From Nitrospirota bacterium (GTDB lineage Bacteria; Nitrospirota; Nitrospiria; Nitrospirales; Nitrospiraceae), in NCBI GenBank assembly GCA_030684575.1, contig JAUXVD010000008.1, forward strand, positions 496,001-560,000: DNA of 64,000 nucleotides, given 5' to 3'. Under the pieces are notes generated by a model, which saw nothing but the letters and a program-made list of their open reading frames with translations, searched no databases and had not been told where the DNA came from. The translations under genes were made by a program, and so were the position numbers. Shown here one piece after another: positions 1-64,000 of this stretch. Positions within the stretch are counted from its first letter, which is position 1; the number at the start of each line of letters is the position of its first letter.

Positions 1-985
1 TGACCTGGCGCTGACGGTTGCGGATTTTTCAACTCTCCCGACACGGTGCCGATTTGTGGCGTTCATCCCACAGTGGGATTTTCTGGCTTTTCTTGCGAAG
101 GAGGGCGCTCGATATCCGGGCTTTCACTTGCTGATGCAGGCAGACGTGACGGGCCTGATTGAAGAGGCCGGCTCAGTGGTGGGACTCAAGGCAAACACAC
201 AGGGCGGTCCGATCGAGGTGCGTGCAAGTCTTGTCGTGGGAGCGGACGGGCGGCACTCGACTGTTCGCAAGGAGGCTGGCTTGTCGGTGGAAGAGTTCGG
301 CGCGCCCATGGATGTCCTATGGTTCTGTCTGCCCAGGAGGCCAAGCGATTCGGCAGATCCTATCGGTCGGTTCGATGCAGGGCGTATCTTTATCATGTTG
401 AACCGCGGCGACTATTGGCAATGTGGCTTCGTGATTGCGAAAGGCTCGTTGGAACAGATCCGGGCCAACGGGCTGCCAGCGTTTCGTGATGCGGTTGCAC
501 AACTCGCGCCGTTCATGGCCGATCGTGTCGATGAACTTCAGGACTGGGAGCCGATCAAGTTACTGACGGTTCAAGTCGACCGGTTACGACAATGGTATCG
601 TTCCGGTCTCCTCTGTATCGGCGATGCGGCACATGCCATGTCTCCGGTCGGTGGCATCGGGATCAATCTGGCAATCCAGGATGCGGTTGCGACGGCAAAT
701 CTGCTGACTGCGCCGTTACGGATCGGAAACCTGACAACCCGGGATCTCCAACTGGTACAGCAACGGCGGGAATGGCCGACCCGCATGACGCAATGGATGC
801 AGCTCGCGGTTCAGAATCGCGTCATTCGGCCGGTCCTCACCCAATCGGGTAAACTTTCTCCGCCTTTCGCCGTCCGGCTGATCGCGCGGTTTCCCTTTCT
901 CCGCCGGATTCCTGCCCGGATGATCGGACTCGGATTCCGGCCGGAGCATGTGCAAACATCTGCCGCCGAGACCGCACCGGTGTGA
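1..985 (+). CDS. FAD-dependent monooxygenase (UbiH/PHBH-like), 5' end outside window
   Basis: The reading frame is open from base 2 to the stop at 983-985, so the start lies upstream of the window; the first in-frame start codon inside is a GTG at 56, but the residues before it (ending in a PQW motif just after) fit the family and should be coding. Two FAD signatures of class A flavoprotein monooxygenases are visible: GADGRHSTVR near bases 237-269 and GDAAHAMSP near 619-645, followed by GGIGINLAIQDA. Such enzymes hydroxylate aromatic or polyprenyl substrates using NAD(P)H and O2; the substrate cannot be told here. It converges on the next gene with only six bases between stops. Confidence 0.85.
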   Translation, partial: DLALTVADFSTLPTRCRFVAFIPQWDFLAFLAKEGARYPGFHLLMQADVTGLIEEAGSVVGLKANTQGGPIEVRASLVVGADGRHSTVRKEAGLSVEEFGAPMDVLWFCLPRRPSDSADPIGRFDAGRIFIMLNRGDYWQCGFVIAKGSLEQIRANGLPAFRDAVAQLAPFMADRVDELQDWEPIKLLTVQVDRLRQWYRSGLLCIGDAAHAMSPVGGIGINLAIQDAVATANLLTAPLRIGNLTTRDLQLVQQRREWPTRMTQWMQLAVQNRVIRPVLTQSGKLSPPFAVRLIARFPFLRRIPARMIGLGFRPEHVQTSAAETAPV

Positions 986-991
986 GGCAGG

Positions 992-2596
992 CTAGAAGGG
1001 GGAGAAACGGCGTGACGAACGGAGAATTTCCCGTGCGGCATTCGCACCGGCTATGCCCATGACTCCTCCGCCCGGATGGGCGGCGGCTCCGCAGAGATAG
1101 AGCCCATGGATTGGAGTCCGGTAATCGGCGAATCCCGGCACAGGCCTGCAGGCAAAGAGCTGGTTCAGCGTCATCGCTCCCTGGAAAATATTTCCACCTG
1201 TCAGGTTGAAGGTTCGTTCGAGATCGAGTGGCGTCAGGACTTGGCGGGCGAGCACGGCACGCTGAAAGTTCGGCGCGTACTCGTTCAAGAGGGCGAAACA
1301 GCGATCGGCGAAACTCTCTCGTAGGTCGTCCCAGGTGGCGCCCCGTAATTTGTAGGGGGCATATTGCACGAAGATCGACATGAGATGTTGGCCCGGCGGG
1401 GCCACCGTGGGATCCACGACCGAGGGAATGGTACATTCCAGAATAGGCCGTTGCGAGGGGTGCCCGTACTTGGCCTCGTCGAACGCCCGTTCAATGTAAT
1501 CCAGGTCAGGGCTGATATGGATAGTCCCGCGATGGTGCGGGCCCGGCTCCAGCCCCGGGCAGGCGAGAAAGTCCGGCAGTTCACTCAGCGCGACATTAAT
1601 CTTCATCGAGGCGCTGTCGTAGTTGATCCGACTGACGGCGTCTGAGAATTCTGCTGGAAGCTGCTTCGCATCCAGCAGGCGGGTGAAGGTGACCTGCGCA
1701 TCCGCATTGCTGGCGACGACCGGCGCATAACATGCTTCTCCGCTGGCCAAGGCCACGCCTCGAACGGTGCCGTCACTCACGAGAATTCTTGCCACCTCTG
1801 CCTCGCAACGGATCTCAACCGTGAGGTCGCGTGCGGCCTTCGCTAAGGATTGGGTGATCCCGCCCATGCCGCCTTCCACATAACCCCAGACGCCTCTTTT
1901 TCCGTTCGTTTCTCCCATCACATGATGGAAGAGGACGTAGGCGGTGCCGGGCGTCGAGGGAGAAGCCATCGCCCCGATGACGGCATCGGTCGCAAGCGTA
2001 GCCTTGAGTTCCTCCGATTCAAACCAGCGATCCAGAATCTGCCGCGCGGGGGCGGTGAGGATCTCGAAGGCTTCGCTCATGGCGGGCCCCATGGCCTGGA
2101 AGGGTTTTCCTACTTGGTACAGAGTCCAGAGGTCTCGCAGCCCCGGCTTCGCCAGATTCGGAGGCCGCATCGTCAGCAGCGGTTCAAGGACCGTTGCCAT
2201 TCGTTCGAGCATGGCTTCATAGGCCGGGTAGGCGTTCGCATCCTTGAGACTGAATTTCGCGATCTGCCGATGGTTCAGCGCGGGATCGGGGCCGAGCAAG
2301 AGATGTCTGCCATCGGGGAAGGGCGTGAACGAGGAGGGATTGCGTTCAAGAATCTTCAGTCCGTAGGACTGGAGGCCAAGATCCTGGATGATCTCTTTCC
2401 GGAAGAGGCTGTTCACATACGCGGCTGTGGAGACCTTGAAACCGGGGAAGGTTTCTTCCGTGACGCAGGCGCCGCCGACGATGTAGCGACGTTCCAGCAC
2501 CAGGACTTTCCAGCCGGCCTTGGCCAGGTAGCAAGCTGTGACCAATCCATTGTGACCGGCGCCAACGATGATCGCGTCGTAGCGTGTTTCTCTCAT
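992..2596 (-). CDS. Phytoene desaturase-like FAD oxidoreductase (CrtI/PYROXD2 family)
   Basis: 534-residue flavoprotein. Residues 9-37 form an N-terminal Rossmann FAD site with GAGHNG (12-17) and the acidic end of the second strand (LERR). A C-terminal FAD-contact segment reads LYLCGAAAHPGGG around residue 500, followed by GIAGANAAR. This arrangement is shared by carotenoid desaturases/isomerases and the PYROXD2-type amine-oxidase-like proteins; the overall text is nearer PYROXD2 than a classical CrtI, so carotenoid synthesis is not certain. No carotenoid genes are adjacent. An R1 repeat starts only 11 bases upstream of the start codon, so its promoter must lie inside or beyond the repeat. 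Confidence 0.8.
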   Translation of the reverse strand: MRETRYDAIIVGAGHNGLVTACYLAKAGWKVLVLERRYIVGGACVTEETFPGFKVSTAAYVNSLFRKEIIQDLGLQSYGLKILERNPSSFTPFPDGRHLLLGPDPALNHRQIAKFSLKDANAYPAYEAMLERMATVLEPLLTMRPPNLAKPGLRDLWTLYQVGKPFQAMGPAMSEAFEILTAPARQILDRWFESEELKATLATDAVIGAMASPSTPGTAYVLFHHVMGETNGKRGVWGYVEGGMGGITQSLAKAARDLTVEIRCEAEVARILVSDGTVRGVALASGEACYAPVVASNADAQVTFTRLLDAKQLPAEFSDAVSRINYDSASMKINVALSELPDFLACPGLEPGPHHRGTIHISPDLDYIERAFDEAKYGHPSQRPILECTIPSVVDPTVAPPGQHLMSIFVQYAPYKLRGATWDDLRESFADRCFALLNEYAPNFQRAVLARQVLTPLDLERTFNLTGGNIFQGAMTLNQLFACRPVPGFADYRTPIHGLYLCGAAAHPGGGVMGIAGANAAREILRSSRRFSPF

Positions 2597-2607
2597 GCCT
2601 ATTCCTG

Positions 2608-2731
2608 CAGGACGCTGAAACAGTCCACCAGCATCGTTCTCGGCTCATCAAAATCCTCAACGTACCCCTTGGGGTACGCCTCCGGTTTCGACAGCCTGCG
2701 GCCTTGCTGTGTGGCCATTTTGAGCGTCCTG
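2608..2731 (+). repeat. R1 dispersed hairpin element, copy A
   Basis: Ends are CAGGACGCT and AGCGTCCTG, a perfect 9-base terminal inverted repeat. The centre has GTACCCC/GGGGTAC around two bases. Shared inner blocks with other copies include GTTCTCGGCTC, ATCCTCAACGTA and TGCGGCCTTGCTG. It fills most of the 328-bp spacer between the divergent genes at 2596 and 2925; the remaining 190 bases hold only the ribosome site of the + gene (GAAAGGAGAA). Confidence 0.8.
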
Positions 2732-2924
2732 TATGGGCCGTCCTGCTGTGCTTACGGTCGCAGTGTACATCACCAGGTTATGGACATGAAATGGAGTCTG
2801 GTGTTCCATGAGTCCTCGATGACGAGGACGAACGAGTGCACGGCTTGCGTCCTTTTCCGGATGTCTCCGTCTATAGAAATGAGGGGAGGCATGGTGCCTC
2901 CCATTCATTCGAAAGGAGAACCTC

Positions 2925-3371
2925 ATGAGACCCCATCTATCTCTTGATGTACGCAACGTGCCTGCTTCGGTGGCGTTCTATCAGAAAGTGTTTGGTGTCG
3001 CGCCGCAGAAACAGACGACAGACTATGCCAAGTTCGATCTGAGGGAGCCGGCGTTGAATTTCTCGTTGGTGTCATCTCCAGAGAGGGTCAGCAGGGTGAA
3101 CCATCTCGGTCTCGAAGTCGAATCGGTGGATGAGATTGCAGGGTGGAAACAACGGCTGCAAGAACAGGGCATTCTGGCAAAGGTTGAAGCGGATATCGCC
3201 TGTTGTTTTGCGCGGCAGGACAAACTCTGGTTTTCCGACCCGGACGATAATGCCTGGGAGGTTTTTACCGTTCATGAGCAGTTGGAGGTGACAGGGCCAT
3301 TGACGCACACCGGCTGTTGTGTGCCGACGAGCAGTGGGGCGGCTCAGCCGGTTGCTTGCGCGGCGTCGTAA
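2925..3371 (+). CDS. arsI: ArsI/CadI-type Fe(II) dioxygenase (organoarsenical C-As lyase)
   Basis: 148-residue glyoxalase/VOC-fold protein. The three metal ligands of ArsI can be placed as H4, H60 and E112, and the paired cysteines that bind trivalent arsenic as C93-C94 (ACCFARQDK). The C-terminal tail (from about residue 120) carries more cysteines, as in known ArsI proteins. Family role: cleaves the carbon-arsenic bond of methylarsenite and trivalent aromatic arsenicals using O2. Ribosome site GAAAGGAG lies just before ATG. The next gene is a SigZ-like sigma factor 31 bases downstream, suggesting one transcript. CadI, named for cadmium induction, is the same family, so the inducer is open. 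Confidence 0.88.
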   Translation: MRPHLSLDVRNVPASVAFYQKVFGVAPQKQTTDYAKFDLREPALNFSLVSSPERVSRVNHLGLEVESVDEIAGWKQRLQEQGILAKVEADIACCFARQDKLWFSDPDDNAWEVFTVHEQLEVTGPLTHTGCCVPTSSGAAQPVACAAS

Positions 3372-3402
3372 GGGGCGTTACGGTATGGACCGAGAGTGAG
3401 GA

Positions 3403-4026
3403 GTGATGAACATGATGCCGGATAGTCAGCATCTCTGGGACGAGGTCCAAAGCGGGCTGCACGGCTTCATCCGGAAACGTGTGACCGATGAGGCGGCAGC
3501 CGAGGATCTTTCGCAGGAGGTCTTCATCCGGATGCAGCGAGGGCTTGAGGGTCTCAAGGACCAGAGCCGCCTCCTGCCGTGGATCTATCGGATTGCGCGG
3601 CATGTGATCATCGATTACTACCGTGTGCAAGATACGCATCCTGAGCGGCCGGCCGGTCTCGCGAGCGACCTTGAAACGTTGTATCCTGCGTCCCTGACTG
3701 TGAGATCGTCTGAGGATTCCGGTCAACTTCGCAGGGAGTTGGCCGGCTGCCTCCGCCCTATGATTGCGCGGCTATCCGAGGATTATCGGCAGGCGGTGAC
3801 CCTGATCGATCTTGAGGGGTTGGCGCAGCATGAGGCGGCAGCCAGACTTGGGTTGACGGTCTCGGGGATGAAGTCACGTGTCCAACGGGGTCGGCGGCAA
3901 TTGCGAGAGATGCTGGAGGCCTGTTGCGCGATTGCCCTCGATCGGCGTCGAGGGGTGGCCGATTACGACGTGCGGGATCGTTCGTGCCGAGACCGACCTC
4001 GTTGTTCTAGCAGGCTGCTGAAATAA
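3403..4026 (+). CDS. sigZ: SigZ-like ECF RNA polymerase sigma factor
   Basis: 207 residues. Region 2 is visible near residues 10-65 (DEAAAEDLSQEVFIRM, then LPWIYRIARHVIIDYYR) and region 4 near 120-170 (LEGLAQHEAAARLGLTV, MKSRVQRGRRQLREML), then the SigZ-type cysteine pair (EACCAIALD). Known family role: alternative sigma factor of uncertain stimulus; no anti-sigma gene follows. The last five codons and the stop overlap a short R1 fragment (4008-4024), so the present C-terminus may have been changed by insertion or decay of that element. Position directly behind arsI suggests a link to arsenical or metal stress. Confidence 0.85.
   Translation: MMNMMPDSQHLWDEVQSGLHGFIRKRVTDEAAAEDLSQEVFIRMQRGLEGLKDQSRLLPWIYRIARHVIIDYYRVQDTHPERPAGLASDLETLYPASLTVRSSEDSGQLRRELAGCLRPMIARLSEDYRQAVTLIDLEGLAQHEAAARLGLTVSGMKSRVQRGRRQLREMLEACCAIALDRRRGVADYDVRDRSCRDRPRCSSRLLK
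4008..4024 (+). repeat. R1 element fragment at the sigZ stop codon
   Basis: GCAGGCTGCTGAAA matches the left end of R1 (GCAGGATGCTGAAA) with one change. No matching right end follows, so this is either a remnant or a chance match. Confidence 0.4.
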
Positions 4027-4487
4027 TTTTCTTGCCCGCTATGAATGTGCCTCCACATCCTCTTTGCCCAGAGACCTGCATCTTCACCTGCTGCGTAAAA
4101 CATATTTCGTGGATAGGCGGAGTGGCTCGTTCATCGTATCAAGCTCGGACACCCAACCTGTAATCGTTCTCTGATCCTGCGCTCGGCCATCTGATTTTTC
4201 CGGATCCATCATTCCTGTCTCAGTCGTAATCTGCCTAATCGCTCGGCAGATTATTCCTGTTCAGCGCCTGAATGGTTCACCGCGAGTTGAACCAATCATG
4301 AGAATTCAGGGCAAACAGCACCGGCCAGGTGCGGCATACCCTTTGCGATATCGGCCAAGCACCACGGGATGATCGCGCAGATCGCTCGCGGGAGACCTGC
4401 GAGCGCGCCATCGATCCGCACGGCGTACAAGGCGGCGGCACGTGGGCGCTCTTCTCTCATGCTCGTAACGAGTCCCAAGGAGGATCG
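4027..4487. other. 461-bp intergenic stretch without a convincing gene
   Basis: Apart from a 9-bp hairpin (4227-4253) and a weak palindrome GGTTCA...TGAACC near 4274, I see no coding signal. An in-frame extension of the next gene reaches back to 4329 but has no ribosome site or family similarity. Confidence 0.5.
4227..4253 (+). terminator. Hairpin, probable terminator of arsI-sigZ
   Basis: TAATCTGCC and GGCAGATTA pair perfectly over nine bases around a nine-base loop, followed by TTCCTGTT. It lies 200 bases beyond the sigZ stop, so a shorter transcript end is also possible. Confidence 0.4.
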
Positions 4488-6065
4488 ATGATTCCCGTAC
4501 TCGCCCCGTTGCCGCAGGAGGTTGCAGTTGTTATGGCCCTCTTCCAGGAGTTTCTTGCAGCTCACGCCGATCCTGATGGTGGCCAGCATCTGCACGATCT
4601 CTATGCCGACGACGCGCCGGTTGCGTTCGACGGACGTTTATGCAGAAAAGGTGACACGGATCGAGAGGCGTTCGCGCAGGCACACCGTCATGCCTGTACG
4701 CAGGGCATCGGGAAATTGCCGGTGTTTGAACGCGTCGATCTGCTTGCGGGCAACGTGGAAACGGATGCCAGCTTGGCGGTCGGGTGGTTCAACGTTTTCG
4801 AATCGGGCGATGGCCGGGCCGCGACCGTGGGGTTGGGTGCTCGACATGAGGGTGGGCAATGGCGCGTGGGCTGGTGCATCGTTGCGCCCGCTATCCAGGA
4901 CTGGTCCTATCGCCAGGGGCGGTTGCAGACGCTGGCAGAATATCCTTGGATGCTCTCCGACGTACCAGTCCTGTCGCGGAGTGCGCTCGATGCGTCCTAC
5001 GGCCGTCTGTTCCGGCAGTCGGACGCGCAGTTGAGCTTTCTGCCAGAGGCGCGCTTTAGCTGCCATATGAGCGGGGCCTGCTGTAAATTCGATTACAGTA
5101 TTGCTGTGCCTCCCGCCGCCCAAGTCCTGATCGATGCCATTCCCTGGGAAGAGATTCAGCCTGCACTCATGGGCACGAAATTGGATGTACGCACCGACGG
5201 TCAGTTGCAACTGAAGGAGAACCGCGAGACCTGCCGATTTTTGGGTGAACATTGTCAGTGCTTGATTCACAAGACCCTGGGCCGCCAACCGTTTGGACCC
5301 TGTGCCGTTTTCCCCTTTGCGTTTACGCAGACTCCGGAAGGTGTGGCGGTGACGACGAGTCTGGTGTGTGGCAGCGTGAGAAACCGGTTGGGCCCTGCAT
5401 TGGCAGCGCGTCAAGACGATGTGCGTGAGCGCCTGTTCCTCGCCCCGATGCGGAGTCCGAACGGGTTTCGTCTCGCGCCTGGCCTGGACATCCCATGGGA
5501 ATCGTTCCGCCAGATCGAAACGATTTTGCTCGACCTGCTGGAGAACTCGCAGGTGCCGCTCCGTCAGCGTCTCTACGCGGGCAACCGGTTGCTGGATGCC
5601 TTGCGCAGGAACGCACCGATCGATGTGGGGGCGTGGCTGGAGGAACCTCCGGGCCACTTGCCCGATGCGTATCGTGAGACGCTGCGAACCTACCTCGCTA
5701 AGATTTTTGCCTGGGACCGGCGAGGTTTCGCCAGTTTGCCGCAGGGCATGTCGCTGGATCACCCCCACGATCGGGTGTGGGAGGAGTCGGTCGTGGTGGA
5801 CATACTCAGAAACCTTCAGTTTTCCAAGACCTATTCCTATCCTTACGATCTCACCACCGCCCACAATATGTCGATTCTGCTGTCCGTGCTGGCCGGTATC
5901 ATGCAGGCAGCGTTCGAGGGCCCGCTCCCTGACGAGCTGTGGCAGGAACTCGCCGCATTGGGCGGGCATGGGTTACTGGCGTCGTTGCTGCCAGAGTCCG
6001 CGCCTCAGGAGCTCAAAGAATTTTTAGGGTCGAGCGAGTTCGGTCAGTGGGCGCTGTGGTACTGA
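4488..6065 (+). CDS. YkgJ-type cysteine-cluster protein with N-terminal NTF2-like domain
   Basis: 525 residues from the ATG at 4488, chosen because AAGGAGG lies seven bases upstream; the open frame continues back to 4329 without a better start. Residues 15-140 look like an NTF2/SnoaL-type fold (HDLYADDAPVAFDGR, VGLGARHEGGQWRVGW). A YkgJ-type (formerly UPF0153) metal-binding cluster follows, with C192, C198 and C199 (CHMSGACCKF) and later TCRFLG, CQCLIH and FGPCAVFPF. The C-terminal 220 residues are helical and unassigned. YkgJ proteins are thought to bind zinc or an iron-sulfur centre; the function is unknown. Converges on the transglycosylase gene. Confidence 0.75.
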   Translation: MIPVLAPLPQEVAVVMALFQEFLAAHADPDGGQHLHDLYADDAPVAFDGRLCRKGDTDREAFAQAHRHACTQGIGKLPVFERVDLLAGNVETDASLAVGWFNVFESGDGRAATVGLGARHEGGQWRVGWCIVAPAIQDWSYRQGRLQTLAEYPWMLSDVPVLSRSALDASYGRLFRQSDAQLSFLPEARFSCHMSGACCKFDYSIAVPPAAQVLIDAIPWEEIQPALMGTKLDVRTDGQLQLKENRETCRFLGEHCQCLIHKTLGRQPFGPCAVFPFAFTQTPEGVAVTTSLVCGSVRNRLGPALAARQDDVRERLFLAPMRSPNGFRLAPGLDIPWESFRQIETILLDLLENSQVPLRQRLYAGNRLLDALRRNAPIDVGAWLEEPPGHLPDAYRETLRTYLAKIFAWDRRGFASLPQGMSLDHPHDRVWEESVVVDILRNLQFSKTYSYPYDLTTAHNMSILLSVLAGIMQAAFEGPLPDELWQELAALGGHGLLASLLPESAPQELKEFLGSSEFGQWALWY

Positions 6066-6094
6066 GCGGTCTTCTGTCAGGCCATGCTCGCGTC

Positions 6095-7345
6095 TTACTG
6101 GGTAGGGCTTTCCGACGAGTTGATGAAGGCCTTGCGGTAGCCGGTCACTTTTCCCAAGTACTGTCGGGTCTCTTCGTAGGGCAGCTTTTCACGCAATTGG
6201 TCATAGACGGCGGCTGGTTGGAGTGAGTTGATCTGGTTGATGGCCTCGGTACGGGTACGCGAAAACGTACGGAAGACGTTGCCTGCTCCGGTGTTGTAGG
6301 CCGCAATGACACAGTATTCGCGCGAGACATTGTGGGCCACGCTTTCTAGCTGATTGAACATCAACACATTCAAATAGGCGGTGCCCAATTCGAGGTTGTT
6401 GGCGGGGTCAAACAGGTACTCCCGCGTCGGAGTCACATCCTGGCCTTTCGCCTTCCGATAGGCTTCTCGCCCACCGCTGGTGGGGACGAGCTGCATGAGT
6501 CCATAGGCCGGGGCCGAGCTGACGGCATAGGGGTTGAAGTTGCTCTCGGTGCGGATGACGGCGAACACCAGGCTGGGGCTGATGCGATATTGCTCGGCGA
6601 ACTGATGCACCAGCGTCCGGTACTTGTCCGCCTGCTTCACGGCGAGATTGGACACCATCGGGATCTTGACGTAGTGAGCCGTCTTCTTGGCCCCATCCTG
6701 GTCGATCACCCGCGTCGAAGACTTCTTTTCAAGAATATAGGCGGCAAAGGGCTCGGCCTCTGCCGGTGTGCGCACCGGCTTACGCTGCTGATCGAGAACC
6801 AGGCCGTATAAGTAGGGCATTTTGTCGCCGGTGAGGACGATTTCTTTGTCGGAAAACAAATCGACTGCGCGGGGATCCTCCGGCGTCAGAATCGTCGTGA
6901 CCAGGGCATTCTTGAGGCTGCGTTGGGGGTCTTGCTCGTCGAGGGTTTCGACCAGGATCTCGCCTGCGTCAAAGTCGACGATCGCCCGGCTCTTGTAGTT
7001 CTGCGTGTACTTCACATATTTCTTTTGTTCGGGCAGTTTGACTTCCTCCTTGCCCCAGGTCTTTCCGACATTCACCCCGAGGGCGGCAAGGAGCGTCTCG
7101 AAGTCCTTTTTTGCCGCGCGCAGATCTCTGATGAGGGCTTCCGGATCGCGCGCATACTGCTCGATACGTTGCTTCGCGACCTGCGCCGGATCCTTCCCCC
7201 CGGCGAGATCGATGACGGTCTGGCCGGTCCGGCTCCTCGTGACCCGTTCAGCAGCCGTAAGGATCTGGTCGGTCGTCTCACAGCCTGCTGTGGCGAAGGC
7301 AAGAGTGACGATCAGCAATGTGGCGAGCGAGGTGGGTGGGCGCAT
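6095..7345 (-). CDS. mltC: Membrane-bound lytic murein transglycosylase, MltC-like
   Basis: 416 residues from ATG 7345. The N-terminus is a lipoprotein signal (SLATLLIVTLAFATAGC), so the protein should be anchored to the outer membrane. Residues about 60-200 match an MltC-type N-terminal domain (DUF3393). The C-terminal SLT domain has the catalytic Glu in VIRTESNFNP, then YGLMQLVP and an AAYNTGAGN motif. It cleaves peptidoglycan with formation of anhydro-muropeptides. A GTG start at 7369 is the alternative: it overlaps the stop of a possible small gene upstream in a GTGA arrangement and would give a 30-residue signal. Neither start has a clear ribosome site. Confidence 0.87.
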   Translation of the reverse strand: MRPPTSLATLLIVTLAFATAGCETTDQILTAAERVTRSRTGQTVIDLAGGKDPAQVAKQRIEQYARDPEALIRDLRAAKKDFETLLAALGVNVGKTWGKEEVKLPEQKKYVKYTQNYKSRAIVDFDAGEILVETLDEQDPQRSLKNALVTTILTPEDPRAVDLFSDKEIVLTGDKMPYLYGLVLDQQRKPVRTPAEAEPFAAYILEKKSSTRVIDQDGAKKTAHYVKIPMVSNLAVKQADKYRTLVHQFAEQYRISPSLVFAVIRTESNFNPYAVSSAPAYGLMQLVPTSGGREAYRKAKGQDVTPTREYLFDPANNLELGTAYLNVLMFNQLESVAHNVSREYCVIAAYNTGAGNVFRTFSRTRTEAINQINSLQPAAVYDQLREKLPYEETRQYLGKVTGYRKAFINSSESPTQ

Positions 7346-7365
7346 GGGGGCATTGTACAGAATTT

Positions 7366-7644
7366 TCACGGGGCTACAAGTGTGTACTCGGCATCTTCAA
7401 GGAGGGCTGTGAGTATCTCGGCAAGATGTTCCAATTCAAACGTGACTTCGAGTCGATCTTCTGCGGGGCGCGCAATCTCGACCAGTCGCGCGCGTTGAAT
7501 CCCGCCTTGTAGACGTTCGACCAGTGGCTGGCTCAGAACAAGACTTATATTCCGCTCGAATAGTCCTCTCCTCATCTCGATCTCCCCAGCGAGGCCTTGC
7601 CCTCCGATCCAGGGCGGCAGGGCGGGTTCTCCCAGTCTGTACAT
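7366..7644 (-). CDS. Possible small hypothetical protein upstream of mltC
   Basis: 92 codons ending in a TGA that overlaps a GTG start of the transglycosylase frame, which would suit translational coupling. The C-terminal half is a plausible amphipathic helix (FELEHLAEILTALLEDAE). Against it: no clear ribosome site, GC at third positions lower than in the neighbours, and no family I recognise. If it is not a gene, 7346-7847 is a 500-bp spacer ahead of the hybrid kinase with no other visible feature. Confidence 0.35.
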   Translation of the reverse strand: MYRLGEPALPPWIGGQGLAGEIEMRRGLFERNISLVLSQPLVERLQGGIQRARLVEIARPAEDRLEVTFELEHLAEILTALLEDAEYTLVAP

Positions 7645-7847
7645 TTTCTGAATTACGTAGGTCTACCCAGTGTTTGGCGTTATATTTTTCCTGAGGGTAT
7701 CGTGTCAGCCCTTTCCGCCATTTCCTCGACTGTCTTCTGCGAGGAAAGATCGTGGAATGGCTGGAGCATGACGATTTTGCATCGATAGCAGAATAGGCCG
7801 ACGGCGATATTCTCGAAGAACGTTTCTCTCTACCGGTGATGTAACGC

Positions 7848-10529
7848 ATGACGAACCTTGAACTGATGACTCATCCGTGGTTTGTCAGGCTGAAGCCTGT
7901 GATTCCGGCATTTGTCTGGGTCACCACCCTCGGCACCTTTCTGATCGATCTCTACGTTCCGCTTGGTTTTGCCCCCTGGGTCTTCTACTTCTTTCTGGCA
8001 TTCGTGGTGTCACGGTTCTATCCCTCAAGGGTGCTGCTTCTCTCCACGCTGCTCTGGTCGGTCTTGGTCTTGAGCGGCGCGGTCTTATTGGCGAAGGAGG
8101 GAGATCCGACTGCGGGTGTGTTTAATCGGGCGGTCGGTGTGGGGACGCTCTGGTTGATGGCTGGTCTGCTGTATCTCGATAGCCGATCGTTGCGCGCCCG
8201 CCTCGAAGCGGAGTCGCGGATCCACGCGGTCATAGAAGGCGCGTTGGATGCCGTCGTCACGATGGACGAACAGGGCCTGGTCGTCGAGTGGAACCAGCAA
8301 GCGGAAGTGACGTTCGGGTTTACGCGGGCAGAAGCCGTGGGGGTGACTCTGGCGGAACTGATTATCCCGCTACAATACCGCGCAGCCCATGTCGCAGGGA
8401 TGCAGCGATATCTTAAGACGGGACAGGAAGCGATTCTCAGACGGCGGATTGAAGTTAGGGCCCTCCGAAAAAGCGGCGAGGAATTTCCCGTTGAACTCAC
8501 CGTGATCCCTCTGCGCCTTGGCGAGCAGATGTTCTTCTCGTCGTTCATTCGCGATATTAGCGAGAGAAAACGAGGGGAGGATGCGCTTCGGCAGACCACG
8601 GCGTTCATCGAGTCCATGTTCGAGCATTTGCCGAATATGGTGTTCGTCAAGGACGCCAAAGATCTTCGTTTCGTGCGATTGAATAAGGCCGGCGAAGAAT
8701 TGCTCGGTTATTCCCGATCCGATCTTCTGGGCAAGAACGACTACGACTTCTTCTCCAAAGAGGAGGCGGAATTTTTTACGGCGAAAGATCGTGAAGCGTT
8801 GTCAGGCGGTAGGCTGGTCAATATTCCTGAAGAGACCATTCAGAGTAGGGCCAAAGGCCTGCGCCTGCTCCATACGAAGAAAATTCCTATCTGTGACTCC
8901 CTCGGCATGCCGCAATATCTGTTAGGTATCTCGGAGGACATTACGGAAAGCAAAGAGATCGAGGTCGCGCTTGTGAAAGCCCGGTTAGCGGCTGAAGAAG
9001 CCAGTCAGGCCAAGAGCGATTTTCTCGCGAATATGAGCCATGAGATGCGGACGCCGTTGAACGCGATCATCGGCCTGACGGATTTTCTGCTTCGGACTCC
9101 GCTCTCGTCCGATCAGGTCGATCTCTTGAAGCGGTGCGAGAAGGCCGGCTCCGGCTTGCTCCGTATGATTGAAGATCTTCTGCAGGCGGCCAAAGTGGAT
9201 TCCGGCATGCTGGAGTTGGTGCAAGAGCCGTTTGCGCTTCGAGGACTGGTTGCGGATACCGTCGGGCTCTTGACCAAGAAAGCCCAGGCGAAGGGGCTGT
9301 CTCTTTCGTTATCCACCGATCCAGGTCTTCCGGTACTCGTTCTGGGAGACGCGCTGCGTCTCCAGCAAGTCCTGCTCAATCTCATCGGGAATGCCGTCAA
9401 GTTTACGGCAGAGGGGGGCGTGGACGTCCGCGTCGGGCCAATGCCTGGTTCGCCTGACGGAAACACTGTGCGATTTATGGTGGCCGATACAGGAATCGGC
9501 ATTCCTCCCGAGCAGCACCAAAATATCTTCGATCGGTTTGTGCAAGTCGATTCCCGTGCCAGCCGGTCCTATGGTGGAGTCGGTTTGGGGCTTGCCATCT
9601 GTCAGCAACTCGTTGGCCTGATGGGGGGACGTATCCTGGTCGAGAGCCAGCCTGCGCAGGGCAGCACCTTTACGGTGATCATTCAGTTTCAGGCGCTGTC
9701 GGAGGATCAGCCGCCTGGAGTCCTGTCTGAGCGAGGGGCCCTGCCAGTCCAGATGGCGACAGCAGGCGCTCAGATCCCTGGCGAGAGAGGTTTGACGATC
9801 CTCCTCGCTGAGGATTGCGTGGAGTCTCAAGATTTGATGGCGTTGTATCTTCGCGGGACTCCCCATCGGATGGATCATGCCGCCAGCGGCGCCAGCGTGG
9901 TCGAACGATATCAGACGGGCGGGTACGATCTCGTGTTCATGGATCTCCAGATGCCCGGCATGGATGGGTATGCAGCGACGCGAGCCATTCGGGCTTGGGA
10001 GGAGACGCAGGGCCGGACCCCTGTCCCCATCGTGGCGTTGACCGCGAATGCCGACGGCGAGGCGCAACGGAATAGCCAGCTAGCCGGTTGTACCGATTTT
10101 GTGACGAAACCCGTCAAAGTCGCTACGATTCTCGGCGTAATCCACCGATATATGGTTGCGCCGAGGAAAGAGACCGTATCCGGTCCGAGTGAGGGTCCGC
10201 GAGCCGTAACAGAGGATACGCTCGAGCAGAGCCTGCAGTCGCTCCGCCCAAAGTTCCTGCGTAATCGGCAGCAGGATGTGGCGATCCTCCAATCCGCGAT
10301 CGTCGCGCAGAATGCCGATACGATTCGAACGATCGGTCACCGTATCAAGGGGCTCGCGGGTTCGTATGGGTTAGACAGGATAGGATCGATCGGCGGCTCC
10401 ATTGAGGCGGCTGCCCTCGATGGTGACTTCGAGCGAGTGACCGAGGAGGTGCAGCGGTTGGTCGAGGCGCTCCGGGAGGCTGAAGGAGCCTGCTCGGAAG
10501 CGGGTAGCGACAAAATTCCCTCGAAATAA
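7848..10529 (+). CDS. Hybrid sensor kinase: membrane region, PAS-PAS-HisKA-HATPase-REC-Hpt
   Basis: 893 residues. The first 115 hold about four hydrophobic segments with almost no periplasmic loop, so it probably senses a membrane or cytoplasmic cue. Two PAS domains follow (about 122-245 and 250-370). The phosphoacceptor is H398 in SHEMRTPLN, with ATP-site motifs LLNLIGNAVKF, DTGIGIP and GVGLGLAI. A receiver domain has D699 (VFMDLQMPGMDG) and lysine in VTKPVK. A C-terminal Hpt has H831 (GHRIKGLAGSYG). It therefore carries three steps of a phosphorelay; the response regulator starting 22 bases later is the likely final acceptor. Confidence 0.93.
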   Translation: MTNLELMTHPWFVRLKPVIPAFVWVTTLGTFLIDLYVPLGFAPWVFYFFLAFVVSRFYPSRVLLLSTLLWSVLVLSGAVLLAKEGDPTAGVFNRAVGVGTLWLMAGLLYLDSRSLRARLEAESRIHAVIEGALDAVVTMDEQGLVVEWNQQAEVTFGFTRAEAVGVTLAELIIPLQYRAAHVAGMQRYLKTGQEAILRRRIEVRALRKSGEEFPVELTVIPLRLGEQMFFSSFIRDISERKRGEDALRQTTAFIESMFEHLPNMVFVKDAKDLRFVRLNKAGEELLGYSRSDLLGKNDYDFFSKEEAEFFTAKDREALSGGRLVNIPEETIQSRAKGLRLLHTKKIPICDSLGMPQYLLGISEDITESKEIEVALVKARLAAEEASQAKSDFLANMSHEMRTPLNAIIGLTDFLLRTPLSSDQVDLLKRCEKAGSGLLRMIEDLLQAAKVDSGMLELVQEPFALRGLVADTVGLLTKKAQAKGLSLSLSTDPGLPVLVLGDALRLQQVLLNLIGNAVKFTAEGGVDVRVGPMPGSPDGNTVRFMVADTGIGIPPEQHQNIFDRFVQVDSRASRSYGGVGLGLAICQQLVGLMGGRILVESQPAQGSTFTVIIQFQALSEDQPPGVLSERGALPVQMATAGAQIPGERGLTILLAEDCVESQDLMALYLRGTPHRMDHAASGASVVERYQTGGYDLVFMDLQMPGMDGYAATRAIRAWEETQGRTPVPIVALTANADGEAQRNSQLAGCTDFVTKPVKVATILGVIHRYMVAPRKETVSGPSEGPRAVTEDTLEQSLQSLRPKFLRNRQQDVAILQSAIVAQNADTIRTIGHRIKGLAGSYGLDRIGSIGGSIEAAALDGDFERVTEEVQRLVEALREAEGACSEAGSDKIPSK

Positions 10530-10551
10530 GGAACGACAAGGAGATGCCGCG

Positions 10552-11166
10552 ATGAGTATTCTGATCGTCGATGATTTTGAAGAGCAGCGCGACATGTTGG
10601 CGGCCACGCTACAGGCCGCGGGGTATCGATCGTTGTTGTTTGCAGAGTCGGCTGCCGAGGCGTTGCAGTATTTGGGCATCGGTGCCGATGGCCGTTCCTC
10701 CGAGCGAGTCGACGTCGTGCTGATGGATCTCTTGATGCCCGATATGGATGGGTTGGAGGCCTGCCGGCGCATCAGGTCGGAAGAGCGCTTGGAACATCTG
10801 CCGGTCATCGTGGTGACGGCAAAAACTGACGGGTCTGATCTGACGGCAGCCTATACGGCCGGTGCGACGGATTACATCAGAAAACCGGTGATTCCCGCAG
10901 AGTTGGTGGCGCGTGTCTCGATGGCGATGACCTTGAAGGAGGAATACGACAACCGGGATGAACGCGAGCGCGAACTCGATGCCAAGACGAAGGAGTTGGG
11001 CCGGACGGTGCAAGAACTGAAAACGCTTCGAGGGACCCTCTGCCTTTGCGCGAAGTGCAAACGAGTCCGGACGAGCGGCGGGCTCTGGCTCCGACTTGAG
11101 GACTATTTGGAAGAAAAACTCAACGCCAAGATTACGTCGGGAGTCTGCACTCGCTGCGGAGGATAA
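10552..11166 (+). CDS. Response regulator with coiled coil and C-terminal cysteine cluster
   Basis: 204 residues. The receiver domain occupies about 1-125, with D59 (VLMDLLMPDMDG) as phosphoacceptor and the KP pair in IRKPVIP. A charged helix (about 130-165) leads to a small terminal module with four cysteines in two pairs: CLCAKC and, at the very end, CTRC. The two pairs could bind zinc. There is no DNA-binding or enzymatic domain, so the Cys module is the likely output. Ribosome site AAGGAG; it forms an operon with the hybrid kinase. Confidence 0.88.
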   Translation: MSILIVDDFEEQRDMLAATLQAAGYRSLLFAESAAEALQYLGIGADGRSSERVDVVLMDLLMPDMDGLEACRRIRSEERLEHLPVIVVTAKTDGSDLTAAYTAGATDYIRKPVIPAELVARVSMAMTLKEEYDNRDERERELDAKTKELGRTVQELKTLRGTLCLCAKCKRVRTSGGLWLRLEDYLEEKLNAKITSGVCTRCGG

Positions 11167-11174
11167 CGCGTTGA

Positions 11175-11198
11175 TCTGGTCGATCTGGTTCGACCAGA
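11175..11198. terminator. Bidirectional hairpin between convergent genes
   Basis: TCTGGTCG and CGACCAGA pair over eight bases with an eight-base loop. It lies in the 45-bp gap between a + stop (11166) and a - stop (11212), the right place to end both transcripts, although no T run follows. Confidence 0.55.
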
Positions 11199-11211
11199 CC
11201 AATCATCGGTA

Positions 11212-13062
11212 TTAGGCCTGGGGCTGGCCAGCCGACTCCGTCTGTTTTCCTTCGAGCTCAGTCCAGCGTGCATAGAGCCGTTCTGCAGCTGTCTTTGCGG
11301 CGTCCAGCGCGGTGGATCGTTCTTGCAGCGCCGCGGCATTGGAGGCGATGGCGGGATCTTCCACGGCGGCCTGACAGGTGGCAATGGTCTCTTCGGCCTG
11401 GAGAATCCTCTGCTCCATCTTCGCCCATTCCTTTTGTTCCCGATAGGACAGACCTGTCTTTTTGGCTTTCGGTGTCGCGTCCGACTCGGCGCGGGAGGCT
11501 TTGGATGGCCGTGACGTTGCCGCACGACTCTGTTCTTCCCTCATGCGCTCTTGCGCAGATTCCCATTGTGCATAGTCGGCGAACCATTCGGTCTGGCCTG
11601 TGCCGTCCAGTGCGAGCAGCATGGTGGAGACACGGTCTAAGAGCCATCGGTCGTGGGTTACCAGCATCAAGGCGCCCGGAAATTCAACCAGACTGTCTTC
11701 CAATACATCCAGCGTCGGAATATCCAAGTCGTTCGTCGGTTCGTCGAGGATCAAGAGGTCGGCCGGCTGGAGCATCAGCCTGGCGATGAGCAGCCGCGCC
11801 TGTTCGCCTCCGGAGAGGCGGGAGACCGGGAGATCCAACTGTTCCGCCCGGAAGAGAAATCGTTTGGCCCAGGAGACGAGATGCACCTCGCGGTCTTGAT
11901 ACACCACCGAGTCGCCATGCGGGGCGAGGGCTCGCCGGAGCGAGGAGGATTGATCCAGCGATTCACGGTGTTGTTCAAACGTGACGACGCGCAGCTTGTC
12001 CGCGCGGGTGACGGTGCCTGCATCCGGCTGCATGGTACCCGCCACCAGTTTCAGCAGCGTGCTCTTTCCGCTTCCGTTCGGTCCCAGCAACCCGATCCGC
12101 TGGCCCGGTCCGAGCAGCAGGTCGAGATTCGTGACGATCGGCTTCCCACCGAGCGATTTGCAGAGTTGTGTGGCTTCAACCAACTGTTTCGATCTGCGTC
12201 CCGAAGAGGTGAAGTTGATGCCGGCCGTGCCTTGGTCTTTTCTGGCGTCGGCGCTGTTCAGTTCCTCGATCAAACGCCCGGCTGAGTCGATGCGGGATTT
12301 GGCTTTCGTCGTGCGGGCTTTGGGACCGCGGCGGAGCCACTCCACTTCGCGCCGGACTCGATTGGCCAACGACGCTTCATAGTTGGCTTGTGCGTGGAGT
12401 GCGGCATCCCGCTGCTCCAGGAAGTCGCTGTAGTTGCCTTTGGCCTCGAACGCCCCGTTGGGGTAGCTGCGATTGATCTCGATCATCCGCGACGTCACGG
12501 CTTCCAGGAAACGCCGATCGTGGCTGACCACGAGAAAGGCGCGGGCTTCGGCCCGTAACAAGCGTTCCAGCCAGAGGATCCCTTCGACATCGAGATGGTT
12601 GGTCGGTTCGTCCATCAGGAGCACATCGGGCTCCAGCATGAGCGAGCGGACGATGGCGAGGCGTTTCTTCCATCCTCCTGAGAGTGAGGCGGTGGCCTGG
12701 TCGGCTGAGGGAAACTCTCCCAGACTGAGGGCCGCGGACGTGCGGCCGCTATGTTCATGGGGGTCCAGCCCTTCGTCGATCAGAACCTGTGCGAGCACTT
12801 CTTCGATCGTATGGGCTCCGTCAAATAACGGTTCTTGCGGCACATAGCCGATGCGGAGTTGCCTGCGCATCGATCTGGTGCCCTCATCCGGTTCTTCGAG
12901 TCCTGCCATGATCTTGAGCAAGGTCGATTTGCCTGAGCCGTTGGGCCCGACCAACCCGACATGATCGCCTTCGGCTAGCCCGACCGAGAGATCGGAGAAC
13001 AGCGGTTTCACGCCGTAAGTTTTGCTGATGGACTGGCAGCTCAAGAGAATTATTGGTGGCAT
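11212..13062 (-). CDS. uup: ABC-F family ATPase, Uup-like
   Basis: 616 residues with two ATPase domains and no membrane segments. Walker A reads GPNGSGKST in both halves (about 39 and 327). Signature motifs are LSGGWKKR and LSGGEQAR; Walker B ends are LMDEPTNHLD and LDEPTNDLD. The linker between domains is charged and Arg-rich. A C-terminal coiled coil (about 540-605) matches the Uup DNA/ribosome-binding tail. ABC-F proteins act on ribosomes or, for Uup, also in control of transposon excision and replication-repair intermediates. It could be another ABC-F subtype, but the C-terminal tail favours Uup. Confidence 0.9.
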   Translation of the reverse strand: MPPIILLSCQSISKTYGVKPLFSDLSVGLAEGDHVGLVGPNGSGKSTLLKIMAGLEEPDEGTRSMRRQLRIGYVPQEPLFDGAHTIEEVLAQVLIDEGLDPHEHSGRTSAALSLGEFPSADQATASLSGGWKKRLAIVRSLMLEPDVLLMDEPTNHLDVEGILWLERLLRAEARAFLVVSHDRRFLEAVTSRMIEINRSYPNGAFEAKGNYSDFLEQRDAALHAQANYEASLANRVRREVEWLRRGPKARTTKAKSRIDSAGRLIEELNSADARKDQGTAGINFTSSGRRSKQLVEATQLCKSLGGKPIVTNLDLLLGPGQRIGLLGPNGSGKSTLLKLVAGTMQPDAGTVTRADKLRVVTFEQHRESLDQSSSLRRALAPHGDSVVYQDREVHLVSWAKRFLFRAEQLDLPVSRLSGGEQARLLIARLMLQPADLLILDEPTNDLDIPTLDVLEDSLVEFPGALMLVTHDRWLLDRVSTMLLALDGTGQTEWFADYAQWESAQERMREEQSRAATSRPSKASRAESDATPKAKKTGLSYREQKEWAKMEQRILQAEETIATCQAAVEDPAIASNAAALQERSTALDAAKTAAERLYARWTELEGKQTESAGQPQA

Positions 13063-13264
13063 AGCTCTAGTGTCCGATATGGATAAATCAACTGATCGGC
13101 TGAATGGACGATCGGGCAGGACTATTCAGGCCAGGCTGGATCGCGAAGATAACAGTGTACGGGGTAAACGGTAGAACTACAAGGGGGGCTAGGAGAGGGC
13201 GGGTGAGATGATATCCTGTGGCGGTGCGGGCGCAGATCTAAAATGTCTTCGACGGCTGTCCTCG

Positions 13265-13279
13265 ACCGCATATTGCGGT
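13265..13279. promoter_or_regulatory. Palindrome upstream of the copper island
   Basis: ACCGCA-TAT-TGCGGT is a perfect inverted repeat eight bases upstream of a -35-like box. It could be an operator for a metal-responsive regulator, but no such regulator is adjacent. Confidence 0.35.
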
Positions 13280-13286
13280 GCTCCTG

Positions 13287-13315
13287 TTGACGGCCGATAG
13301 GGAGAGGGATAAAGT
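13287..13315 (+). promoter_or_regulatory. Candidate promoter of the copper island
   Basis: TTGACG, a 17-base spacer and TAAAGT resemble a sigma-70 promoter. The predicted first base falls on or next to the ATG at 13322, which would give a leaderless message; alternatively GGGAGAGGG in the same place is the ribosome site and the promoter lies elsewhere. Confidence 0.35.
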
Positions 13316-13321
13316 ATTGCC

Positions 13322-13693
13322 ATGCAGCGACAATCCCCTCACGTCCGTTCGGTCCTGGTCTGCTCACTCGTCGTGCTCTTTTTCGCGCTGAGTTTCAATG
13401 CCTATGCCTGCCTCCTGCCGGTGAATGGCGCCCCGGCTGCCACAATGGGCAACGGCTGTTCGACTCCGGACGAACAGCCGGTCTATCAGTTCTGCGACGC
13501 GTTTAAAACGCTTGGTGTGCAATCTGTCGACAAGTCCCATTTCAGCAGTGACTGTCAGCCGATCTGTTCCGAAGATACCGCCTCATTAGCGCTGCTCGTC
13601 ACCCATCGCCTACAGAGCAGCCGCTTGTTCGACCATCCCATAGCCGGGCTGTCCCGGGATCTCCTGCTCGAGATTTCCGTACTTCGCATCTGA
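13322..13693 (+). CDS. Small secreted cysteine-containing protein of copper island
   Basis: 123 residues. A signal peptide covers about 1-29 (VLVCSLVVLFFALSFNAYA), with cleavage before C30. The mature part has five cysteines (C30, C46, C58, C78, C82), including CxxxC in DCQPIC and the segment GCSTPDEQP...FCDAFKTLGVQS. I do not recognise a named family. Its place directly ahead of cusCBA suggests a periplasmic metal-binding accessory role, comparable in position but not in sequence to CusF. The next gene starts 150 bases downstream; no terminator is evident between them. Confidence 0.75.
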   Translation: MQRQSPHVRSVLVCSLVVLFFALSFNAYACLLPVNGAPAATMGNGCSTPDEQPVYQFCDAFKTLGVQSVDKSHFSSDCQPICSEDTASLALLVTHRLQSSRLFDHPIAGLSRDLLLEISVLRI

Positions 13694-13843
13694 TCCTTTC
13701 CGTTCATCCCTCGTCATCGTTCCTCTGTCATTACGCGCGCCGCTCGACGCTATGCGTCAGCCCAACGGCTCTGTTCCCGTGGTTTCCTACGACCGGAGCG
13801 CTGGCAGGCATTGAGCATGCGGGAATTCTGGGAGGCTATTGAT

Positions 13844-15160
13844 ATGAGCCGGAATAGACGACGTCATTGTATGGCGGTCGCGTTGGGGCTGTTCATGTGC
13901 TTCAGCGGCGGGCTGTCGGGGGCAGAGGAATCCGATTCCGGACTGCGCAACCGGCTGCTGTTGCCGGAATTGATCCGGGAGGCCCTGGCGAGGAATCCCG
14001 AGCTGGTGGCGGCACGGAAGCAATGGGAAGCCGCGACACATCGGATTGCGCAGGTGCAGTCATTGGATGACCCGACCCTGTCGGTACAATTATGGAATGT
14101 TCCACAGAGCGTGAACGTCACGCAGACGCAGAACAGTATTTTCGGTCTTTCGCAGAATCTCCCGTTTCCCGGCAAGCTGGCGCTCAAGGGCGATGTGGCG
14201 AGCCGTGCGGCCGATATGAGCGAGCAGGCAGTGCGTGCCAAGGAACGGGAGCTGACCGCCCGCCTCAAACAGATCTATTACGATTTGTTTCTCGTGCAGA
14301 AAGCGGTCCAACTCCATCGTGAACAGGTCGAGTTGCTCAGGCAGTTCGTGGATATTGCGAACGCAAAGTTTCGAGCGGGCAAGGGAAGCCAGGCCGATGT
14401 CTTTAAGGCCCAAGTTGAACTGTCCCTGCTTCACCAGCAGCTCCCGGTCCTCGACCAGCGTCGCGAGACTGCCGAAGCGATGCTGAACACCCTTCTGGAT
14501 CGAGACCCAGCCTCACCGTTGGGCCTCCCTCAAGAGCCCTCTCAGGGGCCGTTGGGCAAGACGGTCGAGGATCTGCAGCGTCTCGCGCTGAACGACAGAC
14601 CGGAGCTGAAAGCCGCCGAACTGGCGGTGCAGCGAAACGAGCAGTCCCACGCGCTGGCCCAACGTCAGTACTATCCGGACTTCAATATCGCGGTTCAGCG
14701 GTTCCAGAACTTTCAGGCCAATGACGGATTCGGCGCCTACATGGCGATGAGCATCCCGTTCGCGTTCTGGACCAAGCCGAAGTACGACGCGGGCGTGCAG
14801 GAAGCCGCGGCTGCGGTCTCGTCCGCGCGGGCGCAGCACCATACCCTGGAGAACCTGACTCGTTTTCAGATCAACGATCTCCTGGCCAAGCTCAGGGCTG
14901 CCGATCAGGTCGCTACGTTGTATCGCACCACGATTTTGCCGCAGGCAGGGCAGAGTCTGGAGGCGGCGCAGACGGGATATCGTACGGGGAAGGCAGGATT
15001 TCAGGACCTGATTGAAGCGCAGCGGGCCCGGCGCACCTATCAGCTTGAATATTTCAAGGCCCTCGTGGACCAGCAACATCGACTGGCTGAGCTTGAGCAG
15101 GTCGTGGGGGGCGATCTCGACAGCAGAGTTCATGCAGACCAGCAGGAGGAACGCTCATGA
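13844..15160 (+). CDS. cusC: TolC-family outer membrane factor (CusC-like)
   Basis: 438 residues from ATG 13844, chosen because GGGAGG lies nine bases upstream and it begins directly with a signal peptide (ending SGGLSGA). An earlier in-frame TTG at 13811 adds eleven unlikely residues. Two long helical repeats of the outer membrane efflux family follow (LIREALARNPELVAARKQW near 45; and RLALNDRPELKAAELAV near 245). There is no lipobox, unlike E. coli CusC. It forms the outer duct of the tripartite exporter with the next two genes; its stop overlaps the start of the adaptor gene by four bases. Confidence 0.9.
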   Translation: MSRNRRRHCMAVALGLFMCFSGGLSGAEESDSGLRNRLLLPELIREALARNPELVAARKQWEAATHRIAQVQSLDDPTLSVQLWNVPQSVNVTQTQNSIFGLSQNLPFPGKLALKGDVASRAADMSEQAVRAKERELTARLKQIYYDLFLVQKAVQLHREQVELLRQFVDIANAKFRAGKGSQADVFKAQVELSLLHQQLPVLDQRRETAEAMLNTLLDRDPASPLGLPQEPSQGPLGKTVEDLQRLALNDRPELKAAELAVQRNEQSHALAQRQYYPDFNIAVQRFQNFQANDGFGAYMAMSIPFAFWTKPKYDAGVQEAAAAVSSARAQHHTLENLTRFQINDLLAKLRAADQVATLYRTTILPQAGQSLEAAQTGYRTGKAGFQDLIEAQRARRTYQLEYFKALVDQQHRLAELEQVVGGDLDSRVHADQQEERS

Positions 15161-16893
15161 ACCGACACCCATTCAAAAGCAGTTTTGTGGTTGGGATGGC
15201 GGCGATCGGTGTGATCGCTGGAATCGCCGTTGGTTTCTTCATCGCCCACAAGATGATGGGCGATAGGGGAGGCATGACCATGGGAACAGGGGGCATCTCG
15301 GCGCCTCCTGGGCGGGCAGGTGAGATGGGCGAGATGAAGCGTCCGTCCGTGAACGAAAGAGACATACAGGGCATCGATGAGAGCGGGCGAGGCATGGAAG
15401 GCATGTCGGGTATGCCCATCGCTCCGTCCGGGGCTGTGGCGATTCCGGCAGTCATGAGGCAGCTGATCGGAGTGCGGAGCGCCCCGGTGGCCTTCGCAAC
15501 GTTGGAACAGGACATTCGCGCGGTCGGGACTGTCGGCTATGACGAACGGGGGCTTTCGCAGGTCTCAGTGAAAGTCTCCGGCTGGGTCCGCGACGTCTTC
15601 GTCAATTCGATCGGTCAACCGGTACACAAAGGCGCCCCCCTCTTTACTCTCTACTCGCCGGACCTCCTGGCCACGCAGGACGAGTATCTCCTCGCCGTGA
15701 GGGCGCAGGACCAACTGGCCGCCAGCCCGCTTGCGGACGTCAAAACAAACGCAGCCTCCCTCGTGGCGAGTTCGCGAGCACGTCTGCAACTGTGGGATGT
15801 GACCGATCGGCAAATGGGAGCGCTGGCACGTCGAGGTACTGCGGAGCCGTTGCTCACGGTCTATGCCCCGTCCTCCGGGATTGTCCTGAAGCGGGAAGCC
15901 TTGCCCGGGAAATATGTGGAGCCGGGCACGACGCTCTATGAAGTGGCGGACCTCTCCACGGTGTGGGTCTCTGTCGATGTCTATGAATACGAGATGGCCG
16001 CAGTGAAGATCAATCAGCCTGCCTCGGTCACGTTTGCGGCCTATCCAGGGGAAAGGTTTCAGGGCACGGTGGCCTACATCTACCCGACGCTGAATAGCGA
16101 GGCGCGCACGGTGCGGGTGCGTCTGGAGTTGGCCAATCCCGGGCTGAAACTGAAACCCGGCATGTACGGCAATGTGACCGTGCAGACCGAAGTGGTAAGG
16201 ACATTGGCCGTGCCCAAGGAAGCGGTGCTGGAGACGGGGCTCCGCCAACTGGTCTTCTTGGATCGGGGCCAAGGCCGGTATGAGCCGGCTGCGGTCAAGC
16301 TGGGTCGTCGAAGTCAGGACTCGGTCGAAGTGCTGAAAGGACTCAAAGAAGGGGATCGGATCGTGACCTCAGCCAACTTTTTGTTGGACGCGGAAAGCAA
16401 GTTGGCATCGGCCTCGAGCATGCAGGCCATGATGGGCCGGATCGGTATGGGCGATTGGCAGATGCGCGGGGCCCATGAGGGCAAGATGGAAGGGATGGAT
16501 GGCATGCAGGGGATGGGAGGCATGCCGGGCATGGAAATGGGGAGCAACAACGCCATGACAGGGGGTGAGGCCCGTCAGGTAAACGGGCTCATGCTCTCTC
16601 TCACGACGGTGACGGAACGACCCAAAGCCGGTGACGTGTTCCTGAGACTCAAGGTGGCGGATCCGGTCGGCAAACCGGTGACGGATGCACAAGTCGTGTT
16701 CGTCTATACCATGCCCATGCCGGGGATGACCGATTCCAGGACGACGGCTCGCCACACGAAGGACGGGCTCTACGAAGGGAAGGTGTTGTTCGGCATGGGG
16801 GGCGTCTGGATCGTGACTGTCAATCTGTCTATACCGGGACGACCGCCTATTGCCGAGCAGTTTCAGTTCTCGGTCGCCGCGGGAGGCCTGTAA
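15157..16893 (+). CDS. cusB: RND efflux adaptor (CusB-like) with Met-rich segments and C-terminal FixH/YtkA-like domain
   Basis: 578 residues, longer than the roughly 400 of E. coli CusB. One N-terminal membrane segment (about 8-30) is followed by a Met-rich stretch to about 90. The HlyD/CusB core covers about 95-420 (SVKVSGWVRDVFV, GAPLFTLYSPDLL, PGMYGNVTVQTEV). A second Met/Gly-rich linker (MEGMDGMQGMGGMPGMEMG) leads to a domain of about 110 residues resembling FixH/YtkA (FLRLKVADPVGKPVTDAQV, GLYEGKVLF). Methionines likely take Cu(I) or Ag(I) from periplasmic donors. ATGA overlap with cusC. Confidence 0.9.
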   Translation: MNRHPFKSSFVVGMAAIGVIAGIAVGFFIAHKMMGDRGGMTMGTGGISAPPGRAGEMGEMKRPSVNERDIQGIDESGRGMEGMSGMPIAPSGAVAIPAVMRQLIGVRSAPVAFATLEQDIRAVGTVGYDERGLSQVSVKVSGWVRDVFVNSIGQPVHKGAPLFTLYSPDLLATQDEYLLAVRAQDQLAASPLADVKTNAASLVASSRARLQLWDVTDRQMGALARRGTAEPLLTVYAPSSGIVLKREALPGKYVEPGTTLYEVADLSTVWVSVDVYEYEMAAVKINQPASVTFAAYPGERFQGTVAYIYPTLNSEARTVRVRLELANPGLKLKPGMYGNVTVQTEVVRTLAVPKEAVLETGLRQLVFLDRGQGRYEPAAVKLGRRSQDSVEVLKGLKEGDRIVTSANFLLDAESKLASASSMQAMMGRIGMGDWQMRGAHEGKMEGMDGMQGMGGMPGMEMGSNNAMTGGEARQVNGLMLSLTTVTERPKAGDVFLRLKVADPVGKPVTDAQVVFVYTMPMPGMTDSRTTARHTKDGLYEGKVLFGMGGVWIVTVNLSIPGRPPIAEQFQFSVAAGGL

Positions 16894-16899
16894 TCCATC

Positions 16900-19800
16900 A
16901 TGATCGCGCGACTCATTGAAGGAAGCGCCCGGAATCCCGTCCTGGTCCTCCTGTGTGTCTTGATGCTGACAGCCTGGGGAGGCTGGGCGGTCTTCCAGGT
17001 TCCACTGGATGCAATTCCGGATCTGTCCGATGTCCAGGTGATCATCTACACCGAATGGCAGGGCAGGAGCCCGACGCTCATTGAAGACCAGATTACCTAT
17101 CCGGTCGTGACCTCTCTGCTCGCCGGGCCGAGAGTCAAACGAGTGCGTGGGGTCTCGGAATACGGAGTGTCCTATGTCTATGTCATCTTCGAAGACCGGA
17201 CAGACTTGTACTGGGCGCGGAGTCGCGTGCTGGAATATCTTCAGAAGCTGACCGGCAAGCTGCCGCCCGGCGTCACGCCGACGTTGGGGCCCGACGCGAC
17301 GGGTGTCGGCTGGGTCTACCAGTATGCCTTGGTGGACGAGTCCGGCAGGCACGACCTCGCTCAACTCCGCAGTCTGCAGGATTGGTCTCTGCGCTACCAA
17401 TTGGAAAGTGTGCCTGGTGTGGCAGAGGTGGCGGCCATCGGCGGGTTCGTCAAGCAATATCAAATCGAAGTGGACCCGAATACGTTGGCGGCCTACCGAT
17501 TGCCGATCAAGACGATCATTGAGGCAGTCAGGAACAGCAATGCGGAGGTGAGCGGCCGCGTCTTGGAAATGGCCGGGACGGAATATGTGATTCGGGGCCG
17601 AGGCTACCTGCGCTCGGTTGAGGATATTGAGCTGATCCCGGTCGGGACGGATGGCCGCGGCACGGCCATCCTGATTCGGGACATTGCCCATGTCCAAGTC
17701 GGGCCGGATCAGCGTCGGGGGATCGCCGAATTGGACGGCAAGGGCCAGACGGTGGGCGGCATCGTCATCATGCGAGCCGGCGAGAACGCCCTCACCGTGA
17801 TCGAGCGGGTCAAAGCGCGGATACAAGAGATCACACCGGCGTTGCCCCAAGGCGTACGCATCGTACCGACTTACGATCGGTCTGATCTCATTCACCGGGC
17901 CATGGCGGTGCTCCGTGAAAAACTGGTGGAAGAAAGCATAATTGTCAGTCTGGTCGCGGTGGTCTTTCTGTTTCATCTCCGCAGTGCATTGGTGGCCATC
18001 ATTATTTTGCCCGTGGCCGTGCTGCTGGCCTTTATTCCGATGGCCTACATGAAGATTACGTCCAACATCATGTCGCTCGGAGGCATTGCCATTGCCATCG
18101 GCGCGATGGTCGATGCCACCATTGTGATGGTGGAGAACGCGCATAAACGGCTAGAGCAAAATCCGCTGGCCAATCGGACCGATACCATTATTATCGCGGC
18201 CAAAGAAGTCGGCCGTCCCTTGTTTTTCTCGCTGTTGGTGATTGCCGTGTCATTTTTGCCGATTTTTGCCTTGGAAGCTCAGGAGGGCCGACTGTTTACG
18301 CCCTTGGCCTACACCAAGACATTCGCGATGCTTTCAGCCACTGCGCTTTCGGTGACATTGGTTCCGGTGCTGATGGTGATCCTTATCCGTGGCCGGATCC
18401 GGGAGGAAGCCAGGAATCCGTTGAGCCGGCTCCTGATCGCCCTCTATCGACCCATCCTTTCCGGCGCGTTACGTGTCAGGTGGTTGACGCTGGTATTGGC
18501 GATCGCGGCGGTGGTGATCACGGTCCCGATATTCACGAGACTCGGTGCTGAATTCATGCCGCCGCTGAACGAGGGGACCATCCTCTACATGCCGACCACG
18601 GTGCCCGGCCTTTCAATTCCCGAAGCGACGAAGGTGCTGCAGGTTCAGGACCAATTGCTCATGACATTCCCGGAAGTGGAACGGGTGTTCGGGAAAATGG
18701 GGAAGGCTTCGACTGCGACCGATCCGGCCTTTGTGGGAATGGCAGAGATTACGGTCACCCTCAAACCCGAAGTGCAATGGCGCCCCGGCATGACCTGGGA
18801 TCGTTTACTGGATGACATGGATGAGAAGCTCCGGATCCCGGGCTTCCCGAATATCTGGTGGATGCCGATTCAAACTCGCACGGAAATGATTACGACCGGC
18901 GTCCGGAGTCCGGTCGGCATCAAAGTCCTGGGACCGGATCTGAAAATCATTGAGAGAATCGGATTGGAGATCGAACAGGTCTTGGCAGGCGTGCCAGGCA
19001 CCAAGAGCGCATTCGCGGAACGGCTCAACGAAGGCTATTACCTGGATGTGATCATCAATCGGCGCGAAGCGGCTCGGTATGGCTTGACGACGGGAGATGT
19101 GCAGGCGGTCATCACCTCGGCCATCGGTGGAGAAACCGTCACGACGACGGTCGAGGGGCGGGAGCGATATCCGGTCAATGTCCGCTACAAACGTGAACTG
19201 CGCGATGACCCAGACCGGCTCAAACGGGTATTGATTCCCACGGCAAGCGGGGCCCAGATCCCGCTCGGACAAATTGCGGAGATGGTGATCACACAGGGAC
19301 CGCCTTCGATCACTGATGAAGCGGGAGCGCTGGCCGGTCTGGTGTCGGTCGCGGTCAGTGGGCGAGACCTGCGAAGCTACGTCCGGGACGCTCAGCGAGC
19401 GGTTCAGGATCGGGTCACATTGCCTCCCGGATACCGCCTCATCTGGACGGGTCAATACGAACATTTGGTTCGAGCAGAAGCACGCTTAATGCTGGTCGTT
19501 CCCGTGACGCTTGCCCTGATTCTGTTGCTCCTCTACCTCAATTTCCGATCCCTCGTGAAATCGCTGATTGTCCTGCTGTCGGTCCCCTTCGCCGCGATCG
19601 GAGCCATCTGGTATCTTGACTATTTGGGATACAACCTGAGCGTGGCCGTGTGGGTAGGCCTGATTGCCTTGGCCGGCGTGGCGGCGGAGACGGGGGTCGT
19701 GATGCTGGTCTATCTCGATGAAGCCTATGAGCGACGAATGCGTGAAGGGGGCATGACGACGGCCCAGGACCTGCGCGAGGCCATCATGGAAGGCGCGGTC

Positions 19801-20025
19801 CAGCGGGTGCGGCCCAAGATGATGACCGCGGCGGCGATCATGGGAGGATTGCTTCCGATCATGTGGACGACAGGGACCGGCGCGGATGTGATGAAACGGA
19901 TTGCAGCCCCCATGGTTGGGGGCATGGTCAGTTCGACCATTCTCACTCTGGTGGTCATTCCGGTCCTCTATGCCTTATGGCGAGGCGTCCAGCTTCGTTC
20001 CACGAATTCGAGCCCTGAAACGTAG
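16900..20025 (+). CDS. cusA: Heavy-metal RND pump, CusA-type Cu(I)/Ag(I) exporter
   Basis: 1041 residues, typical for the family, with twelve expected membrane segments. The TM4 motif of the copper/silver subgroup is intact (GGIAIAIGAMVDATIVMVENAHKR). Of the three methionines of the E. coli binding site, two are aligned (M614 in VGMAE, M663 in TEMITTG) and the first is replaced by L571 (VPGLS). The rest of the region keeps the CusA pattern (RVFGKMGKA, QWRPGMTWD). The substrate is therefore most likely monovalent copper or silver. It lies seven bases after cusB in one operon. Confidence 0.93.
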   Translation: MIARLIEGSARNPVLVLLCVLMLTAWGGWAVFQVPLDAIPDLSDVQVIIYTEWQGRSPTLIEDQITYPVVTSLLAGPRVKRVRGVSEYGVSYVYVIFEDRTDLYWARSRVLEYLQKLTGKLPPGVTPTLGPDATGVGWVYQYALVDESGRHDLAQLRSLQDWSLRYQLESVPGVAEVAAIGGFVKQYQIEVDPNTLAAYRLPIKTIIEAVRNSNAEVSGRVLEMAGTEYVIRGRGYLRSVEDIELIPVGTDGRGTAILIRDIAHVQVGPDQRRGIAELDGKGQTVGGIVIMRAGENALTVIERVKARIQEITPALPQGVRIVPTYDRSDLIHRAMAVLREKLVEESIIVSLVAVVFLFHLRSALVAIIILPVAVLLAFIPMAYMKITSNIMSLGGIAIAIGAMVDATIVMVENAHKRLEQNPLANRTDTIIIAAKEVGRPLFFSLLVIAVSFLPIFALEAQEGRLFTPLAYTKTFAMLSATALSVTLVPVLMVILIRGRIREEARNPLSRLLIALYRPILSGALRVRWLTLVLAIAAVVITVPIFTRLGAEFMPPLNEGTILYMPTTVPGLSIPEATKVLQVQDQLLMTFPEVERVFGKMGKASTATDPAFVGMAEITVTLKPEVQWRPGMTWDRLLDDMDEKLRIPGFPNIWWMPIQTRTEMITTGVRSPVGIKVLGPDLKIIERIGLEIEQVLAGVPGTKSAFAERLNEGYYLDVIINRREAARYGLTTGDVQAVITSAIGGETVTTTVEGRERYPVNVRYKRELRDDPDRLKRVLIPTASGAQIPLGQIAEMVITQGPPSITDEAGALAGLVSVAVSGRDLRSYVRDAQRAVQDRVTLPPGYRLIWTGQYEHLVRAEARLMLVVPVTLALILLLLYLNFRSLVKSLIVLLSVPFAAIGAIWYLDYLGYNLSVAVWVGLIALAGVAAETGVVMLVYLDEAYERRMREGGMTTAQDLREAIMEGAVQRVRPKMMTAAAIMGGLLPIMWTTGTGADVMKRIAAPMVGGMVSSTILTLVVIPVLYALWRGVQLRSTNSSPET

Positions 20026-20097
20026 AGATTTTTGGTAGTAGGATGGACAGCGATTCAGACGAAGCGATGCACATAATCAATGACGGAGGAGCGTGAA

Positions 20098-20514
20098 ATG
20101 AGAGGGAAGGAGGTGCTCGCGATCTTGACACTGGTCGGAGCGATGGTAGGCCCAGGATGTCAGTCGACGGCCAAGCGGACGGTGTTAACCGCGCCAGCTC
20201 ACACGGACGTCGCTGCCGCGCGGCACCATGAAGAGGGAATTCACGCGTATCGACAGCAACAGTGGGAAAGTGCGAAACACCATTTTGAGGCGGCGATCGC
20301 TGTGTCCTCCGAGTTCGCCGAAGCCCACTACAATCTAGGGATGACGCTATATCGACTCAACGCAATGCAAGAGGGCGACATCCATTTCATTGCGGCGGCG
20401 AATTTGGCGCCAGGTAACAAGGTCATTTGGGATGCGCCTCCTCTACGGGGTGTGACGATTCCGGAGAAGGAAGTTTCAGGAGTGTCGTCGGATGGTCACA
20501 GGCACAGCCACTAG
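20098..20514 (+). CDS. Small TPR lipoprotein in copper operon
   Basis: 138 residues from ATG 20098, preceded by GGAGGAG; an ATG at 20080 in the same frame is less well placed. The signal ends in a lipobox-like GPGC, so the mature protein probably begins at that cysteine. Residues about 45-110 form one and a half to two TPR units (GIHAYRQQQWESAKHHFEAA, FAEAHYNLGMTLYRLNA). The tail ends in a His-rich DGHRHSH that might bind metal. TPRs bind protein partners; a scaffold for the periplasmic oxidase or pump is possible. It is 72 bases behind cusA and 60 ahead of copA. Confidence 0.75.
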   Translation: MRGKEVLAILTLVGAMVGPGCQSTAKRTVLTAPAHTDVAAARHHEEGIHAYRQQQWESAKHHFEAAIAVSSEFAEAHYNLGMTLYRLNAMQEGDIHFIAAANLAPGNKVIWDAPPLRGVTIPEKEVSGVSSDGHRHSH

Positions 20515-20574
20515 GTGAGAGAATGGAACGGTCGATTCATTGAAGCGCTCCAACCCAATTCAGGAAAGCACAGC

Positions 20575-22437
20575 ATGACTTCAGCCCGTATCTCCAGACG
20601 ATTCCTGTTGAAGCGCGCGGCGGCGTTGGGGCTGCTCGCCGCGGTGGACCGCCTCCTTCCTTCCTATGCCTGGGCTCGCGCGCCGCATAGTGCGGCGCAA
20701 CTTTCTCCTCTAAGCGGTGACCTCATCGATCTGATCATCGCCGAAGCTCCATTTCACCTCGACGGGCGAACTGGAATGGCCATGACGATCAATGGGACCG
20801 TACCGGGTCCCGTGATTCGCCTGAAGGAAGGTCAGCAGGCGACTATGCGAGTCACAAATCGTTTACAAGAAGACACGTCGATCCACTGGCACGGAATACT
20901 GCTTCCCCCCGACATGGATGGGGTGCCCGGCGTGAGTTACGCCGGCATCAAGCCGGGCTCGACCTTTACCTATCGGTTCCCGATCACACAGAGCGGCACC
21001 TACTGGTTTCATAGCCATTCAGGAGGTCAGGAACTCAGGGGGATGTATGCGCCGCTGATCATCGATCCCCTTGAACCGGAGCCGTTTCGCTACGAGCGTG
21101 ACTACGTGATCATGCTCTCGGATTGGAGTTTCGAATTGCCCGAAGGCCTGTTCGACAAACTCAAAAAGCAGTCGAACTACTACAACTTCCAAAAGCGTAC
21201 GGCGGGTGAGTTCTTGACAGATGTGAAGCGCATGGGGCTCTGGACGGCGATACAGAACTACTTGATGTGGGATCAGATGCGGATGGACCCCACCGACTTC
21301 GCGGATGTCACGGCGAATACATTTACCTATTTGATGAACGGTCGAACTCCCGCCGGTAACTGGACGGGGCTATTTCGTCCGGGAGAACGGGTGCGCCTGC
21401 GGTTCATCGCCGCAGCCTCGATGACTATGTATGACGTGCGCATCCCGGGTTTGAAGATGACGGTGGTGCAAGTCGATGGGCAGAACATCCAACCCGTCGC
21501 CGTGGACGAGTTCCGCATCGGAGTGGCGGAAACCTATGACGTGATCGTTGAACCGACGGAGGATCGCGCCTACACCATCTTCGCTGAGACGATGGATCGC
21601 AGCGGTTACGCACGGGGCACGCTTGCCGTGCGAGCAGGCATGACAGGGGAAATTCCTGATCGTCGTCCCAGACCGCTCCGTACGATGGAGGACATGGGTA
21701 TGAGCATGGAAGGCATGACCAGTTCCCATGGCGGAATGAAAATACCCGGCATGGACCCGTCCGGCAGCATGCCCATGATGAGCCCCTCTGGCGATGCTTC
21801 AGCCGGGAAGCACCTGCACCACAATCCTGGAACTCCGCCTATGCAGGGCATGCATGAAATCCAGGATACGAGTGCAGGCGATCATCGCCACGTGACTCCG
21901 CCCGCTATCGAACCAGTCAAGCATGGCCCCGACGATCATGGCCCCGGCAATCAAACGGTAGCCGAGTATTCGCAGAGCCGGATGGGGGAACCGGGGAGAG
22001 GGCTCGGAGGCAGCGACCGGAGGGTGCTGCTCTATACCGATTTGAAAAGTCTTGCCCCCTACCCCGACCAACGTGAGCCGGAGCGTGAAATAGAACTCCA
22101 CCTCACGGGCCACATGGAGCGTTATATGTGGTCCTTCGATGGCAAGAAGTATTCGGAATCCCGGGAGCCGATTCACTTCCGATACGGCGAGCGGCTGCGG
22201 TTGACCTTTCTGAACGACACGATGATGGAACATCCGCTGCATCTACATGGGATGTGGATGCACTTGGAAAACGGCGCAGGCGAGTACCTGCCGCGCAAGC
22301 ATACCGTGATCGTGAAACCGGCGGAGCGGCTGTCCGTCGTGGTCAGTGCGGATGCGCCGGGCCGTTGGGCGTTTCATTGTCACCTCCTGTTTCACATGGA
22401 GGCGGGGATGTTCCGCGTCGTCGAGGTATCAGCATGA
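20575..22437 (+). CDS. copA: Tat-exported multicopper oxidase, CopA/PcoA family
   Basis: 620 residues from ATG 20575. The Tat signal is SRRFLLKR (twin Arg at 8-9). Type 1/2/3 copper ligands are visible as HWH (104-106), HSH (146-148), HPLHLHG and HCHLLFHMEAGM at the C-terminus. A central Met-rich insertion (MEDMGMSMEGM ... MPMM) of about 50 residues is followed by a His-containing stretch; this is the PcoA/CopA type that binds extra copper. Role: oxidises Cu(I) to Cu(II) in the periplasm. The frame is open upstream to a GTG at 20515, but the Tat signal fixes the start. Stop overlaps the copB start by four bases. Confidence 0.93.
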   Translation: MTSARISRRFLLKRAAALGLLAAVDRLLPSYAWARAPHSAAQLSPLSGDLIDLIIAEAPFHLDGRTGMAMTINGTVPGPVIRLKEGQQATMRVTNRLQEDTSIHWHGILLPPDMDGVPGVSYAGIKPGSTFTYRFPITQSGTYWFHSHSGGQELRGMYAPLIIDPLEPEPFRYERDYVIMLSDWSFELPEGLFDKLKKQSNYYNFQKRTAGEFLTDVKRMGLWTAIQNYLMWDQMRMDPTDFADVTANTFTYLMNGRTPAGNWTGLFRPGERVRLRFIAAASMTMYDVRIPGLKMTVVQVDGQNIQPVAVDEFRIGVAETYDVIVEPTEDRAYTIFAETMDRSGYARGTLAVRAGMTGEIPDRRPRPLRTMEDMGMSMEGMTSSHGGMKIPGMDPSGSMPMMSPSGDASAGKHLHHNPGTPPMQGMHEIQDTSAGDHRHVTPPAIEPVKHGPDDHGPGNQTVAEYSQSRMGEPGRGLGGSDRRVLLYTDLKSLAPYPDQREPEREIELHLTGHMERYMWSFDGKKYSESREPIHFRYGERLRLTFLNDTMMEHPLHLHGMWMHLENGAGEYLPRKHTVIVKPAERLSVVVSADAPGRWAFHCHLLFHMEAGMFRVVEVSA

Positions 22438-23378
22438 CCGGACCTGCTCTTCCCGTCCGATTGTCTGCGGGCTTCCTCGCGACTGTTCTGATCGGCATAT
22501 TCGGCCAGGCCGTCGTAGTAAGGGGCGTCGAGGCGCAATCTTTGTCCGGTCCCTCCCTTAACATTACTCGGCCGGAAAGGACCGATGCCGCCGCGTCACG
22601 GGCTGCATACGGATTCACTATGACGAGTGAATCGCCGGGGAGCCATGGCTCTCACGAGCCGGATGGGACGCGACCGAATGTCTTGCCGCAAGGGGACTGG
22701 CCTCCTCCCGTCAACGATCAGGAGCATCGTCTCTTCACGCTCGTCGATGTCCTCGAATACCGGCCAAGCACAGCGGGAGGGAAAAGCACAAGTGACTCCC
22801 GGTGGGACGTTGAAGGCTGGTACGGCGGGGATTACAACCGACTCTGGTTCAAAAGCGAAGGGCAGCGCAATACGGCCTTCAAGGCAGATTACGATGTGGA
22901 CCTGCAGCTCCTGTATGGGCGGTTCATCCAGAAGTATTACGATTTTCAGATCGGTCCGCGCGTCGAGACTCAGACGTTTCGTGGCCGCAACGTGACCCGT
23001 GGGCTCGGCGTAATCGGAGTCCAGGGCCTCGTGCCGTACAGCTATGAATTCGAATCGGCTCTATTCATCGATCAAAACGGGGCGGTGTCCGCACGTCTTT
23101 CGTTTACCAAGGATATGTTGCTGACGCAACGATTGATCCTCCAGACCCGCTTCGAGACCAACGCTGCCATACAACGAGTTGAGGCGTTCACGACCGGATC
23201 GGGTCTCAATAATCTGGAATTTGGGTTTCGCCTTCGCTATGAAGTCCGGCGTGAGTTTGCGCCTTATGTGGGGGTCTCTCTGGACAGGAGTTTTGGTGAA
23301 ACCGCCACGTTTGTGCGCCGGCAGGGTGGAGACTCAAGCCAGGCCCGGTTTGTCGTGGGAGTGCGGGCGTGGTTTTGA
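22434..23378 (+). CDS. copB: Copper resistance outer-membrane protein CopB/PcoB
   Basis: 314 residues from ATG 22434 in an ATGA overlap with copA; the same frame is open back to 22128 inside copA, but only this start gives a signal peptide (residues about 1-32). A short linker with His/Gly is followed by the CopB barrel domain: DVLEYRP, WDVEGWYGGDYNRLWFKSEG, YGRFIQKYYDFQIG, and the terminal FVVGVRAWF with aromatic last residue typical of outer-membrane barrels. CopB works with CopA in periplasmic copper tolerance. The N-terminal Met/His repeats of some CopB proteins are reduced here. Confidence 0.92.
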   Translation: MTGPALPVRLSAGFLATVLIGIFGQAVVVRGVEAQSLSGPSLNITRPERTDAAASRAAYGFTMTSESPGSHGSHEPDGTRPNVLPQGDWPPPVNDQEHRLFTLVDVLEYRPSTAGGKSTSDSRWDVEGWYGGDYNRLWFKSEGQRNTAFKADYDVDLQLLYGRFIQKYYDFQIGPRVETQTFRGRNVTRGLGVIGVQGLVPYSYEFESALFIDQNGAVSARLSFTKDMLLTQRLILQTRFETNAAIQRVEAFTTGSGLNNLEFGFRLRYEVRREFAPYVGVSLDRSFGETATFVRRQGGDSSQARFVVGVRAWF

Positions 23379-23558
23379 GCCTACAGGGCAGATGGCGCAA
23401 TGAACATTTTAATGGGAAGGCAGGACATCCGAAGTCTGTGCTCCGGTCCTGTTGGCCTGGCCGATGGAATGAGAGCCGGTCATCACTCGGATCGTCATTC
23501 CTATCCAGACCATGGTTGCAATTGCTGGATTACGGGTTCGGGATTTCCTGATTCGAGA

Positions 23559-23583
23559 GCGAGCAGGGTAGTGCCCTGCTCGC
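23559..23583. terminator. Hairpin between convergent copB and FKBP genes
   Basis: GCGAGCAGGG and CCCTGCTCGC pair perfectly over ten bases with a five-base loop. It sits 24 bases from the - strand stop at 23608 and probably ends both transcripts. The spacer 23379-23607 shows only short unlikely reading frames. Confidence 0.7.
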
Positions 23584-23607
23584 CCTCGTGGGGGAGATAG
23601 TACGAAT

Positions 23608-24288
23608 CTACTTGGCTGCGACGATTTCGAGGAGTTCGACTTCGAACACCAGCGTCGAGCCTGGCTTGATCGTGGGGGGCGCGCCTTTGTCGCCGTAGGC
23701 GAGGGCCGACGGGCAGGTCAGCTTGCTCTTGCCGCCGACTTTCATCATTTGTACGCCTTCCGTCCAGCATTTGATGACTTGGTTCAGTCCGAACGTGGCC
23801 GGTTCGCCCCGCTTGACGGAACTATCGAAGACCGTCCCGTCGGTCAGCGTGCCATGGTAGTGCACCTTGACCGTATCCGTGGCTTTCGGGCTCGCGCCTT
23901 TGCCTTCCTTGATGGTCATGAGGATTGCACCGGATTCGGTTTTCTTGGCGCCATGCTCTGCGGCGGCTTTCGTGAGGAACGTGGCTCCCGCTTTCTTTTC
24001 CGCCTCTGCGACGACCGATGCGCGGGCCTGTTGCAATTGTTGAATCTTGGGTCCGAAGGTCTGAAGTTCTACTTTGGGCGTCTTTTTGAAGACCCCATCG
24101 GAGATGCCGGACTTCACGAGATCAAGCTCCGATTCGGTCAGGCTGAAGGCGCTAAGCGATTGGCTGATGGCCAATCCCAGGGCATAGAGGGTTTTTTGTT
24201 CATCATTCGTGGGTTCCGGAGTTGCCGCGAATGCCGCACCGGTTCCAAGGCTGAGTAGGGCGACCAAACAGGAGACGACGAAGCGCAT
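23608..24288 (-). CDS. fkpA: FKBP-type peptidyl-prolyl isomerase, periplasmic (FkpA/Mip-like)
   Basis: 226 residues with signal peptide (cleaved near AAFAA|TPEP). Residues about 28-110 are the helical dimerisation domain ([15 protein letters not shown], then a charged helix). The FKBP domain covers about 120-226: [53 protein letters not shown]. It speeds proline isomerisation during folding of envelope proteins. Ribosome site AAAGGA. It carries one unusual cysteine in place of the common GW context (IKCWTEG), and a second ([10 protein letters not shown]) where IP is usual. Confidence 0.9.
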
Positions 24289-24393
24289 GAGCGATCCTTT
24301 CTTTGTATGTGACGGCGATGGACCTGATATCGCAAGTCCCGAAGCGTTGTAGAGTATGCGATGTGAGAGCCGGGCTCAAGACAATTATGCCTA

Positions 24394-24509
24394 ACAGGGT
24401 GCTGAAACAATTCTCCAGCTTCGTTCTCAGCTCATTGAAATCCTCACGGGTACGCCTCCGGTTTCGACTCGCCTGCGGCCTTGCTGGGCGAACTGTTTGA
24501 GCACCCTGT
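24394..24509 (+). repeat. R1 dispersed hairpin element, copy B
   Basis: Ends ACAGGGTGC and GCACCCTGT form a perfect inverted repeat whose bases differ from copy A on both sides together. The left half of the central hairpin is partly deleted (only GGGTACGCC remains). It occupies the gap between the start of fkpA and the stop of the next - strand gene. Confidence 0.75.
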
Positions 24510-24551
24510 GCGCTACATTCAAGAAAACGAATCGGTCGTAGTGCCTCCTCG

Positions 24552-25037
24552 CTACCAGCGGTGGCCACGGTGATGTCCATAATAGCGGGGGCCGAAGATG
24601 TAGGGAGGATAGTAGTAGGGTTGTCCGTAGATCCAGGGGCGTCCTAGATAGAGGCCGAGTCCCACAGGCGGATAGGTATAGAGGGGAGGAGCCACTTGCA
24701 CGATGGTGGGTGCTTGGGCCAGTGGCTGTTGTGCTGCTGCTCCGGCGGAGGCTTGGCGATCCATTTGTGACTTGAGTTGATTGACGGTATCTTGCTGGGC
24801 TTGCACGCGTGCTTGAAGCGCGGCGATCTGGTCGCGCTGCGACTCGACGAAGGCCGCCAAACAACGGGTATGGGCGTCGCCGGTATAGTTCGAACATTCC
24901 CACGGTGACTGCGACTCGCCCGCCTGGGCTGGCAGCGAAGCCAGCAACATGCCGATCCCCAGTACGCCGCCGAGAAGCCCTGGCCAAGGTCTGGTTGTTG
25001 TTCTCGCGGAATGTTGACGGATTGCATAATCGTTCAT
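24552..25037 (-). CDS. Secreted coiled-coil protein with Tyr/Pro-rich tail, unknown function
   Basis: 161 residues. CAGGAGGGCGCC precedes ATG. A long signal peptide ends near SLPAQA|GES. Mature part: a short Cys segment (WECSNYTGDAHTRCL), a coiled coil of about 45 residues (RDQIAALQARVQAQQDTV) and a tail rich in Pro, Tyr and His (YGQPYYYPPYIFGPRYYG). The layout resembles many small envelope proteins; no enzymatic motif is present. Confidence 0.7.
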   Translation of the reverse strand: MNDYAIRQHSARTTTRPWPGLLGGVLGIGMLLASLPAQAGESQSPWECSNYTGDAHTRCLAAFVESQRDQIAALQARVQAQQDTVNQLKSQMDRQASAGAAAQQPLAQAPTIVQVAPPLYTYPPVGLGLYLGRPWIYGQPYYYPPYIFGPRYYGHHRGHRW

Positions 25038-25159
25038 GGCGCCCTCCTGGTAGCAACTCGTTTTAGCCTAACATGCGTTTGCCTGCTGTGCCACTCCTCC
25101 GTTGCACCCTTGTCGACGCCTCGCTAGAATCCGCTTACAAGGATGCCCAAGCCGTTCCT

Positions 25160-26575
25160 ATGATTCTTGGATTCGTCATTCTCTATCTGTTGCTGTCGGT
25201 CGGGATTGGGCTGGTTGCCGCCAGGCGGGTCCATACCACGAAAGATTTTGCGGTCGCTGGACGGAGTCTTCCGCTGCCGATTGTGACGGCGACGGTCTTC
25301 GCGACGTGGTTCGGCGCAGAAGCGGTGCTCGGGATTTCTGCCACGTTCGTGAAAGAGGGGTTGCGTGGCGTCGTCGCCGATCCATTCGGGTCGAGCATGT
25401 GCCTGATTCTCGCCGGACTCTTCTTCGCCCCTCGTCTCTATCGACTCAATCTGCTGACCGTCGGCGATTACTATCGAGTTCGCTATGACCGCAGCATTGA
25501 AGTCCTCTGCACCCTCTGCGTCGTCGCGTCGTACCTGGGCTGGGTCGCAGCCCAATTCAAGGTGTTGGGGTTGGTGTTTAATGTGGTCACCGATGGCGGG
25601 GTCAGCCAGTCGGCCGGCATGGTGATCGGCGCCGCGATCGTGTTGATCTACACGACATTCGGTGGGATGTTTTCCGTGGCGATCCTGGACTTTGTGCAAA
25701 TCTCCGTGATCATGGGAGGGCTGCTCTATATCGCGTCTATCGTGAGCGGCTTGGCGGGGGGAGTGGGCACGGTCATCGACCATGCAGCGGCTGCCGGCAA
25801 GTTAGATCTTTTCCCTCCCGCCACGTTCTCGGCTTGGATTCCGTTCATCGGGGCCTGGATGACGATGATGTTGGGGTCGATCCCGCAACAAGATGTCTTC
25901 CAGCGCATTACCTCCGCGAAGGACGAACGGACGGCCGTGAGGGGGGCGCTGTTGGGCGGCATGCTCTACTTTCTCTTCTGTTTTGTTCCGATGTTTTTGG
26001 CCTATGCGGCGACATTGGTGGACCCGGTGAAGTTCGGTCTGCTGTTGGAACAGGATTCGCAATTGGTCTTGCCGACGCTGATCGTGCAGCACACACCGAT
26101 GGTGGCTCAGGTTCTGTTCTTCGGCGCCGTCCTTTCCGCGGTCATGAGTTGTTCGAGCGCCACGTTGCTGGCGCCGTCGGTGGCCTTGAGCGAGAACGTC
26201 ATCAAGCCGATGTTGTCGCCATTGAACGATTCAGCATTTCTTCGTCTGATGCGCGTGGTGTTGGTGGGGTTTGCCGTGACGGTCTTGGCGATCGCCCTCT
26301 GGTCGGACGCCAGTATCTACAAGATGGTGGTGAATACCTATAAGGTGACGCTGGTGGCGGCGTTCATTCCTCTGTTCGCGGGGCTCTATTGGAAACGAGC
26401 CACGACTCAGGGTGCGCGTTGGGCCATTGTGGCTGGCCTCACGAGCTGGCTGGCACTCGAAGGCTTCAGTTCGCCGACTGCCATATGGCCGCCGCAACTT
26501 GTCGGTTTTCTGGCCGCGGGGGCCGGCATGATCGCAGGATCGCTGTGGCCGTCGCAGTCCTCTGGCGCAAGGTAA
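25160..26575 (+). CDS. Sodium:solute symporter family (SSS) transporter
   Basis: 471 residues from ATG 25160, where the first membrane helix begins (ILGFVILYLLLSVGIGL). The frame is open to an ATG at 25073 which would add 29 polar residues; neither start has a strong ribosome site. About thirteen hydrophobic helices, the family motif in TM2 (GRSLPLPIVTATVFATWFGA) and conserved IPQQDVFQR and VMSCSSATLLAPS segments are visible. Family members import proline, pantothenate, sugars, choline or monocarboxylates with Na+; the substrate here cannot be read from sequence. The following gene is on the other strand. Confidence 0.87.
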   Translation: MILGFVILYLLLSVGIGLVAARRVHTTKDFAVAGRSLPLPIVTATVFATWFGAEAVLGISATFVKEGLRGVVADPFGSSMCLILAGLFFAPRLYRLNLLTVGDYYRVRYDRSIEVLCTLCVVASYLGWVAAQFKVLGLVFNVVTDGGVSQSAGMVIGAAIVLIYTTFGGMFSVAILDFVQISVIMGGLLYIASIVSGLAGGVGTVIDHAAAAGKLDLFPPATFSAWIPFIGAWMTMMLGSIPQQDVFQRITSAKDERTAVRGALLGGMLYFLFCFVPMFLAYAATLVDPVKFGLLLEQDSQLVLPTLIVQHTPMVAQVLFFGAVLSAVMSCSSATLLAPSVALSENVIKPMLSPLNDSAFLRLMRVVLVGFAVTVLAIALWSDASIYKMVVNTYKVTLVAAFIPLFAGLYWKRATTQGARWAIVAGLTSWLALEGFSSPTAIWPPQLVGFLAAGAGMIAGSLWPSQSSGAR

Positions 26576-26591
26576 GCAAGTTGGGCCTCTG

Positions 26592-26954
26592 TTACTGGGC
26601 CAATGTGATGCGGACGAGACGACGGACATCTTCAACGGTGAAGGGTTTTTGGATGACGTGCCGTGCGCCGAAGAGTTGGGCGATGTCCAGAAGACTTCGG
26701 GCATCTGTCGCACCGCTCATGGCAATGACATGCGCCTCCATGAACTCACGCGTCAGCGCGAGTGTGACCTCTATTCCATCCCGTTTCGGCATCAGGATGT
26801 CGGTAATCATCAGATCGGTCGGGTCTTGGCGATACAACTTGAGGCCGATCTGCCCATTGGCCGCTTCGCGGACCTCATGGCCGTCTTCCTCCAGAATGCG
26901 GCACAAGAATGTTCGAATGGTTGCGTCATCGTCAACAATCAGGATTGTAGCCAT
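26592..26954 (-). CDS. Single-domain response regulator
   Basis: 120 residues from the ATG at 26954, chosen because GGGAGG lies a few bases upstream and the receiver fold begins at once (ATILIVDDDATIR). D52 is the phosphoacceptor (MITDILMPKRDG) and VIQKPFTVEDV gives the conserved Lys-Pro. The frame is open upstream to 27080 but that part has no family sense. No output domain: CheY/Spo0F type, so it probably serves as a relay or acts on a protein partner. No kinase is adjacent. Confidence 0.88.
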   Translation of the reverse strand: MATILIVDDDATIRTFLCRILEEDGHEVREAANGQIGLKLYRQDPTDLMITDILMPKRDGIEVTLALTREFMEAHVIAMSGATDARSLLDIAQLFGARHVIQKPFTVEDVRRLVRITLAQ

Positions 26955-27036
26955 GTGCCTCCCGGCCAGAGTTGGATGATGTCGTTGAGACATTTCGTGG
27001 GACTGTTCCCTTGAAGAAGCCCGTTTCGCAGGCTGT

Positions 27037-27282
27037 TTAGGCTGCCTGCATGACGAACGACTCAGCTCCCAGATGGACATCTTCGCCTTGGTAATCTTGT
27101 TCGTCGTGCGAGTGTATGGACGTAGGCTTCCGTCGCGACAGGTGATACTGCTGAACGGGGGATTCCTGGATCTGCCCGCAATTCATGCAGCGATACCCGT
27201 CCATCCACATGCGTCCGGTCGCTCCTTCGAACACCAAGAGCTGATCCTTTGCCATGAGACTGTAACAGCGTGAGCAATGCAT
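27037..27282 (-). CDS. Small zinc-ribbon-like protein
   Basis: 81 residues from ATG 27282, preceded by GAGGAGGGCACC. Two CxxC pairs, C3/C6 and C32/C35 (MHCSRC...YRCMNC), are spaced like a zinc ribbon and hold the conserved-looking GRMWMDGYRCMNCG. The C-terminal 40 residues are polar. The frame extends to 27393 but the ribosome site fixes the shorter start. Function unknown; such proteins are often near response regulators, as here. Confidence 0.75.
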   Translation of the reverse strand: MHCSRCYSLMAKDQLLVFEGATGRMWMDGYRCMNCGQIQESPVQQYHLSRRKPTSIHSHDEQDYQGEDVHLGAESFVMQAA

Positions 27283-27604
27283 GGTGCCCTCCTCGGTTGT
27301 CGTCCAGGAACTCGTACCCGCTGTGAAAAGGATAGCGGAATCCCCGGAGGGCGGTAGACCCGGAGGAAGTAACTCGGAAGGGGGGGGAAGCACGGTTAAA
27401 ATATTCAGCCCAGCAATCTGGGGGCTGAAGGGGGAATATGTCGAGGTTTGTCTGCCGGCCTTTTCATCGGCTACGGCGCATTGTGATCCTGCCTGACGCA
27501 GAGATGATGGTGAGTCTTGGCAATGCTCCGATTTCCCATTATGATAGCGCGGATTTTTCGGTGAAACGGTTCCCTTTATTTAACGTCCCAAGGAGGTGTC
27601 TTCG
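27283..27604. other. 322-bp spacer with an 8-bp hairpin
   Basis: TTCAGCCC (27404-27411) and GGGCTGAA (27422-27429) pair around a ten-base loop. The rest has no coding signal. It separates divergent genes and should hold two promoters, which I could not place with confidence. Confidence 0.45.
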
Positions 27605-27910
27605 ATGAAACAGGTGATCTTGTCTGCCACGGCTCTACTGGTCGCCCTTGGTTTTGGCGCATCGACCTTTGCGCAGGAGACCGCTCCTGTGCCAGCTCCG
27701 ACTGCGCCAGCAGCGTCCACTGCTCCGGCGTCCGGGGAGATGAAGGCGGAAGGCAGCCCGAAGACGGATCGTGCGGCGAAGAAGGCCGAACGTAAAGCCG
27801 CGAAGGAACGGCACAAAGCAGAACGCAAAGCGGAGAGAGCAAAGCGCAAGGCCGAGAAGAAAGCCGCCAAGGAAGCGCCTAGCGCAGGCGGCGACATGAG
27901 CAAGCCCTAA
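27605..27910 (+). CDS. Secreted Ala/Lys-rich basic protein
   Basis: 101 residues from ATG 27605, preceded by AAGGAGG. A signal peptide ends near STFAQ. The mature part has a Pro/Ala linker (PVPAPTAPAASTAPAS) and then a highly charged Lys/Arg/Glu/Ala helix made of AERKA- and KAERK-like units, ending in a short Gly tail. This is low-complexity sequence; family assignment is not possible. It could bind peptidoglycan, nucleic acid or acidic polymers. Confidence 0.65.
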   Translation: MKQVILSATALLVALGFGASTFAQETAPVPAPTAPAASTAPASGEMKAEGSPKTDRAAKKAERKAAKERHKAERKAERAKRKAEKKAAKEAPSAGGDMSKP

Positions 27911-27938
27911 AGGACTTGTCGTATTAGCCTACAGAGGG

Positions 27939-27968
27939 GGGAGACGGAGGCGAGCGTTTCCGTCTCCC
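27939..27968 (+). terminator. Hairpin downstream of the basic secreted protein
   Basis: GGGAGACGGA and TCCGTCTCCC pair over ten bases around a ten-base loop, 29 bases after the stop codon. No T run follows. Confidence 0.55.
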
Positions 27969-28167
27969 TGATCCGTAGCGCTCTCGTGTTCAGCCCCACT
28001 CCGTCACAGCCTCCGTCGTGCCTCTGCAACATTTATGTCTGCCCCTCTTTGCCAGGTACCCGTGGGGTGGACTATCCAATGTTGACGAGATCGGTCTTGC
28101 CTCGTGACAGGGGCGTTTCGCATCCTCGTGAACGATCGCGTATGCTGTCCGGAAAGGAGTGCGTCTC

Positions 28168-30465
28168 ATGGCGATTGTTCATCCATGGATGAAGCGGGGA
28201 GCGGGGGCATTGCTGCTGTTGGTCGCAAGCGGCCTGGCCGGACTCGCGATCTATGGTGCGATCCTCTCAATGAGTCTTGCCCTGCCGAAGAGCGACGAGC
28301 ATCCGCCGCTGCGTCTGTACAGCGGCCCCTTTCTGTTGCAACCAGATCTCTCGCTGGCGCATAGCCATCTGTTTGAACGGCTGCAACGGTTGGGGTATCG
28401 GCGAGTGAGCGTGCCGGTGCAGTCTTCCGGCGACTATCAGCTGACCGATGAGGCGCTGACGGTCTACCTCCATCCGCAGCCGGAGGGCCATGTCGGCGCG
28501 ACGAAGGTGATGTTGCTGTTAGAGCAAGGGCGCGTGACGGATGTCCGGTCTCCCGTCGATGGCGCTCCGCTCTTTCCCATCTTTCTGGAGCCTGAACTGT
28601 TGAGCGGCGTGCGAGGTGCCTCACGTCAGGTGCGCGAATGGATTCCGTTGGCGCAGATTCCTCCTCACGTGATCGCCACGGTTCTGACCATCGAAGATGG
28701 CCGGTTCTATTCTCACTTCGGCATCGATCCGGTAGCCGTGGGACGGGCGCTTTGGACCAATGTCACCAAGGGTGGTGTGGTGCAGGGCGGCAGCACGATC
28801 ACGCAGCAACTGGCGAAAAATTTGTTCTACTCGCCGCAACGAACGATGGGACGGAAATTCAAAGAAGCCTTGGCCGCCCTGATTCTCGAAGCGAAGTATA
28901 CGAAACAGGAGATTCTCGAAAGTTACCTGAATGAAATCTATCTCGGGCAGGCGGGATTCCTGTCGATCTACGGGGTGGGCGAGGCCGCGTATCGCTATTT
29001 CGGGAAGACGCTGGGGGAATTAACGGTCGAAGAGATTGCGATGATCGCCGCCTTGATCAAGGGGCCCAATAGTTATGCGCCGACGAAACATCCTGAGCTC
29101 GCGAAGCAGCGGCGCGATGTTGTGTTGCGGCGGCTGCGGGATACGGGTGTGCTGACGGAAGCCACCTGGACGCGCGCCGTCAATGAACCGGTGCGTGTGA
29201 CTCCATCAGAAGACCTGTTGACCGATGCGCCGTATTTCGTCGACGCGGTGCTGCGGGAAGTGGAAGAGGCCGGTGTCGTGCCGTTGCCGGAGGGTTTGCG
29301 GATCGACAGCACCCTCGATCCCATGGTTCAACAGGCAGCCAGTGAATCGTTGGAGAAGAGCCTCGCGAAGTTAGAGGCGGCGCATCCCCATCTCACGAGT
29401 GGGCTGGAGCCGGTGCAAGGGGCGGTGGTGGTGCTCGATCCGAAGAACGGGTCTGTCCTGGCGCTGGTTGGAGGGCGGGATTACAGGCGGAGTCAATTCA
29501 ATCGTGCGGTGCAGTCACGGCGGCAACCGGGATCGCTCTTCAAGCCCTTTGTCTATCTGGCGGCGCTGGAGGCCGCTCGTGAAGGCGAGGCAGGCCGTCT
29601 GACGGCGGCGAGTTTGTTGGCGGACGAGCCGGTGACGTTTGACTCGGAGACTGGTCCCTGGTCTCCGCAGAACTACGACAAACAATTTCATGGCCATGTC
29701 ACCATGCGGCATGCGCTGGAACAGTCGTTGAATGTGCCGGCCGTGCGTGTGGCCAAGACCGTGGGGACGAAGCCGATCGTGCAACTCTTGCATCGCATGG
29801 GCGTAAAGAGCGCCATTGGCGAGGATCTTTCGTCGGTTGCGTTGGGCAGTTCGTCGGTGTCGTTGCTGGAAATTGCGGCGGCCTATGGGGCGGTGGCCAA
29901 CGGAGGGATCGCGGTGAAACCGACGGCGGTTCGTACGACGAGGGATCGGCAGGGCGATATGCTGTGGAATGCCGTGCCGAATCGGCAACAGGCGACCACT
30001 CCTCAAGGGGCCTATGTGTTGACGTCTCTCCTCGAAGGCGTGATGCAGCGGGGCACGGCGAGTAAGGCTCGGGTGATCGGATTGCAGGGTGCGGTGGCTG
30101 GAAAAACCGGCACCACGGACGGCTATCGCGACGCCTGGTTCGTGGGCTACACGTCCGACGTGGTGATCGGAGTCTGGGTGGGATTCGACGATGAACGGCC
30201 GCTGCGTCTCACGGGATCGCAGGCGGCGTTGCCGATCTGGATGGAGCTTGCACAGCGGGTGATCCCGCCGAATGTTCCCGCCTTCGTGATGCCCGCCGGT
30301 GTCGTGGCCCGCACCATAGATCCGAAGACCGGGCAGTTGGCCACGTCTCAGTGCCCGGAGCAGGTGCCGGAGGTGTTCATCGAGGGCACGGAGCCTAGCG
30401 TCTATTGTGAAGTGCATGGAGGAGGAATCTGGGAGCGGCTCCGGCATACTTTTGGATTCTCCTAG
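28168..30465 (+). CDS. mrcB: Bifunctional peptidoglycan synthase (class A PBP, PBP1B-like)
   Basis: 765 residues from ATG 28168 (AAAGGAG upstream). One N-terminal membrane helix; then a UB2H-like accessory region (about 60-140). GT51 glycosyltransferase: E176 in TIEDGRFYSHFG, and GGSTITQQLAKNL. Transpeptidase: S456 in GSLFKP, S520 in EQSLN, K646 in GKTGTTDGY. It polymerises glycan strands and cross-links stem peptides. The short C-terminal part contains two Cys (SQCPEQ, VYCEVHG) that could form a disulfide. A UB2H-like domain suggests an LpoB-type activator elsewhere. Confidence 0.93.
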   Translation: MAIVHPWMKRGAGALLLLVASGLAGLAIYGAILSMSLALPKSDEHPPLRLYSGPFLLQPDLSLAHSHLFERLQRLGYRRVSVPVQSSGDYQLTDEALTVYLHPQPEGHVGATKVMLLLEQGRVTDVRSPVDGAPLFPIFLEPELLSGVRGASRQVREWIPLAQIPPHVIATVLTIEDGRFYSHFGIDPVAVGRALWTNVTKGGVVQGGSTITQQLAKNLFYSPQRTMGRKFKEALAALILEAKYTKQEILESYLNEIYLGQAGFLSIYGVGEAAYRYFGKTLGELTVEEIAMIAALIKGPNSYAPTKHPELAKQRRDVVLRRLRDTGVLTEATWTRAVNEPVRVTPSEDLLTDAPYFVDAVLREVEEAGVVPLPEGLRIDSTLDPMVQQAASESLEKSLAKLEAAHPHLTSGLEPVQGAVVVLDPKNGSVLALVGGRDYRRSQFNRAVQSRRQPGSLFKPFVYLAALEAAREGEAGRLTAASLLADEPVTFDSETGPWSPQNYDKQFHGHVTMRHALEQSLNVPAVRVAKTVGTKPIVQLLHRMGVKSAIGEDLSSVALGSSSVSLLEIAAAYGAVANGGIAVKPTAVRTTRDRQGDMLWNAVPNRQQATTPQGAYVLTSLLEGVMQRGTASKARVIGLQGAVAGKTGTTDGYRDAWFVGYTSDVVIGVWVGFDDERPLRLTGSQAALPIWMELAQRVIPPNVPAFVMPAGVVARTIDPKTGQLATSQCPEQVPEVFIEGTEPSVYCEVHGGGIWERLRHTFGFS

Positions 30466-30527
30466 GCCGCGCTGAGACGAATGGTGTAAGCTTGCGTGAA
30501 TGATGGCGTGTGAAGGGGGAATCACGG

Positions 30528-30983
30528 ATGAAACATAGTGGCTTTGCCGGAGATGACAACATTACCCTGTTGGCCAAAGGGGTCTTGCTGAAGGGCGAGA
30601 TCCATGTCGATGGGACGGTGCGGATCGATGGCCGCCTCGACGGCGTGATTCAGACCAAGGGGCAAGTCATTATCGGCGAAGACGGACTCGTGCAGGGCAT
30701 GATTACGGCCGGCACGGTGATCAGCAGTGGTCGCATCAAAGCCAAGGTGACGGCGATGGAGCGTGTGCAGTTGCTGAAGACGGCGACGCTGATCGGTGAA
30801 GTCCATACGCCATTGTTCATCATGGAAGAAGGCGCTAAGATGCAAGGGATCACGGATATGGGAGTGACCTCCTGGCCTGAGGAGCAACCGAAGTTGCCGG
30901 GCAGCGTCCGGGATCTCTCCGCGCACCGGGCTAAGCAGGTGGTGGTGCTCGATAAAGATTCCCGAGGCGAAGCGCTCCGATAG
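30528..30983 (+). CDS. bacA: Bactofilin (polymer-forming cytoskeletal protein)
   Basis: 151 residues from ATG 30528. The central 100 residues are a right-handed beta-helix with repeating hydrophobic/Gly turns: GVLLKGEIHVDGTVRIDGRL, GQVIIGEDGLVQG, ATLIGEVHTP. Short disordered ends. Bactofilins polymerise without nucleotides and place peptidoglycan or polarity proteins; the neighbouring class A PBP fits such a role. Only 62 bases separate the two genes, so they may be co-transcribed. Confidence 0.9.
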   Translation: MKHSGFAGDDNITLLAKGVLLKGEIHVDGTVRIDGRLDGVIQTKGQVIIGEDGLVQGMITAGTVISSGRIKAKVTAMERVQLLKTATLIGEVHTPLFIMEEGAKMQGITDMGVTSWPEEQPKLPGSVRDLSAHRAKQVVVLDKDSRGEALR

Positions 30984-31016
30984 GACTTCCGGTTCTCTCC
31001 TGTTCATAGCCAACCC

Positions 31017-32114
31017 ATGACGAAGCCGCAGCTCTTCACCACCGTATTTTTCGCATTCTTCTCACTGCTCCTCTATCAGATTGCCCTGATGTTTCAGCCG
31101 TTTCTTTTCCCCGTATTGTGGGCGGTGATTCTCGCGCACATGACCTTTCCGCTTCATGTGCGGCTGACCGCTCGCATGAGCGGACGCGATGCCCTGTCAG
31201 CCTCGTGCCTGACTCTGGGTATCTTAGCCATGGTGGTCGTGCCGGTATTGCTGATGGCGGTGATGCTGGTGCGAGAAGCGGTCGGCGCAGAGCTGGCGGT
31301 GCAGAACTGGATCGAAGCCGGTGGGGTCCAACATGTGCCGGAGCAGCTCTCGAAGTTGCCGGTGATCGGAGGCGCACTCCAGGGTCTGATCGGACGGTAT
31401 CTTCTGCAGCCGGACGCGTTAGAGGCGTTGGTTCGGTCGAGTGCGCAAGTGGTCTCCAAGTTCTTTATCGATCAATTAAGCGACCTGCTCAAAAACGCCT
31501 TTGTCCTACTCACCGATTTTCTCATCATCCTATTTACGCTCTGGTTTCTGTACAAGGATGGTCACCGCTGGCTCCAGTTTCTCTACGAGCTCGTTCCGCT
31601 CGGGGAAGCGCAAAAACAGAAAATTTTCGCGCGAATGGATATTACGATTCGCGCCGTCGTGAAGGGTGTACTCCTGACCGCCATCGTTCAAGGCCTGTTG
31701 GCCGGTGCCGCCTATGCCGTGCTGGGCGCTCCTTTTGCCGTGGTGCTGACCGCGCTCACGATCCTTCTCGCGCCGATCCCGTTCGGTGGCACGGCCTTCG
31801 TATGGGGCCCTGTTGTGCTGTATTTTCTCACGGTCGGATCGATGGGGAAGGCGCTGGTGATGCTGATCTGGGGAATTGGCGTGGTATCGACTGTCGATCA
31901 GTTTCTGCGACCCTGGCTCATCGGACAGGGCGTCCAGATGCCAGTGCTGTTTCTCGTCTTTAGCATTCTCGGGGGTCTTGCGCTCTATGGTCTGATCGGG
32001 CTGTTCGTGGGGCCGATCCTCATGAGCATTCTGATGACGGTGATTGCCATCTACCGCGAGGATTATCACGCCCCGGTTCCCGTTGTCTCGCCGAATCCCC
32101 CCGCGCCGGTATAA
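31017..32114 (+). CDS. AI-2E family (PerM/TqsA-like) membrane permease
   Basis: 365 residues with about eight membrane helices: an N-terminal pair, a middle soluble stretch (about 95-150), then a core with LLTAIVQGLLAGAAYAVLG and the hydrophobic C-terminal helices. The pattern (PFLFPVLWAVILAHMTFPLH, LIILFTLWFLYKDG) is that of the AI-2E transporter superfamily, which includes TqsA and Na+/H+ antiporter-like members. The substrate cannot be deduced. It converges with the cytochrome gene at 32151. Confidence 0.88.
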   Translation: MTKPQLFTTVFFAFFSLLLYQIALMFQPFLFPVLWAVILAHMTFPLHVRLTARMSGRDALSASCLTLGILAMVVVPVLLMAVMLVREAVGAELAVQNWIEAGGVQHVPEQLSKLPVIGGALQGLIGRYLLQPDALEALVRSSAQVVSKFFIDQLSDLLKNAFVLLTDFLIILFTLWFLYKDGHRWLQFLYELVPLGEAQKQKIFARMDITIRAVVKGVLLTAIVQGLLAGAAYAVLGAPFAVVLTALTILLAPIPFGGTAFVWGPVVLYFLTVGSMGKALVMLIWGIGVVSTVDQFLRPWLIGQGVQMPVLFLVFSILGGLALYGLIGLFVGPILMSILMTVIAIYREDYHAPVPVVSPNPPAPV

Positions 32115-32150
32115 TGCTAGCCCCTAGCCATTGGCCTCTCGCCACCGCCG

Positions 32151-32741
32151 TTATTCCAGCGGAATGGTGATCGCAATCCCACCCATGACGTCGTTGAGCT
32201 TAAAATCCCGTTTCGTACTGAGCTGATGGCTGTTGTGGCAGTTGATACAGGCCGGTGACACGGCGACGTCCGGATAGATGGCCTGAAAAAACTGCTTACG
32301 CCCGCTGGTGACGATTCCCGTCACTGGTTGGTCGGGATTCTTCTTGAGCGACTCCAGCGCGCTCCGCTCCAGGTCGCTCGCCGGCGCATTGCGGCGGTAA
32401 ATAGGCCAGAGACTGATCAATCGATACCGGATTCCGCTTCCGCTCTCGGCTGCCAGTTTGCCAGCATGTTGGAGGAACTGGGCCGGCAACATGAGCGCGT
32501 TCTCCTGCTCCCAATGTTCAGAGGCCGTGGTGACACCTTTCTCTTGAAGTCGATTGACGACCTCCGTCGTGTAGATCGTGCGATCGGCCTTGATGACGGC
32601 GTAGAGATACGCCGCCACTTTTTCAGGCGGGATGCCGGGTGGTCCCGGGCGTTCTTTGGCAGAGAAGGCAGAGGGGCCCCACCATCCAGCGATTAAGATG
32701 GTGAGGGCTGCGGCATAGAGCGAGACGTGGGCTCGGTGCAT
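32151..32741 (-). CDS. One-heme c-type Tll0287-like (DUF3365) periplasmic protein
   Basis: 196 residues with a signal peptide ending near AFSA. The body matches Tll0287-like/DUF3365 sensor domains (TTEVVNRLQEKG, GIRYRLISLWPIYRRNAP, FFQAIYPDVA), and a heme-c site C165-x-x-C168-H169 (ACINCHNSH) lies near the C-terminus. Such domains occur as the sensory part of kinases and cyclases and are thought to sense redox state or gas through heme. Here it is free-standing. Its ribosome site and start lie inside the 3' end of the upstream kinase gene (49-bp overlap), so the two are translationally coupled. Confidence 0.88.
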   Translation of the reverse strand: MHRAHVSLYAAALTILIAGWWGPSAFSAKERPGPPGIPPEKVAAYLYAVIKADRTIYTTEVVNRLQEKGVTTASEHWEQENALMLPAQFLQHAGKLAAESGSGIRYRLISLWPIYRRNAPASDLERSALESLKKNPDQPVTGIVTSGRKQFFQAIYPDVAVSPACINCHNSHQLSTKRDFKLNDVMGGIAITIPLE

Positions 32742-35218
32742 GAGGCCTCCTGTGGGGGTGGCGAAAGCGGGATGACCGGGAGGGTGACGATGCAGGAGGT
32801 GCCGTTTCCCTCCTGGCTCTCAATCCTGATGTCCCCTCCAAATTTCTTGATGATCCGGCGCGCGACGGTGAGGCCAAGCCCGGACCCGTCGCCTTGTCCC
32901 TTGGTCGTAAAGAACGGATCGAAAATTTTCGACAGATGTTGTTTCGGAATGCCGGGGCCTGAATCGACAATTGTGGTCACCACGGATGTACCGGTCGGGA
33001 CCGTCGTGAGGCGCAGGGAGCCACGGCCCTTCATGGCCTGGATGGCATTCATCAATAAATTTGCGAAGGCCTGTCTGAGTTGGTCGGGGAGGGCGATCAC
33101 CGTGGTGTCTCCTGCGTAGGTTTTCTCGATCGTGAGTCCTGATAGGTCCATGCTGCCTGTGAGTGTCGCGATGGCCTGATCGAGTTCTCGTTCGAGGTGG
33201 ACCGGTTGCCGTTGGTCCGATGTTTCGCGGGTGGCGACGCCGGTGAAGTCTCGAATGATCGTCGCCATTCGGCGGCCATGCTGGACGATATCGCGGGCAT
33301 ACGATCTGACACGTTCGAGGTCGGTTTCGTCTTCGATAGCCTCTCCCAGCCCGAGAATGCCGAAGAGGGGATTATTCAATTCATGCCCGATTCCAGCGGT
33401 AAGGGTTCCGAGACTGCCAGATTTCTCGGCTTGGATGAGCTGGTCTTGCAGGCGGCTGTCGTCAGTCGTATCCCTGAAGACCAGGCCGATCCGATCCTCC
33501 CCCTGGTCCCCCCCCGCCATGCGGAACCATTGATAGTGATACCGTCGTGAACCAATCTGAATGTCCTGCCGGCTACTGGGGTCTGCTGCGCCGATCGCGG
33601 GGGCCAATGGGTCACGGGCGCGGTTGACGTCCACGGCCTCTTTCGTTTGGGATGCAATGGCGGCGACATCCTCTCCGCTTCGCACACGTCTGAGTTCTGT
33701 TCGCAGGTGCTCGCGCACCGCCGCATCGACGGGGAGGATCTCGAACAACGGAGTCGAGTGAGTCGATTCCAGTATGGACTGAAAAGAATCCCGTCCGACC
33801 CGATTGATGTATTGCACCTGTTCGTCTTGATTGACCATGATGATCGGGGTCGGGACGGCATCCAGGATCTGGTCCGTCGAGTGAATCAAGGACTCCACTT
33901 GTTGGGTTTTCCTCGCCACTTGGTCGGCCAGGCCTGCAAAGGCCGCTTCCAATTGGCGATGCATACGATTGAATTCGTCGGCGAGATCCTGAATCTCATC
34001 GCCGGTTCGAATGTCGATGGGCTCCAACAGCTGACCGCGCCCGATCAATTGTGCGGCGGCCTGTAATCGGCGCACGGGTGTGACGATTCGATTGGCTGCC
34101 AGGTAGCCGAGCGATGCCATTAATCCGACTGAGACGAGACTGAAGACGGCCATCCAGGTGAGCAAGTGGCGGATCGGGGCGAAGAGTTCGTCGGAGGCTT
34201 GCCACACGAAGGTATGCCAGGATCCGTTGTGGAGATCGCCGTTGGTGGCACGGCTGGTTTCCGGCACCGGGGCGAACCCGATAATCGATCGGGATTGTCC
34301 GCCATGGCCATCGCTCGGAGCACTGACCCAGCCAGGCTGAAGGGGCGTGACGAGGGGGATGAGCTGTACGTCGGAGAGCGAGACGCCGGTCGGCAGGATG
34401 GGACAGCTGATGACGATGCCACGATAGTCGATCAGCATCACATGTCCGGTTTTGCCGAAGCGAATCGGCGCGATCGATGGCGAGAGAAATTCCTTGGCAT
34501 CGATGACGCGATGGATCACCCCGATTGCTCCATACCGTATGCGGTCCATGATGGGAAGCGAGATGGTGATGACATAAGTCTGGGCTCGTTCGTCGAAGTG
34601 CACATCCTCGATGAAGAGTTGCCCGACTCCGTGATGGAAGGCGCCGTTCCACCAGACCGTGTCTTTATTGGCAAAGGGAGGGTTCGTGGTCATCGCGGTA
34701 ACCAGATTGCCCTCGATGTCGGTGACATACAGCATCTTGGTGGCGGATCGGACCACTTGCGGGATCAGTTGGTCTGCGTCACTCTTGGCTCCCGAGAAAT
34801 ATTCCTGAAGGAGGCGGGCCAAGTTGCTTCCCGTGATGGCCTGGACAGCCACGGGATCTTTGGTCTCCCAGTCCTCCTTGCGCTTCGCCACCGTGCGGCG
34901 GCGTTCATCGTCGGTCATGTCCTGGAGGGCATCGCGCCGTTGTTCCAGTTCACGGATAATCAACGGGTCAGCCGCAATTCGTGACGTTCGTGCCACTTCG
35001 TCAGATACCAATAAATCGATTTTTCTGGCCGACTCCTCCGCCAGGGCCTTGAAGCTTTCGCCGTTGACCGTCTGGATCTCGCGTGAGCCCTGCCAAAAGG
35101 CGAGGCCGAGACCCACCATGAGAGGAACGACGCCCACCAGCAACATGGAGAGAATCAGTTTGAGTTGGAGCCCCCATCTCGAGTCGGTGCGCGCTGGAGG
35201 GGCCGCGGGAGTCATCAT
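32693..35218 (-). CDS. Sensor histidine kinase: dCache-like, HAMP, PAS, HisKA, HATPase
   Basis: 841 residues. First membrane helix near 20-42; a large periplasmic dCache-like region (about 45-350: NPPFANKDTVWWNGAFHHG, YGAIGVIHRVIDAKEFL); second helix near 360-380; HAMP (RIVTPVRRLQAAAQLIGRG); PAS around 450-590; phosphoacceptor H612 in GIGHELNNPLFG; ATPase motifs LLMNAIQAM, DSGPGIP, GLGLTVARRI. It has no receiver. The overlap ATGA with the upstream Rossmann-fold kinase and the overlap with the heme protein downstream mark an operon. Likely senses a small ligand in the periplasm. Confidence 0.92.
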   Translation of the reverse strand: MMTPAAPPARTDSRWGLQLKLILSMLLVGVVPLMVGLGLAFWQGSREIQTVNGESFKALAEESARKIDLLVSDEVARTSRIAADPLIIRELEQRRDALQDMTDDERRRTVAKRKEDWETKDPVAVQAITGSNLARLLQEYFSGAKSDADQLIPQVVRSATKMLYVTDIEGNLVTAMTTNPPFANKDTVWWNGAFHHGVGQLFIEDVHFDERAQTYVITISLPIMDRIRYGAIGVIHRVIDAKEFLSPSIAPIRFGKTGHVMLIDYRGIVISCPILPTGVSLSDVQLIPLVTPLQPGWVSAPSDGHGGQSRSIIGFAPVPETSRATNGDLHNGSWHTFVWQASDELFAPIRHLLTWMAVFSLVSVGLMASLGYLAANRIVTPVRRLQAAAQLIGRGQLLEPIDIRTGDEIQDLADEFNRMHRQLEAAFAGLADQVARKTQQVESLIHSTDQILDAVPTPIIMVNQDEQVQYINRVGRDSFQSILESTHSTPLFEILPVDAAVREHLRTELRRVRSGEDVAAIASQTKEAVDVNRARDPLAPAIGAADPSSRQDIQIGSRRYHYQWFRMAGGDQGEDRIGLVFRDTTDDSRLQDQLIQAEKSGSLGTLTAGIGHELNNPLFGILGLGEAIEDETDLERVRSYARDIVQHGRRMATIIRDFTGVATRETSDQRQPVHLERELDQAIATLTGSMDLSGLTIEKTYAGDTTVIALPDQLRQAFANLLMNAIQAMKGRGSLRLTTVPTGTSVVTTIVDSGPGIPKQHLSKIFDPFFTTKGQGDGSGLGLTVARRIIKKFGGDIRIESQEGNGTSCIVTLPVIPLSPPPQEASCTEPTSRSMPQPSPS

Positions 35219-36264
35219 AGACCTCCCTCTCCGGCCGATTGGGCATGGGGGAAGGTCAGGGTAAAGGTGCTTCCCTGATCGACCTTGCTCTCGACCGTGA
35301 TCTGGCCATGCATTTTGCTGACGATGGTGTTGACGTTATAGAGTCCCAGACCCGTGCCTTTACCCGGAGCCTTCGTCGTGAAAAACGGCTCGAAGATCTC
35401 GGGGATTTTCTCCGGAGCGATGCCACAGCCTGTATCGGAGATTCGAATATCGACCTGTCCGCCGAGGACTCTGGTCTCGAGCGTCAACGTGCCGCCCGCC
35501 TGCTCCATGGCATGAACCGCATTCGTGATCAGGTTGACGAAGAGATGGAGGAGCTCATCCGGATTCCCTTTGACGGCGGCGCCGGGCTGGTATTGTTTGA
35601 GCATCTCGATGTCGTGAAAGCTCGATGCATACCGTGCGATCTTCAGCGCCTCGTCCAATTTTGCGTTGATCGATACCGATATGTCTTCATGCGGGGATGC
35701 GCGTCGTGAGTAGCGGGTGAGATCCCGACAGATGGCACTCGTCCGTTTGACGGCTTCAACAATGTCTAACGCCTGTTCGTGGACCGCAGCCAAGTCGCGT
35801 TCCTCTGCGAGGTTTTCTGCTAAGCCCAAAATGAGTTGCAAGGGGTTGTTGATATCATGCGCGATGCCCGCGGCGAATGAGCCGATTCCGGCAAGCTTCT
35901 CGGCTTGAAGAAGTTCGGCTTCGAGCTTGGATTCATGTTGAATCATTTTCCACAGCAGGCGGGAGGCCGATCCGCTCAGGATATCTGCGGTCGGAGGTTT
36001 ATGGGCCTTCAGATAGGTCTCCATCTCTGGATTGCCCGTGACATCCATAATCAGCTGTACGCCGTGGTTGTCGATCAAGTCCCGCACAGTGGTGGTCACG
36101 GGGATGTGGAGCATACGCGCGCGTTGCAGCCCTGGCGCAGAGGGGTCACGGTCTGTAATGCCGACGATCTCAATCGAGGGGAGCTGGTGCAGCAGATCTA
36201 ACAACGCGCGGCCGCCGCGACCTGCCCCCAAAATGGCGACCTTGGTGGGGTCGGAATATTCCAT
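35215..36264 (-). CDS. Histidine kinase with N-terminal Rossmann-fold (NAD-type) domain
   Basis: 349 residues with no membrane segment. Residues 8-20 ([13 protein letters not shown]) and the acidic turn GITDRD at 35-40 form a dinucleotide-binding-like Rossmann half, extending to about 95 ([14 protein letters not shown]). A HisKA segment follows with H136 ([12 protein letters not shown]), then ATPase motifs [18 protein letters not shown] and GTGLGLYNV. The fusion suggests a soluble kinase gated by NAD(P)(H) or a related nucleotide, but ligand binding is an inference. It sits between a response regulator and a transmembrane kinase. Confidence 0.88.
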
Positions 36265-36300
36265 TCAAGCGGTCTCCCTATGGCAGAGTTGGAACTCTTG

Positions 36301-36330
36301 TGCCGAGGAGGGGAAGGTCTCTCCTCGGCA
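36301..36330 (-). terminator. Hairpin between response regulator and Rossmann kinase
   Basis: TGCCGAGGAG and CTCCTCGGCA pair over ten bases with a ten-base loop, inside the 89-bp gap of the operon. It could attenuate read-through or protect the regulator message; there is no T run. Confidence 0.5.
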
Positions 36331-36353
36331 TAGAGGGGGGTGGAGGCTCATGG

Positions 36354-36788
36354 TTACAGTCGCGCAAGCTCCCGCTGTTCCATGGCCCGTGCGACGGCTG
36401 ACCGCAGTTTCTCGCCTTCGACCGGTTTGACGAGATAATCTACCACGCCTTGCCGGAGGAAGGAGGTCGCCATATCGGTATCCGGGAAGCCGGTCAGCAC
36501 GATGAGCGGGACATGCGGATAGTTGCTGCGGAAGTAGGCGATGGCTTCGGCTCCATTGACCTTTGGCATGCGGATATCGCAAATCATCACATCCAGCATG
36601 AGCCGGTTCTCACCGCTGTTGATCGTCTCAATGGCTTTCTCACCGTTCTCAGCCTCAAGCACGTCATAGCCTGCTTTCTGCAGCGTCATCTTCACGACTT
36701 TACGAATATCCGGCTCATCGTCCACCACCAGCACCCGTCCGTTACAGGCTTCCCCCCCGACAAAGAACCCAGATTTAAATTCACTCAT
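36354..36788 (-). CDS. Single-domain response regulator of kinase operon
   Basis: 144 residues from ATG 36788, preceded by AAGGAGGGCACC. After a 16-residue N-terminal extension the receiver begins (GRVLVVDDEPDIRK). D71 (MICDIRMPKVNG) is the acceptor and VDYLVKPVEG gives the Lys-Pro. There is no output domain. The frame continues upstream to 36917 but without a better start. First gene of the kinase-kinase-cytochrome run, so it is the probable receiver for one or both kinases. Confidence 0.88.
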   Translation of the reverse strand: MSEFKSGFFVGGEACNGRVLVVDDEPDIRKVVKMTLQKAGYDVLEAENGEKAIETINSGENRLMLDVMICDIRMPKVNGAEAIAYFRSNYPHVPLIVLTGFPDTDMATSFLRQGVVDYLVKPVEGEKLRSAVARAMEQRELARL

Positions 36789-37294
36789 GGTGCCCTCCTT
36801 GGTTGATAGTGAGATGTGGTTTCCTGCTGGCTCCCTCACATGCTCTTGAACTACGTAGGTCGCAATGTGCGTGCCAGCCTGGCTTCGTAGAAAGGGTCCG
36901 AGTTTCCCTGCAAACATGCGTTTTCGGATAGAGGGCGCGTAGGCACGTGGTTGATACCCACCAGCATGTGCTGAAAACCACCACCAATGAGACTTGAAGG
37001 TGACGGGAGCCTGCCATTTCTGCTATTCGCCGAGAACGGGGAAGAAGGAACGTGGTGACGAAACGAGCATGGTCCCTGCGGTGACATGCGAGCGAAAGGC
37101 CTGTAGCTCGTCGATCGGATGAATCACATGGGATACGGGCCTGGATGAGAAGGGATACAGGGCTCAATCGCGTTCATGCTTTCGGAATGGGTCTTTCGAG
37201 CCTGCTGCCGCGATTAAGCCCTGTTCGTTGGCTTTGAATTGCCTTTCAGTCTGGCGCTAGGGTATCCTGACTGCACAATGAAATTGGAGAGTCT
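36789..37294. other. 506-bp divergent spacer
   Basis: Open frames here are short and lack ribosome sites. It must hold the promoter of the leftward signalling operon, which I could not place, and the bolA promoter described separately. Confidence 0.5.
37239..37268 (+). promoter_or_regulatory. Candidate promoter of bolA-glutaredoxin
   Basis: TTGCCT, 18 bases, TATCCT. The expected start of transcription near 37275 gives a leader of about 20 bases with GGAG ahead of the ATG at 37295. Confidence 0.35.
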
Positions 37295-37534
37295 ATGATC
37301 ACGCCAGACGTGTTGACTGATTTTGTACGACGGGCGATGCCGGATGCTGCGGTGACGGTCTTGGACCGGACCGGTACGATGGATCATCTCAAAGTGGTGG
37401 TGATTTCGGCAGCATTTGCGGGAAAGAACCTGCTGGATCGACACCGCATGATTTATCAAGCATTAGATGTTCCGATGAAGGACGGGCGGATTCATGCGCT
37501 CGAACTCACAGCCAAAACCACAGACGAAGCCTAG
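37295..37534 (+). CDS. bolA: BolA family protein
   Basis: 79 residues. The class II KH-like BolA fold is visible: MITPDVLTDFVRRAMPDA, TMDHLKVVVISAAFAGKN, LLDRHRMIYQAL, then a short strand ending IHALELTAKT. The invariant His of the RHRMIY motif, a ligand of the shared [2Fe-2S] centre with monothiol glutaredoxins, is present. Its direct partner gene follows 11 bases downstream. Family role: iron-sulfur trafficking and iron sensing together with Grx. Confidence 0.92.
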   Translation: MITPDVLTDFVRRAMPDAAVTVLDRTGTMDHLKVVVISAAFAGKNLLDRHRMIYQALDVPMKDGRIHALELTAKTTDEA

Positions 37535-37545
37535 GAGGCCGACCC

Positions 37546-37869
37546 ATGGCAGATTCCATTCAAGATGAAATTAACAAAGAAGTCGCCGCACACAAGATTT
37601 TGATCTACGGCAAAGGCACCAAGCAGATGCCGATGTGCGGGTTCACGCGAGAGACGATACAGTTCTTCGATAAGTACGGGTATCCGTTTGAACTGATCGA
37701 CGTCCTCACTCAGCCGAGCAAGCGAGAAGCGCTCGCAAAAATGACCAACTGGCCGACGCTCCCCAAGGTGTTCATCGACGGGCAGTTTTACGGCGACACC
37801 GACGTGCTGGACCCGATGGCGGCCAAAGGCGAGATTGAGCCGCTGCTGAAAAAAGCATTCGGAAAGTAA
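37546..37869 (+). CDS. grxD: Monothiol glutaredoxin (Grx4 type) with CGFT active site
   Basis: 107 residues. The active site is C31-G-F-T, where the family is nearly always CGFS. Other marks of the Grx4/Grx5 class are intact: KGTKQMPMCGF, WPTLPKVFIDG (the TVP-like cis-proline region reads TLP) and the GGxDxL-like GDTDVLDPM. Such proteins bind a glutathione-ligated [2Fe-2S] cluster and pass it to acceptors, usually with BolA. Co-transcribed with bolA; an R2 element begins 18 bases after the stop. Confidence 0.92.
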   Translation: MADSIQDEINKEVAAHKILIYGKGTKQMPMCGFTRETIQFFDKYGYPFELIDVLTQPSKREALAKMTNWPTLPKVFIDGQFYGDTDVLDPMAAKGEIEPLLKKAFGK

Positions 37870-37886
37870 GAATAGATTCGAAGAGA

Positions 37887-37980
37887 CGAGGGCGACGGTC
37901 ATGCTCTTTTGCTCGCGCAACGCGCGGCCTCCGAAGGCCCTCGTTGGACGCGCGCAGTGAGAGCATAACCGTCGCCCTCG
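37887..37980 (+). repeat. R2 hairpin element, copy a
   Basis: Conserved core (GCTCGCGCAACGCGCGG, GAAGGCCCTCGTT, GACGCGCGCAG) flanked by arms starting CGAGGGCGACGG and ending CCGTCGCCCTCG. The arms pair over about 20 of 22 positions and are unlike those of other copies. TTATTTTCT follows the right arm, as after a terminator. Sense-oriented 3' of the glutaredoxin gene. Confidence 0.8.
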
Positions 37981-38013
37981 TTATTTTCTGCAGCAGCGGG
38001 TGGGGGGAGAGAA

Positions 38014-38118
38014 GTAGGGAAGGGTGGCTGTCATGCTCTTGTGCTCGCGCACCCCTCACTTCAGAAGGTGTGGTGCAAAGGAGCAAAGAACCAACGGGGG
38101 TGCCAGTCCTCTCCCTAC
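38014..38118 (+). repeat. R2-related element, copy b (diverged core)
   Basis: Left GTAGGGA and right TCCCTAC pair, and the left half keeps ATGCTCTTGTGCTCGCGCA as in copy a, but the core is rewritten. Its right end overlaps the stop codon of the - strand gene ending at 38115, so this is a convergent junction with two stacked elements. Confidence 0.5.
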
Positions 38119-38519
38119 CTTTTTGCTTCCGGAGGCGGCCAGTTCATTTCGGTGTGCCTGCCGCAGTAGTAGCAGGAGAGGCGATAGCGGCCTTTGCGGC
38201 GGGGATTCGGCAATGAGGTAAAAGTGATGGGGGTATCGTCGAAGGGGCAGCTGGGTTGATCATGCAGGAGATGCACCTCGGCCATCATCGTGATCGATCC
38301 GTCATCCCAGGGTGGGGTGGTCTGCTCTTTGCCGGTGATCTGTTCCTTTATATGGCATCGTTCGCATTCAGCTTCGTAAGTCTTGATCCTTGCGAGATGG
38401 GGAGTGGTGTCTGTCACGTCCATCGCTCCGCCGCAGCCTGGCTTGGCGCAGGTCACGTGTTCGTGTTGTAAGGCCTGAATGAATCGGTCATGTGCTGTCC
38501 GTTCCTGCTCTGATTTCAT
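38115..38519 (-). CDS. Cysteine-rich putative zinc-binding protein
   Basis: 134 residues from ATG 38519 (AAGGGAGGTCTT upstream). Cysteines occur as C24/C29, C52/C55 (ECERCH), one in CPFDD, and a C-terminal CYYCGRH. The pattern suggests two zinc knuckles or ribbons. No enzymatic motif. I do not recognise the family. The gene is alone on its strand, between two R2 elements. Confidence 0.65.
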   Translation of the reverse strand: MKSEQERTAHDRFIQALQHEHVTCAKPGCGGAMDVTDTTPHLARIKTYEAECERCHIKEQITGKEQTTPPWDDGSITMMAEVHLLHDQPSCPFDDTPITFTSLPNPRRKGRYRLSCYYCGRHTEMNWPPPEAKR

Positions 38520-38575
38520 AAGACCTCCCTTGTATCCCACTTCTTTGTCATTCCAGGAAGGCTGGACAGCCTTGG

Positions 38576-38630
38576 CTCAACTGCGCGCGTCCAACGAGGG
38601 GAGTCCGCGACCGCGCGTTGCGCGAGCACA
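38576..38630 (-). repeat. R2 element core, copy c
   Basis: On the - strand it reads CTCGCGCAACGCGCGG ... CCCTCGTTGGACGCGCGCAG, matching copies a, d and e; the middle (TCGCGGACTCC) differs. Arms pair only weakly here. It lies 24 bases 3' of the SDR gene in the sense direction. A separate short hairpin AAGGCTG-GA-CAGCCTT is next to it (38558-38573). Confidence 0.65.
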
Positions 38631-38653
38631 GGAGATCATCAGGCTCCATCCCC

Positions 38654-39388
38654 TCACACCCCCCATGCACCGCTGATTTGAATATTGGCTCCGTTCACGT
38701 ACCGGGCTTCGTCACTCAGTAAATATCTCACCGCAGCCACAGTGTCGCTCACCTCGCCAATATAGCCGGCAGGGATGCGCTTGGTCATGCCGGCGAGTTC
38801 TTCCGGCGGCGCACTGCCGGAATCGATAAAGCCTGGCGAAATCGCATTGACGGTAATACCGTGCGGCGCCAGCAGTTTGGCTAGCGTGCGAGTGAGAATC
38901 AAGACGCCGGCCTTGGCGATGTAATGGGCCGTCACGTCCGGCTGTGAAATCATCTGGTCGGCGTTGGCCATGCTGAAGTTGATGATGTGCCCGGATTTGC
39001 GGGTCTTCATGCCCGGCGCGACGGCTTGCGCCAGATAGAAAATCGGATGGAGGTTGCCGTCGAACATCTCGTTCCAGCCTTCGACGGTTTCGTCGAATAG
39101 GTTCACGCGATGGTAGGGCCCTGCGCCGTTGATCAGGGCGTCGATCCGTCCCCATTGCTGTTCAACCTGGGCCACGAGCCCTTTGGCCGCCTGGGGTTTC
39201 GAGACGTCACAGCGAATCGAGAGCGCACGGCCTCCAAGACTGGTGATGGCTTCAGCTGTGGCTCTGGCCTCCGCGTCGCTCGTGCGGTAACAGATGGCGA
39301 CCGACCATTGTTGTGCCGCGAGGTCGAGTGCGATCCCCCGTCCGATGCCTTTAGCTCCGCCTGTGATGAGCGCTACTCTCTCTGCCAT
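38654..39388 (-). CDS. Short-chain dehydrogenase/reductase
   Basis: 244 residues, classical SDR length. Cofactor motif TGGAKGIGRG at 9-18, NGAGP (about 88), Ser in NFSMANAD, and catalytic Tyr/Lys in HYIAKAG, then the PGFIDSG turn. The Arg in the strand-2 end (CYRTSD) points to NADP(H). It could be a FabG-like or pterin/aldehyde reductase; substrate unknown. It is 36 bases behind the two glycosyltransferase genes and may share their transcript. An R2 element follows its stop. Confidence 0.87.
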   Translation of the reverse strand: MAERVALITGGAKGIGRGIALDLAAQQWSVAICYRTSDAEARATAEAITSLGGRALSIRCDVSKPQAAKGLVAQVEQQWGRIDALINGAGPYHRVNLFDETVEGWNEMFDGNLHPIFYLAQAVAPGMKTRKSGHIINFSMANADQMISQPDVTAHYIAKAGVLILTRTLAKLLAPHGITVNAISPGFIDSGSAPPEELAGMTKRIPAGYIGEVSDTVAAVRYLLSDEARYVNGANIQISGAWGV

Positions 39389-39424
39389 CAGTGATCCCTT
39401 ATGCGGTGTGGCCGATTGCGGATC

Positions 39425-40183
39425 TTATCGAGTCTTGAGTCTGGTTGCGAGCAGCTGCAAGGTGCCGGCTGTTCGCATGGAAAATGTCCGGTCTTGTTTG
39501 GGCTTCTTATTGTCTTCCTGGCATTCTGTGGTGAGCGATTGCAAGTCTGCGATGGTATCCACGTCGCGCCAGGCGGTGGTGAGTCCGACGGATAAGCCCA
39601 GCGTCTTGGCTTTCTGCTGCGTGACGGCGAGGACTTGATCGGTGGACCAGGGCACTCCGGTAAAGAGTTTCTCTGTGGGCTGTTTGAGGCCGATCAAGTA
39701 GTACCCGCCGTCGATAGCCGGCCCTAAGACCACGTCCGAACGGCCTAGGAGCGCAAACGCCTCTTGATACACCGAGAGAGGCAAGGTCGGAATGTCGGTC
39801 CCCACGATGATCACGTGTTTGTAGCCTTTCGCGAAGAGATCGACTGAGGTGCGGTGCATCCGCTGGCCCAGATCCTCTCCTATTTGATCGAGCAGGTGGA
39901 CGTTCTGTCGCTCTTCCATGATTTTGAAGAACACCAGCTCAGAGGAGGGCGAACAGGCCAGGTAGCGATGGAACGGGAGCTGCAGTTTTGCGACGGCGAG
40001 TTTGGATCGTTCCAGCATGTCGAGGACGAAACTGCCGTGCAAGGTGGCCGCCTCGTCAGGGGTCAGTGGCGGGCAGAGCCTGGTTTTGACCTCGCCAGGG
40101 ATCGGAGCTTTAGCAAAGATTACCAATGCCGTGTGAAGCGTAAGGCGTGAGGTGTCAGGCGATTGAGAGGAAGGCTGTTTCAT
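39425..40183 (-). CDS. DUF2064/TIGR04282-type glycosyltransferase
   Basis: 252 residues. Marks of the DUF2064 nucleotidyl/glycosyl transferase family: LVIFAKAPIPGEVKTRL near 20, VIIVGTDIPTLPL near 120, VVLGPAIDGGYYLIGL near 150 and WRDVDTIADL near 205. Members are named arsenosugar-biosynthesis or rSAM-associated transferase 1 because they often sit beside an ArsS-type radical SAM enzyme; none is seen here. It starts three bases after its partner transferase. Confidence 0.88.
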   Translation of the reverse strand: MKQPSSQSPDTSRLTLHTALVIFAKAPIPGEVKTRLCPPLTPDEAATLHGSFVLDMLERSKLAVAKLQLPFHRYLACSPSSELVFFKIMEERQNVHLLDQIGEDLGQRMHRTSVDLFAKGYKHVIIVGTDIPTLPLSVYQEAFALLGRSDVVLGPAIDGGYYLIGLKQPTEKLFTGVPWSTDQVLAVTQQKAKTLGLSVGLTTAWRDVDTIADLQSLTTECQEDNKKPKQDRTFSMRTAGTLQLLATRLKTR

Positions 40184-40186
40184 CGT

Positions 40187-40900
40187 TTATCTCACTATTC
40201 CATACCATCGATTGAGTGTATGAGGGGGCACCCCGATCCAATAGAGGAACCGCAGTGCCCACATCAAGAGGATTGTCGGCAATGGTCCCTGCTGCTCCCA
40301 GCGACGGAAGGAGGTGGTGACGGTTGTGGTCAGGGCCGCAGTCGCGCCCCTTCGTTTGAGTCTGTGGGAGAAATCGATATCCTCCATCAATGGCACATCG
40401 GCGAAGCCTCCCATCTGTTCGAAGATGGGACGACGGACGAAGAGGGCTTGGTCGCCGGTGGCAATGCCGCTTACTCTTGAGCGCCAGTTCATCATGCTGC
40501 TGATGATGGATCCCCACCGCGAGGGGCGATCAAATCGGACATCGAACCGTCCGCCTATCAGGTCTGGTCTGGCCATCGCCGTCTCGATCACGGTCTTTGC
40601 GTCATCTGGAAGCTGCGTGTCGGCGTGGAGAAACAATAAAATGTCTCCGCGGCTGACCTTTGCGCCTTCGTTCATCTGGCGGGCCCGTCCGCGTGGGCCA
40701 GGCACCAGTCGAACGGGGCTGAGCACTGAGTGTTGAGTCCTGAGTCGATAGGACTCGACGAGTAGGGGGGTCTGATCAAGGCTGCCACCATCCACCACGA
40801 TCAGCTCATCGAAGCCGAGGGCTACGGTCTGTGCCAGGGTGGCCATGATCGTCCGTTCTTCGTTGAGCGTCGGGATGATGACGGATATCGTCATCGCCAT
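40187..40900 (-). CDS. TIGR04283-type family 2 glycosyltransferase
   Basis: 237 residues. GT-A fold marks: ISVIIPTLNEERTI at 5-18, DELIVVDGGSLDQT near 32, the DXD-like LFLHADTQLP near 90, and MEDIDFSHRL near 175. A hydrophobic segment near the C-terminus suggests membrane contact. Family usually pairs with the DUF2064 transferase that follows, as here; the product in known cases is linked to arsenosugar or unknown rSAM natural products. Confidence 0.88.
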   Translation of the reverse strand: MAMTISVIIPTLNEERTIMATLAQTVALGFDELIVVDGGSLDQTPLLVESYRLRTQHSVLSPVRLVPGPRGRARQMNEGAKVSRGDILLFLHADTQLPDDAKTVIETAMARPDLIGGRFDVRFDRPSRWGSIISSMMNWRSRVSGIATGDQALFVRRPIFEQMGGFADVPLMEDIDFSHRLKRRGATAALTTTVTTSFRRWEQQGPLPTILLMWALRFLYWIGVPPHTLNRWYGIVR

Positions 40901-40919
40901 GGTTGTTAGCAGTCAGTAT

Positions 40920-40951
40920 GAACGTTGCTGGCGACCTGTTTCAGCATCCTG
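40920..40951 (-). repeat. R1 element fragment (left end) at a stop codon
   Basis: On the - strand GCAGGATGCTGAAACAGG followed by CGCCAGCAACGTTC matches the first 32 bases of R1; the rest is missing. It abuts the TAG stop of the membrane protein gene at 40952. Confidence 0.65.
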
Positions 40952-41335
40952 CTAATCGGGCTTCTTCGGTTCGTTGAACATGAAATACATGACGACCACT
41001 ACGGTCGACCAAAACACCACCTGTTTGTGCCAGAAAAGGACTTCTCCATAGTGGAAGAAGATGGCTGCGAGCAGGAGGGAAGCGCCGATGAGGCTGTAGC
41101 GGAGGGTCATATTTTCAACGACCGCATTGGCCCATACCGCGACTCCGCCGAAATAAATTAAGAGAGGAATCACATCGATCTCGAATCCGCCGCTGATCGA
41201 GAGAAAGATGTCGAGAAAGCCGATGAAAATCAGGGCAGTGCCCACGATCATCCCGGCGACACGCATTTGATTGTCGCTCCCGGAGTCGTCATCTGGCTCG
41301 TGGCGTGCCGGTTGGTTGGTTGGCTCTAGCGGCAT
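40952..41335 (-). CDS. Small membrane protein, four helices, unknown function
   Basis: 127 residues from ATG 41335 (weak TAGGAA upstream); the frame continues to 41398 but the extra residues are unconvincing. After a polar, acidic N-terminus (about 22 residues) come four hydrophobic segments (MIVGTALIFIGFLDIFLSI; VIPLLIYFGGVAVWANAVV; YSLIGASLLLAAIFF; VVFWSTVVVVMYFMF) and a short basic tail. No family recognised. Its 3' end meets an R1 fragment. Confidence 0.65.
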   Translation of the reverse strand: MPLEPTNQPARHEPDDDSGSDNQMRVAGMIVGTALIFIGFLDIFLSISGGFEIDVIPLLIYFGGVAVWANAVVENMTLRYSLIGASLLLAAIFFHYGEVLFWHKQVVFWSTVVVVMYFMFNEPKKPD

Positions 41336-41405
41336 GGGCAACAGATTCCTAACTGTTCGTGAAATGTGAAACGTCCGAATAGGGAGCAAAGTACGCATGT
41401 TGCCG

Positions 41406-41525
41406 GATGTTCAAACAGGCTGTCCCGCAAGGCCGCAGCATGTGAAGGCCCGAGGCGTACCCTTGAGGGTACGTTGAGCCTCTGCGCGAAGCGAGGACGA
41501 AGCTGGCGGTCTGTTTGAGCATCCG
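41406..41525 (-). repeat. R1 dispersed hairpin element, copy F (minus orientation)
   Basis: Terminal arms GGATGCTCAAACAG and CTGTTTGAACATCC (read on the - strand) pair at 13 of 14 positions; centre GTACCCT/AGGGTAC. The element begins one base after the TAG stop of the dCTP deaminase gene. Confidence 0.8.
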
Positions 41526-41526
41526 T

Positions 41527-42678
41527 CTAGGCCTTAAAATGTTTGCTCAGGGTCAAGCCCTGGCGCTGATACGAAGAGCCAAGCGCCGAGCCATAGAGCT
41601 GACCGGGGCGCGCGAGCATCCTGTCGTATACAACCTTGAAGAAGGTTTGTCCATCATGGATCAGGAAGGGCACGTCGTGGGGGCGGACTTCCAGCACGAC
41701 TTGGGTACCGTGCAACTCGCCTTGGCCGTACCCGAATCCCGGATCGAAAAATCCTGCGTAGTGGGTCCGCAACTCGCCACAGGCCGCTTCGAAGGCGACC
41801 ATCTCGGCCGCATAGCCGGCGGGCACGCGAATCCGTTCCTTCGATGCGAGAATATAAAATTCTTCCGGTTCCAAGAGCAGGCTGTCCTGGCGGTGGCGGT
41901 AGAGGGGCTCCCAAAAATCGAGCGCCGCATAATGGCCGACCTTGGAGAGATCGATGACGTGACTATTCTTCTTTGCTCGATAGCCGATAATCGGCGAGGT
42001 GCTTCGGTCGTCTCCCTTCAGATCGATGCGGAGAAACAGGCCGCGGTCCGTTCGGAAATCGCGGGTGGCCAGCGCCTGCTTCGTGGGGAGGTTGTGGTAG
42101 AGCAAGGGCTCCCGCTTGTGGAGCGTCTGCAGCGACCGGTCCGGCACGGTGGCGTCGCCGCGCACGAAGCGAATTTGATTGAGCGAATACCCGGTCTTTA
42201 CCTTGATCGTGAACGAGCGAGGGACGATCTCCAGATAGAGGGGCCCGGTATAGCCGGCTCTGATTTCATCGAATCCCGTATTGAGATCCGTCACGACGCG
42301 GGTAAAGACGTCCAGCCGTCCGGTCGTACTTTTGGGGTTGGTCCTTGCCCGGATGGCCTTGGGTAACGTCACCCGTTCCAGCAGCGGCACCAAATAGACA
42401 TGGCCTTTTTCGAGGATGGCGCCCTCGGTCAGGTCGATCTCGTACATCACGAGATCGGACTGATAGAAGTCCAGCACGTTGAGTCGGCTCGTGATCTCGG
42501 ACAGCTCAGGCAAGAAGCTGCTGAGCAACCGATAGGCTTTGCGCCCGAGCCGCAGGTCGAGGCTGGCCGGCTGAATCTGGCGGTCTTCGATCGGTACGTC
42601 GGCCTGGATGGCCCCGCTTGCGATCAGCTGCTTGATCTGTTGGTAGGGCAAAATGCCCTCCGGGGCTCTGGTGCTCAC
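41527..42678 (-). CDS. dcd2: Two-domain 2'-deoxycytidine 5'-triphosphate deaminase (DCD2)
   Basis: 383 residues, about twice the size of ordinary Dcd, with two dUTPase-like halves. First half: IQPASLDLRLG near 35, RTNPKSTTGRLDVF near 112, and VTDLNTGFDEIRAGYTGPL near 130. Second half: FYILASKERIRVPAGYAAEMV and HYAGFFDPGFGYG near 305. Annotated DCD2 proteins deaminate dCTP on the way to dTTP. The start overlaps the end of the aminomutase gene by four bases (ATGA), so it is the last gene of the operon; an R1 element abuts its stop. Confidence 0.85.
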   Translation of the reverse strand: MSTRAPEGILPYQQIKQLIASGAIQADVPIEDRQIQPASLDLRLGRKAYRLLSSFLPELSEITSRLNVLDFYQSDLVMYEIDLTEGAILEKGHVYLVPLLERVTLPKAIRARTNPKSTTGRLDVFTRVVTDLNTGFDEIRAGYTGPLYLEIVPRSFTIKVKTGYSLNQIRFVRGDATVPDRSLQTLHKREPLLYHNLPTKQALATRDFRTDRGLFLRIDLKGDDRSTSPIIGYRAKKNSHVIDLSKVGHYAALDFWEPLYRHRQDSLLLEPEEFYILASKERIRVPAGYAAEMVAFEAACGELRTHYAGFFDPGFGYGQGELHGTQVVLEVRPHDVPFLIHDGQTFFKVVYDRMLARPGQLYGSALGSSYQRQGLTLSKHFKA

Positions 42679-43799
42679 AGGTCGTCGTGCTCTCCATTGC
42701 TGCAGGAGTTCAGTGAAGGCCCGGCGCTGACCATCGGCAGCTCGCGGGACGAGCTCTGTTTCGGCTGAGGATAGTGGAAGGCTTTGTTTTCGTAATTCTT
42801 CAAGAGGACCCCCTCGGCATCCATGTGGACCATGTAGTCGCCGGGGAGCAAGGGAATCTTGCCACCGCCGCCTGGCGCATCGATCACGAAATGTGGGACG
42901 GCCATTCCGCTGGTATGGCCCTGCAGCGATTTAATGATATTCAATCCCGTTTCAACCGTGGTGCGGAAGTGATTCGTGCCCTTGGTCAGATCCGCTTGGT
43001 AGAGATAGTAGGGTTTGATGCGCGCGAGCAGGAGTTGGTGCATCAAGCGTTTCATGATCTCAGGGTCGTCGTTGACGCCTTTCAATAATACGGTTTGGGC
43101 GCCAAGCGGCACACCGGCATCGGCTAACATCCCACAGGCTGCTTTGACGGCCGGGGTGAGTTCGTCCGGGTGATTGAAATGCAGATTCATATAAATAGGA
43201 TGGTACTTCTTCACGATCGCGCAGAGTTCCGGAGTGATCCGTTCCGGCAGGGTGCCGGGCACCCGCGATCCCAAGCGAACCAGTTCTAAATGCGGAATGG
43301 TGCGCAGGGCCTTGAGGATCCGCTCCAATAAATGATCCGGCAGGAGCAGCGGGTCGCCGCCGGAGAGGATGACGTCGCGCACCTCGGTATGTTCACGCAA
43401 GTAGGCGATGGCTTGATCGAGTTCGCCCTTCTTGAGAAACCCGGGTTTTCCGACCAGCCGTTTTCTCGTGCAGAATCGGCAATAGATCGGGCACTGATTC
43501 GTGACCATGAGCAGGACGCGATCCGGATAGCGGTGGACGAGGTGCGGGACCGGGCTCATGAGATCTTCTTCGAGCGGATCGTCTTCCGCCTCGAAGTCGT
43601 CCATTTCGGCGATATCGGGAACCACCTGTTTCCAGATCGCGTCGCCTTTTGTCTTAATCGTCGCCAGCACCGTGGGAGTAATGCGCATTGGATAGTCGCC
43701 CACGATAGCTTCGATTTCTTTCGCATCGACACCGAGCTGCGCCGCCAAGTCTTTGGGTTTCACGATGCTGTCGGCGAGTATGCGTCTCCAAGCTTCCAT
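42675..43799 (-). CDS. kamA: Lysine 2,3-aminomutase family radical SAM enzyme
   Basis: 374 residues. Radical SAM cluster C103-x3-C107-x2-C110 (CPIYCRFCTRKR). Counterparts of the Clostridium KamA residues are D270 (QADLTKG), D308 and the PLP lysine K314 (IDAPGGGGKIP). Dimer/zinc-type C-terminal part is short. The CTRKR context is nearer KamA than the EF-P enzyme EpmB. Role: L-lysine to L-beta-lysine. The usual partner of osmolyte synthesis, the AblB acetyltransferase, is not nearby. Ribosome site AAAGGAG; operon with flanking genes. Confidence 0.88.
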   Translation of the reverse strand: MEAWRRILADSIVKPKDLAAQLGVDAKEIEAIVGDYPMRITPTVLATIKTKGDAIWKQVVPDIAEMDDFEAEDDPLEEDLMSPVPHLVHRYPDRVLLMVTNQCPIYCRFCTRKRLVGKPGFLKKGELDQAIAYLREHTEVRDVILSGGDPLLLPDHLLERILKALRTIPHLELVRLGSRVPGTLPERITPELCAIVKKYHPIYMNLHFNHPDELTPAVKAACGMLADAGVPLGAQTVLLKGVNDDPEIMKRLMHQLLLARIKPYYLYQADLTKGTNHFRTTVETGLNIIKSLQGHTSGMAVPHFVIDAPGGGGKIPLLPGDYMVHMDAEGVLLKNYENKAFHYPQPKQSSSRELPMVSAGPSLNSCSNGEHDDL

Positions 43800-43841
43800 G
43801 CGGTCTCCTTTGCTGTCGATATGGAACGGCAGGCTGTTCGA

Positions 43842-44096
43842 CTAACGACCCTGGATCCGCTCCTGACCGTACGTCTTGTCCAAATAGTCGAGAATGTCGT
43901 CGGTTTCCGTCAACACCAGGTCTCCATCCTTCAGGACGGGAACATAGTACTGGCCTGAGACCTCGTGGACGATTTTGCGCATCGGCCGGATGTCGGGCAC
44001 GATGACCGGCTCGTAGTCGAGGTGGAGGTCCGCCAACTTGTCGCGCACGACTTCACAGTCGGGACACCAGTCAACATGGTAGAGCGTTAAGGCCAT
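43842..44096 (-). CDS. Glutaredoxin-like protein, CPDC active site
   Basis: 84 residues. Thioredoxin fold of the glutaredoxin/GST-N type: TLYHVDWCPDCEVV with C11-P-D-C14, the cis-Pro region YYVPVLKDGD, and the glutathione-site-like LTETDDILDYLDKTYG. It lies five bases after the ATP-grasp-like gene, so the two are likely translated from the same message. It could reduce a mixed disulfide or use a low-molecular thiol. Confidence 0.87.
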   Translation of the reverse strand: MALTLYHVDWCPDCEVVRDKLADLHLDYEPVIVPDIRPMRKIVHEVSGQYYVPVLKDGDLVLTETDDILDYLDKTYGQERIQGR

Positions 44097-44101
44097 AGCG
44101 T

Positions 44102-45583
44102 TCAGCCCTCAGTACTCAGGTTCTTCATCGCTGCGCAGGGCACCATGACGGCGTCCTTCATTCCGTGGATCACTTTCTTGTCTGATGAGCAGACCGTTGC
44201 CAGGATACCAGCCAGCTCGATCGTTTCGCCACTCACGAAATAATAGGGGGAGAGCCTGGCGCGACCGGACATCCGGTTCATCTCGCCGCTGAGGGGATCG
44301 AAGTAGTCGAGGTCGTAGAGGCGACCCTTATGAAACTCTTGCAGGACATAGGGCGTTTTGGGAAACGAGGCTAGGGCGTTGTCGATGGCCGCAGTCCATT
44401 CGTGTTGCGGCATATCGTGACCAACCGATACCCCTCGGCTGCCCCAGGCGAGTTCGGAGAACCCCGATGGCTTGATCACGAAGTGCCGTTCTTTCTGAGT
44501 GGCCGTGGTCAGATCGCGCCAGTTCATCACGGCCCGTCCGCCCATCGTCAAACCAGGAATCGTGGCGGATGGAGGGATCGGCGCAGGATCGAGAATCCAC
44601 GTACGCGGCATAATCGTCGTCAGGTGGAGGAAGACCTCTTCTCCCAAGGCCTGCTCCCAGAAGGGTCGTAGGGCCGGGTGATGGAGCAGGGCAAAGGCGA
44701 GTTTTTCTTCCAGCGCCGGCTTATAGGGAGGCGTGACGGCGACCCGGTCCTTCTTGACCGCATATTGGACGAGTTCTGATTTGGGAATATTGAGCAGATC
44801 GAATAACTCATAGAAGCGATAGATCAACGCGATCGGTTGGTCCATCCCCTCATGGGTGAACCGGAGGCCTTCTTCCGTGAAGCGAACCTGGCGGGGCTCT
44901 ACGCAATAGGCGTCGACCCCGATCGCTCGCAGCCGGGTCGTGAGCCACGTCATTTCCGGCCGATAGTCTTTGGCCTCTTCCGACAGCAGAATGGCGATGC
45001 AGCCGGTCTGTTGAGCGAGCTGGGCCTTCAACATGGCCGCAAATCCTTGCACCATCCCGTCAGGACCTCCCACGAGCGACAGACCATCAGTCTGTGCATC
45101 GGTATAGAGCGACGAGAGGCAGGCCGTCATGCCGATCCCGCCTGGGACTGAGTCGAGTTCGGTGATGACCATGCCATCCTGGGTGGGGATGACGTCCGGT
45201 CGGATGACGGCGGGAAGATGATCGCGAAATCGCTTCATCCGGCTGTACGTGATCAGCCCTTCCGGCTTGCCTTGATCGAGGTATCCCGCGACCCAAGCCG
45301 GTTGGAGGCCTCGCACACTGTCGAGGTAGAGGCGGTTCAGCGCTCGATAAAACGAGAGGAGCTGCGGGCCAAGCCGGTGAAAAAAACCTAACTGCTCTTG
45401 GGTGACGGTGAGTGGCGTGGTCGCGATTCGCCAGGTCGTCGTTGCGGCAACCGCTCCAGGGACCGGTTCTTGTCCTGGCAGAGCCGGAAAGAGGCCAGCG
45501 TGGCTCAGTTGGTCACGGATGATCGCGCAGCGATGAATGAGGTCGGAGGTAGCCAAATCAGACAGAGGAGGTGTCCATGTCAA
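44102..45583 (-). CDS. ATP-grasp-like protein (glutathionylspermidine-synthase-type layout)
   Basis: 493 residues from a TTG start at 45583 (AAAGG nearby). I infer an ATP-grasp-like fold from ITELDSVPGGIGM (about 165), a Lys-bearing strand in RHFVIKPSGFSELAWGSRG (about 395) and YVLQEFHKGRLYDLDYFD near 440, with an upstream helical pre-ATP-grasp part. The order of motifs recalls glutathionylspermidine synthase, but this is not certain. If right, it forms an amide bond using ATP. Neighbours: glutaredoxin, lysine aminomutase, DCD2. Confidence 0.6.
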   Translation of the reverse strand: MTWTPPLSDLATSDLIHRCAIIRDQLSHAGLFPALPGQEPVPGAVAATTTWRIATTPLTVTQEQLGFFHRLGPQLLSFYRALNRLYLDSVRGLQPAWVAGYLDQGKPEGLITYSRMKRFRDHLPAVIRPDVIPTQDGMVITELDSVPGGIGMTACLSSLYTDAQTDGLSLVGGPDGMVQGFAAMLKAQLAQQTGCIAILLSEEAKDYRPEMTWLTTRLRAIGVDAYCVEPRQVRFTEEGLRFTHEGMDQPIALIYRFYELFDLLNIPKSELVQYAVKKDRVAVTPPYKPALEEKLAFALLHHPALRPFWEQALGEEVFLHLTTIMPRTWILDPAPIPPSATIPGLTMGGRAVMNWRDLTTATQKERHFVIKPSGFSELAWGSRGVSVGHDMPQHEWTAAIDNALASFPKTPYVLQEFHKGRLYDLDYFDPLSGEMNRMSGRARLSPYYFVSGETIELAGILATVCSSDKKVIHGMKDAVMVPCAAMKNLSTEG

Positions 45584-45778
45584 TGAGAGCCTTTCATGCG
45601 AGGGCCACGAACTCTAACACGAGGATTTAGGATCGTACAAGGGGCGAGGGCGCAAAGGGGAAGAGGCGGTGGAGCCCGTCGTAAGGTTACGGCAACAAGT
45701 GCCGATGGAACGGACACATGGATGTAATATTTTACGACAGATGATGAGGAGGGACGTCAGTGAAAAGGTGACATCCCC

Positions 45779-45808
45779 TTGGGCACTCCTGCAGAATGGT
45801 GCTAGTAT
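45779..45808 (+). promoter_or_regulatory. Candidate promoter of the YkgJ-DUF2156/kinase pair
   Basis: TTGGGC, 18 bases, TAGTAT; predicted leader of about 20 bases before ATG 45836. The rest of this 252-bp divergent spacer shows nothing else. Confidence 0.35.
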
Positions 45809-45835
45809 AAGCCGCCTATCGATTGGAATCCTCCC

Positions 45836-47341
45836 ATGTCCGACTGTACAGGTGAACTGCTGAGTCCCTCCGTGACAGTACCGACCGCGTTGCCACAACT
45901 CGTGCCGAGCCGTAGCTGTCTCCAGTGCGATGTCTGTTGTCGCTTTCCGGACCCCGACAGTGCCCTGCGTCCCTATTTTACCGGGGACGAAATTACCAGA
46001 GCCCTGGCTGGTGGTATTGAGGGGACGGCCTTTCCCGATCGGGGGGGCTCGCAGGTGACTCTGGTTTCAGTCCCTCATGGAGAGGGCTATCTCTGTCCGG
46101 CATTCGACTCAACGACGTCACAGTGCCGTATCTATGAGCAACGCCCGCTCGATTGTCAGCTCTATCCATTGGCGCTGATGTGGAACGAAGCGCACGACCA
46201 GATTCTGTTGGGGTGGGATACGAAATGTCCGTTCATGCGAGAGGAAATTCCTGGGGAGATCCAGCAGCATGCCGACCGGGTGATGTCGCTGCTCAATCAA
46301 CCAGGCATCCGTGAAGAGCTTGTCGCGCACCCTCGGCTCGTCGGACGGTTTCAAGAGGACGTGATTGTGCTGGCCCCCCTTCCAGATATGACAGCCGCAG
46401 TCGCCGCTCGGTGGGGGACTCTGTCGCTGCAGCGTCTGACAGTGGACGATATCCCTCGACTGACGATAGCCCTGGATCGGTCTGGATTCGGCGGGCCGCA
46501 ATCGCCTGCCGCCTATTCGCCGGTCTATCATTATATGAGTAACGGGCTGTTAGCCTATTGGTGGATGGAGCTTCACGGGGCCTTGTGCCTCTTTGCGCAA
46601 TCGCCGGATGGGTGGTTCATGCTCCTGCCTCCTCTGGGACCAGGCTCCATCGATGCACCATTGGCTGCCGCAATGGAGCTGTTGCGGCGCTGGAACGGTG
46701 GCTCGTCGGTCAGCCGAGTTGAGAACGTGTCGGCCCGGTTGGTGCCAGAGTTTGAGCGGCTGAGATATCGTTTGACGCCCAAGGAACCGGACTATCTGTA
46801 CCGTGCGACGGACCTCGCCGCTCTGGCGGGCGACAGATATAAATCTCAGCGCGCATTGTGCAATCGATTTGAGCGAGAGCAGACCTGTGAGGTGGGCCCC
46901 TATCAGCTTGGCGATCGTGAGGGCTGCCGTGCCCTCCTCGAGGACTGGTCACGCCAGAAGCAGGCGGAAGGACTTGAGTCGTTCGGCGTGATGCTGCTGG
47001 CTGATGCGGAGTCGGTACATGATGTCCTGTGGTCGCATGCACCGGTCCTTCAGATCATCGGGACGGTCGTCAGGGTTCAAGGCCGGATCTGCGCCTATAC
47101 CTTCGGCTATTGGTTGACGAATACGACATTCTGTGTCCTGTTAGAGGTGGCAGATCGGGCACGTCCCGGTTTGGCGCAATATCTATTTCGTGAGACCTGC
47201 CGGATGGCGTTGTCACAAGGGGCCGATGCTATTAACACGATGGATGATGCGGGGCTCCCCGGCCTGCGTGCATCCAAACAGGCCTATCATCCAGCGCTGC
47301 TGATTCCCAATTTCGTTGCGTCCCCGGTGCGCGAATCATGA
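45836..47341 (+). CDS. Fusion of YkgJ cysteine cluster and DUF2156 (LPG-synthase-like) domain
   Basis: 501 residues. Residues 25-135 are a YkgJ cluster: C28, C31, C34, C35 (CLQCDVCCRF), C87, C97, C107 and C131. From about 190 the sequence fits DUF2156, the GNAT-like aminoacyl-lipid transferase domain (WGTLSLQRLTVDDIPRLT; SQRALCNRFEREQTCEV; FCVLLEVADRARPGLAQYLF; DAINTMDDAGLPGLRASK). No membrane helices, unlike full MprF. It may transfer an aminoacyl group from tRNA or act on lipids, controlled by the metal cluster; this is inference. Stop overlaps the kinase start (ATGA). Confidence 0.8.
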   Translation: MSDCTGELLSPSVTVPTALPQLVPSRSCLQCDVCCRFPDPDSALRPYFTGDEITRALAGGIEGTAFPDRGGSQVTLVSVPHGEGYLCPAFDSTTSQCRIYEQRPLDCQLYPLALMWNEAHDQILLGWDTKCPFMREEIPGEIQQHADRVMSLLNQPGIREELVAHPRLVGRFQEDVIVLAPLPDMTAAVAARWGTLSLQRLTVDDIPRLTIALDRSGFGGPQSPAAYSPVYHYMSNGLLAYWWMELHGALCLFAQSPDGWFMLLPPLGPGSIDAPLAAAMELLRRWNGGSSVSRVENVSARLVPEFERLRYRLTPKEPDYLYRATDLAALAGDRYKSQRALCNRFEREQTCEVGPYQLGDREGCRALLEDWSRQKQAEGLESFGVMLLADAESVHDVLWSHAPVLQIIGTVVRVQGRICAYTFGYWLTNTTFCVLLEVADRARPGLAQYLFRETCRMALSQGADAINTMDDAGLPGLRASKQAYHPALLIPNFVASPVRES

Positions 47342-50300
47342 AGACGTCCATGGCCCTCTCATTTCTCGACCTTCGCCGCTATCGCTGGCTGCCCTATCTC
47401 ATTATTGCCATGACCCTGCTGGCGTTCGTGGCCGGCGCCCAGTTGCTTCAGTTCGTTGAATCCCGCCTGGTCGTGGCGACAGGGGAAGAACTCACACTCG
47501 CCGCGGTGGAAGTGGCCGAAAAAACCGATCGGATGTTGTTTGAACGTCAGGGCGATGCCCTCATGATGGCCCGCGCATTTTCGTTGCGCGCCTCGGACCC
47601 GACGTACCTGTCCGAGTATTTGAAGTGGATGAAGACCGCCTATTCCCCGGTGTACCTGTGGCTCGCGGTCACGGATAGTCAGGGCTCAATTGTGGCGGCG
47701 ACAGAGTCTTCGTTGACGGGGCATGACCATAGCCAGGCTCCATGGTTTTTGGCCGCGCGCGCGTCGCGACGATTGGACGTGGCCGATGTGGCAGCCCATG
47801 AGGCGGGCAGCGGCGTCGATACCATTGCCTTTACGGCTCCGATTCTCGACTCACAAGGCACGTTTCTAGGCGTGGTGACCACGCGGGTCGCGCTCCCATT
47901 TTTGGAGGAAGTCACCACGAGGACTATTCGCGCCATTGAAAATCGACAAGACGGAGGTGGGCAAGTCGAATATCAAATGGTGACCCGGCAGGGTAAAGTG
48001 TTTGTCGATTCGATGGAGTCCTCTCCGGAGAGTCTCAATCTGAAGACCATGGGACTCCCGTCGGTGCTGCTGAGTGAGGCGGGAGAGCCGGGGTTTATCG
48101 AAGAGGAGCATCTGCGCCGGCATGTTCAGGTGGTGACGGGCTATGCGAGGACTCAGGGGTTTGGAGAGTTTGTCGGGTTGGGCTGGACGGTCCTGGTGCG
48201 CATGGATCGGCAGGATATTTTAGCGCCGATTCATACGTTCATGTGGAAAGCCGGGATCATTGCCGGAGTGGTCTGGATTCCCATGTTGGTGTTGTTGCTC
48301 TGGTCCACGGCGCGATTGCGTGCCGAACATCGACAGGCGCAACAGGAAAGTGCCTGGGCGAAAGCCGCCGAGACGGCGCTCCTCCAAAGCCAGGAGCGAA
48401 ACCGGGCCATCGTCGATACCGCGCTCGATGGGGTGATCACGATCGACTCGACCGGGATTGTGACCGATTGGAACGCGCAGGCCACGGCGATTTTCGGATG
48501 GTCTCGCGAGGAAGCGCTGGGAAGGGCCCTGGCAGAGACCATTATTCCTGAGCGGGATCGTCAGGCGCATGAACGGGGCCTTCGTGAGTTTCTCCGGACA
48601 GGGGCTGGCGCAATCCTGAACCGCCGGATTGAAATTATCGCGCAACACCGGAACGGCTGGGAGCTTCCCGTCGAGCTGGCGGTGTCTCCGGCAAAGATCG
48701 GGGACGCCTATATTTTCAGCGCCTTCATTCGGGACATTACCGACCGTCGCCGGGCTGAACGGCGCTTGGCGTCTCAGTATGCAGTGACGCGAGTCCTGTC
48801 CGAGTCGACGACCCTGGAAGAGGCGGTTCCGAAAATCATCCAGGCGATCGGGGAGAGCTTGGAATGGGATCTGGGTGTTTTCTGGCGGGTGGATAAGTCG
48901 GCGGGGTTGTTGCGCTGCCTCGATCAGTGGAAGTCGTCATCCGTGCAAGCCGATCCGTTTACGATGGTCACCTGGCAGCAGGCGTTTCGTCGGGAAGAAG
49001 GCTTGCCGGGTCGTATTTGGGCCAGCGGCAAGTCGGCCTGGGTGACGGACGTCGCGCTGGATACCAACTTTCCTCGTGAGGTGCAGGCTCAAGAGGCTGG
49101 GCTCCACGGGGCGTTTGGATTCCCTGTGCTCGTCGGGAGTGAGATCGAGGGCGTCATCGAACTCTTCAGTCGTCAGGTCCGTCAGCCCGATGACGAGTTG
49201 TTGCGAATGGTAGAAGATATCGGCCTCAAGATCGGCCAGTTCGGTGAGCGGGCTCGAACGGAAGGGGTGCTTCGGGAAACCGAAGCCCAATTGCGTCAAG
49301 CCCAGAAAATGGAAGCCGTCGGGCGATTGGCCGGCGGCGTTGCGCACGATTTCAATAATCTTCTGACCGTGATTCGAGGGTACAGCGAGTTGCTGCTTGG
49401 TCGATTGGGACCCACCGATGCCATGCGGAAAGATATGGAGGAGATCAAGAAAGCGGCCGACCGGGCGTCCGGGCTGACTCGTCAATTGCTGGCATTCAGC
49501 CGCCGGCAGTTCATCGCGGCGAAAGTGCTGGATCTTAATGCTCTCGTCGCCAATATGGACGGCATGTTGCGGCGTCTCATCGGTGAAGATATCGTCGAAC
49601 TCTGTACGGAGCTGGATTCGTCAGCCGGCGCCATCAAGGCGGATCCCGGACAGATCGAGCAGGTCATTATGAACCTGGTGGTCAATGCGCGCGATGCGAT
49701 GCCCAAGGGTGGGCGGCTGACCATTCAAACGAAAAATGTGACGATCGATAAAGGGGCGAGGCTGGATGCCGTCGGGGTCGAGCCGGGATCCTATGCGCTG
49801 CTGTTGGTTCGCGATACCGGCCACGGGATGGATGCCGAGACCCGATCGCACCTGTTCGAGCCGTTCTTCACGACGAAGGAGCAGGGGAAAGGGACAGGGC
49901 TGGGACTCTCAACCGTCTATGGCATTGTCAAACAGAGCGGAGGGAGCATTACGGTGGAGAGTGCTCCTGCCCGGGGCACGACCTTCCGGATCTACTTTCC
50001 ACGGGTCGAAGCCGAGGCGCCTGGGGTAGCGGGGGCGACCGAAGCGATCGATCCGGCGAGGGGCCGCGAAACGATTCTCTTGGTCGAAGACGAGCCGGCG
50101 GTTCGGGGGCTGGTACATGAAACGTTGCGGCTTCAGGGCTATACGGTGCTGGAGGCGCGTCACGGTATCGAAGCGCTCCTCACCAGTACAAAATACGTGG
50201 GGCCCATCCATCTGTTGTTGACGGATGTCGTGATGCCACAGATGAGCGGCCCCGAAGTCGCAGAGAAACTCCTGACCGTTCGGCCGGGGATTAAAGTGCT

Positions 50301-50442
50301 CTATATGTCGGGGTACCCGGACCATCCGGTGTTCGATCAGGGCGGCGTAAGCCGAGAGACGGGGTTCCTGCCGAAGCCGTTCTCCCCTCACGTGTTGGCA
50401 CAAAAGGTGCGGGAAATATTGGACGGTGTAAAAGCCGCTTAG
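47338..50442 (+). CDS. Hybrid sensor kinase: periplasmic Cache, PAS, GAF, HisKA, HATPase, REC
   Basis: 1034 residues. Membrane helix near 20-42, a periplasmic Cache-like domain (LWLAVTDSQGSIVAATES, FTAPILDSQGTFLGVVTTRV), second helix near 305-325. PAS (about 350-475), GAF (about 485-630), H670 in GGVAHDFNNLLTVIRG, ATPase motifs NLVVNARDAMP, DTGHGMD, GTGLGLSTV, and a C-terminal receiver with D963 (LLTDVVMPQMSG). No Hpt, so phosphate must pass through a separate carrier. Translationally coupled to the YkgJ-DUF2156 protein, a likely partner. Confidence 0.92.
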   Translation: MKTSMALSFLDLRRYRWLPYLIIAMTLLAFVAGAQLLQFVESRLVVATGEELTLAAVEVAEKTDRMLFERQGDALMMARAFSLRASDPTYLSEYLKWMKTAYSPVYLWLAVTDSQGSIVAATESSLTGHDHSQAPWFLAARASRRLDVADVAAHEAGSGVDTIAFTAPILDSQGTFLGVVTTRVALPFLEEVTTRTIRAIENRQDGGGQVEYQMVTRQGKVFVDSMESSPESLNLKTMGLPSVLLSEAGEPGFIEEEHLRRHVQVVTGYARTQGFGEFVGLGWTVLVRMDRQDILAPIHTFMWKAGIIAGVVWIPMLVLLLWSTARLRAEHRQAQQESAWAKAAETALLQSQERNRAIVDTALDGVITIDSTGIVTDWNAQATAIFGWSREEALGRALAETIIPERDRQAHERGLREFLRTGAGAILNRRIEIIAQHRNGWELPVELAVSPAKIGDAYIFSAFIRDITDRRRAERRLASQYAVTRVLSESTTLEEAVPKIIQAIGESLEWDLGVFWRVDKSAGLLRCLDQWKSSSVQADPFTMVTWQQAFRREEGLPGRIWASGKSAWVTDVALDTNFPREVQAQEAGLHGAFGFPVLVGSEIEGVIELFSRQVRQPDDELLRMVEDIGLKIGQFGERARTEGVLRETEAQLRQAQKMEAVGRLAGGVAHDFNNLLTVIRGYSELLLGRLGPTDAMRKDMEEIKKAADRASGLTRQLLAFSRRQFIAAKVLDLNALVANMDGMLRRLIGEDIVELCTELDSSAGAIKADPGQIEQVIMNLVVNARDAMPKGGRLTIQTKNVTIDKGARLDAVGVEPGSYALLLVRDTGHGMDAETRSHLFEPFFTTKEQGKGTGLGLSTVYGIVKQSGGSITVESAPARGTTFRIYFPRVEAEAPGVAGATEAIDPARGRETILLVEDEPAVRGLVHETLRLQGYTVLEARHGIEALLTSTKYVGPIHLLLTDVVMPQMSGPEVAEKLLTVRPGIKVLYMSGYPDHPVFDQGGVSRETGFLPKPFSPHVLAQKVREILDGVKAA

Positions 50443-50446
50443 TTTG

Positions 50447-50575
50447 CAGGATGCTGAAAAAGCCCGCCAGCATCGTTCTCGCCTCGAACGCATCCTCAAC
50501 GTAGCCCAAGGCTACGCTTCCGGTGCCTTCGTCGGCCTATCCCTGCCGGATCGCTTGATCTTCAGCCTCGGTTCC
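50447..50575 (+). repeat. R1 dispersed hairpin element, copy C (right end worn)
   Basis: CAGGATGCTGAAA at the left; GTTCTCGCCTC and GTAGCC-CAA-GGCTAC in the middle; the right end no longer pairs well (TGATCTTCAGCC). Over the first 89 bases it differs from copy D at about six positions. It starts five bases after the kinase stop. Confidence 0.75.
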
Positions 50576-50633
50576 GTTTATCGTGCCCTACCACAGCACG
50601 CAGCTGTTTGAACATCTACAAAGGGCAAGAGTC

Positions 50634-51452
50634 ATGAGTCAGCAGGGACGCGAAGTCGACGTTGGACAATATCGGATCGAGCGAGAGCCGTTCTACGCGG
50701 AGGTTCGTGGCGAGATCGGGCTGTTCACCATCGCGGCGAACAGTAAGATGCCGGTGATGCTCAAGGGCCCGACCGGCTGCGGCAAAACCCGATTCGTTCA
50801 GCATATGGCCTACAAGCTCGGCCGTCCCTTGATTACGGTGGCCTGTCACGAAGATCTGACGGCGTCCGATCTCGTCGGCCGGTATTTGCTGAAGGGCCAA
50901 GAGACGGTCTGGGTCGATGGGCCGCTCACGCTCGGCGTCAAACATGGCGCGATTGTTTATTTGGACGAAATCGTCGAGGCGCGGAAGGACACGACGGTCA
51001 TTATCCACCCGCTGAGCGATGATCGCCGGCTCCTGCCGATAGAAAAGAAGGGCCAGGTTCTCGAAGCGGCAGACGACTTCCTGCTCGTCATTTCTTACAA
51101 CCCCGGTTATCAGAGCGTGCTCAAGGATTTGAAGCAAAGCACGAAGCAGCGCTTTATGGCGATCGAGTTCGACTATCCGGCGCCCGACATCGAAACCACG
51201 GTCGTCGAACGAGAAGCTGGGATCAGCCGTGATCTTGCTGCCAGTCTGGTGAAACTTGGCGGCAAGGTGCGGAACCTCAAGAATCATGGCTTGGAAGAAG
51301 GGGTCAGCACCAGATTGTTGATCTATGCCGGGACATTGATACGGCAAGGTGTGGCGACCGATCGAGCCTGCGATGTGGCGATCGCTCGTCCGATTACCGA
51401 CGATCCCGATATGCAGCGCAGTATTTTGGAGTTGGTGAAGGCCATTTTCTAA
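50634..51452 (+). CDS. MoxR-type AAA+ ATPase, CbbQ/NorQ-like
   Basis: 272 residues from ATG 50634 (AAGGGC upstream); a GTG at 50583 is in frame but lies next to repeat sequence. Walker A GPTGCGKT at 45-52, Walker B ending [12 protein letters not shown] near 120, sensor region [11 protein letters not shown] and arginine-finger-like KQRF. A C-terminal helical lid is present. CbbQ/NorQ proteins work with a VWA protein (CbbO/NorD) to activate metalloenzymes. A NorD-like partner lies 3 kb downstream. The gene is bracketed by two R1 copies. Confidence 0.88.
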
Positions 51453-51460
51453 TTCCTTCT

Positions 51461-51583
51461 AGGATGCTGAAAAATCCCGCCAGCGGCGTTCTCGCCTCGA
51501 ATGCATCCTCAACGTAGCCCAAGGCTACGCCTCCGGTGCCTTCATCGGCTGCGGCCTTGCTGGACGGTCTGTTTGAGCATCCT
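51461..51583 (+). repeat. R1 dispersed hairpin element, copy D (best complete copy)
   Basis: AGGATGCTGAAA...TTTGAGCATCCT terminal repeat, GTAGCC-CAA-GGCTAC centre, TGCGGCCTTGCTGG before the right end. It follows the MoxR stop by eight bases and precedes the DUF167 gene by 49. Confidence 0.85.
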
Positions 51584-51632
51584 GGGACAATGTACATAAG
51601 CAAGCTCTGTTAGGTTCCTGGCTCTGTCACAG

Positions 51633-51947
51633 ATGAATGCGCTGATCGTGCAGGACACCAAAGCTGGAGCGGTCCTCTCCGTTCACATTCAGCCAAAAGC
51701 CTCCACTACAGAATGTGTGGGCCTTCACGGCGCCGCGATTAAAATCAGAATAGCCGCCCCTCCGGTCGATGGCGCTGCCAACGACGAATTGATCCGATTC
51801 CTGGCCCGTCAACTCTCGACGCCTCTTGCTTCGGTGCAGATCCAATCCGGTGCGAGTGGGCGGCACAAACGTGTCCTCGTGAAAGGAGCCACGGCGCAGC
51901 TGGTGATGGCTCGTTTGAACCTGGGATCGCAGAAAGGATCGGTGTAG
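51633..51947 (+). CDS. yggU: DUF167 (YggU) family protein
   Basis: 104 residues. The compact DUF167 fold is visible: LSVHIQPKASTTECVG, AIKIRIAAPPVDGAANDELI (the family signature PPVDGxAN), VQIQSGASGRHKRVLV. Function unknown, found widely and often near envelope genes. It lies between the MoxR gene and two lipoprotein genes, two bases before the next start. Confidence 0.88.
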   Translation: MNALIVQDTKAGAVLSVHIQPKASTTECVGLHGAAIKIRIAAPPVDGAANDELIRFLARQLSTPLASVQIQSGASGRHKRVLVKGATAQLVMARLNLGSQKGSV

Positions 51948-51949
51948 TC

Positions 51950-52378
51950 ATGACGAGGAGACGTCTGTCCGTCATCGGGGGATTCCTGCTACTCACCGCC
52001 TGTTCGTCGGCGCAGCCGGTACTCTATCCCAATGCGCATCTGCAATCTGTCGGGAAGGACGTCGCGGAGCAGGATCTTGAGGCCTGCCGGCAATTGGCGG
52101 AAACGGCTGGGGCGGAAGAGGGCAATGGCAAAGCCGGTCGTGTGGCGGCCGGTACCGCGGTCGGGGCTGGTGTCGGAGCGGCAAGCGGCGCAGTCGGCGG
52201 CGCCATTTCTGGTGCAGCAGGCAGCGGTTCTATCATCGGGGCTGCGAGCGGGGCGGTGTGGGGATTACTCACGAGTCTGTACTACGTGTTCGCCGGGTCG
52301 CCGCCGAATCAAGCCTACACGAATTTCGTGAATCGGTGCTTGCAAGAAAAAGGATACGAGGTGACGGGATGGCAGTAG
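51950..52378 (+). CDS. Glycine-zipper lipoprotein, copy 1
   Basis: 142 residues. A short signal with lipobox LTAC gives a lipid-anchored mature end. The middle (about 65-105) is a glycine zipper of small residues every three to four positions (GVGAASGAVGGAISGAAG). The tail contains a conserved-looking NRCLQEKGYEVTGWQ. One cysteine in the N-terminal part (LEACRQLAE) may pair with the one in the tail. Glycine-zipper lipoproteins occur in many envelopes; function unknown. It and the next gene are related, probably by duplication. Confidence 0.75.
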   Translation: MTRRRLSVIGGFLLLTACSSAQPVLYPNAHLQSVGKDVAEQDLEACRQLAETAGAEEGNGKAGRVAAGTAVGAGVGAASGAVGGAISGAAGSGSIIGAASGAVWGLLTSLYYVFAGSPPNQAYTNFVNRCLQEKGYEVTGWQ

Positions 52379-52385
52379 CGGGATG

Positions 52386-52480
52386 GGGGCAGATGGATCG
52401 ATGCTCTTTGCTCGCGGAACGCGCGGCCTCGGAAGGCCCTCGTTCGACGCGCGCAGTCGAGCATCAATCCATCCGTCCCC
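52386..52480 (+). repeat. R2 hairpin element, copy d
   Basis: Arms GGCAGATGGATCGATGCTC and GAGCATCAATCCATCCGTC pair at about 19 of 22 positions; between them is the conserved core TGCTCGCGGAACGCGCGG ... GACGCGCGCAG. It starts eight bases after the stop of lipoprotein 1. Confidence 0.8.
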
Positions 52481-52499
52481 TCATAGAAAGAGGGAATGA

Positions 52500-52940
52500 A
52501 TGATTAAGAGGTTGATGTGGCAGCGTCTCATCATGGTCGGAATAGCCGTTGGTCTCGTGGCCTGTGCGGGGCCGGAGCCGTTGTTGCGGTCGAATGCGAA
52601 GGTACAGCTGCAGGGGCGGGAGGCGTCGAAGCTCGATGTGGCGCTGTGTCAGAAGAAGGCTGACGAAGCCGGACTGAAGCCGGGCACCCGCGCTCGAAGC
52701 AGTAACGTGGCTGCGGGAGCTGTCTTGGGTCTACTGACCGGCGCTGGAATCGGGGCATCGAGCGGGCTCATTGGCGGCGTACCTGGTGTGACGATCGGGG
52801 CAGCAGTCGGCGGCACGCTCGGAGTGATCGTCGGGTCGTTTGGTGGCGCCTACAAACCGCTGGAGCCGGATCCTCCGTATGCCGATGCGGTGGTGCGGTG
52901 TTTGATTGAAAAGGGGTATGATGTGAGTGGCTGGCAGTGA
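52500..52940 (+). CDS. Glycine-zipper lipoprotein, copy 2
   Basis: 146 residues. Lipobox LVAC after a signal of about 21 residues. A glycine zipper lies around 70-115 (GLLTGAGIGASSGLIGGV; VGGTLGVIVGSFGG). The tail RCLIEKGYDVSGWQ is nearly the same as in copy 1, and the Cys pair (ALCQKK and VRCLIE) matches as well. Ribosome site AGGGA. The last codons form part of the R2 hairpin that follows. Confidence 0.75.
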   Translation: MIKRLMWQRLIMVGIAVGLVACAGPEPLLRSNAKVQLQGREASKLDVALCQKKADEAGLKPGTRARSSNVAAGAVLGLLTGAGIGASSGLIGGVPGVTIGAAVGGTLGVIVGSFGGAYKPLEPDPPYADAVVRCLIEKGYDVSGWQ

Positions 52941-53027
52941 GGAGAGCCCTCCTTGCTCGCGGAACGCGCGGCCTCAGAAGGCCCTCGTTCGACGCGCGCA
53001 GTAGAGGGCTGCTCCTCTCTGCCAGCC
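52929..53027 (+). repeat. R2 hairpin element, copy e, overlapping the end of the lipoprotein gene
   Basis: GGCTGGCAG (last coding bases) pairs with CTGCCAGCC, and GAGGAG (starting in the stop codon) pairs with CTCCTC, followed by AGCCCTC/GAGGGCT; the conserved core TGCTCGCGGAACGCGCGG ... GACGCGCGCAG sits at the top. A further worn relative may lie near 53095-53150. Confidence 0.8.
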
Positions 53028-53206
53028 TGTGAGAGTGGAAGAGATAAGGAATTGGAAAGATGGCCGTGCGATGCAGGCCTGTGAGAAAGTCGGCCAGCTT
53101 TCTTGCTCGCAGACCGCGCACGATGAAACAGTGTTTGTTCGACGGACCAGTCTGGATTGCCCTGGCTGTGAGACCTGAGAGAGCGATGATTGCGGAGTAA
53201 GGAGCC

Positions 53207-53821
53207 TCAGCAGAGACTGGCTTTGCAGTCGGTCACGACGAGATTTGTGGCTTTTTCACCTGCCTCGAGTTCTATCACCAGCCAGGCTAGTCCGGACAGT
53301 CGTTCTTCTTGGTGTGTGCCAGATCCTCCTTCGATCAGACTGACGATGTAGTAGCGCCCGGCGGGAACCTTGGTGAACCAGAAATGCCCGGTGGGATTGG
53401 TTCTGGTGGTGCGGAGATAGGGAGCTAGCCGCTTTTCTGTCTGGAGCCTGGTCACTGCTTCGTGTGCGCAGTCAGCTGGAGAGCGTGGGGCTACGGTGTT
53501 TTCAGCGGAGGCCTGGGTTCCTGTCGCCGAACAGGAAGTTGTTTTGACTTGGTGGTCAAACCAATAACGGGTGTAGGGAGTCATGGGGATGAGATGGATT
53601 GGCGCGCCTGCTTGGGTGATGGCTTTTCCTGATGGTGAACTGAGAAACGCCTGTCCAGTCAGACTGCCTTGCCCTTTTTGCTTGTAGGGGAAAAAGTCTT
53701 TTTCGTTCAACGGTGGTTGGTTCGACGAGGTTGGCTCAAGCGCTTGCCCCGATAGGGGACAGAGGCTCCCGAGGAGTAGGAAGAGCACGAATCCGAACCG
53801 GAGTCGGTCAGGGTATCGCAT
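53207..53821 (-). CDS. Secreted protein with carnitine-like beta-sandwich (carboxypeptidase-regulatory-like) layout
   Basis: 204 residues from ATG 53821, five bases after the stop of the FTR-like gene. Signal peptide to about residue 26 (LFLLLGSLCPLSGQA). The mature part resembles carboxypeptidase regulatory-like or CNA-B beta folds: GSLTGQAFLSSPSGKAI, then TNPTGHFWFTKVPAGRYYIV and LVIELEAGEKATNLVV. The match is a pattern impression, not a firm assignment. Five cysteines, two of them at the C-terminus (TDCKASLC). A longer frame to 54055 overlaps the FTR-like gene and is not used. Confidence 0.6.
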   Translation of the reverse strand: MRYPDRLRFGFVLFLLLGSLCPLSGQALEPTSSNQPPLNEKDFFPYKQKGQGSLTGQAFLSSPSGKAITQAGAPIHLIPMTPYTRYWFDHQVKTTSCSATGTQASAENTVAPRSPADCAHEAVTRLQTEKRLAPYLRTTRTNPTGHFWFTKVPAGRYYIVSLIEGGSGTHQEERLSGLAWLVIELEAGEKATNLVVTDCKASLC

Positions 53822-53826
53822 AGCGG

Positions 53827-54261
53827 TTACGGTGTCGGTGTTGATGAATCCTTGTCTGCTGTCTGTGGTGCCTGGGCCGCTTTGTGTTTGAGTGCCCGGC
53901 CTTTGTCGGGAGTCGGGTCTGTGACGACGCCATAGATCTCCCGCCCTTCGTGGCCTTCCGGGAGATATTCCGTGATCGGCATGCCGTCTTCCCGCACGAA
54001 GAGCAGACAGTGACAATATTTGTAGATCTGCATCTCGTCGCAGGCGCACATCCAACGGCGGAGTTTGGCTTCCGCCTGTTTATCCTTGTAGAAGTTACAG
54101 GGACAGAGGGGTTTACCCAGTTCGTCGATGTGCATCGCGAGGCCTTTGACCACGGCTTCGGTGACGGCGGGCATGGGATGCATGGCGGTTCCGCTCTTGT
54201 CTGCAAAGCCCTTTACGTACTTCCACATTTTGTCGAGACTTTCTTGCTTGGGATCGGCCAT
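53827..54261 (-). CDS. Ferredoxin:thioredoxin reductase catalytic-subunit-like protein
   Basis: 144 residues from ATG 54261 (AAAGGAG upstream). The motif C53-P-C55, 16 residues, C72-A-C74, 8 residues, C83-H-C85 has the exact spacing of FTR beta subunits (CPC-x16-CPC-x8-CHC), with Pro replaced by Ala in the second triplet. Two of these cysteines form the redox disulfide next to the [4Fe-4S] cluster. No alpha subunit is nearby. The last 30 residues are a polar, disordered tail. Electron donor would be ferredoxin; acceptor likely thioredoxin-like. Confidence 0.87.
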   Translation of the reverse strand: MADPKQESLDKMWKYVKGFADKSGTAMHPMPAVTEAVVKGLAMHIDELGKPLCPCNFYKDKQAEAKLRRWMCACDEMQIYKYCHCLLFVREDGMPITEYLPEGHEGREIYGVVTDPTPDKGRALKHKAAQAPQTADKDSSTPTP

Positions 54262-54434
54262 CACAACTCCTTTGGCAAGGGGCTATTGGCGAGAGGAAGG
54301 ACGAGGATTTCTGCCCCCTAGCCCTGTGCCTCTCGCCCCGTACCAGCGCGTCAGCGCCTAGTTTACAAGCGCCAGGGCGTCCTTTACAATCCAGCCCTCC
54401 CCTCACATTCCGCAGTATTGGATCGAGAATCGAG

Positions 54435-57400
54435 ATGTCGGATACCCATCAGCAATTGATCGCAAAGCTGGCGGAGGAGCTAGGACCATCCACGGCCCAG
54501 CACCTGGTCGCTCGCCTCGTCGAAGTCTCGGTCAAGCCGAATCAAGCGGAAGGCGTGTTGCTGCTGCTCGATGAACTAGATGAAATATCTCCGAAGGTTG
54601 CCCGCGCTGCGATCGAGTCGTTCCCTGACTTGCAGCGCCGGGATCGGCTCAGCGATGCGGTGTCCTGGCTGGATTTGGGGATTGCGCTCGCCGGTTCATC
54701 CGGTGCGATCGGATTGAAATATTTCAAGGAGAGCCCGCTGGTGTTGGGCTTGATCGAGACTCCCTCTGGCCGGTCGTTGGTTCTGAAAACTGCGTTGGAA
54801 CTGGCCGAGCAGGATGCGAATGTGGCGCTGGAATTCCTCCGCGTGTCGGCGGAAGCGGTCACGGTCATTTCGCCGGATCAGCTAGAGGCCTGGTTGGAAA
54901 TCGGGTTCGAGCTGACGCAGGTCGATTTTGTCGTCGCCCTGGAGTATATCCGCCAAATTCCCGCGGTGGCCCGCGTATTGCCGATCGAAGAGGCTAGAGC
55001 CTGGGCGACGTTCGGGATGAAACTCATTTCCCAGAATAGTTTCGGTAAGACCGATTATTTCGGGACCATCGAATTCCTCCGCACCAGCCCGCTCATTCTC
55101 GGCGATCTCGAAGACCAGTCGGTGCGGGCCAAGGTCATTACCGTCGGGTCGTTGCTGGCTGAACGGGATCCCGGGGCCGGCATTGCCTGGTTATCGGAAT
55201 CGCCCCGTTTGTTGCGTGCCGTGCCAAATGAGGGGTGGCGACTGAAAATATTGCAGTACGGGGCCTTAGTGGCCGAGCGCGATGCCGACACGGCGTTGAC
55301 TTATTTGCGCCGCGCGCCTGAATTGGTGGCGGTGATCGGCGCGTCTGCCGAAGCCATGGCGCGATTTGAGGCCTGGTTTACCGCGGGCATGGAAGTGCTG
55401 GCCTATAGTGTCGAGGGAGCCAGAGCCTATTTTGCCCTGGAGTCGCAGAAGGCGCTGACCTCGGTGGAAGCGGCCTTAAGCGGTGTGCCGCTTCGGCAAG
55501 TCGCGCGGACCATCAAGCTCTTCGTGCAAGGGCTCTGCGGCACGGACCTGACGATTCAGGCGCTTCCAGATTCGCTGAGCCAGGAGACGGCTGCGCGGCC
55601 TACGGTGAGCCAGGACGGGCGCACGATCTCGCTGCCGGCACTCCTTCGCCGCTATCCCACAGCCGAGGAGAATACGCGATTGTATCTGGTGATGGCGGCT
55701 CACGAAGCGGGGCACGTCGAGTTCGGGACCTACCAGTTGACGCTTGAGCCGCTCGCGGACGTGGTCATGGCTCTGCGCCAGAAGTATGGCCGGGTGAAAC
55801 AGGTTGACCCGGACAGTTTGGCATCGCTATTCCGTTTCTATCCCCATCCGGGCCTGATCCAGGACTTATGGACGCTGGTGGAGGATGCGCGGGTTGAGTA
55901 TCTGTTGCAGCGAGAGTATCCGGGGCTCCAGCGGGATCTCCAACAATTCGCGAGAGAGGCGATCACGACGCGGTCGTTGACACATGGGCTGACGGTCAAA
56001 GAGCTCGTCGTCGATCAATTGCTCCAGTTGTCCACCGCCGCGTCGCAGCCTGTTGCGATTCATGAGGCTATTAAGGACGAGATCGCTGTCCTCTGGCCGA
56101 TGTGCCAGGCCATTCAAGCTCCAACGGCGACGGCGGAAGAGGCCGTGCGTCTGGCCCATGCGCTCTATGTACAGCTCGAAGAATTATTGGCGCCGAAAGG
56201 GGCGATGATCCAGGCCGATCAGGCCGGTGACGCGTCAGAAGAGCTGGGTGTCGGCCCCTCCGCTTCCGATCAGACGGGTGAGGACTATCGCCCCATCACC
56301 AACTGGGTGTACCGTGGGGCCATGAATCCTGAGTTCATTCGTCAGAATGCACAGGACGGACGGACGGCGGACGATCAGCAGCAGTCTGAAGAGATTCAAC
56401 GGATGGCGAGCGCAGCAGGCGGATCGCAAGAAGCTTCGTCGCAGGGTCAACAGAATCGAGGGGGTACACGCACGGAGACGGAAGGGGATCGGCTCGCCGG
56501 GGGGCGGCAGTTGCCGTCCCAGGTGGAAGAGCTGTTGGCCGTGAAGGTCGAGCAGCCGGCGCCGATCGATCATGCCGGACCGGGCGATCGTGCTGTGCGT
56601 TATCCGGAATGGGATCAGGGGATCGATGACTATCGCCTCAACTGGTGTCGCGTCGTCGAACGTGCCGCAGAGGAGGGGAGCGGGGATATTGTGGCGGCGA
56701 CGTTGAGCGCACATGGTAGTGAGGTCTCCGCCCTTCGACGGTTCTTTGAAGGTCTGCGGCCCCCGGGGCTGCGGCGGGTGCCTGGCCAAGCCGATGGCGA
56801 CGAGCTGGATGTGGATGCGGCAGTTCGTATGTGTGCGGAGCGCGCGGCGGGCATCGATCTCTCGGATCGTATTTATGTCAGGCGGGAGCGAAAAGAGCGG
56901 GATGTTGCGGCGGCCTTTCTGGTCGACGTGAGCGGGTCGACCAGTCGTCAGCTAGGGAGTGGCCGCCGCGTGATCGACCTGGAAAAAGAGGGGCTCGTGC
57001 TGCTCTGTGAAGCGCTTGAGGCGGTCGGAGATCAATATGCGCTCTATGGCTACTCGGGCCAGGGCCGCGGGCAAGTGGACTTTCTGGTGATCAAGGATTT
57101 CGACGACCAGTTGGGCGGGAAGGCGGCGCAGCGGTTGGGCGGACTGGTCCCCATGCAGCAAAATCGTGATGGGGCGGCCATTCGCCATGCGACCGCCAAA
57201 TTACTGGCGCGCGAAGCCAGGACGCGGCTGCTCGTCCTCATCAGCGATGGACGTCCGCTCGATGACGGCTATAAAGATGAGTATTCGCTGGAAGACACCA
57301 AAGCGGCGTTACGAGAGGCGCGGCAGCGGGGGGTCCATCCGTTTTGTATTACGATCGATCGGGAGGCCGACGGGTACGTCCGGAGAATGTATGGGGACGT

Positions 57401-57476
57401 GCAGTTTGCCGTCATCGATCATCTGGAAGCGCTGCCGAAGCGATTGCCGAAGATTTACCAACGGCTCACGACGTAA
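54435..57476 (+). CDS. Large VWA protein, NorD/CbbO-like, with helical-repeat N-terminus
   Basis: 1013 residues. Residues about 1-330 are helical repeats of roughly 33-42 residues (ALEFLRVSAEAV, ALEYIRQIPAV, TIEFLRTSPLI, ALTYLRRAPEL). HEAGH at 423-427 and EDARVE at 483-488 form a metallopeptidase-like pair. A Ser/Gln/Gly-rich linker covers about 600-690. The C-terminal VWA domain has MIDAS D831-V-S-G-S-T (D831, S833, S835) and LLVLISDGRPLDDG. NorD/CbbO proteins work with MoxR ATPases on metalloenzymes; the 3-kb distant MoxR gene is the likely partner. Confidence 0.85.
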   Translation: MSDTHQQLIAKLAEELGPSTAQHLVARLVEVSVKPNQAEGVLLLLDELDEISPKVARAAIESFPDLQRRDRLSDAVSWLDLGIALAGSSGAIGLKYFKESPLVLGLIETPSGRSLVLKTALELAEQDANVALEFLRVSAEAVTVISPDQLEAWLEIGFELTQVDFVVALEYIRQIPAVARVLPIEEARAWATFGMKLISQNSFGKTDYFGTIEFLRTSPLILGDLEDQSVRAKVITVGSLLAERDPGAGIAWLSESPRLLRAVPNEGWRLKILQYGALVAERDADTALTYLRRAPELVAVIGASAEAMARFEAWFTAGMEVLAYSVEGARAYFALESQKALTSVEAALSGVPLRQVARTIKLFVQGLCGTDLTIQALPDSLSQETAARPTVSQDGRTISLPALLRRYPTAEENTRLYLVMAAHEAGHVEFGTYQLTLEPLADVVMALRQKYGRVKQVDPDSLASLFRFYPHPGLIQDLWTLVEDARVEYLLQREYPGLQRDLQQFAREAITTRSLTHGLTVKELVVDQLLQLSTAASQPVAIHEAIKDEIAVLWPMCQAIQAPTATAEEAVRLAHALYVQLEELLAPKGAMIQADQAGDASEELGVGPSASDQTGEDYRPITNWVYRGAMNPEFIRQNAQDGRTADDQQQSEEIQRMASAAGGSQEASSQGQQNRGGTRTETEGDRLAGGRQLPSQVEELLAVKVEQPAPIDHAGPGDRAVRYPEWDQGIDDYRLNWCRVVERAAEEGSGDIVAATLSAHGSEVSALRRFFEGLRPPGLRRVPGQADGDELDVDAAVRMCAERAAGIDLSDRIYVRRERKERDVAAAFLVDVSGSTSRQLGSGRRVIDLEKEGLVLLCEALEAVGDQYALYGYSGQGRGQVDFLVIKDFDDQLGGKAAQRLGGLVPMQQNRDGAAIRHATAKLLAREARTRLLVLISDGRPLDDGYKDEYSLEDTKAALREARQRGVHPFCITIDREADGYVRRMYGDVQFAVIDHLEALPKRLPKIYQRLTT

Positions 57477-57555
57477 GACATGAAAGGTCGGATATCGCGG
57501 AAGGATTGCGTCGTAATTTCGGGCTCAACTTTTCACGTTTCACGAGAAATACAAC

Positions 57556-57966
57556 ATGGCCAATGAAACTGACCGACCGACTGTGCCGCCTTGGCTCTAT
57601 AAGTTGTTTTCAGGGAATCAGTATCCCTATGTTCGTCGCTTAGCGAAGTTCGCCCAGCCGACCAAGCCGGGAGAAGATCGCCAAGAGCCGACGAAGGAGA
57701 TGATCGATGCCAAGTTTTGGGAGGTCTATCCTCGCTGTTGGGCCAAGATTCTTCAAGAGGTGAAGGTGGGCATGATCGTCGTGTTCCACGACCTTGGAGA
57801 ATATCCAGCGGGAGGATTTCAAGAGCTGGTCGACGATCCGGACGCCTTTCTTGCCAAGAACTATGGCAAGAAAAAGATCAAAGTGAATTTCTACGACGGA
57901 GACAACTTCGTCTGCACGATCAATTTCAAAGTCGCGGGTTGGACGGAGCATGAGGGGGGGCATTGA
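57556..57966 (+). CDS. Conserved-looking 136-residue protein of unknown function
   Basis: No signal peptide or membrane segment; 24 percent charged. Motif-like stretches: PPWLYKLFSGNQYPYVRRLAKF, FWEVYPRCWAKILQEVKVG, VFHDLGEYPAGGFQELVDDP. Not recognised. It follows the NorD-like gene by 79 bases and a hairpin follows its stop, so it may be the end of that transcript. Confidence 0.65.
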   Translation: MANETDRPTVPPWLYKLFSGNQYPYVRRLAKFAQPTKPGEDRQEPTKEMIDAKFWEVYPRCWAKILQEVKVGMIVVFHDLGEYPAGGFQELVDDPDAFLAKNYGKKKIKVNFYDGDNFVCTINFKVAGWTEHEGGH

Positions 57967-57979
57967 ATACAAGCCGGTT

Positions 57980-58001
57980 GCATTCTGGCCCTGCAGAATG
58001 C
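57980..58001 (+). terminator. Hairpin after the unknown 136-residue gene
   Basis: GCATTCTG and CAGAATGC pair over eight bases with a six-base loop; outer AAGCC (57971-57975) and GGCTT (58013-58018 region) can pair around it. It lies between the gene stop and mdh. Confidence 0.5.
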
Positions 58002-58089
58002 GAATGATGAGGCGGGCTTGTTCGCGGTGCGCAGATGAAGGCGCACATCGCCCTGAGAGTAGGGAGCCAGTACGAACCATAGAGGTGAG

Positions 58090-59031
58090 ATGATGGGGAG
58101 ACCGAAGATTACGGTGGTGGGTGCGGGGAACGTCGGAGGCACGACGGCGCAACGGCTGGCAGAGAAGAACGAGTACGAGGTCGTACTCGTGGATATTGTC
58201 GAGGGGGTTCCGCAGGGGAAGGCGCTCGATATCTCACAGGCCGGTCCCGTCTGCGGCTATAGCACCTGCGTGGTAGGCACCAACGGCTACGATGAAACGG
58301 CCGGCTCAGCCGTGGCGGTGATCACGTCTGGTATTCCCCGCAAGCCGGGGATGAGCCGTGACGAGCTCTTGACCACGAACGCCAAGATCGTGAAGTCGGT
58401 TGTCAAAGAATTGGTGTCTCGATCGCCGAACGTCATCCTGATTCTCATCACGAACCCGTTGGATGCGATGGTCCATGTGGCGAGGCTGGTCAGTGGTTTG
58501 CCAAAATCCAGGGTCTTGGGGATGGCGGGCGTGCTCGACTCTGCCCGCATGCGCGCGTTCATCGCGGCCGAATTGAATGTGCCCGGGCCCGACGTGCAGG
58601 CCATGGTCTTGGGGGGACATGGCGACACGATGGTACCGCTGGCTCGTTATACGACGGTGAAGGGGAAACCCGTTTCTGACATGATGTCGAAGGAACGGTT
58701 GGATGCGATCGTCAAGCGGACACGCGAAGGCGGAGCCGAAATCGTAGGTCTCTTGAAGACCGGCAGTGCGTTCTATGCCCCATCGGCCTCGGCGGTCGAT
58801 ATGGTCGAGGCGATCATGAAGGACCAGAAGCGGGTATTGCCCTGTGCCGTGCTCTGCGAGGGCGAGTATGGATTGAAGGATGTGGTGGTGGGGGTTCCGG
58901 TCAAGCTGGGCCGAGGCGGGGCGGAACAGGTGGTCGAATATGAATTGACGGCAGAGGAGCAGGCGGGGTTGGCGAATTCGGCTCATGCCGTGCGCGAGCT
59001 CTGCGCGACAGTCGATCGGTTGATGGCCTAA
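58090..59031 (+). CDS. mdh: Malate dehydrogenase (NAD, LDH-like type)
   Basis: 313 residues from ATG 58090 (GAGGTGAG upstream; a second ATG follows directly). NAD motif [11 protein letters not shown] at 9-19, the active-site loop [18 protein letters not shown] with substrate Arg/Asn region (ITNPLD), and catalytic His in [11 protein letters not shown]. The IPRKPGMSR loop is of the malate rather than lactate type. Role: malate/oxaloacetate interconversion in the oxidative or reductive TCA cycle. Confidence 0.94.
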
Positions 59032-59118
59032 TGTGATCGTGTTCGAGGTCAGCGCGACAGCAGAAACGGGCCGGCGGTAGAGATAGCGACGTGGCAGTAC
59101 ACTTAATAAGGAGATGCA

Positions 59119-59706
59119 ATGAAATTTCTTGAAGATGCGTTTCAGACAGCGGGGGTAGGCTTTGTCCTTGCAGTTGTATTGATTGCGGTGTTTTTGGGCG
59201 TTACGGGCATCGGTGCCGGTGAGGTGGATTGGGTTGGGATGATCTTCCGATGGATTCACTTCATCGCGGGGATTACCTGGATCGGTATTCTCTACTTTTT
59301 CAACTTCGTGAACGGAGGCTTTCTCAAGAGCCTCGATGGTCCCACGAAAAATATCGTCATTCCCAAACTGATGCCCCCCGCGCTCAACTATTTCAGACAT
59401 GGGGCGACCGTCACGGTGCTCGCCGGGATTGCGCTGTATGGTTACCTGTATGCCAAAGGGGGAACCGGCGCGATTGCGCTGGGAATCGGCGGGACCTTGG
59501 GCATTATCATGATGATCAACGTCCATGCGATTATTTGGCCGGCTCAAAAGAAGATCATTGCCGCGGTGACGGCCGCAGCCCAGGGAACTCCTGCGCCGGC
59601 AGAAATGGCTCAATGGGGCCGGACCGCGCTCCTGGCTTCACGGGTCAACGTGCTCTTGTCGATTCCCATGTTGTTTTTCATGGGAGCCGGCAGCCACTTC
59701 AAGTAA
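59119..59706 (+). CDS. PuuD-like integral membrane protein
   Basis: 195 residues with five hydrophobic segments. GMIFRWIHFIAGITWIGILYFFNFVN is typical of the N-terminal part of urate hydroxylase PuuD; LPPALNYFRHG-like text (LMPPALNYFRHGATV) and MINVHAIIWPAQKK also match. PuuD has a C-terminal cytochrome c domain that is absent, so the enzyme activity is doubtful. His residues (W-x-H in the first helix, RHG, VHAI) could bind heme. Ribosome site AAGGAGA. A strong terminator follows. Confidence 0.75.
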   Translation: MKFLEDAFQTAGVGFVLAVVLIAVFLGVTGIGAGEVDWVGMIFRWIHFIAGITWIGILYFFNFVNGGFLKSLDGPTKNIVIPKLMPPALNYFRHGATVTVLAGIALYGYLYAKGGTGAIALGIGGTLGIIMMINVHAIIWPAQKKIIAAVTAAAQGTPAPAEMAQWGRTALLASRVNVLLSIPMLFFMGAGSHFK

Positions 59707-59718
59707 GATGTTGAACAG

Positions 59719-59758
59719 CAAGGCTGGCGGGGAGACCTGCCGGCCTTGTTCCTTTCTT
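59719..59758 (+). terminator. Rho-independent terminator
   Basis: CAAGGCTGGCGGG and CCTGCCGGCCTTG pair (two G-T pairs) with loop GAGA, followed by TTCCTTTCTT. Confidence 0.8.
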
Positions 59759-59951
59759 CCCGTCCCTGCCTCAGCCCCCTCCATCGTTCCCCTGCCATGC
59801 ACAGATGGCCCATATGTCCTGTATTGCATGGGTCGCTGGCCCTAAGTCGTTGAGATTCAGGCCTATTATCGTGCCATTGCCTTGACGAATACCGGCCAGG
59901 CACTTTATAGTAACGCTCCGCATTGTGAGCCAAACCGGTAAGGAAGGGCGC

Positions 59952-61253
59952 ATGACGACTGCGACTGACCCGCGAGTTCTCCAAACGCTTGACGGCGACC
60001 CATGGGATATCGATGCCTACTTGAAGATCGGGGGCTACGAGGCCTGGAAGAAGTGCGTCAAAGAGCTGAGTCCGACCGATATCGTCAATGAACTGAAGAA
60101 AGCCGGGCTCCGTGGCCGAGGAGGCGCGGGCTTTCCCACCGGCATCAAGTGGGAAAAGGTCCTCAACCACCGGGTCAAAGAACATTACTTCGTCTGTAAT
60201 GCGGGCGAACATGAGCCGGGTACATTTAAAGACCGTCATCTCCTCAAGTTAGCGCCACACCAGCTCATCGAAGGCTGCCTCATCGGGGCCTATACGGTGC
60301 AAGCCAAGGCGGCGTTTATCTATGTGAATCACGAGTACCACGAAGAACGCGAGAATTTGAAGAAAGCGTTGGCTCAGGCGAAGGAACGAGGGTTCCTGGG
60401 CAAGAATGCCATGGGCAGTGGGATGGATATCGATCTGCAAGTGTTCGAGGGCCATGGAAGTTATGTGGCTGGTGAAGAAACAGCGATGCTCGAATCGATG
60501 CAGGGGCGGCCGGCGATGCCGAGGCAGAAGCCCCCGTTCTACCCAACGGACTTCGGGCTCTACGGGAAGCCGACCCTGGTCAATAATGTCGAAACGTTGT
60601 GCAACATTCCACGGATCATCCATAAAGGCGCAGCCTGGTTTACGGAGGTCGGCACGGAGAAATGTCCCGGCACGATGATGTTCTCTCTCAGTGGCGCCGT
60701 GAATCGGCCTGGCGTGTACGAGAGGCCGATGGGGATCACGATCCGGGAACTCATTGATACCTGCGGCGGCGGCGTGCCTGGTGGACGCAAGATCAAGGCT
60801 GTGTTCCCCGGTGGACCGGCCTTTTCGATGGTCACGGCCGATCAGCTCGATCTGACAATGGATTTCGATTCGCTCAAGAAAGCCGGCACCGGACTCGGGT
60901 CAGCCGGCATGATTGTGGTCGATGATGCCACCTGTATGGTGGCGAAGACGCTGCATTTTTCGAACTTTTTCAAAGGCGAGAGTTGCGGACAATGCCCACC
61001 CTGTCGAATGGGGACCATTAATCTTGCTGCACTGATGACCAAGATCGAGCAGGGAGAGGGGACGCAGAAAGACTTGGATAGCCTCCTTCAGCTTTGCGGG
61101 TTTGTGAAGGGGACGGGTTATTGCACGCTGGTCACGGGGGCTGCGGTGTTGGTGCAGAGCAGCATGAAACTGTTCCGTCACGAATTCGAGGAACATATCC
61201 GGTTGCAGCGCTGCCCCTATCAGCCGGTGGCGGCTGGTGCAACGGCGCATTGA
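59952..61253 (+). CDS. nuoF: NuoF-like NADH-oxidising flavoprotein
   Basis: 433 residues from ATG 59952 (AAGGAAGG upstream). FMN site GRGGAGFPTGIKWE near 55; NADH site CNAGEHEPGTFKDRHLL near 88; 4Fe-4S (N3-type) motif SCGQCPPCRMG near 350 with the fourth Cys in QLCGFVKG. It is a complex I-type subunit (FMN and N3), but no NuoE or NuoG neighbours appear; instead a [2Fe-2S] ferredoxin follows after 11 bases. It may feed electrons between NADH and that ferredoxin. The first loop (GEHEPG) differs from the usual ESEPG. Confidence 0.92.
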   Translation: MTTATDPRVLQTLDGDPWDIDAYLKIGGYEAWKKCVKELSPTDIVNELKKAGLRGRGGAGFPTGIKWEKVLNHRVKEHYFVCNAGEHEPGTFKDRHLLKLAPHQLIEGCLIGAYTVQAKAAFIYVNHEYHEERENLKKALAQAKERGFLGKNAMGSGMDIDLQVFEGHGSYVAGEETAMLESMQGRPAMPRQKPPFYPTDFGLYGKPTLVNNVETLCNIPRIIHKGAAWFTEVGTEKCPGTMMFSLSGAVNRPGVYERPMGITIRELIDTCGGGVPGGRKIKAVFPGGPAFSMVTADQLDLTMDFDSLKKAGTGLGSAGMIVVDDATCMVAKTLHFSNFFKGESCGQCPPCRMGTINLAALMTKIEQGEGTQKDLDSLLQLCGFVKGTGYCTLVTGAAVLVQSSMKLFRHEFEEHIRLQRCPYQPVAAGATAH

Positions 61254-61264
61254 GAGGGATTGCG

Positions 61265-61612
61265 ATGCCGCGCGTGACATTTCTCCATCCTGATGGCAAG
61301 AGCGGAGAAGTTCCGGAGAATACGTCCCTCTTGGACGCGTCGAAGGTTCTCGGGTTTACGTTGAATAACGATTGTGGTGGGAATGCCTCCTGCACCACCT
61401 GTCGGGTTGAAGTGCAGATGGGCGCCGAGAATCTGTCGGAGATCGACTTCGATGAACAGGATCTTCTCGATCGGGAGGCGCTCAGTGAACCGTGGCATCG
61501 GCTTGGATGCCAAGCCAAAGTGCTCGGAGACGTGGTGGTTCTGGTCCCAGAGGGTAAGTGGGTTGCACCCACGACGACGCAAGTAGAGTCGCAGGGTATT
61601 GAAATTCGGTAA
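61265..61612 (+). CDS. [2Fe-2S] ferredoxin (adrenodoxin/plant type)
   Basis: 115 residues from ATG 61265 (GAGAGGGA upstream); the frame reaches back to 61094 inside nuoF. Cluster ligands follow C-x5-C-x2-C (DCGGNASCTTC) with the fourth in RLGCQAKV. The text fits bacterial isc-type or xylene-type ferredoxins. Its place right after NuoF suggests it is the physiological partner; iron-sulfur cluster assembly with the next gene is an alternative. Confidence 0.9.
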   Translation: MPRVTFLHPDGKSGEVPENTSLLDASKVLGFTLNNDCGGNASCTTCRVEVQMGAENLSEIDFDEQDLLDREALSEPWHRLGCQAKVLGDVVVLVPEGKWVAPTTTQVESQGIEIR

Positions 61613-61682
61613 AGAGATGTTACACTAAGCCATTCCAGGCAGGTCTTCGAAGGACGGCCTGGTCACACGAGGAGGATTAGAT

Positions 61683-62003
61683 ATGGTTACGATTACGGCG
61701 ATTGCAGAGCAGAAGATCAAGGAATTGATGATTGAAGAGAAGGATATCGTCGGCTTGCGCGTCTACGTGAAGGGCGGCGGTTGCCACGGGTATCAATATG
61801 GGATGGCGTTCGAGTCCAAGATGGGCGATGACGACACGGTGGTTGAGAAGGGTGACGTCAAGGTCATCATGGATTCGCAGAGCGCGCCATTGTTGCAGGG
61901 AGCTGAAGTCGATTACGTGGACAGCCTCCAAGGGTCCGGGTTCTCGATCAAGAATCCACAAGCGAAGACGACCTGCGGCTGCGGCAGCTCTTTCAGCGCC
62001 TAA
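61683..62003 (+). CDS. erpA: A-type iron-sulfur carrier (ErpA/IscA)
   Basis: 106 residues. Three conserved cysteines: C34 in GGGCHGYQYGM and the C-terminal C98/C100 (TTCGCGSSFSA). Middle text VIMDSQSAPLLQGAEVDYVDSLQGSGFSIKNP matches ErpA. Ribosome site AGGAGG. It carries or inserts [2Fe-2S]/[4Fe-4S] clusters into target proteins, here possibly NuoF and ferredoxin. A clear terminator follows. Confidence 0.93.
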   Translation: MVTITAIAEQKIKELMIEEKDIVGLRVYVKGGGCHGYQYGMAFESKMGDDDTVVEKGDVKVIMDSQSAPLLQGAEVDYVDSLQGSGFSIKNPQAKTTCGCGSSFSA

Positions 62004-62051
62004 GGGATGTGCGCTGGAGTGGCGCGAGTTGTTTCGTTGAATGAATAGGGG

Positions 62052-62080
62052 AGCCAGGATTGTCCGTGTATGTGGGCAAT
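62052..62080 (+). terminator. Rho-independent terminator of erpA
   Basis: AGCCAGGATTG and CAATTCTGGCT pair (one G-T pair) with a loop of 12-14 bases, followed by TTTTCCGTTTTT. Confidence 0.85.
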
Positions 62081-62124
62081 TCTGGCTTTTCCGTTTTTCC
62101 GGATGAATGTGAGCTGAATCCACG

Positions 62125-62574
62125 ATGGCACAGGCGAGTGTGACAAGGCGGTATCGGTTTTGCGCGGCACATCGGCTGCATACGGATCAATTATCCCCCG
62201 CTGAAAATGTGGCGGCATTTGGAAAGTGTAATAATGCCAATGGGCATGGCCATAACTATGTCGTCTTGGTGACCGTCAACAGTACGGTCCCGACCGCGAC
62301 GAATACAGGAGTGGACCTTGATCAGCTGGATCGGACCGTGGCCGACAAGGTGATTACGCGATTCGACCATCAGGATCTCAACCAAGATCCTGAGTTTGCC
62401 GATCTCACCACGACGGGAGAAAACCTGGTGTTACTGATCTGGGACCTTCTCCTGAAGCACCTGCCCAACGGGCAGTTGGAAAAGGTCGGGCTCATCGAAA
62501 CGCGCGACAATTACTTCGAGTATGCGGGGTCGGCAACACATGCCCCGGTGCTCAGAGAGGGACGAAATGGCTAA
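62125..62574 (+). CDS. 6-pyruvoyl-tetrahydropterin synthase family protein
   Basis: 149 residues. Zinc ligands H16, H41, H43 and catalytic C35 ([14 protein letters not shown]). The text around them, and [30 protein letters not shown] and [11 protein letters not shown], recalls eukaryotic PTPS more than bacterial QueD. It may make tetrahydropterin precursors from dihydroneopterin triphosphate, or act as QueD in queuosine synthesis. The folE start lies inside its last codons. Confidence 0.85.
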
Positions 62575-63214
62575 GCAGGGAGTCAGGCGGAAGAGTGGGC
62601 GTCCGATTGAAGACGTCAACGGAAGTGGGAAACCGGCCGATCTGGACGTGCTGCAATCTCTCGTCACCGAGATGTTGCTTGCCCTCGGCGAAAAGCCCGG
62701 CCGCAACGGCCTCATGAAGACCCCAGAGCGCGTGGCTAAGGCATTAGCCTTCATGACTCAGGGGTACCAGCGGAATATCGACCAACTCTTAAACGGCGCG
62801 CTGTTCCCGATCGAGTACGACGAGATGGTCATCGTGAAGGACATCGATTTCTTCAGCATGTGCGAGCACCATTTGCTTCCGTTCTTCGGCAAGGTCCATG
62901 TGGGCTATCTGCCCAATAAGAAGGTGGTGGGGCTGAGCAAGATTCCGCGCATCGTGGATACCTTCGCGCGCCGGTTGCAGGTCCAAGAGCGGCTGACCGT
63001 ACAGATCGCCGAAACCCTCAAGACCAAGCTCAACGCCCATGGAGTCGGCGTGGTCGTTGAAGCGCGGCACCTCTGCATGATGATGCGGGGCGTCGAAAAG
63101 CAGAACACGGTCGCGGTCAGCAGTTCGATGCTGGGCGCCTTCCGTACACAGCCGCAAACCAGGATAGAGTTTCTCAAGTTGATACGTCGGAGCAACGTCG
63201 GCGACTCCGACTAA
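62567..63214 (+). CDS. folE: GTP cyclohydrolase I
   Basis: 215 residues from ATG 62567 (GAGAGGGA upstream), overlapping the PTPS stop by eight bases; the frame also extends to 62522. Zinc ligands C99, H102 and C170 ([23 protein letters not shown]). Text [23 protein letters not shown] is typical. It makes 7,8-dihydroneopterin triphosphate from GTP, the precursor for folate and the substrate of the gene before it. An R1 element begins two bases after the stop. Confidence 0.94.
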
Positions 63215-63216
63215 GC

Positions 63217-63385
63217 AGGACGTTGAAAAGGTCTCCCTTCTCATCCGCCCAACCTCAGCGCGCCAAGACGCGCCTTTCCCTAGGCTGCGCTCTCGCCTCG
63301 AAAGCATTCTCAACGTAGCCATGAGGCTACGCTTCCGATGCTTCCATCGGCTGCGGCCTTGCCGGATGAACGTTTTGAACGTCCT
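63217..63385 (+). repeat. R1 dispersed hairpin element, copy E (with 45-bp insertion)
   Basis: Terminal AGGACGTT and AACGTCCT pair; centre GTAGCC-ATGA-GGCTAC; shared GCGGCCTTGCC. About 45 extra bases lie near the left end. The rest of 63215-63648 holds only a 10-bp hairpin and no coding signal. Confidence 0.8.
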
Positions 63386-63531
63386 TCGTGGCAGGTCCTA
63401 TCGCCCTCCTCGTTCCCTCGTATGCTCCTCCACTCGCTGCCGCTCGTGTTGTTCCGTCTGGCTTCTTGGGAATGGCATCCCGCTGATTTTTAGGGCACAG
63501 GGCACACACAAGTTCATGGGACCAAGTCGAG

Positions 63532-63556
63532 CCAGGGGTCAATGCGTGACCCCTGG
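63532..63556 (+). terminator. Hairpin upstream of rarA
   Basis: CCAGGGGTCA and TGACCCCTGG pair perfectly over ten bases with loop ATGCG. No T run; may terminate read-through or be part of another repeat. Confidence 0.45.
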
Positions 63557-63648
63557 ACGAATGTGGAGGCAAAGACTGCGACGATGTGGCTGGCGTTTGC
63601 GATCATCTCGCCCGGCGTATACAATTCTCCCCATTCTTGAGGATTCAG

Positions 63649-64000
63649 ATGACCCCTTCACACGATCAGACGTCCGATTTGTTTGGGACTCCAGAGGGAG
63701 AGAAATCCGTTGAGGCTCCGTTGGCCGAACGTCTGCGCCCGCGAGAGTTTGCGGACTTCGTCGGGCAGGATGATATTACGGCGTCGGATCGACCGTTGCG
63801 CCGGGCGATCGAGGCAGATCAACTCTCCTCCGTCATCTTCTGGGGGCCGCCAGGTTCTGGCAAAACCACGCTGGCTCATCTTGTCGCACGTCATACCAAG
63901 GCGCAGTTCGTGCCTTTCTCGGCGGTTACGGGGGGTGTTCCTGAGTTGCGGGCCATCATCAAGACTGCGGAGCAACGTCAGGCGATCAACGGTCAACGGA
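63649..64000 (+). CDS. rarA: Replication-associated recombination protein RarA (MgsA), 3' end outside window
   Basis: The first 117 codons are present from ATG 63649 (TGAGGA upstream). After a 23-residue N-terminal stretch (with a clamp-binding-like QTSDLFG) come PLAERLRPREFADFVGQ, Walker A GPPGSGKT (66-73) and FSAVTGGVPELR. RarA is an AAA+ clamp-loader-related ATPase at stalled replication forks. The gene runs off the right edge. Confidence 0.88.
   Translation, partial: MTPSHDQTSDLFGTPEGEKSVEAPLAERLRPREFADFVGQDDITASDRPLRRAIEADQLSSVIFWGPPGSGKTTLAHLVARHTKAQFVPFSAVTGGVPELRAIIKTAEQRQAINGQR

Follow-up and report, generated by a model that had tools for sequence, protein, structure and literature searches.

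Copy e and the end of the lipoprotein 2 gene

The window analyzed, a stretch of DNA of 64,000 nucleotides, carries the lipoprotein 2 gene on its forward strand (positions 52500 to 52940). This open reading frame encodes a glycine-rich protein of 146 amino acids ending in ...DVSGWQ*, and orthologues were present in 22 congeners. On the same strand lies a hairpin element, copy e of the repeat R2, whose left arm has the final nine coding bases and the stop codon of this gene at its base. The left arm (class A, GGCTGGCAG TGA GGAGAGCCCTCC, 24 nt) extends from 52929 to 52952, the R2 core, which is the conserved hairpin tip (covariance model R1), from 52953 to 53002, and the right arm (GAGGGCT G CTCCTC T CTGCCAGCC) from 53004 to 53027. 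A sequence-only reading of the locus had the left arm begin in the final three sense codons (GGC TGG CAG), cross the TGA and pair with CTGCCAGCC and CTCCTC on the far side, the distal arm thus being complementary to coding sequence. All of this was borne out at 52929-52952 and 53004-53027. On the left the pieces are GGCTGGCAG (52929-52937), TGA (52938-52940), GAGGAG (52939-52944) and AGCCCTC (52945-52951), and on the right GAGGGCT (53004-53010), CTCCTC (53012-53017) and CTGCCAGCC (53019-53027); the last of these, complementary to the final three codons, joins the right arm to coding sequence by nine consecutive Watson-Crick pairs. The fold consists of 9 + 6 + 7 pairs interrupted by a T.T mismatch at the stop codon and by one extra G, with a predicted energy of -74.1 kcal/mol (z -5.2). 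In arm complementarity copy e ranked sixth among 96 R2 copies of the window's genome.

Copy d, the R2 element behind the lipoprotein 1 gene, folds as well as copy e with entirely different arms. As had been noted from the sequence alone, lipoprotein 1 has a nearly identical C-terminus (VTGWQ*), and the arms of its element differ and start past the stop. The stop codon (TAG) is located at 52376-52378, the left arm at 52383-52407, the core at 52408-52457 and the right arm (GAGCATC A ATCCATC...) at 52459-52484, all on the forward strand. A third core on this strand (37909-37958) has long arms of its own (left GAGGGCGACGGTCATGCTCT, right AGAGCATAACCGTCGCCCTC). The fourth, on the reverse strand at 38580-38628, is a chimera: its left arm is of the dispersed class G, and its right arm, which does not match, belongs to a different class.

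A diverged R2-like copy (TTGCTCGCAGACCGCGC...TTCGACGGACCAGT) was also seen at 53103-53160, about 75 nt downstream of copy e. Behind lipoprotein 2 in other stretches (L004 at about position 2290, L014, L016 and L021) further R2 copies are preceded by stray gene-end fragments (TCGGGGTGGCAGTAA/TGA), as if gene end and element had been duplicated together.

R2 is a dispersed hairpin element of the Nitrospira group

With a covariance model of the tip, 97 full-length R2 copies were detected in the window's genome. The fixed part is the core of 47-50 nt, and the core covaries: 31 cells were double-changed, and 97.2% of the cells were paired vs 87.2% in shuffles. The exact R2 pattern occurred in at least 120 stretches of GTDB species genomes, and among the matches listed all were in records named Nitrospira, Nitrospiraceae, Nitrospirae or Nitrospirota. 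An R2 match was found in 36 of 61 relatives, all of the same family; the comparison sample consisted of stretches fetched around R2 copies. R2 is a dispersed hairpin element specific to the Nitrospira group. None of five R2 loci submitted to an Rfam search reached the gathering score.

The arms are variable in sequence and matched in pairing. Complementary arms (score of at least 10) were present in 82% of 96 copies of the window's genome vs 11% after left and right arms had been shuffled between copies, so the complementarity is beyond chance. The 178 copies from this genome and from orthologues fell into 55 arm classes, with a median stem length of 24 nt (21-27 nt, 5th to 95th percentile). 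In a second set, taken from named Nitrospira records and partly overlapping the first in genomes, 107 of 117 copies were paired, in 41 classes and again with a median stem of 24 nt. Two interruptions recurred near positions 10 and 19, counted from the core.

R2 copies tend to follow genes. An open reading frame of the same direction ended within 70 nt before the core in 49 of 91 copies of the window's genome vs 9 in the mirror position, and in 62 of 117 vs 28 in the second set. Since the stem is about 24 nt long, a core that lies nearer than about 22-24 nt to a stop must take the stop and coding bases into its arm. About 20 independent cases of such arms were found, copy e among them; the arm of copy e is of the usual length, and its core merely lies nearer to the stop.

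The position behind genes, the constant stem length, the interruptions at fixed places and the covarying core pairs all speak for the main rival to the reading preferred below, namely structural selection. According to this explanation a hairpin 3' of the stop is useful (as transcript end, for protection of the mRNA or as a protein-bound structure), point mutations are retained when they restore pairing, and it is the arm that comes to match, since the gene is not free to change. That other species have different hairpin types or R1 repeats at some of these gene ends also fits, while several species with no hairpin at all at the same gene end count against it, as do the persistence of chimeras with unmatched arms and the lack of a U-run after the stem in the copies inspected. 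Sequences downstream of the right arms were inspected by eye, unscored, and revealed no T-rich run; the U-run directly after the stem that marks a Rho-independent terminator was not seen.

No paper describing R2 was found in the literature on Nitrospira repeats. The combination of a conserved tip with a locally matched and sometimes coding stem is real and general, and it is undescribed in the literature searched.

The right arm follows the gene

Class-A arms, the class of copy e, were present in 7 of 32 genomes. Outside the lipoprotein locus no class-A arms with fewer than two mismatches were found in these 32 genomes, and their confinement to lipoprotein ends means that no dispersed subfamily was their source. 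CTGCCAGCC was present in all five class-A copies with intact arms (L001, L003, L004, L023 and L027) and in none of 11 orthologous lipoprotein ends that have the identical GGCTGGC with another class or no element. It was also missing from the two class-A chimeras, in which the right arm is of class B (L002) or of another kind (L005). The right arm is in this sense a reverse-complement copy of a neighbor that was there before, the coding tail predating the arm. The glycine codon was GGC at 7 of 7 class-A sites vs 12 of 41 others (Fisher p = 0.0007, uncorrected for descent).

Conversely, the element might have brought the gene end with it, its left arm with the last codons and the stop overwriting the tail of the gene. 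Something of this kind is suggested by the L085 gene, whose tails vary with the class of the element (...PRGGRA*, ...PRGAR* and ...PRGGR*) and whose class-I arms contain the stop. For copy e this explanation is contradicted by the GW(Q/E)* tail, which was conserved in every homologue with other elements or none (R2-free examples are L031 and L032), and by the absence of class A elsewhere; overall it is considered very improbable.

Element-free orthologous ends had no excess of complement to the coding tail (4.96 vs 4.72 shuffled), with the restriction that the detector missed diverged copies (L117, L150 and L160) and some ends scored as R2-free do carry R2. Likewise, complement above chance was lacking at six orthologous gene ends that carry no repeat of any kind. 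One of the two outcomes named in advance as contrary to the sequence-only reading, a distal complement present in relatives without the element, was thus not seen. These sites also bear on the idea that the core was inserted into the loop of a hairpin already standing behind the gene. Some REP dimers do sit within palindromes (PMC3733652), and unrelated palindromes occur at some orthologous ends, but no empty site had a stem without a core and the interruptions lie at fixed distances from the core, so that this origin is hardly credible.

The same relation was found beyond the lipoproteins. Over 24 gene-by-class cases, pairing scores with the real coding tail added up to 825, vs 756 ± 11 with the tails of other genes. 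With the added set, restricted to cores within about 22 nt of the stop, the values were 637.5 and 527.9 ± 11.8, and with the lipoproteins left out 560.5 and 467.1 ± 11.8; two of the 20 items in this test (L049 and L278) are class-G copies with a doubtful assumed upstream gene, and the cases L117, L168, L231, L236, L273, L130 and copy e hold independently of these two. A lack of excess complementarity in other copies, which had been named in advance as evidence to the contrary, was thus not observed. In the L117 gene (...VMG-stop), four arm types that differ by species all pair with the coding end ...ATGGGG/ATGGGC (for example GGTCATGGGC/GCCCATGACC and ATGGGG/CCCCAT), and in the L050 gene AAGGTAT/ATACCTT pairing occurs in three species.

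In dispersed classes the class-specific inner arms were kept and only the base matched the local stop codon (class G, L080/L190). The basal block GGGATGG/CCATCCC of class G was changed to GTGATGG/CCATCAC in two orthologous copies that have a TGA stop there. CCATCCC was found in nearly all class-G copies, and CCATCAC exactly where GGGATGG reads GTGATGG.

These comparisons, in which the distal arm was missing wherever class-A arms were, support the view that the right arm follows the gene and not the gene the arm. The sequence-only reading had offered two possibilities: the element came with an inverted copy templated by the target, or selection shaped the arm to the gene end. On either of them the arm follows the gene, and to this extent the reading stands. 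The copy may be made upon insertion; given the class-specific inner arms and the chimeras with mismatched arms, later re-copying or selection fits as well.

Origin of the matched arms

The origin of long paired stems, and of joint change on their two sides, is an old question. In each genome the one conserved R2 tip is found on dozens of independent stems, and tens of species have orthologous sites; because at some sites one side is fixed by the protein sequence, the direction of copying is readable. The element is therefore a natural test of templated vs selected compensation. Covariation, the usual proof of a functional RNA, may stem from copying of DNA.

The reading we favor, at somewhat less than even confidence, is copying at the DNA level by template switching at the hairpin. 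Only the tip of 47-50 nt would be fixed, and the stem of about 24 bp below it would be set by the surrounding DNA. The core hairpin would fold back the replicating strand, and the polymerase would then use the 5' (gene-side) flank as template for the far side, a template switch of the quasipalindrome type. Such copying could build a stem wherever the core lands and could re-correct it later, while structural or stability limits would keep its length close to 24 bp and its interruptions at two. In copy e, GGCTGGCAG and the region of the stop codon would have been copied into CTGCCAGCC...CTCCTC. A bolder version is regarded as rather doubtful: a mobile tip, on reaching a new site, would produce its stem there by making an inverted copy of about 24 nt of the upstream flank, coding bases and stop included. 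If this were true, the ends of host genes would become part of the R2 element.

Template-switch or quasipalindrome mutations are known to produce or repair inverted repeats; a nearby arm serves as template, the 5' arm being the source, and Watson-Crick pairs change at both bases. Intrastrand template switching is described as correcting pairing to the 5' base (PMC8794818). In R2 the gene side would be the one copied onto the 3' side, which matches this direction. Compensated Watson-Crick changes numbered 59, nearly as many as one-sided changes, and about 40% of them require a transversion. For comparison, 78.5% of two-step compensations in rRNA stems pass through G-U (PMC8794818).

Mismatches were counted on the gene-sense strand, where A.C (121) was more frequent than G.T (46); the class-weighted counts were 89 and 29, and those of the replicate 61 and 20. 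This threefold excess is the opposite of what an mRNA stem would tolerate, and the rarity of G.T argues against selection on an mRNA stem and favors a process at the DNA level. Most of the excess was at the two interruptions, and elsewhere the ratio was 35 vs 21 (about 1.7 to 1). DNA pairing alone would lead to equal numbers of A.C and G.T; at the interruptions the opposite strand would keep a wobble.

Three observations count against template switching. Compensated columns were only slightly clustered (142 adjacent vs 118 expected), and there is no clear sign of large blocks copied in one step. Structural selection is also suggested by a stem length that stays constant and by the fixed interruptions. 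Finally, no copying event was caught between near-identical strains. Because of the weak clustering, the constant length and the fixed interruptions, template switching is preferred only tentatively, and structural selection, which we consider somewhat unlikely, is kept as the main rival.

Mobility and comparison with known systems

Wobble on the strand opposite the gene could also mean that the hairpin is recognized there as single-stranded DNA by a transposase or recombinase, as in REP/RAYT or attC/integron integrase, the arms being made or fixed at insertion. The sense-strand A.C mismatches, which are G.T on that strand, and the extra bases at fixed places are consistent with such a substrate, and so are the dispersed classes, the half elements joined to whole ones and the elements split by others. 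Half elements meet complete ones at GAAC or GAAGG junctions in L123, L189, L143, L192 and L025, and the left and right arms of L002, L005, L019, L021 and the window copy at 38580-38628 belong to different classes. Dispersed classes, chimeras and half elements show frequent recombination or nested insertion. Left halves of several classes end after ...TGCTCGC(A/G)GAAC and are fused directly to class-G elements (L003, L012, L021, L025, L046, L061 and L100), and others, fused to class-I or related elements, break off within the loop at ...GAAGG (L123, L143 and L189). These junctions look site-specific.

The clearest pair of occupied and empty sites is at the L101 gene, where the empty site of genome G010 reads GTGAGGAAGTGGAATG and genome G000 has an element with TGAGG on either side. 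This would suit a transposed substrate; insertion and deletion would fit the pair of sites alike. TGAGG on both flanks in the comparison of L140 with L101 is a possible target-site duplication or a deletion by slippage.

Against a mobile single-stranded substrate, all TIGR02249 matches for an integron integrase in the genome were below the cut-off, the sole Y1 transposase gene (Y1_Tnp) had no R2 in its 3.3-kb locus (about 1.5 kb either way), and arms confined to a single locus cannot be selected for mobility. This explanation was judged improbable.

Like R2, the REP/BIME/REPIN elements with their RAYT (Y1) transposases are short palindromic intergenic repeats of about 100 copies, and R2 shares the REP trait of a high-copy, mostly extragenic palindrome (97 copies, a hairpin, at gene ends). 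REP elements may even overlap gene ends and supply a TAG stop (PMC3733652). REP stems, however, are conserved within a family (20-40 bp overall), whereas in R2 only the tip is conserved and the 24-bp arms are local. The GTAG/CGTC end tag of REP was not found, aligned copies sharing only the tip while flanks and arm ends vary. The RAYT gene is flanked by repeats, whereas the one Y1 gene here is unlinked; action at a distance is possible.

Integron attC sites have a conserved structure and a variable sequence, contain extra-helical bases and directly follow the stop of an open reading frame. R2 resembles them in all three respects. In attC the basal R boxes are conserved, whereas in R2 it is the tip. 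By eye, the basal R'/R'' boxes (RYYYAAC ... GTTRRRY) were absent, the bases of R2 stems being variable, and AAC/GTT was seen only inside the core, where it does not fit GTTRRRY.

Quasipalindrome mutations arise sporadically in existing stems, whereas R2 is a dispersed core that is accompanied at dozens of sites by a new stem, in some cases one of coding sequence. Coding palindromes, inverted repeats of protein-coding sequence, have been described in mitochondrial genes of Nematomorpha (PMC6649704); both of their arms are coding and they have no dispersed core, unlike R2. In habit R2 resembles REP and in the matching of its arms template-switch palindromes; by the features tested it is neither REP/RAYT nor attC.

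At gene ends that carry R2 here, other species have unrelated, often low-complexity palindromes (GTTTCACG..., GTCTGTCTGG... and TATGGCGTATGGC...), as seen in L144, L170, L183, L185, L193, L196, L197 and L178. A second dispersed repeat (AGGATGCTGAAAA...TTTGAGCATCCT) occurs in the window at 50445-50580, 51458-51583, 2606-2744, 24393-24521 and 63284-63399, and also in L164 and L174. Many class-K copies of R2 come after its GCTGAAAA, and its ends are variable yet complementary (GGCTGCTGAAAATGG/CCATTTTGAGCAGCC in L164).
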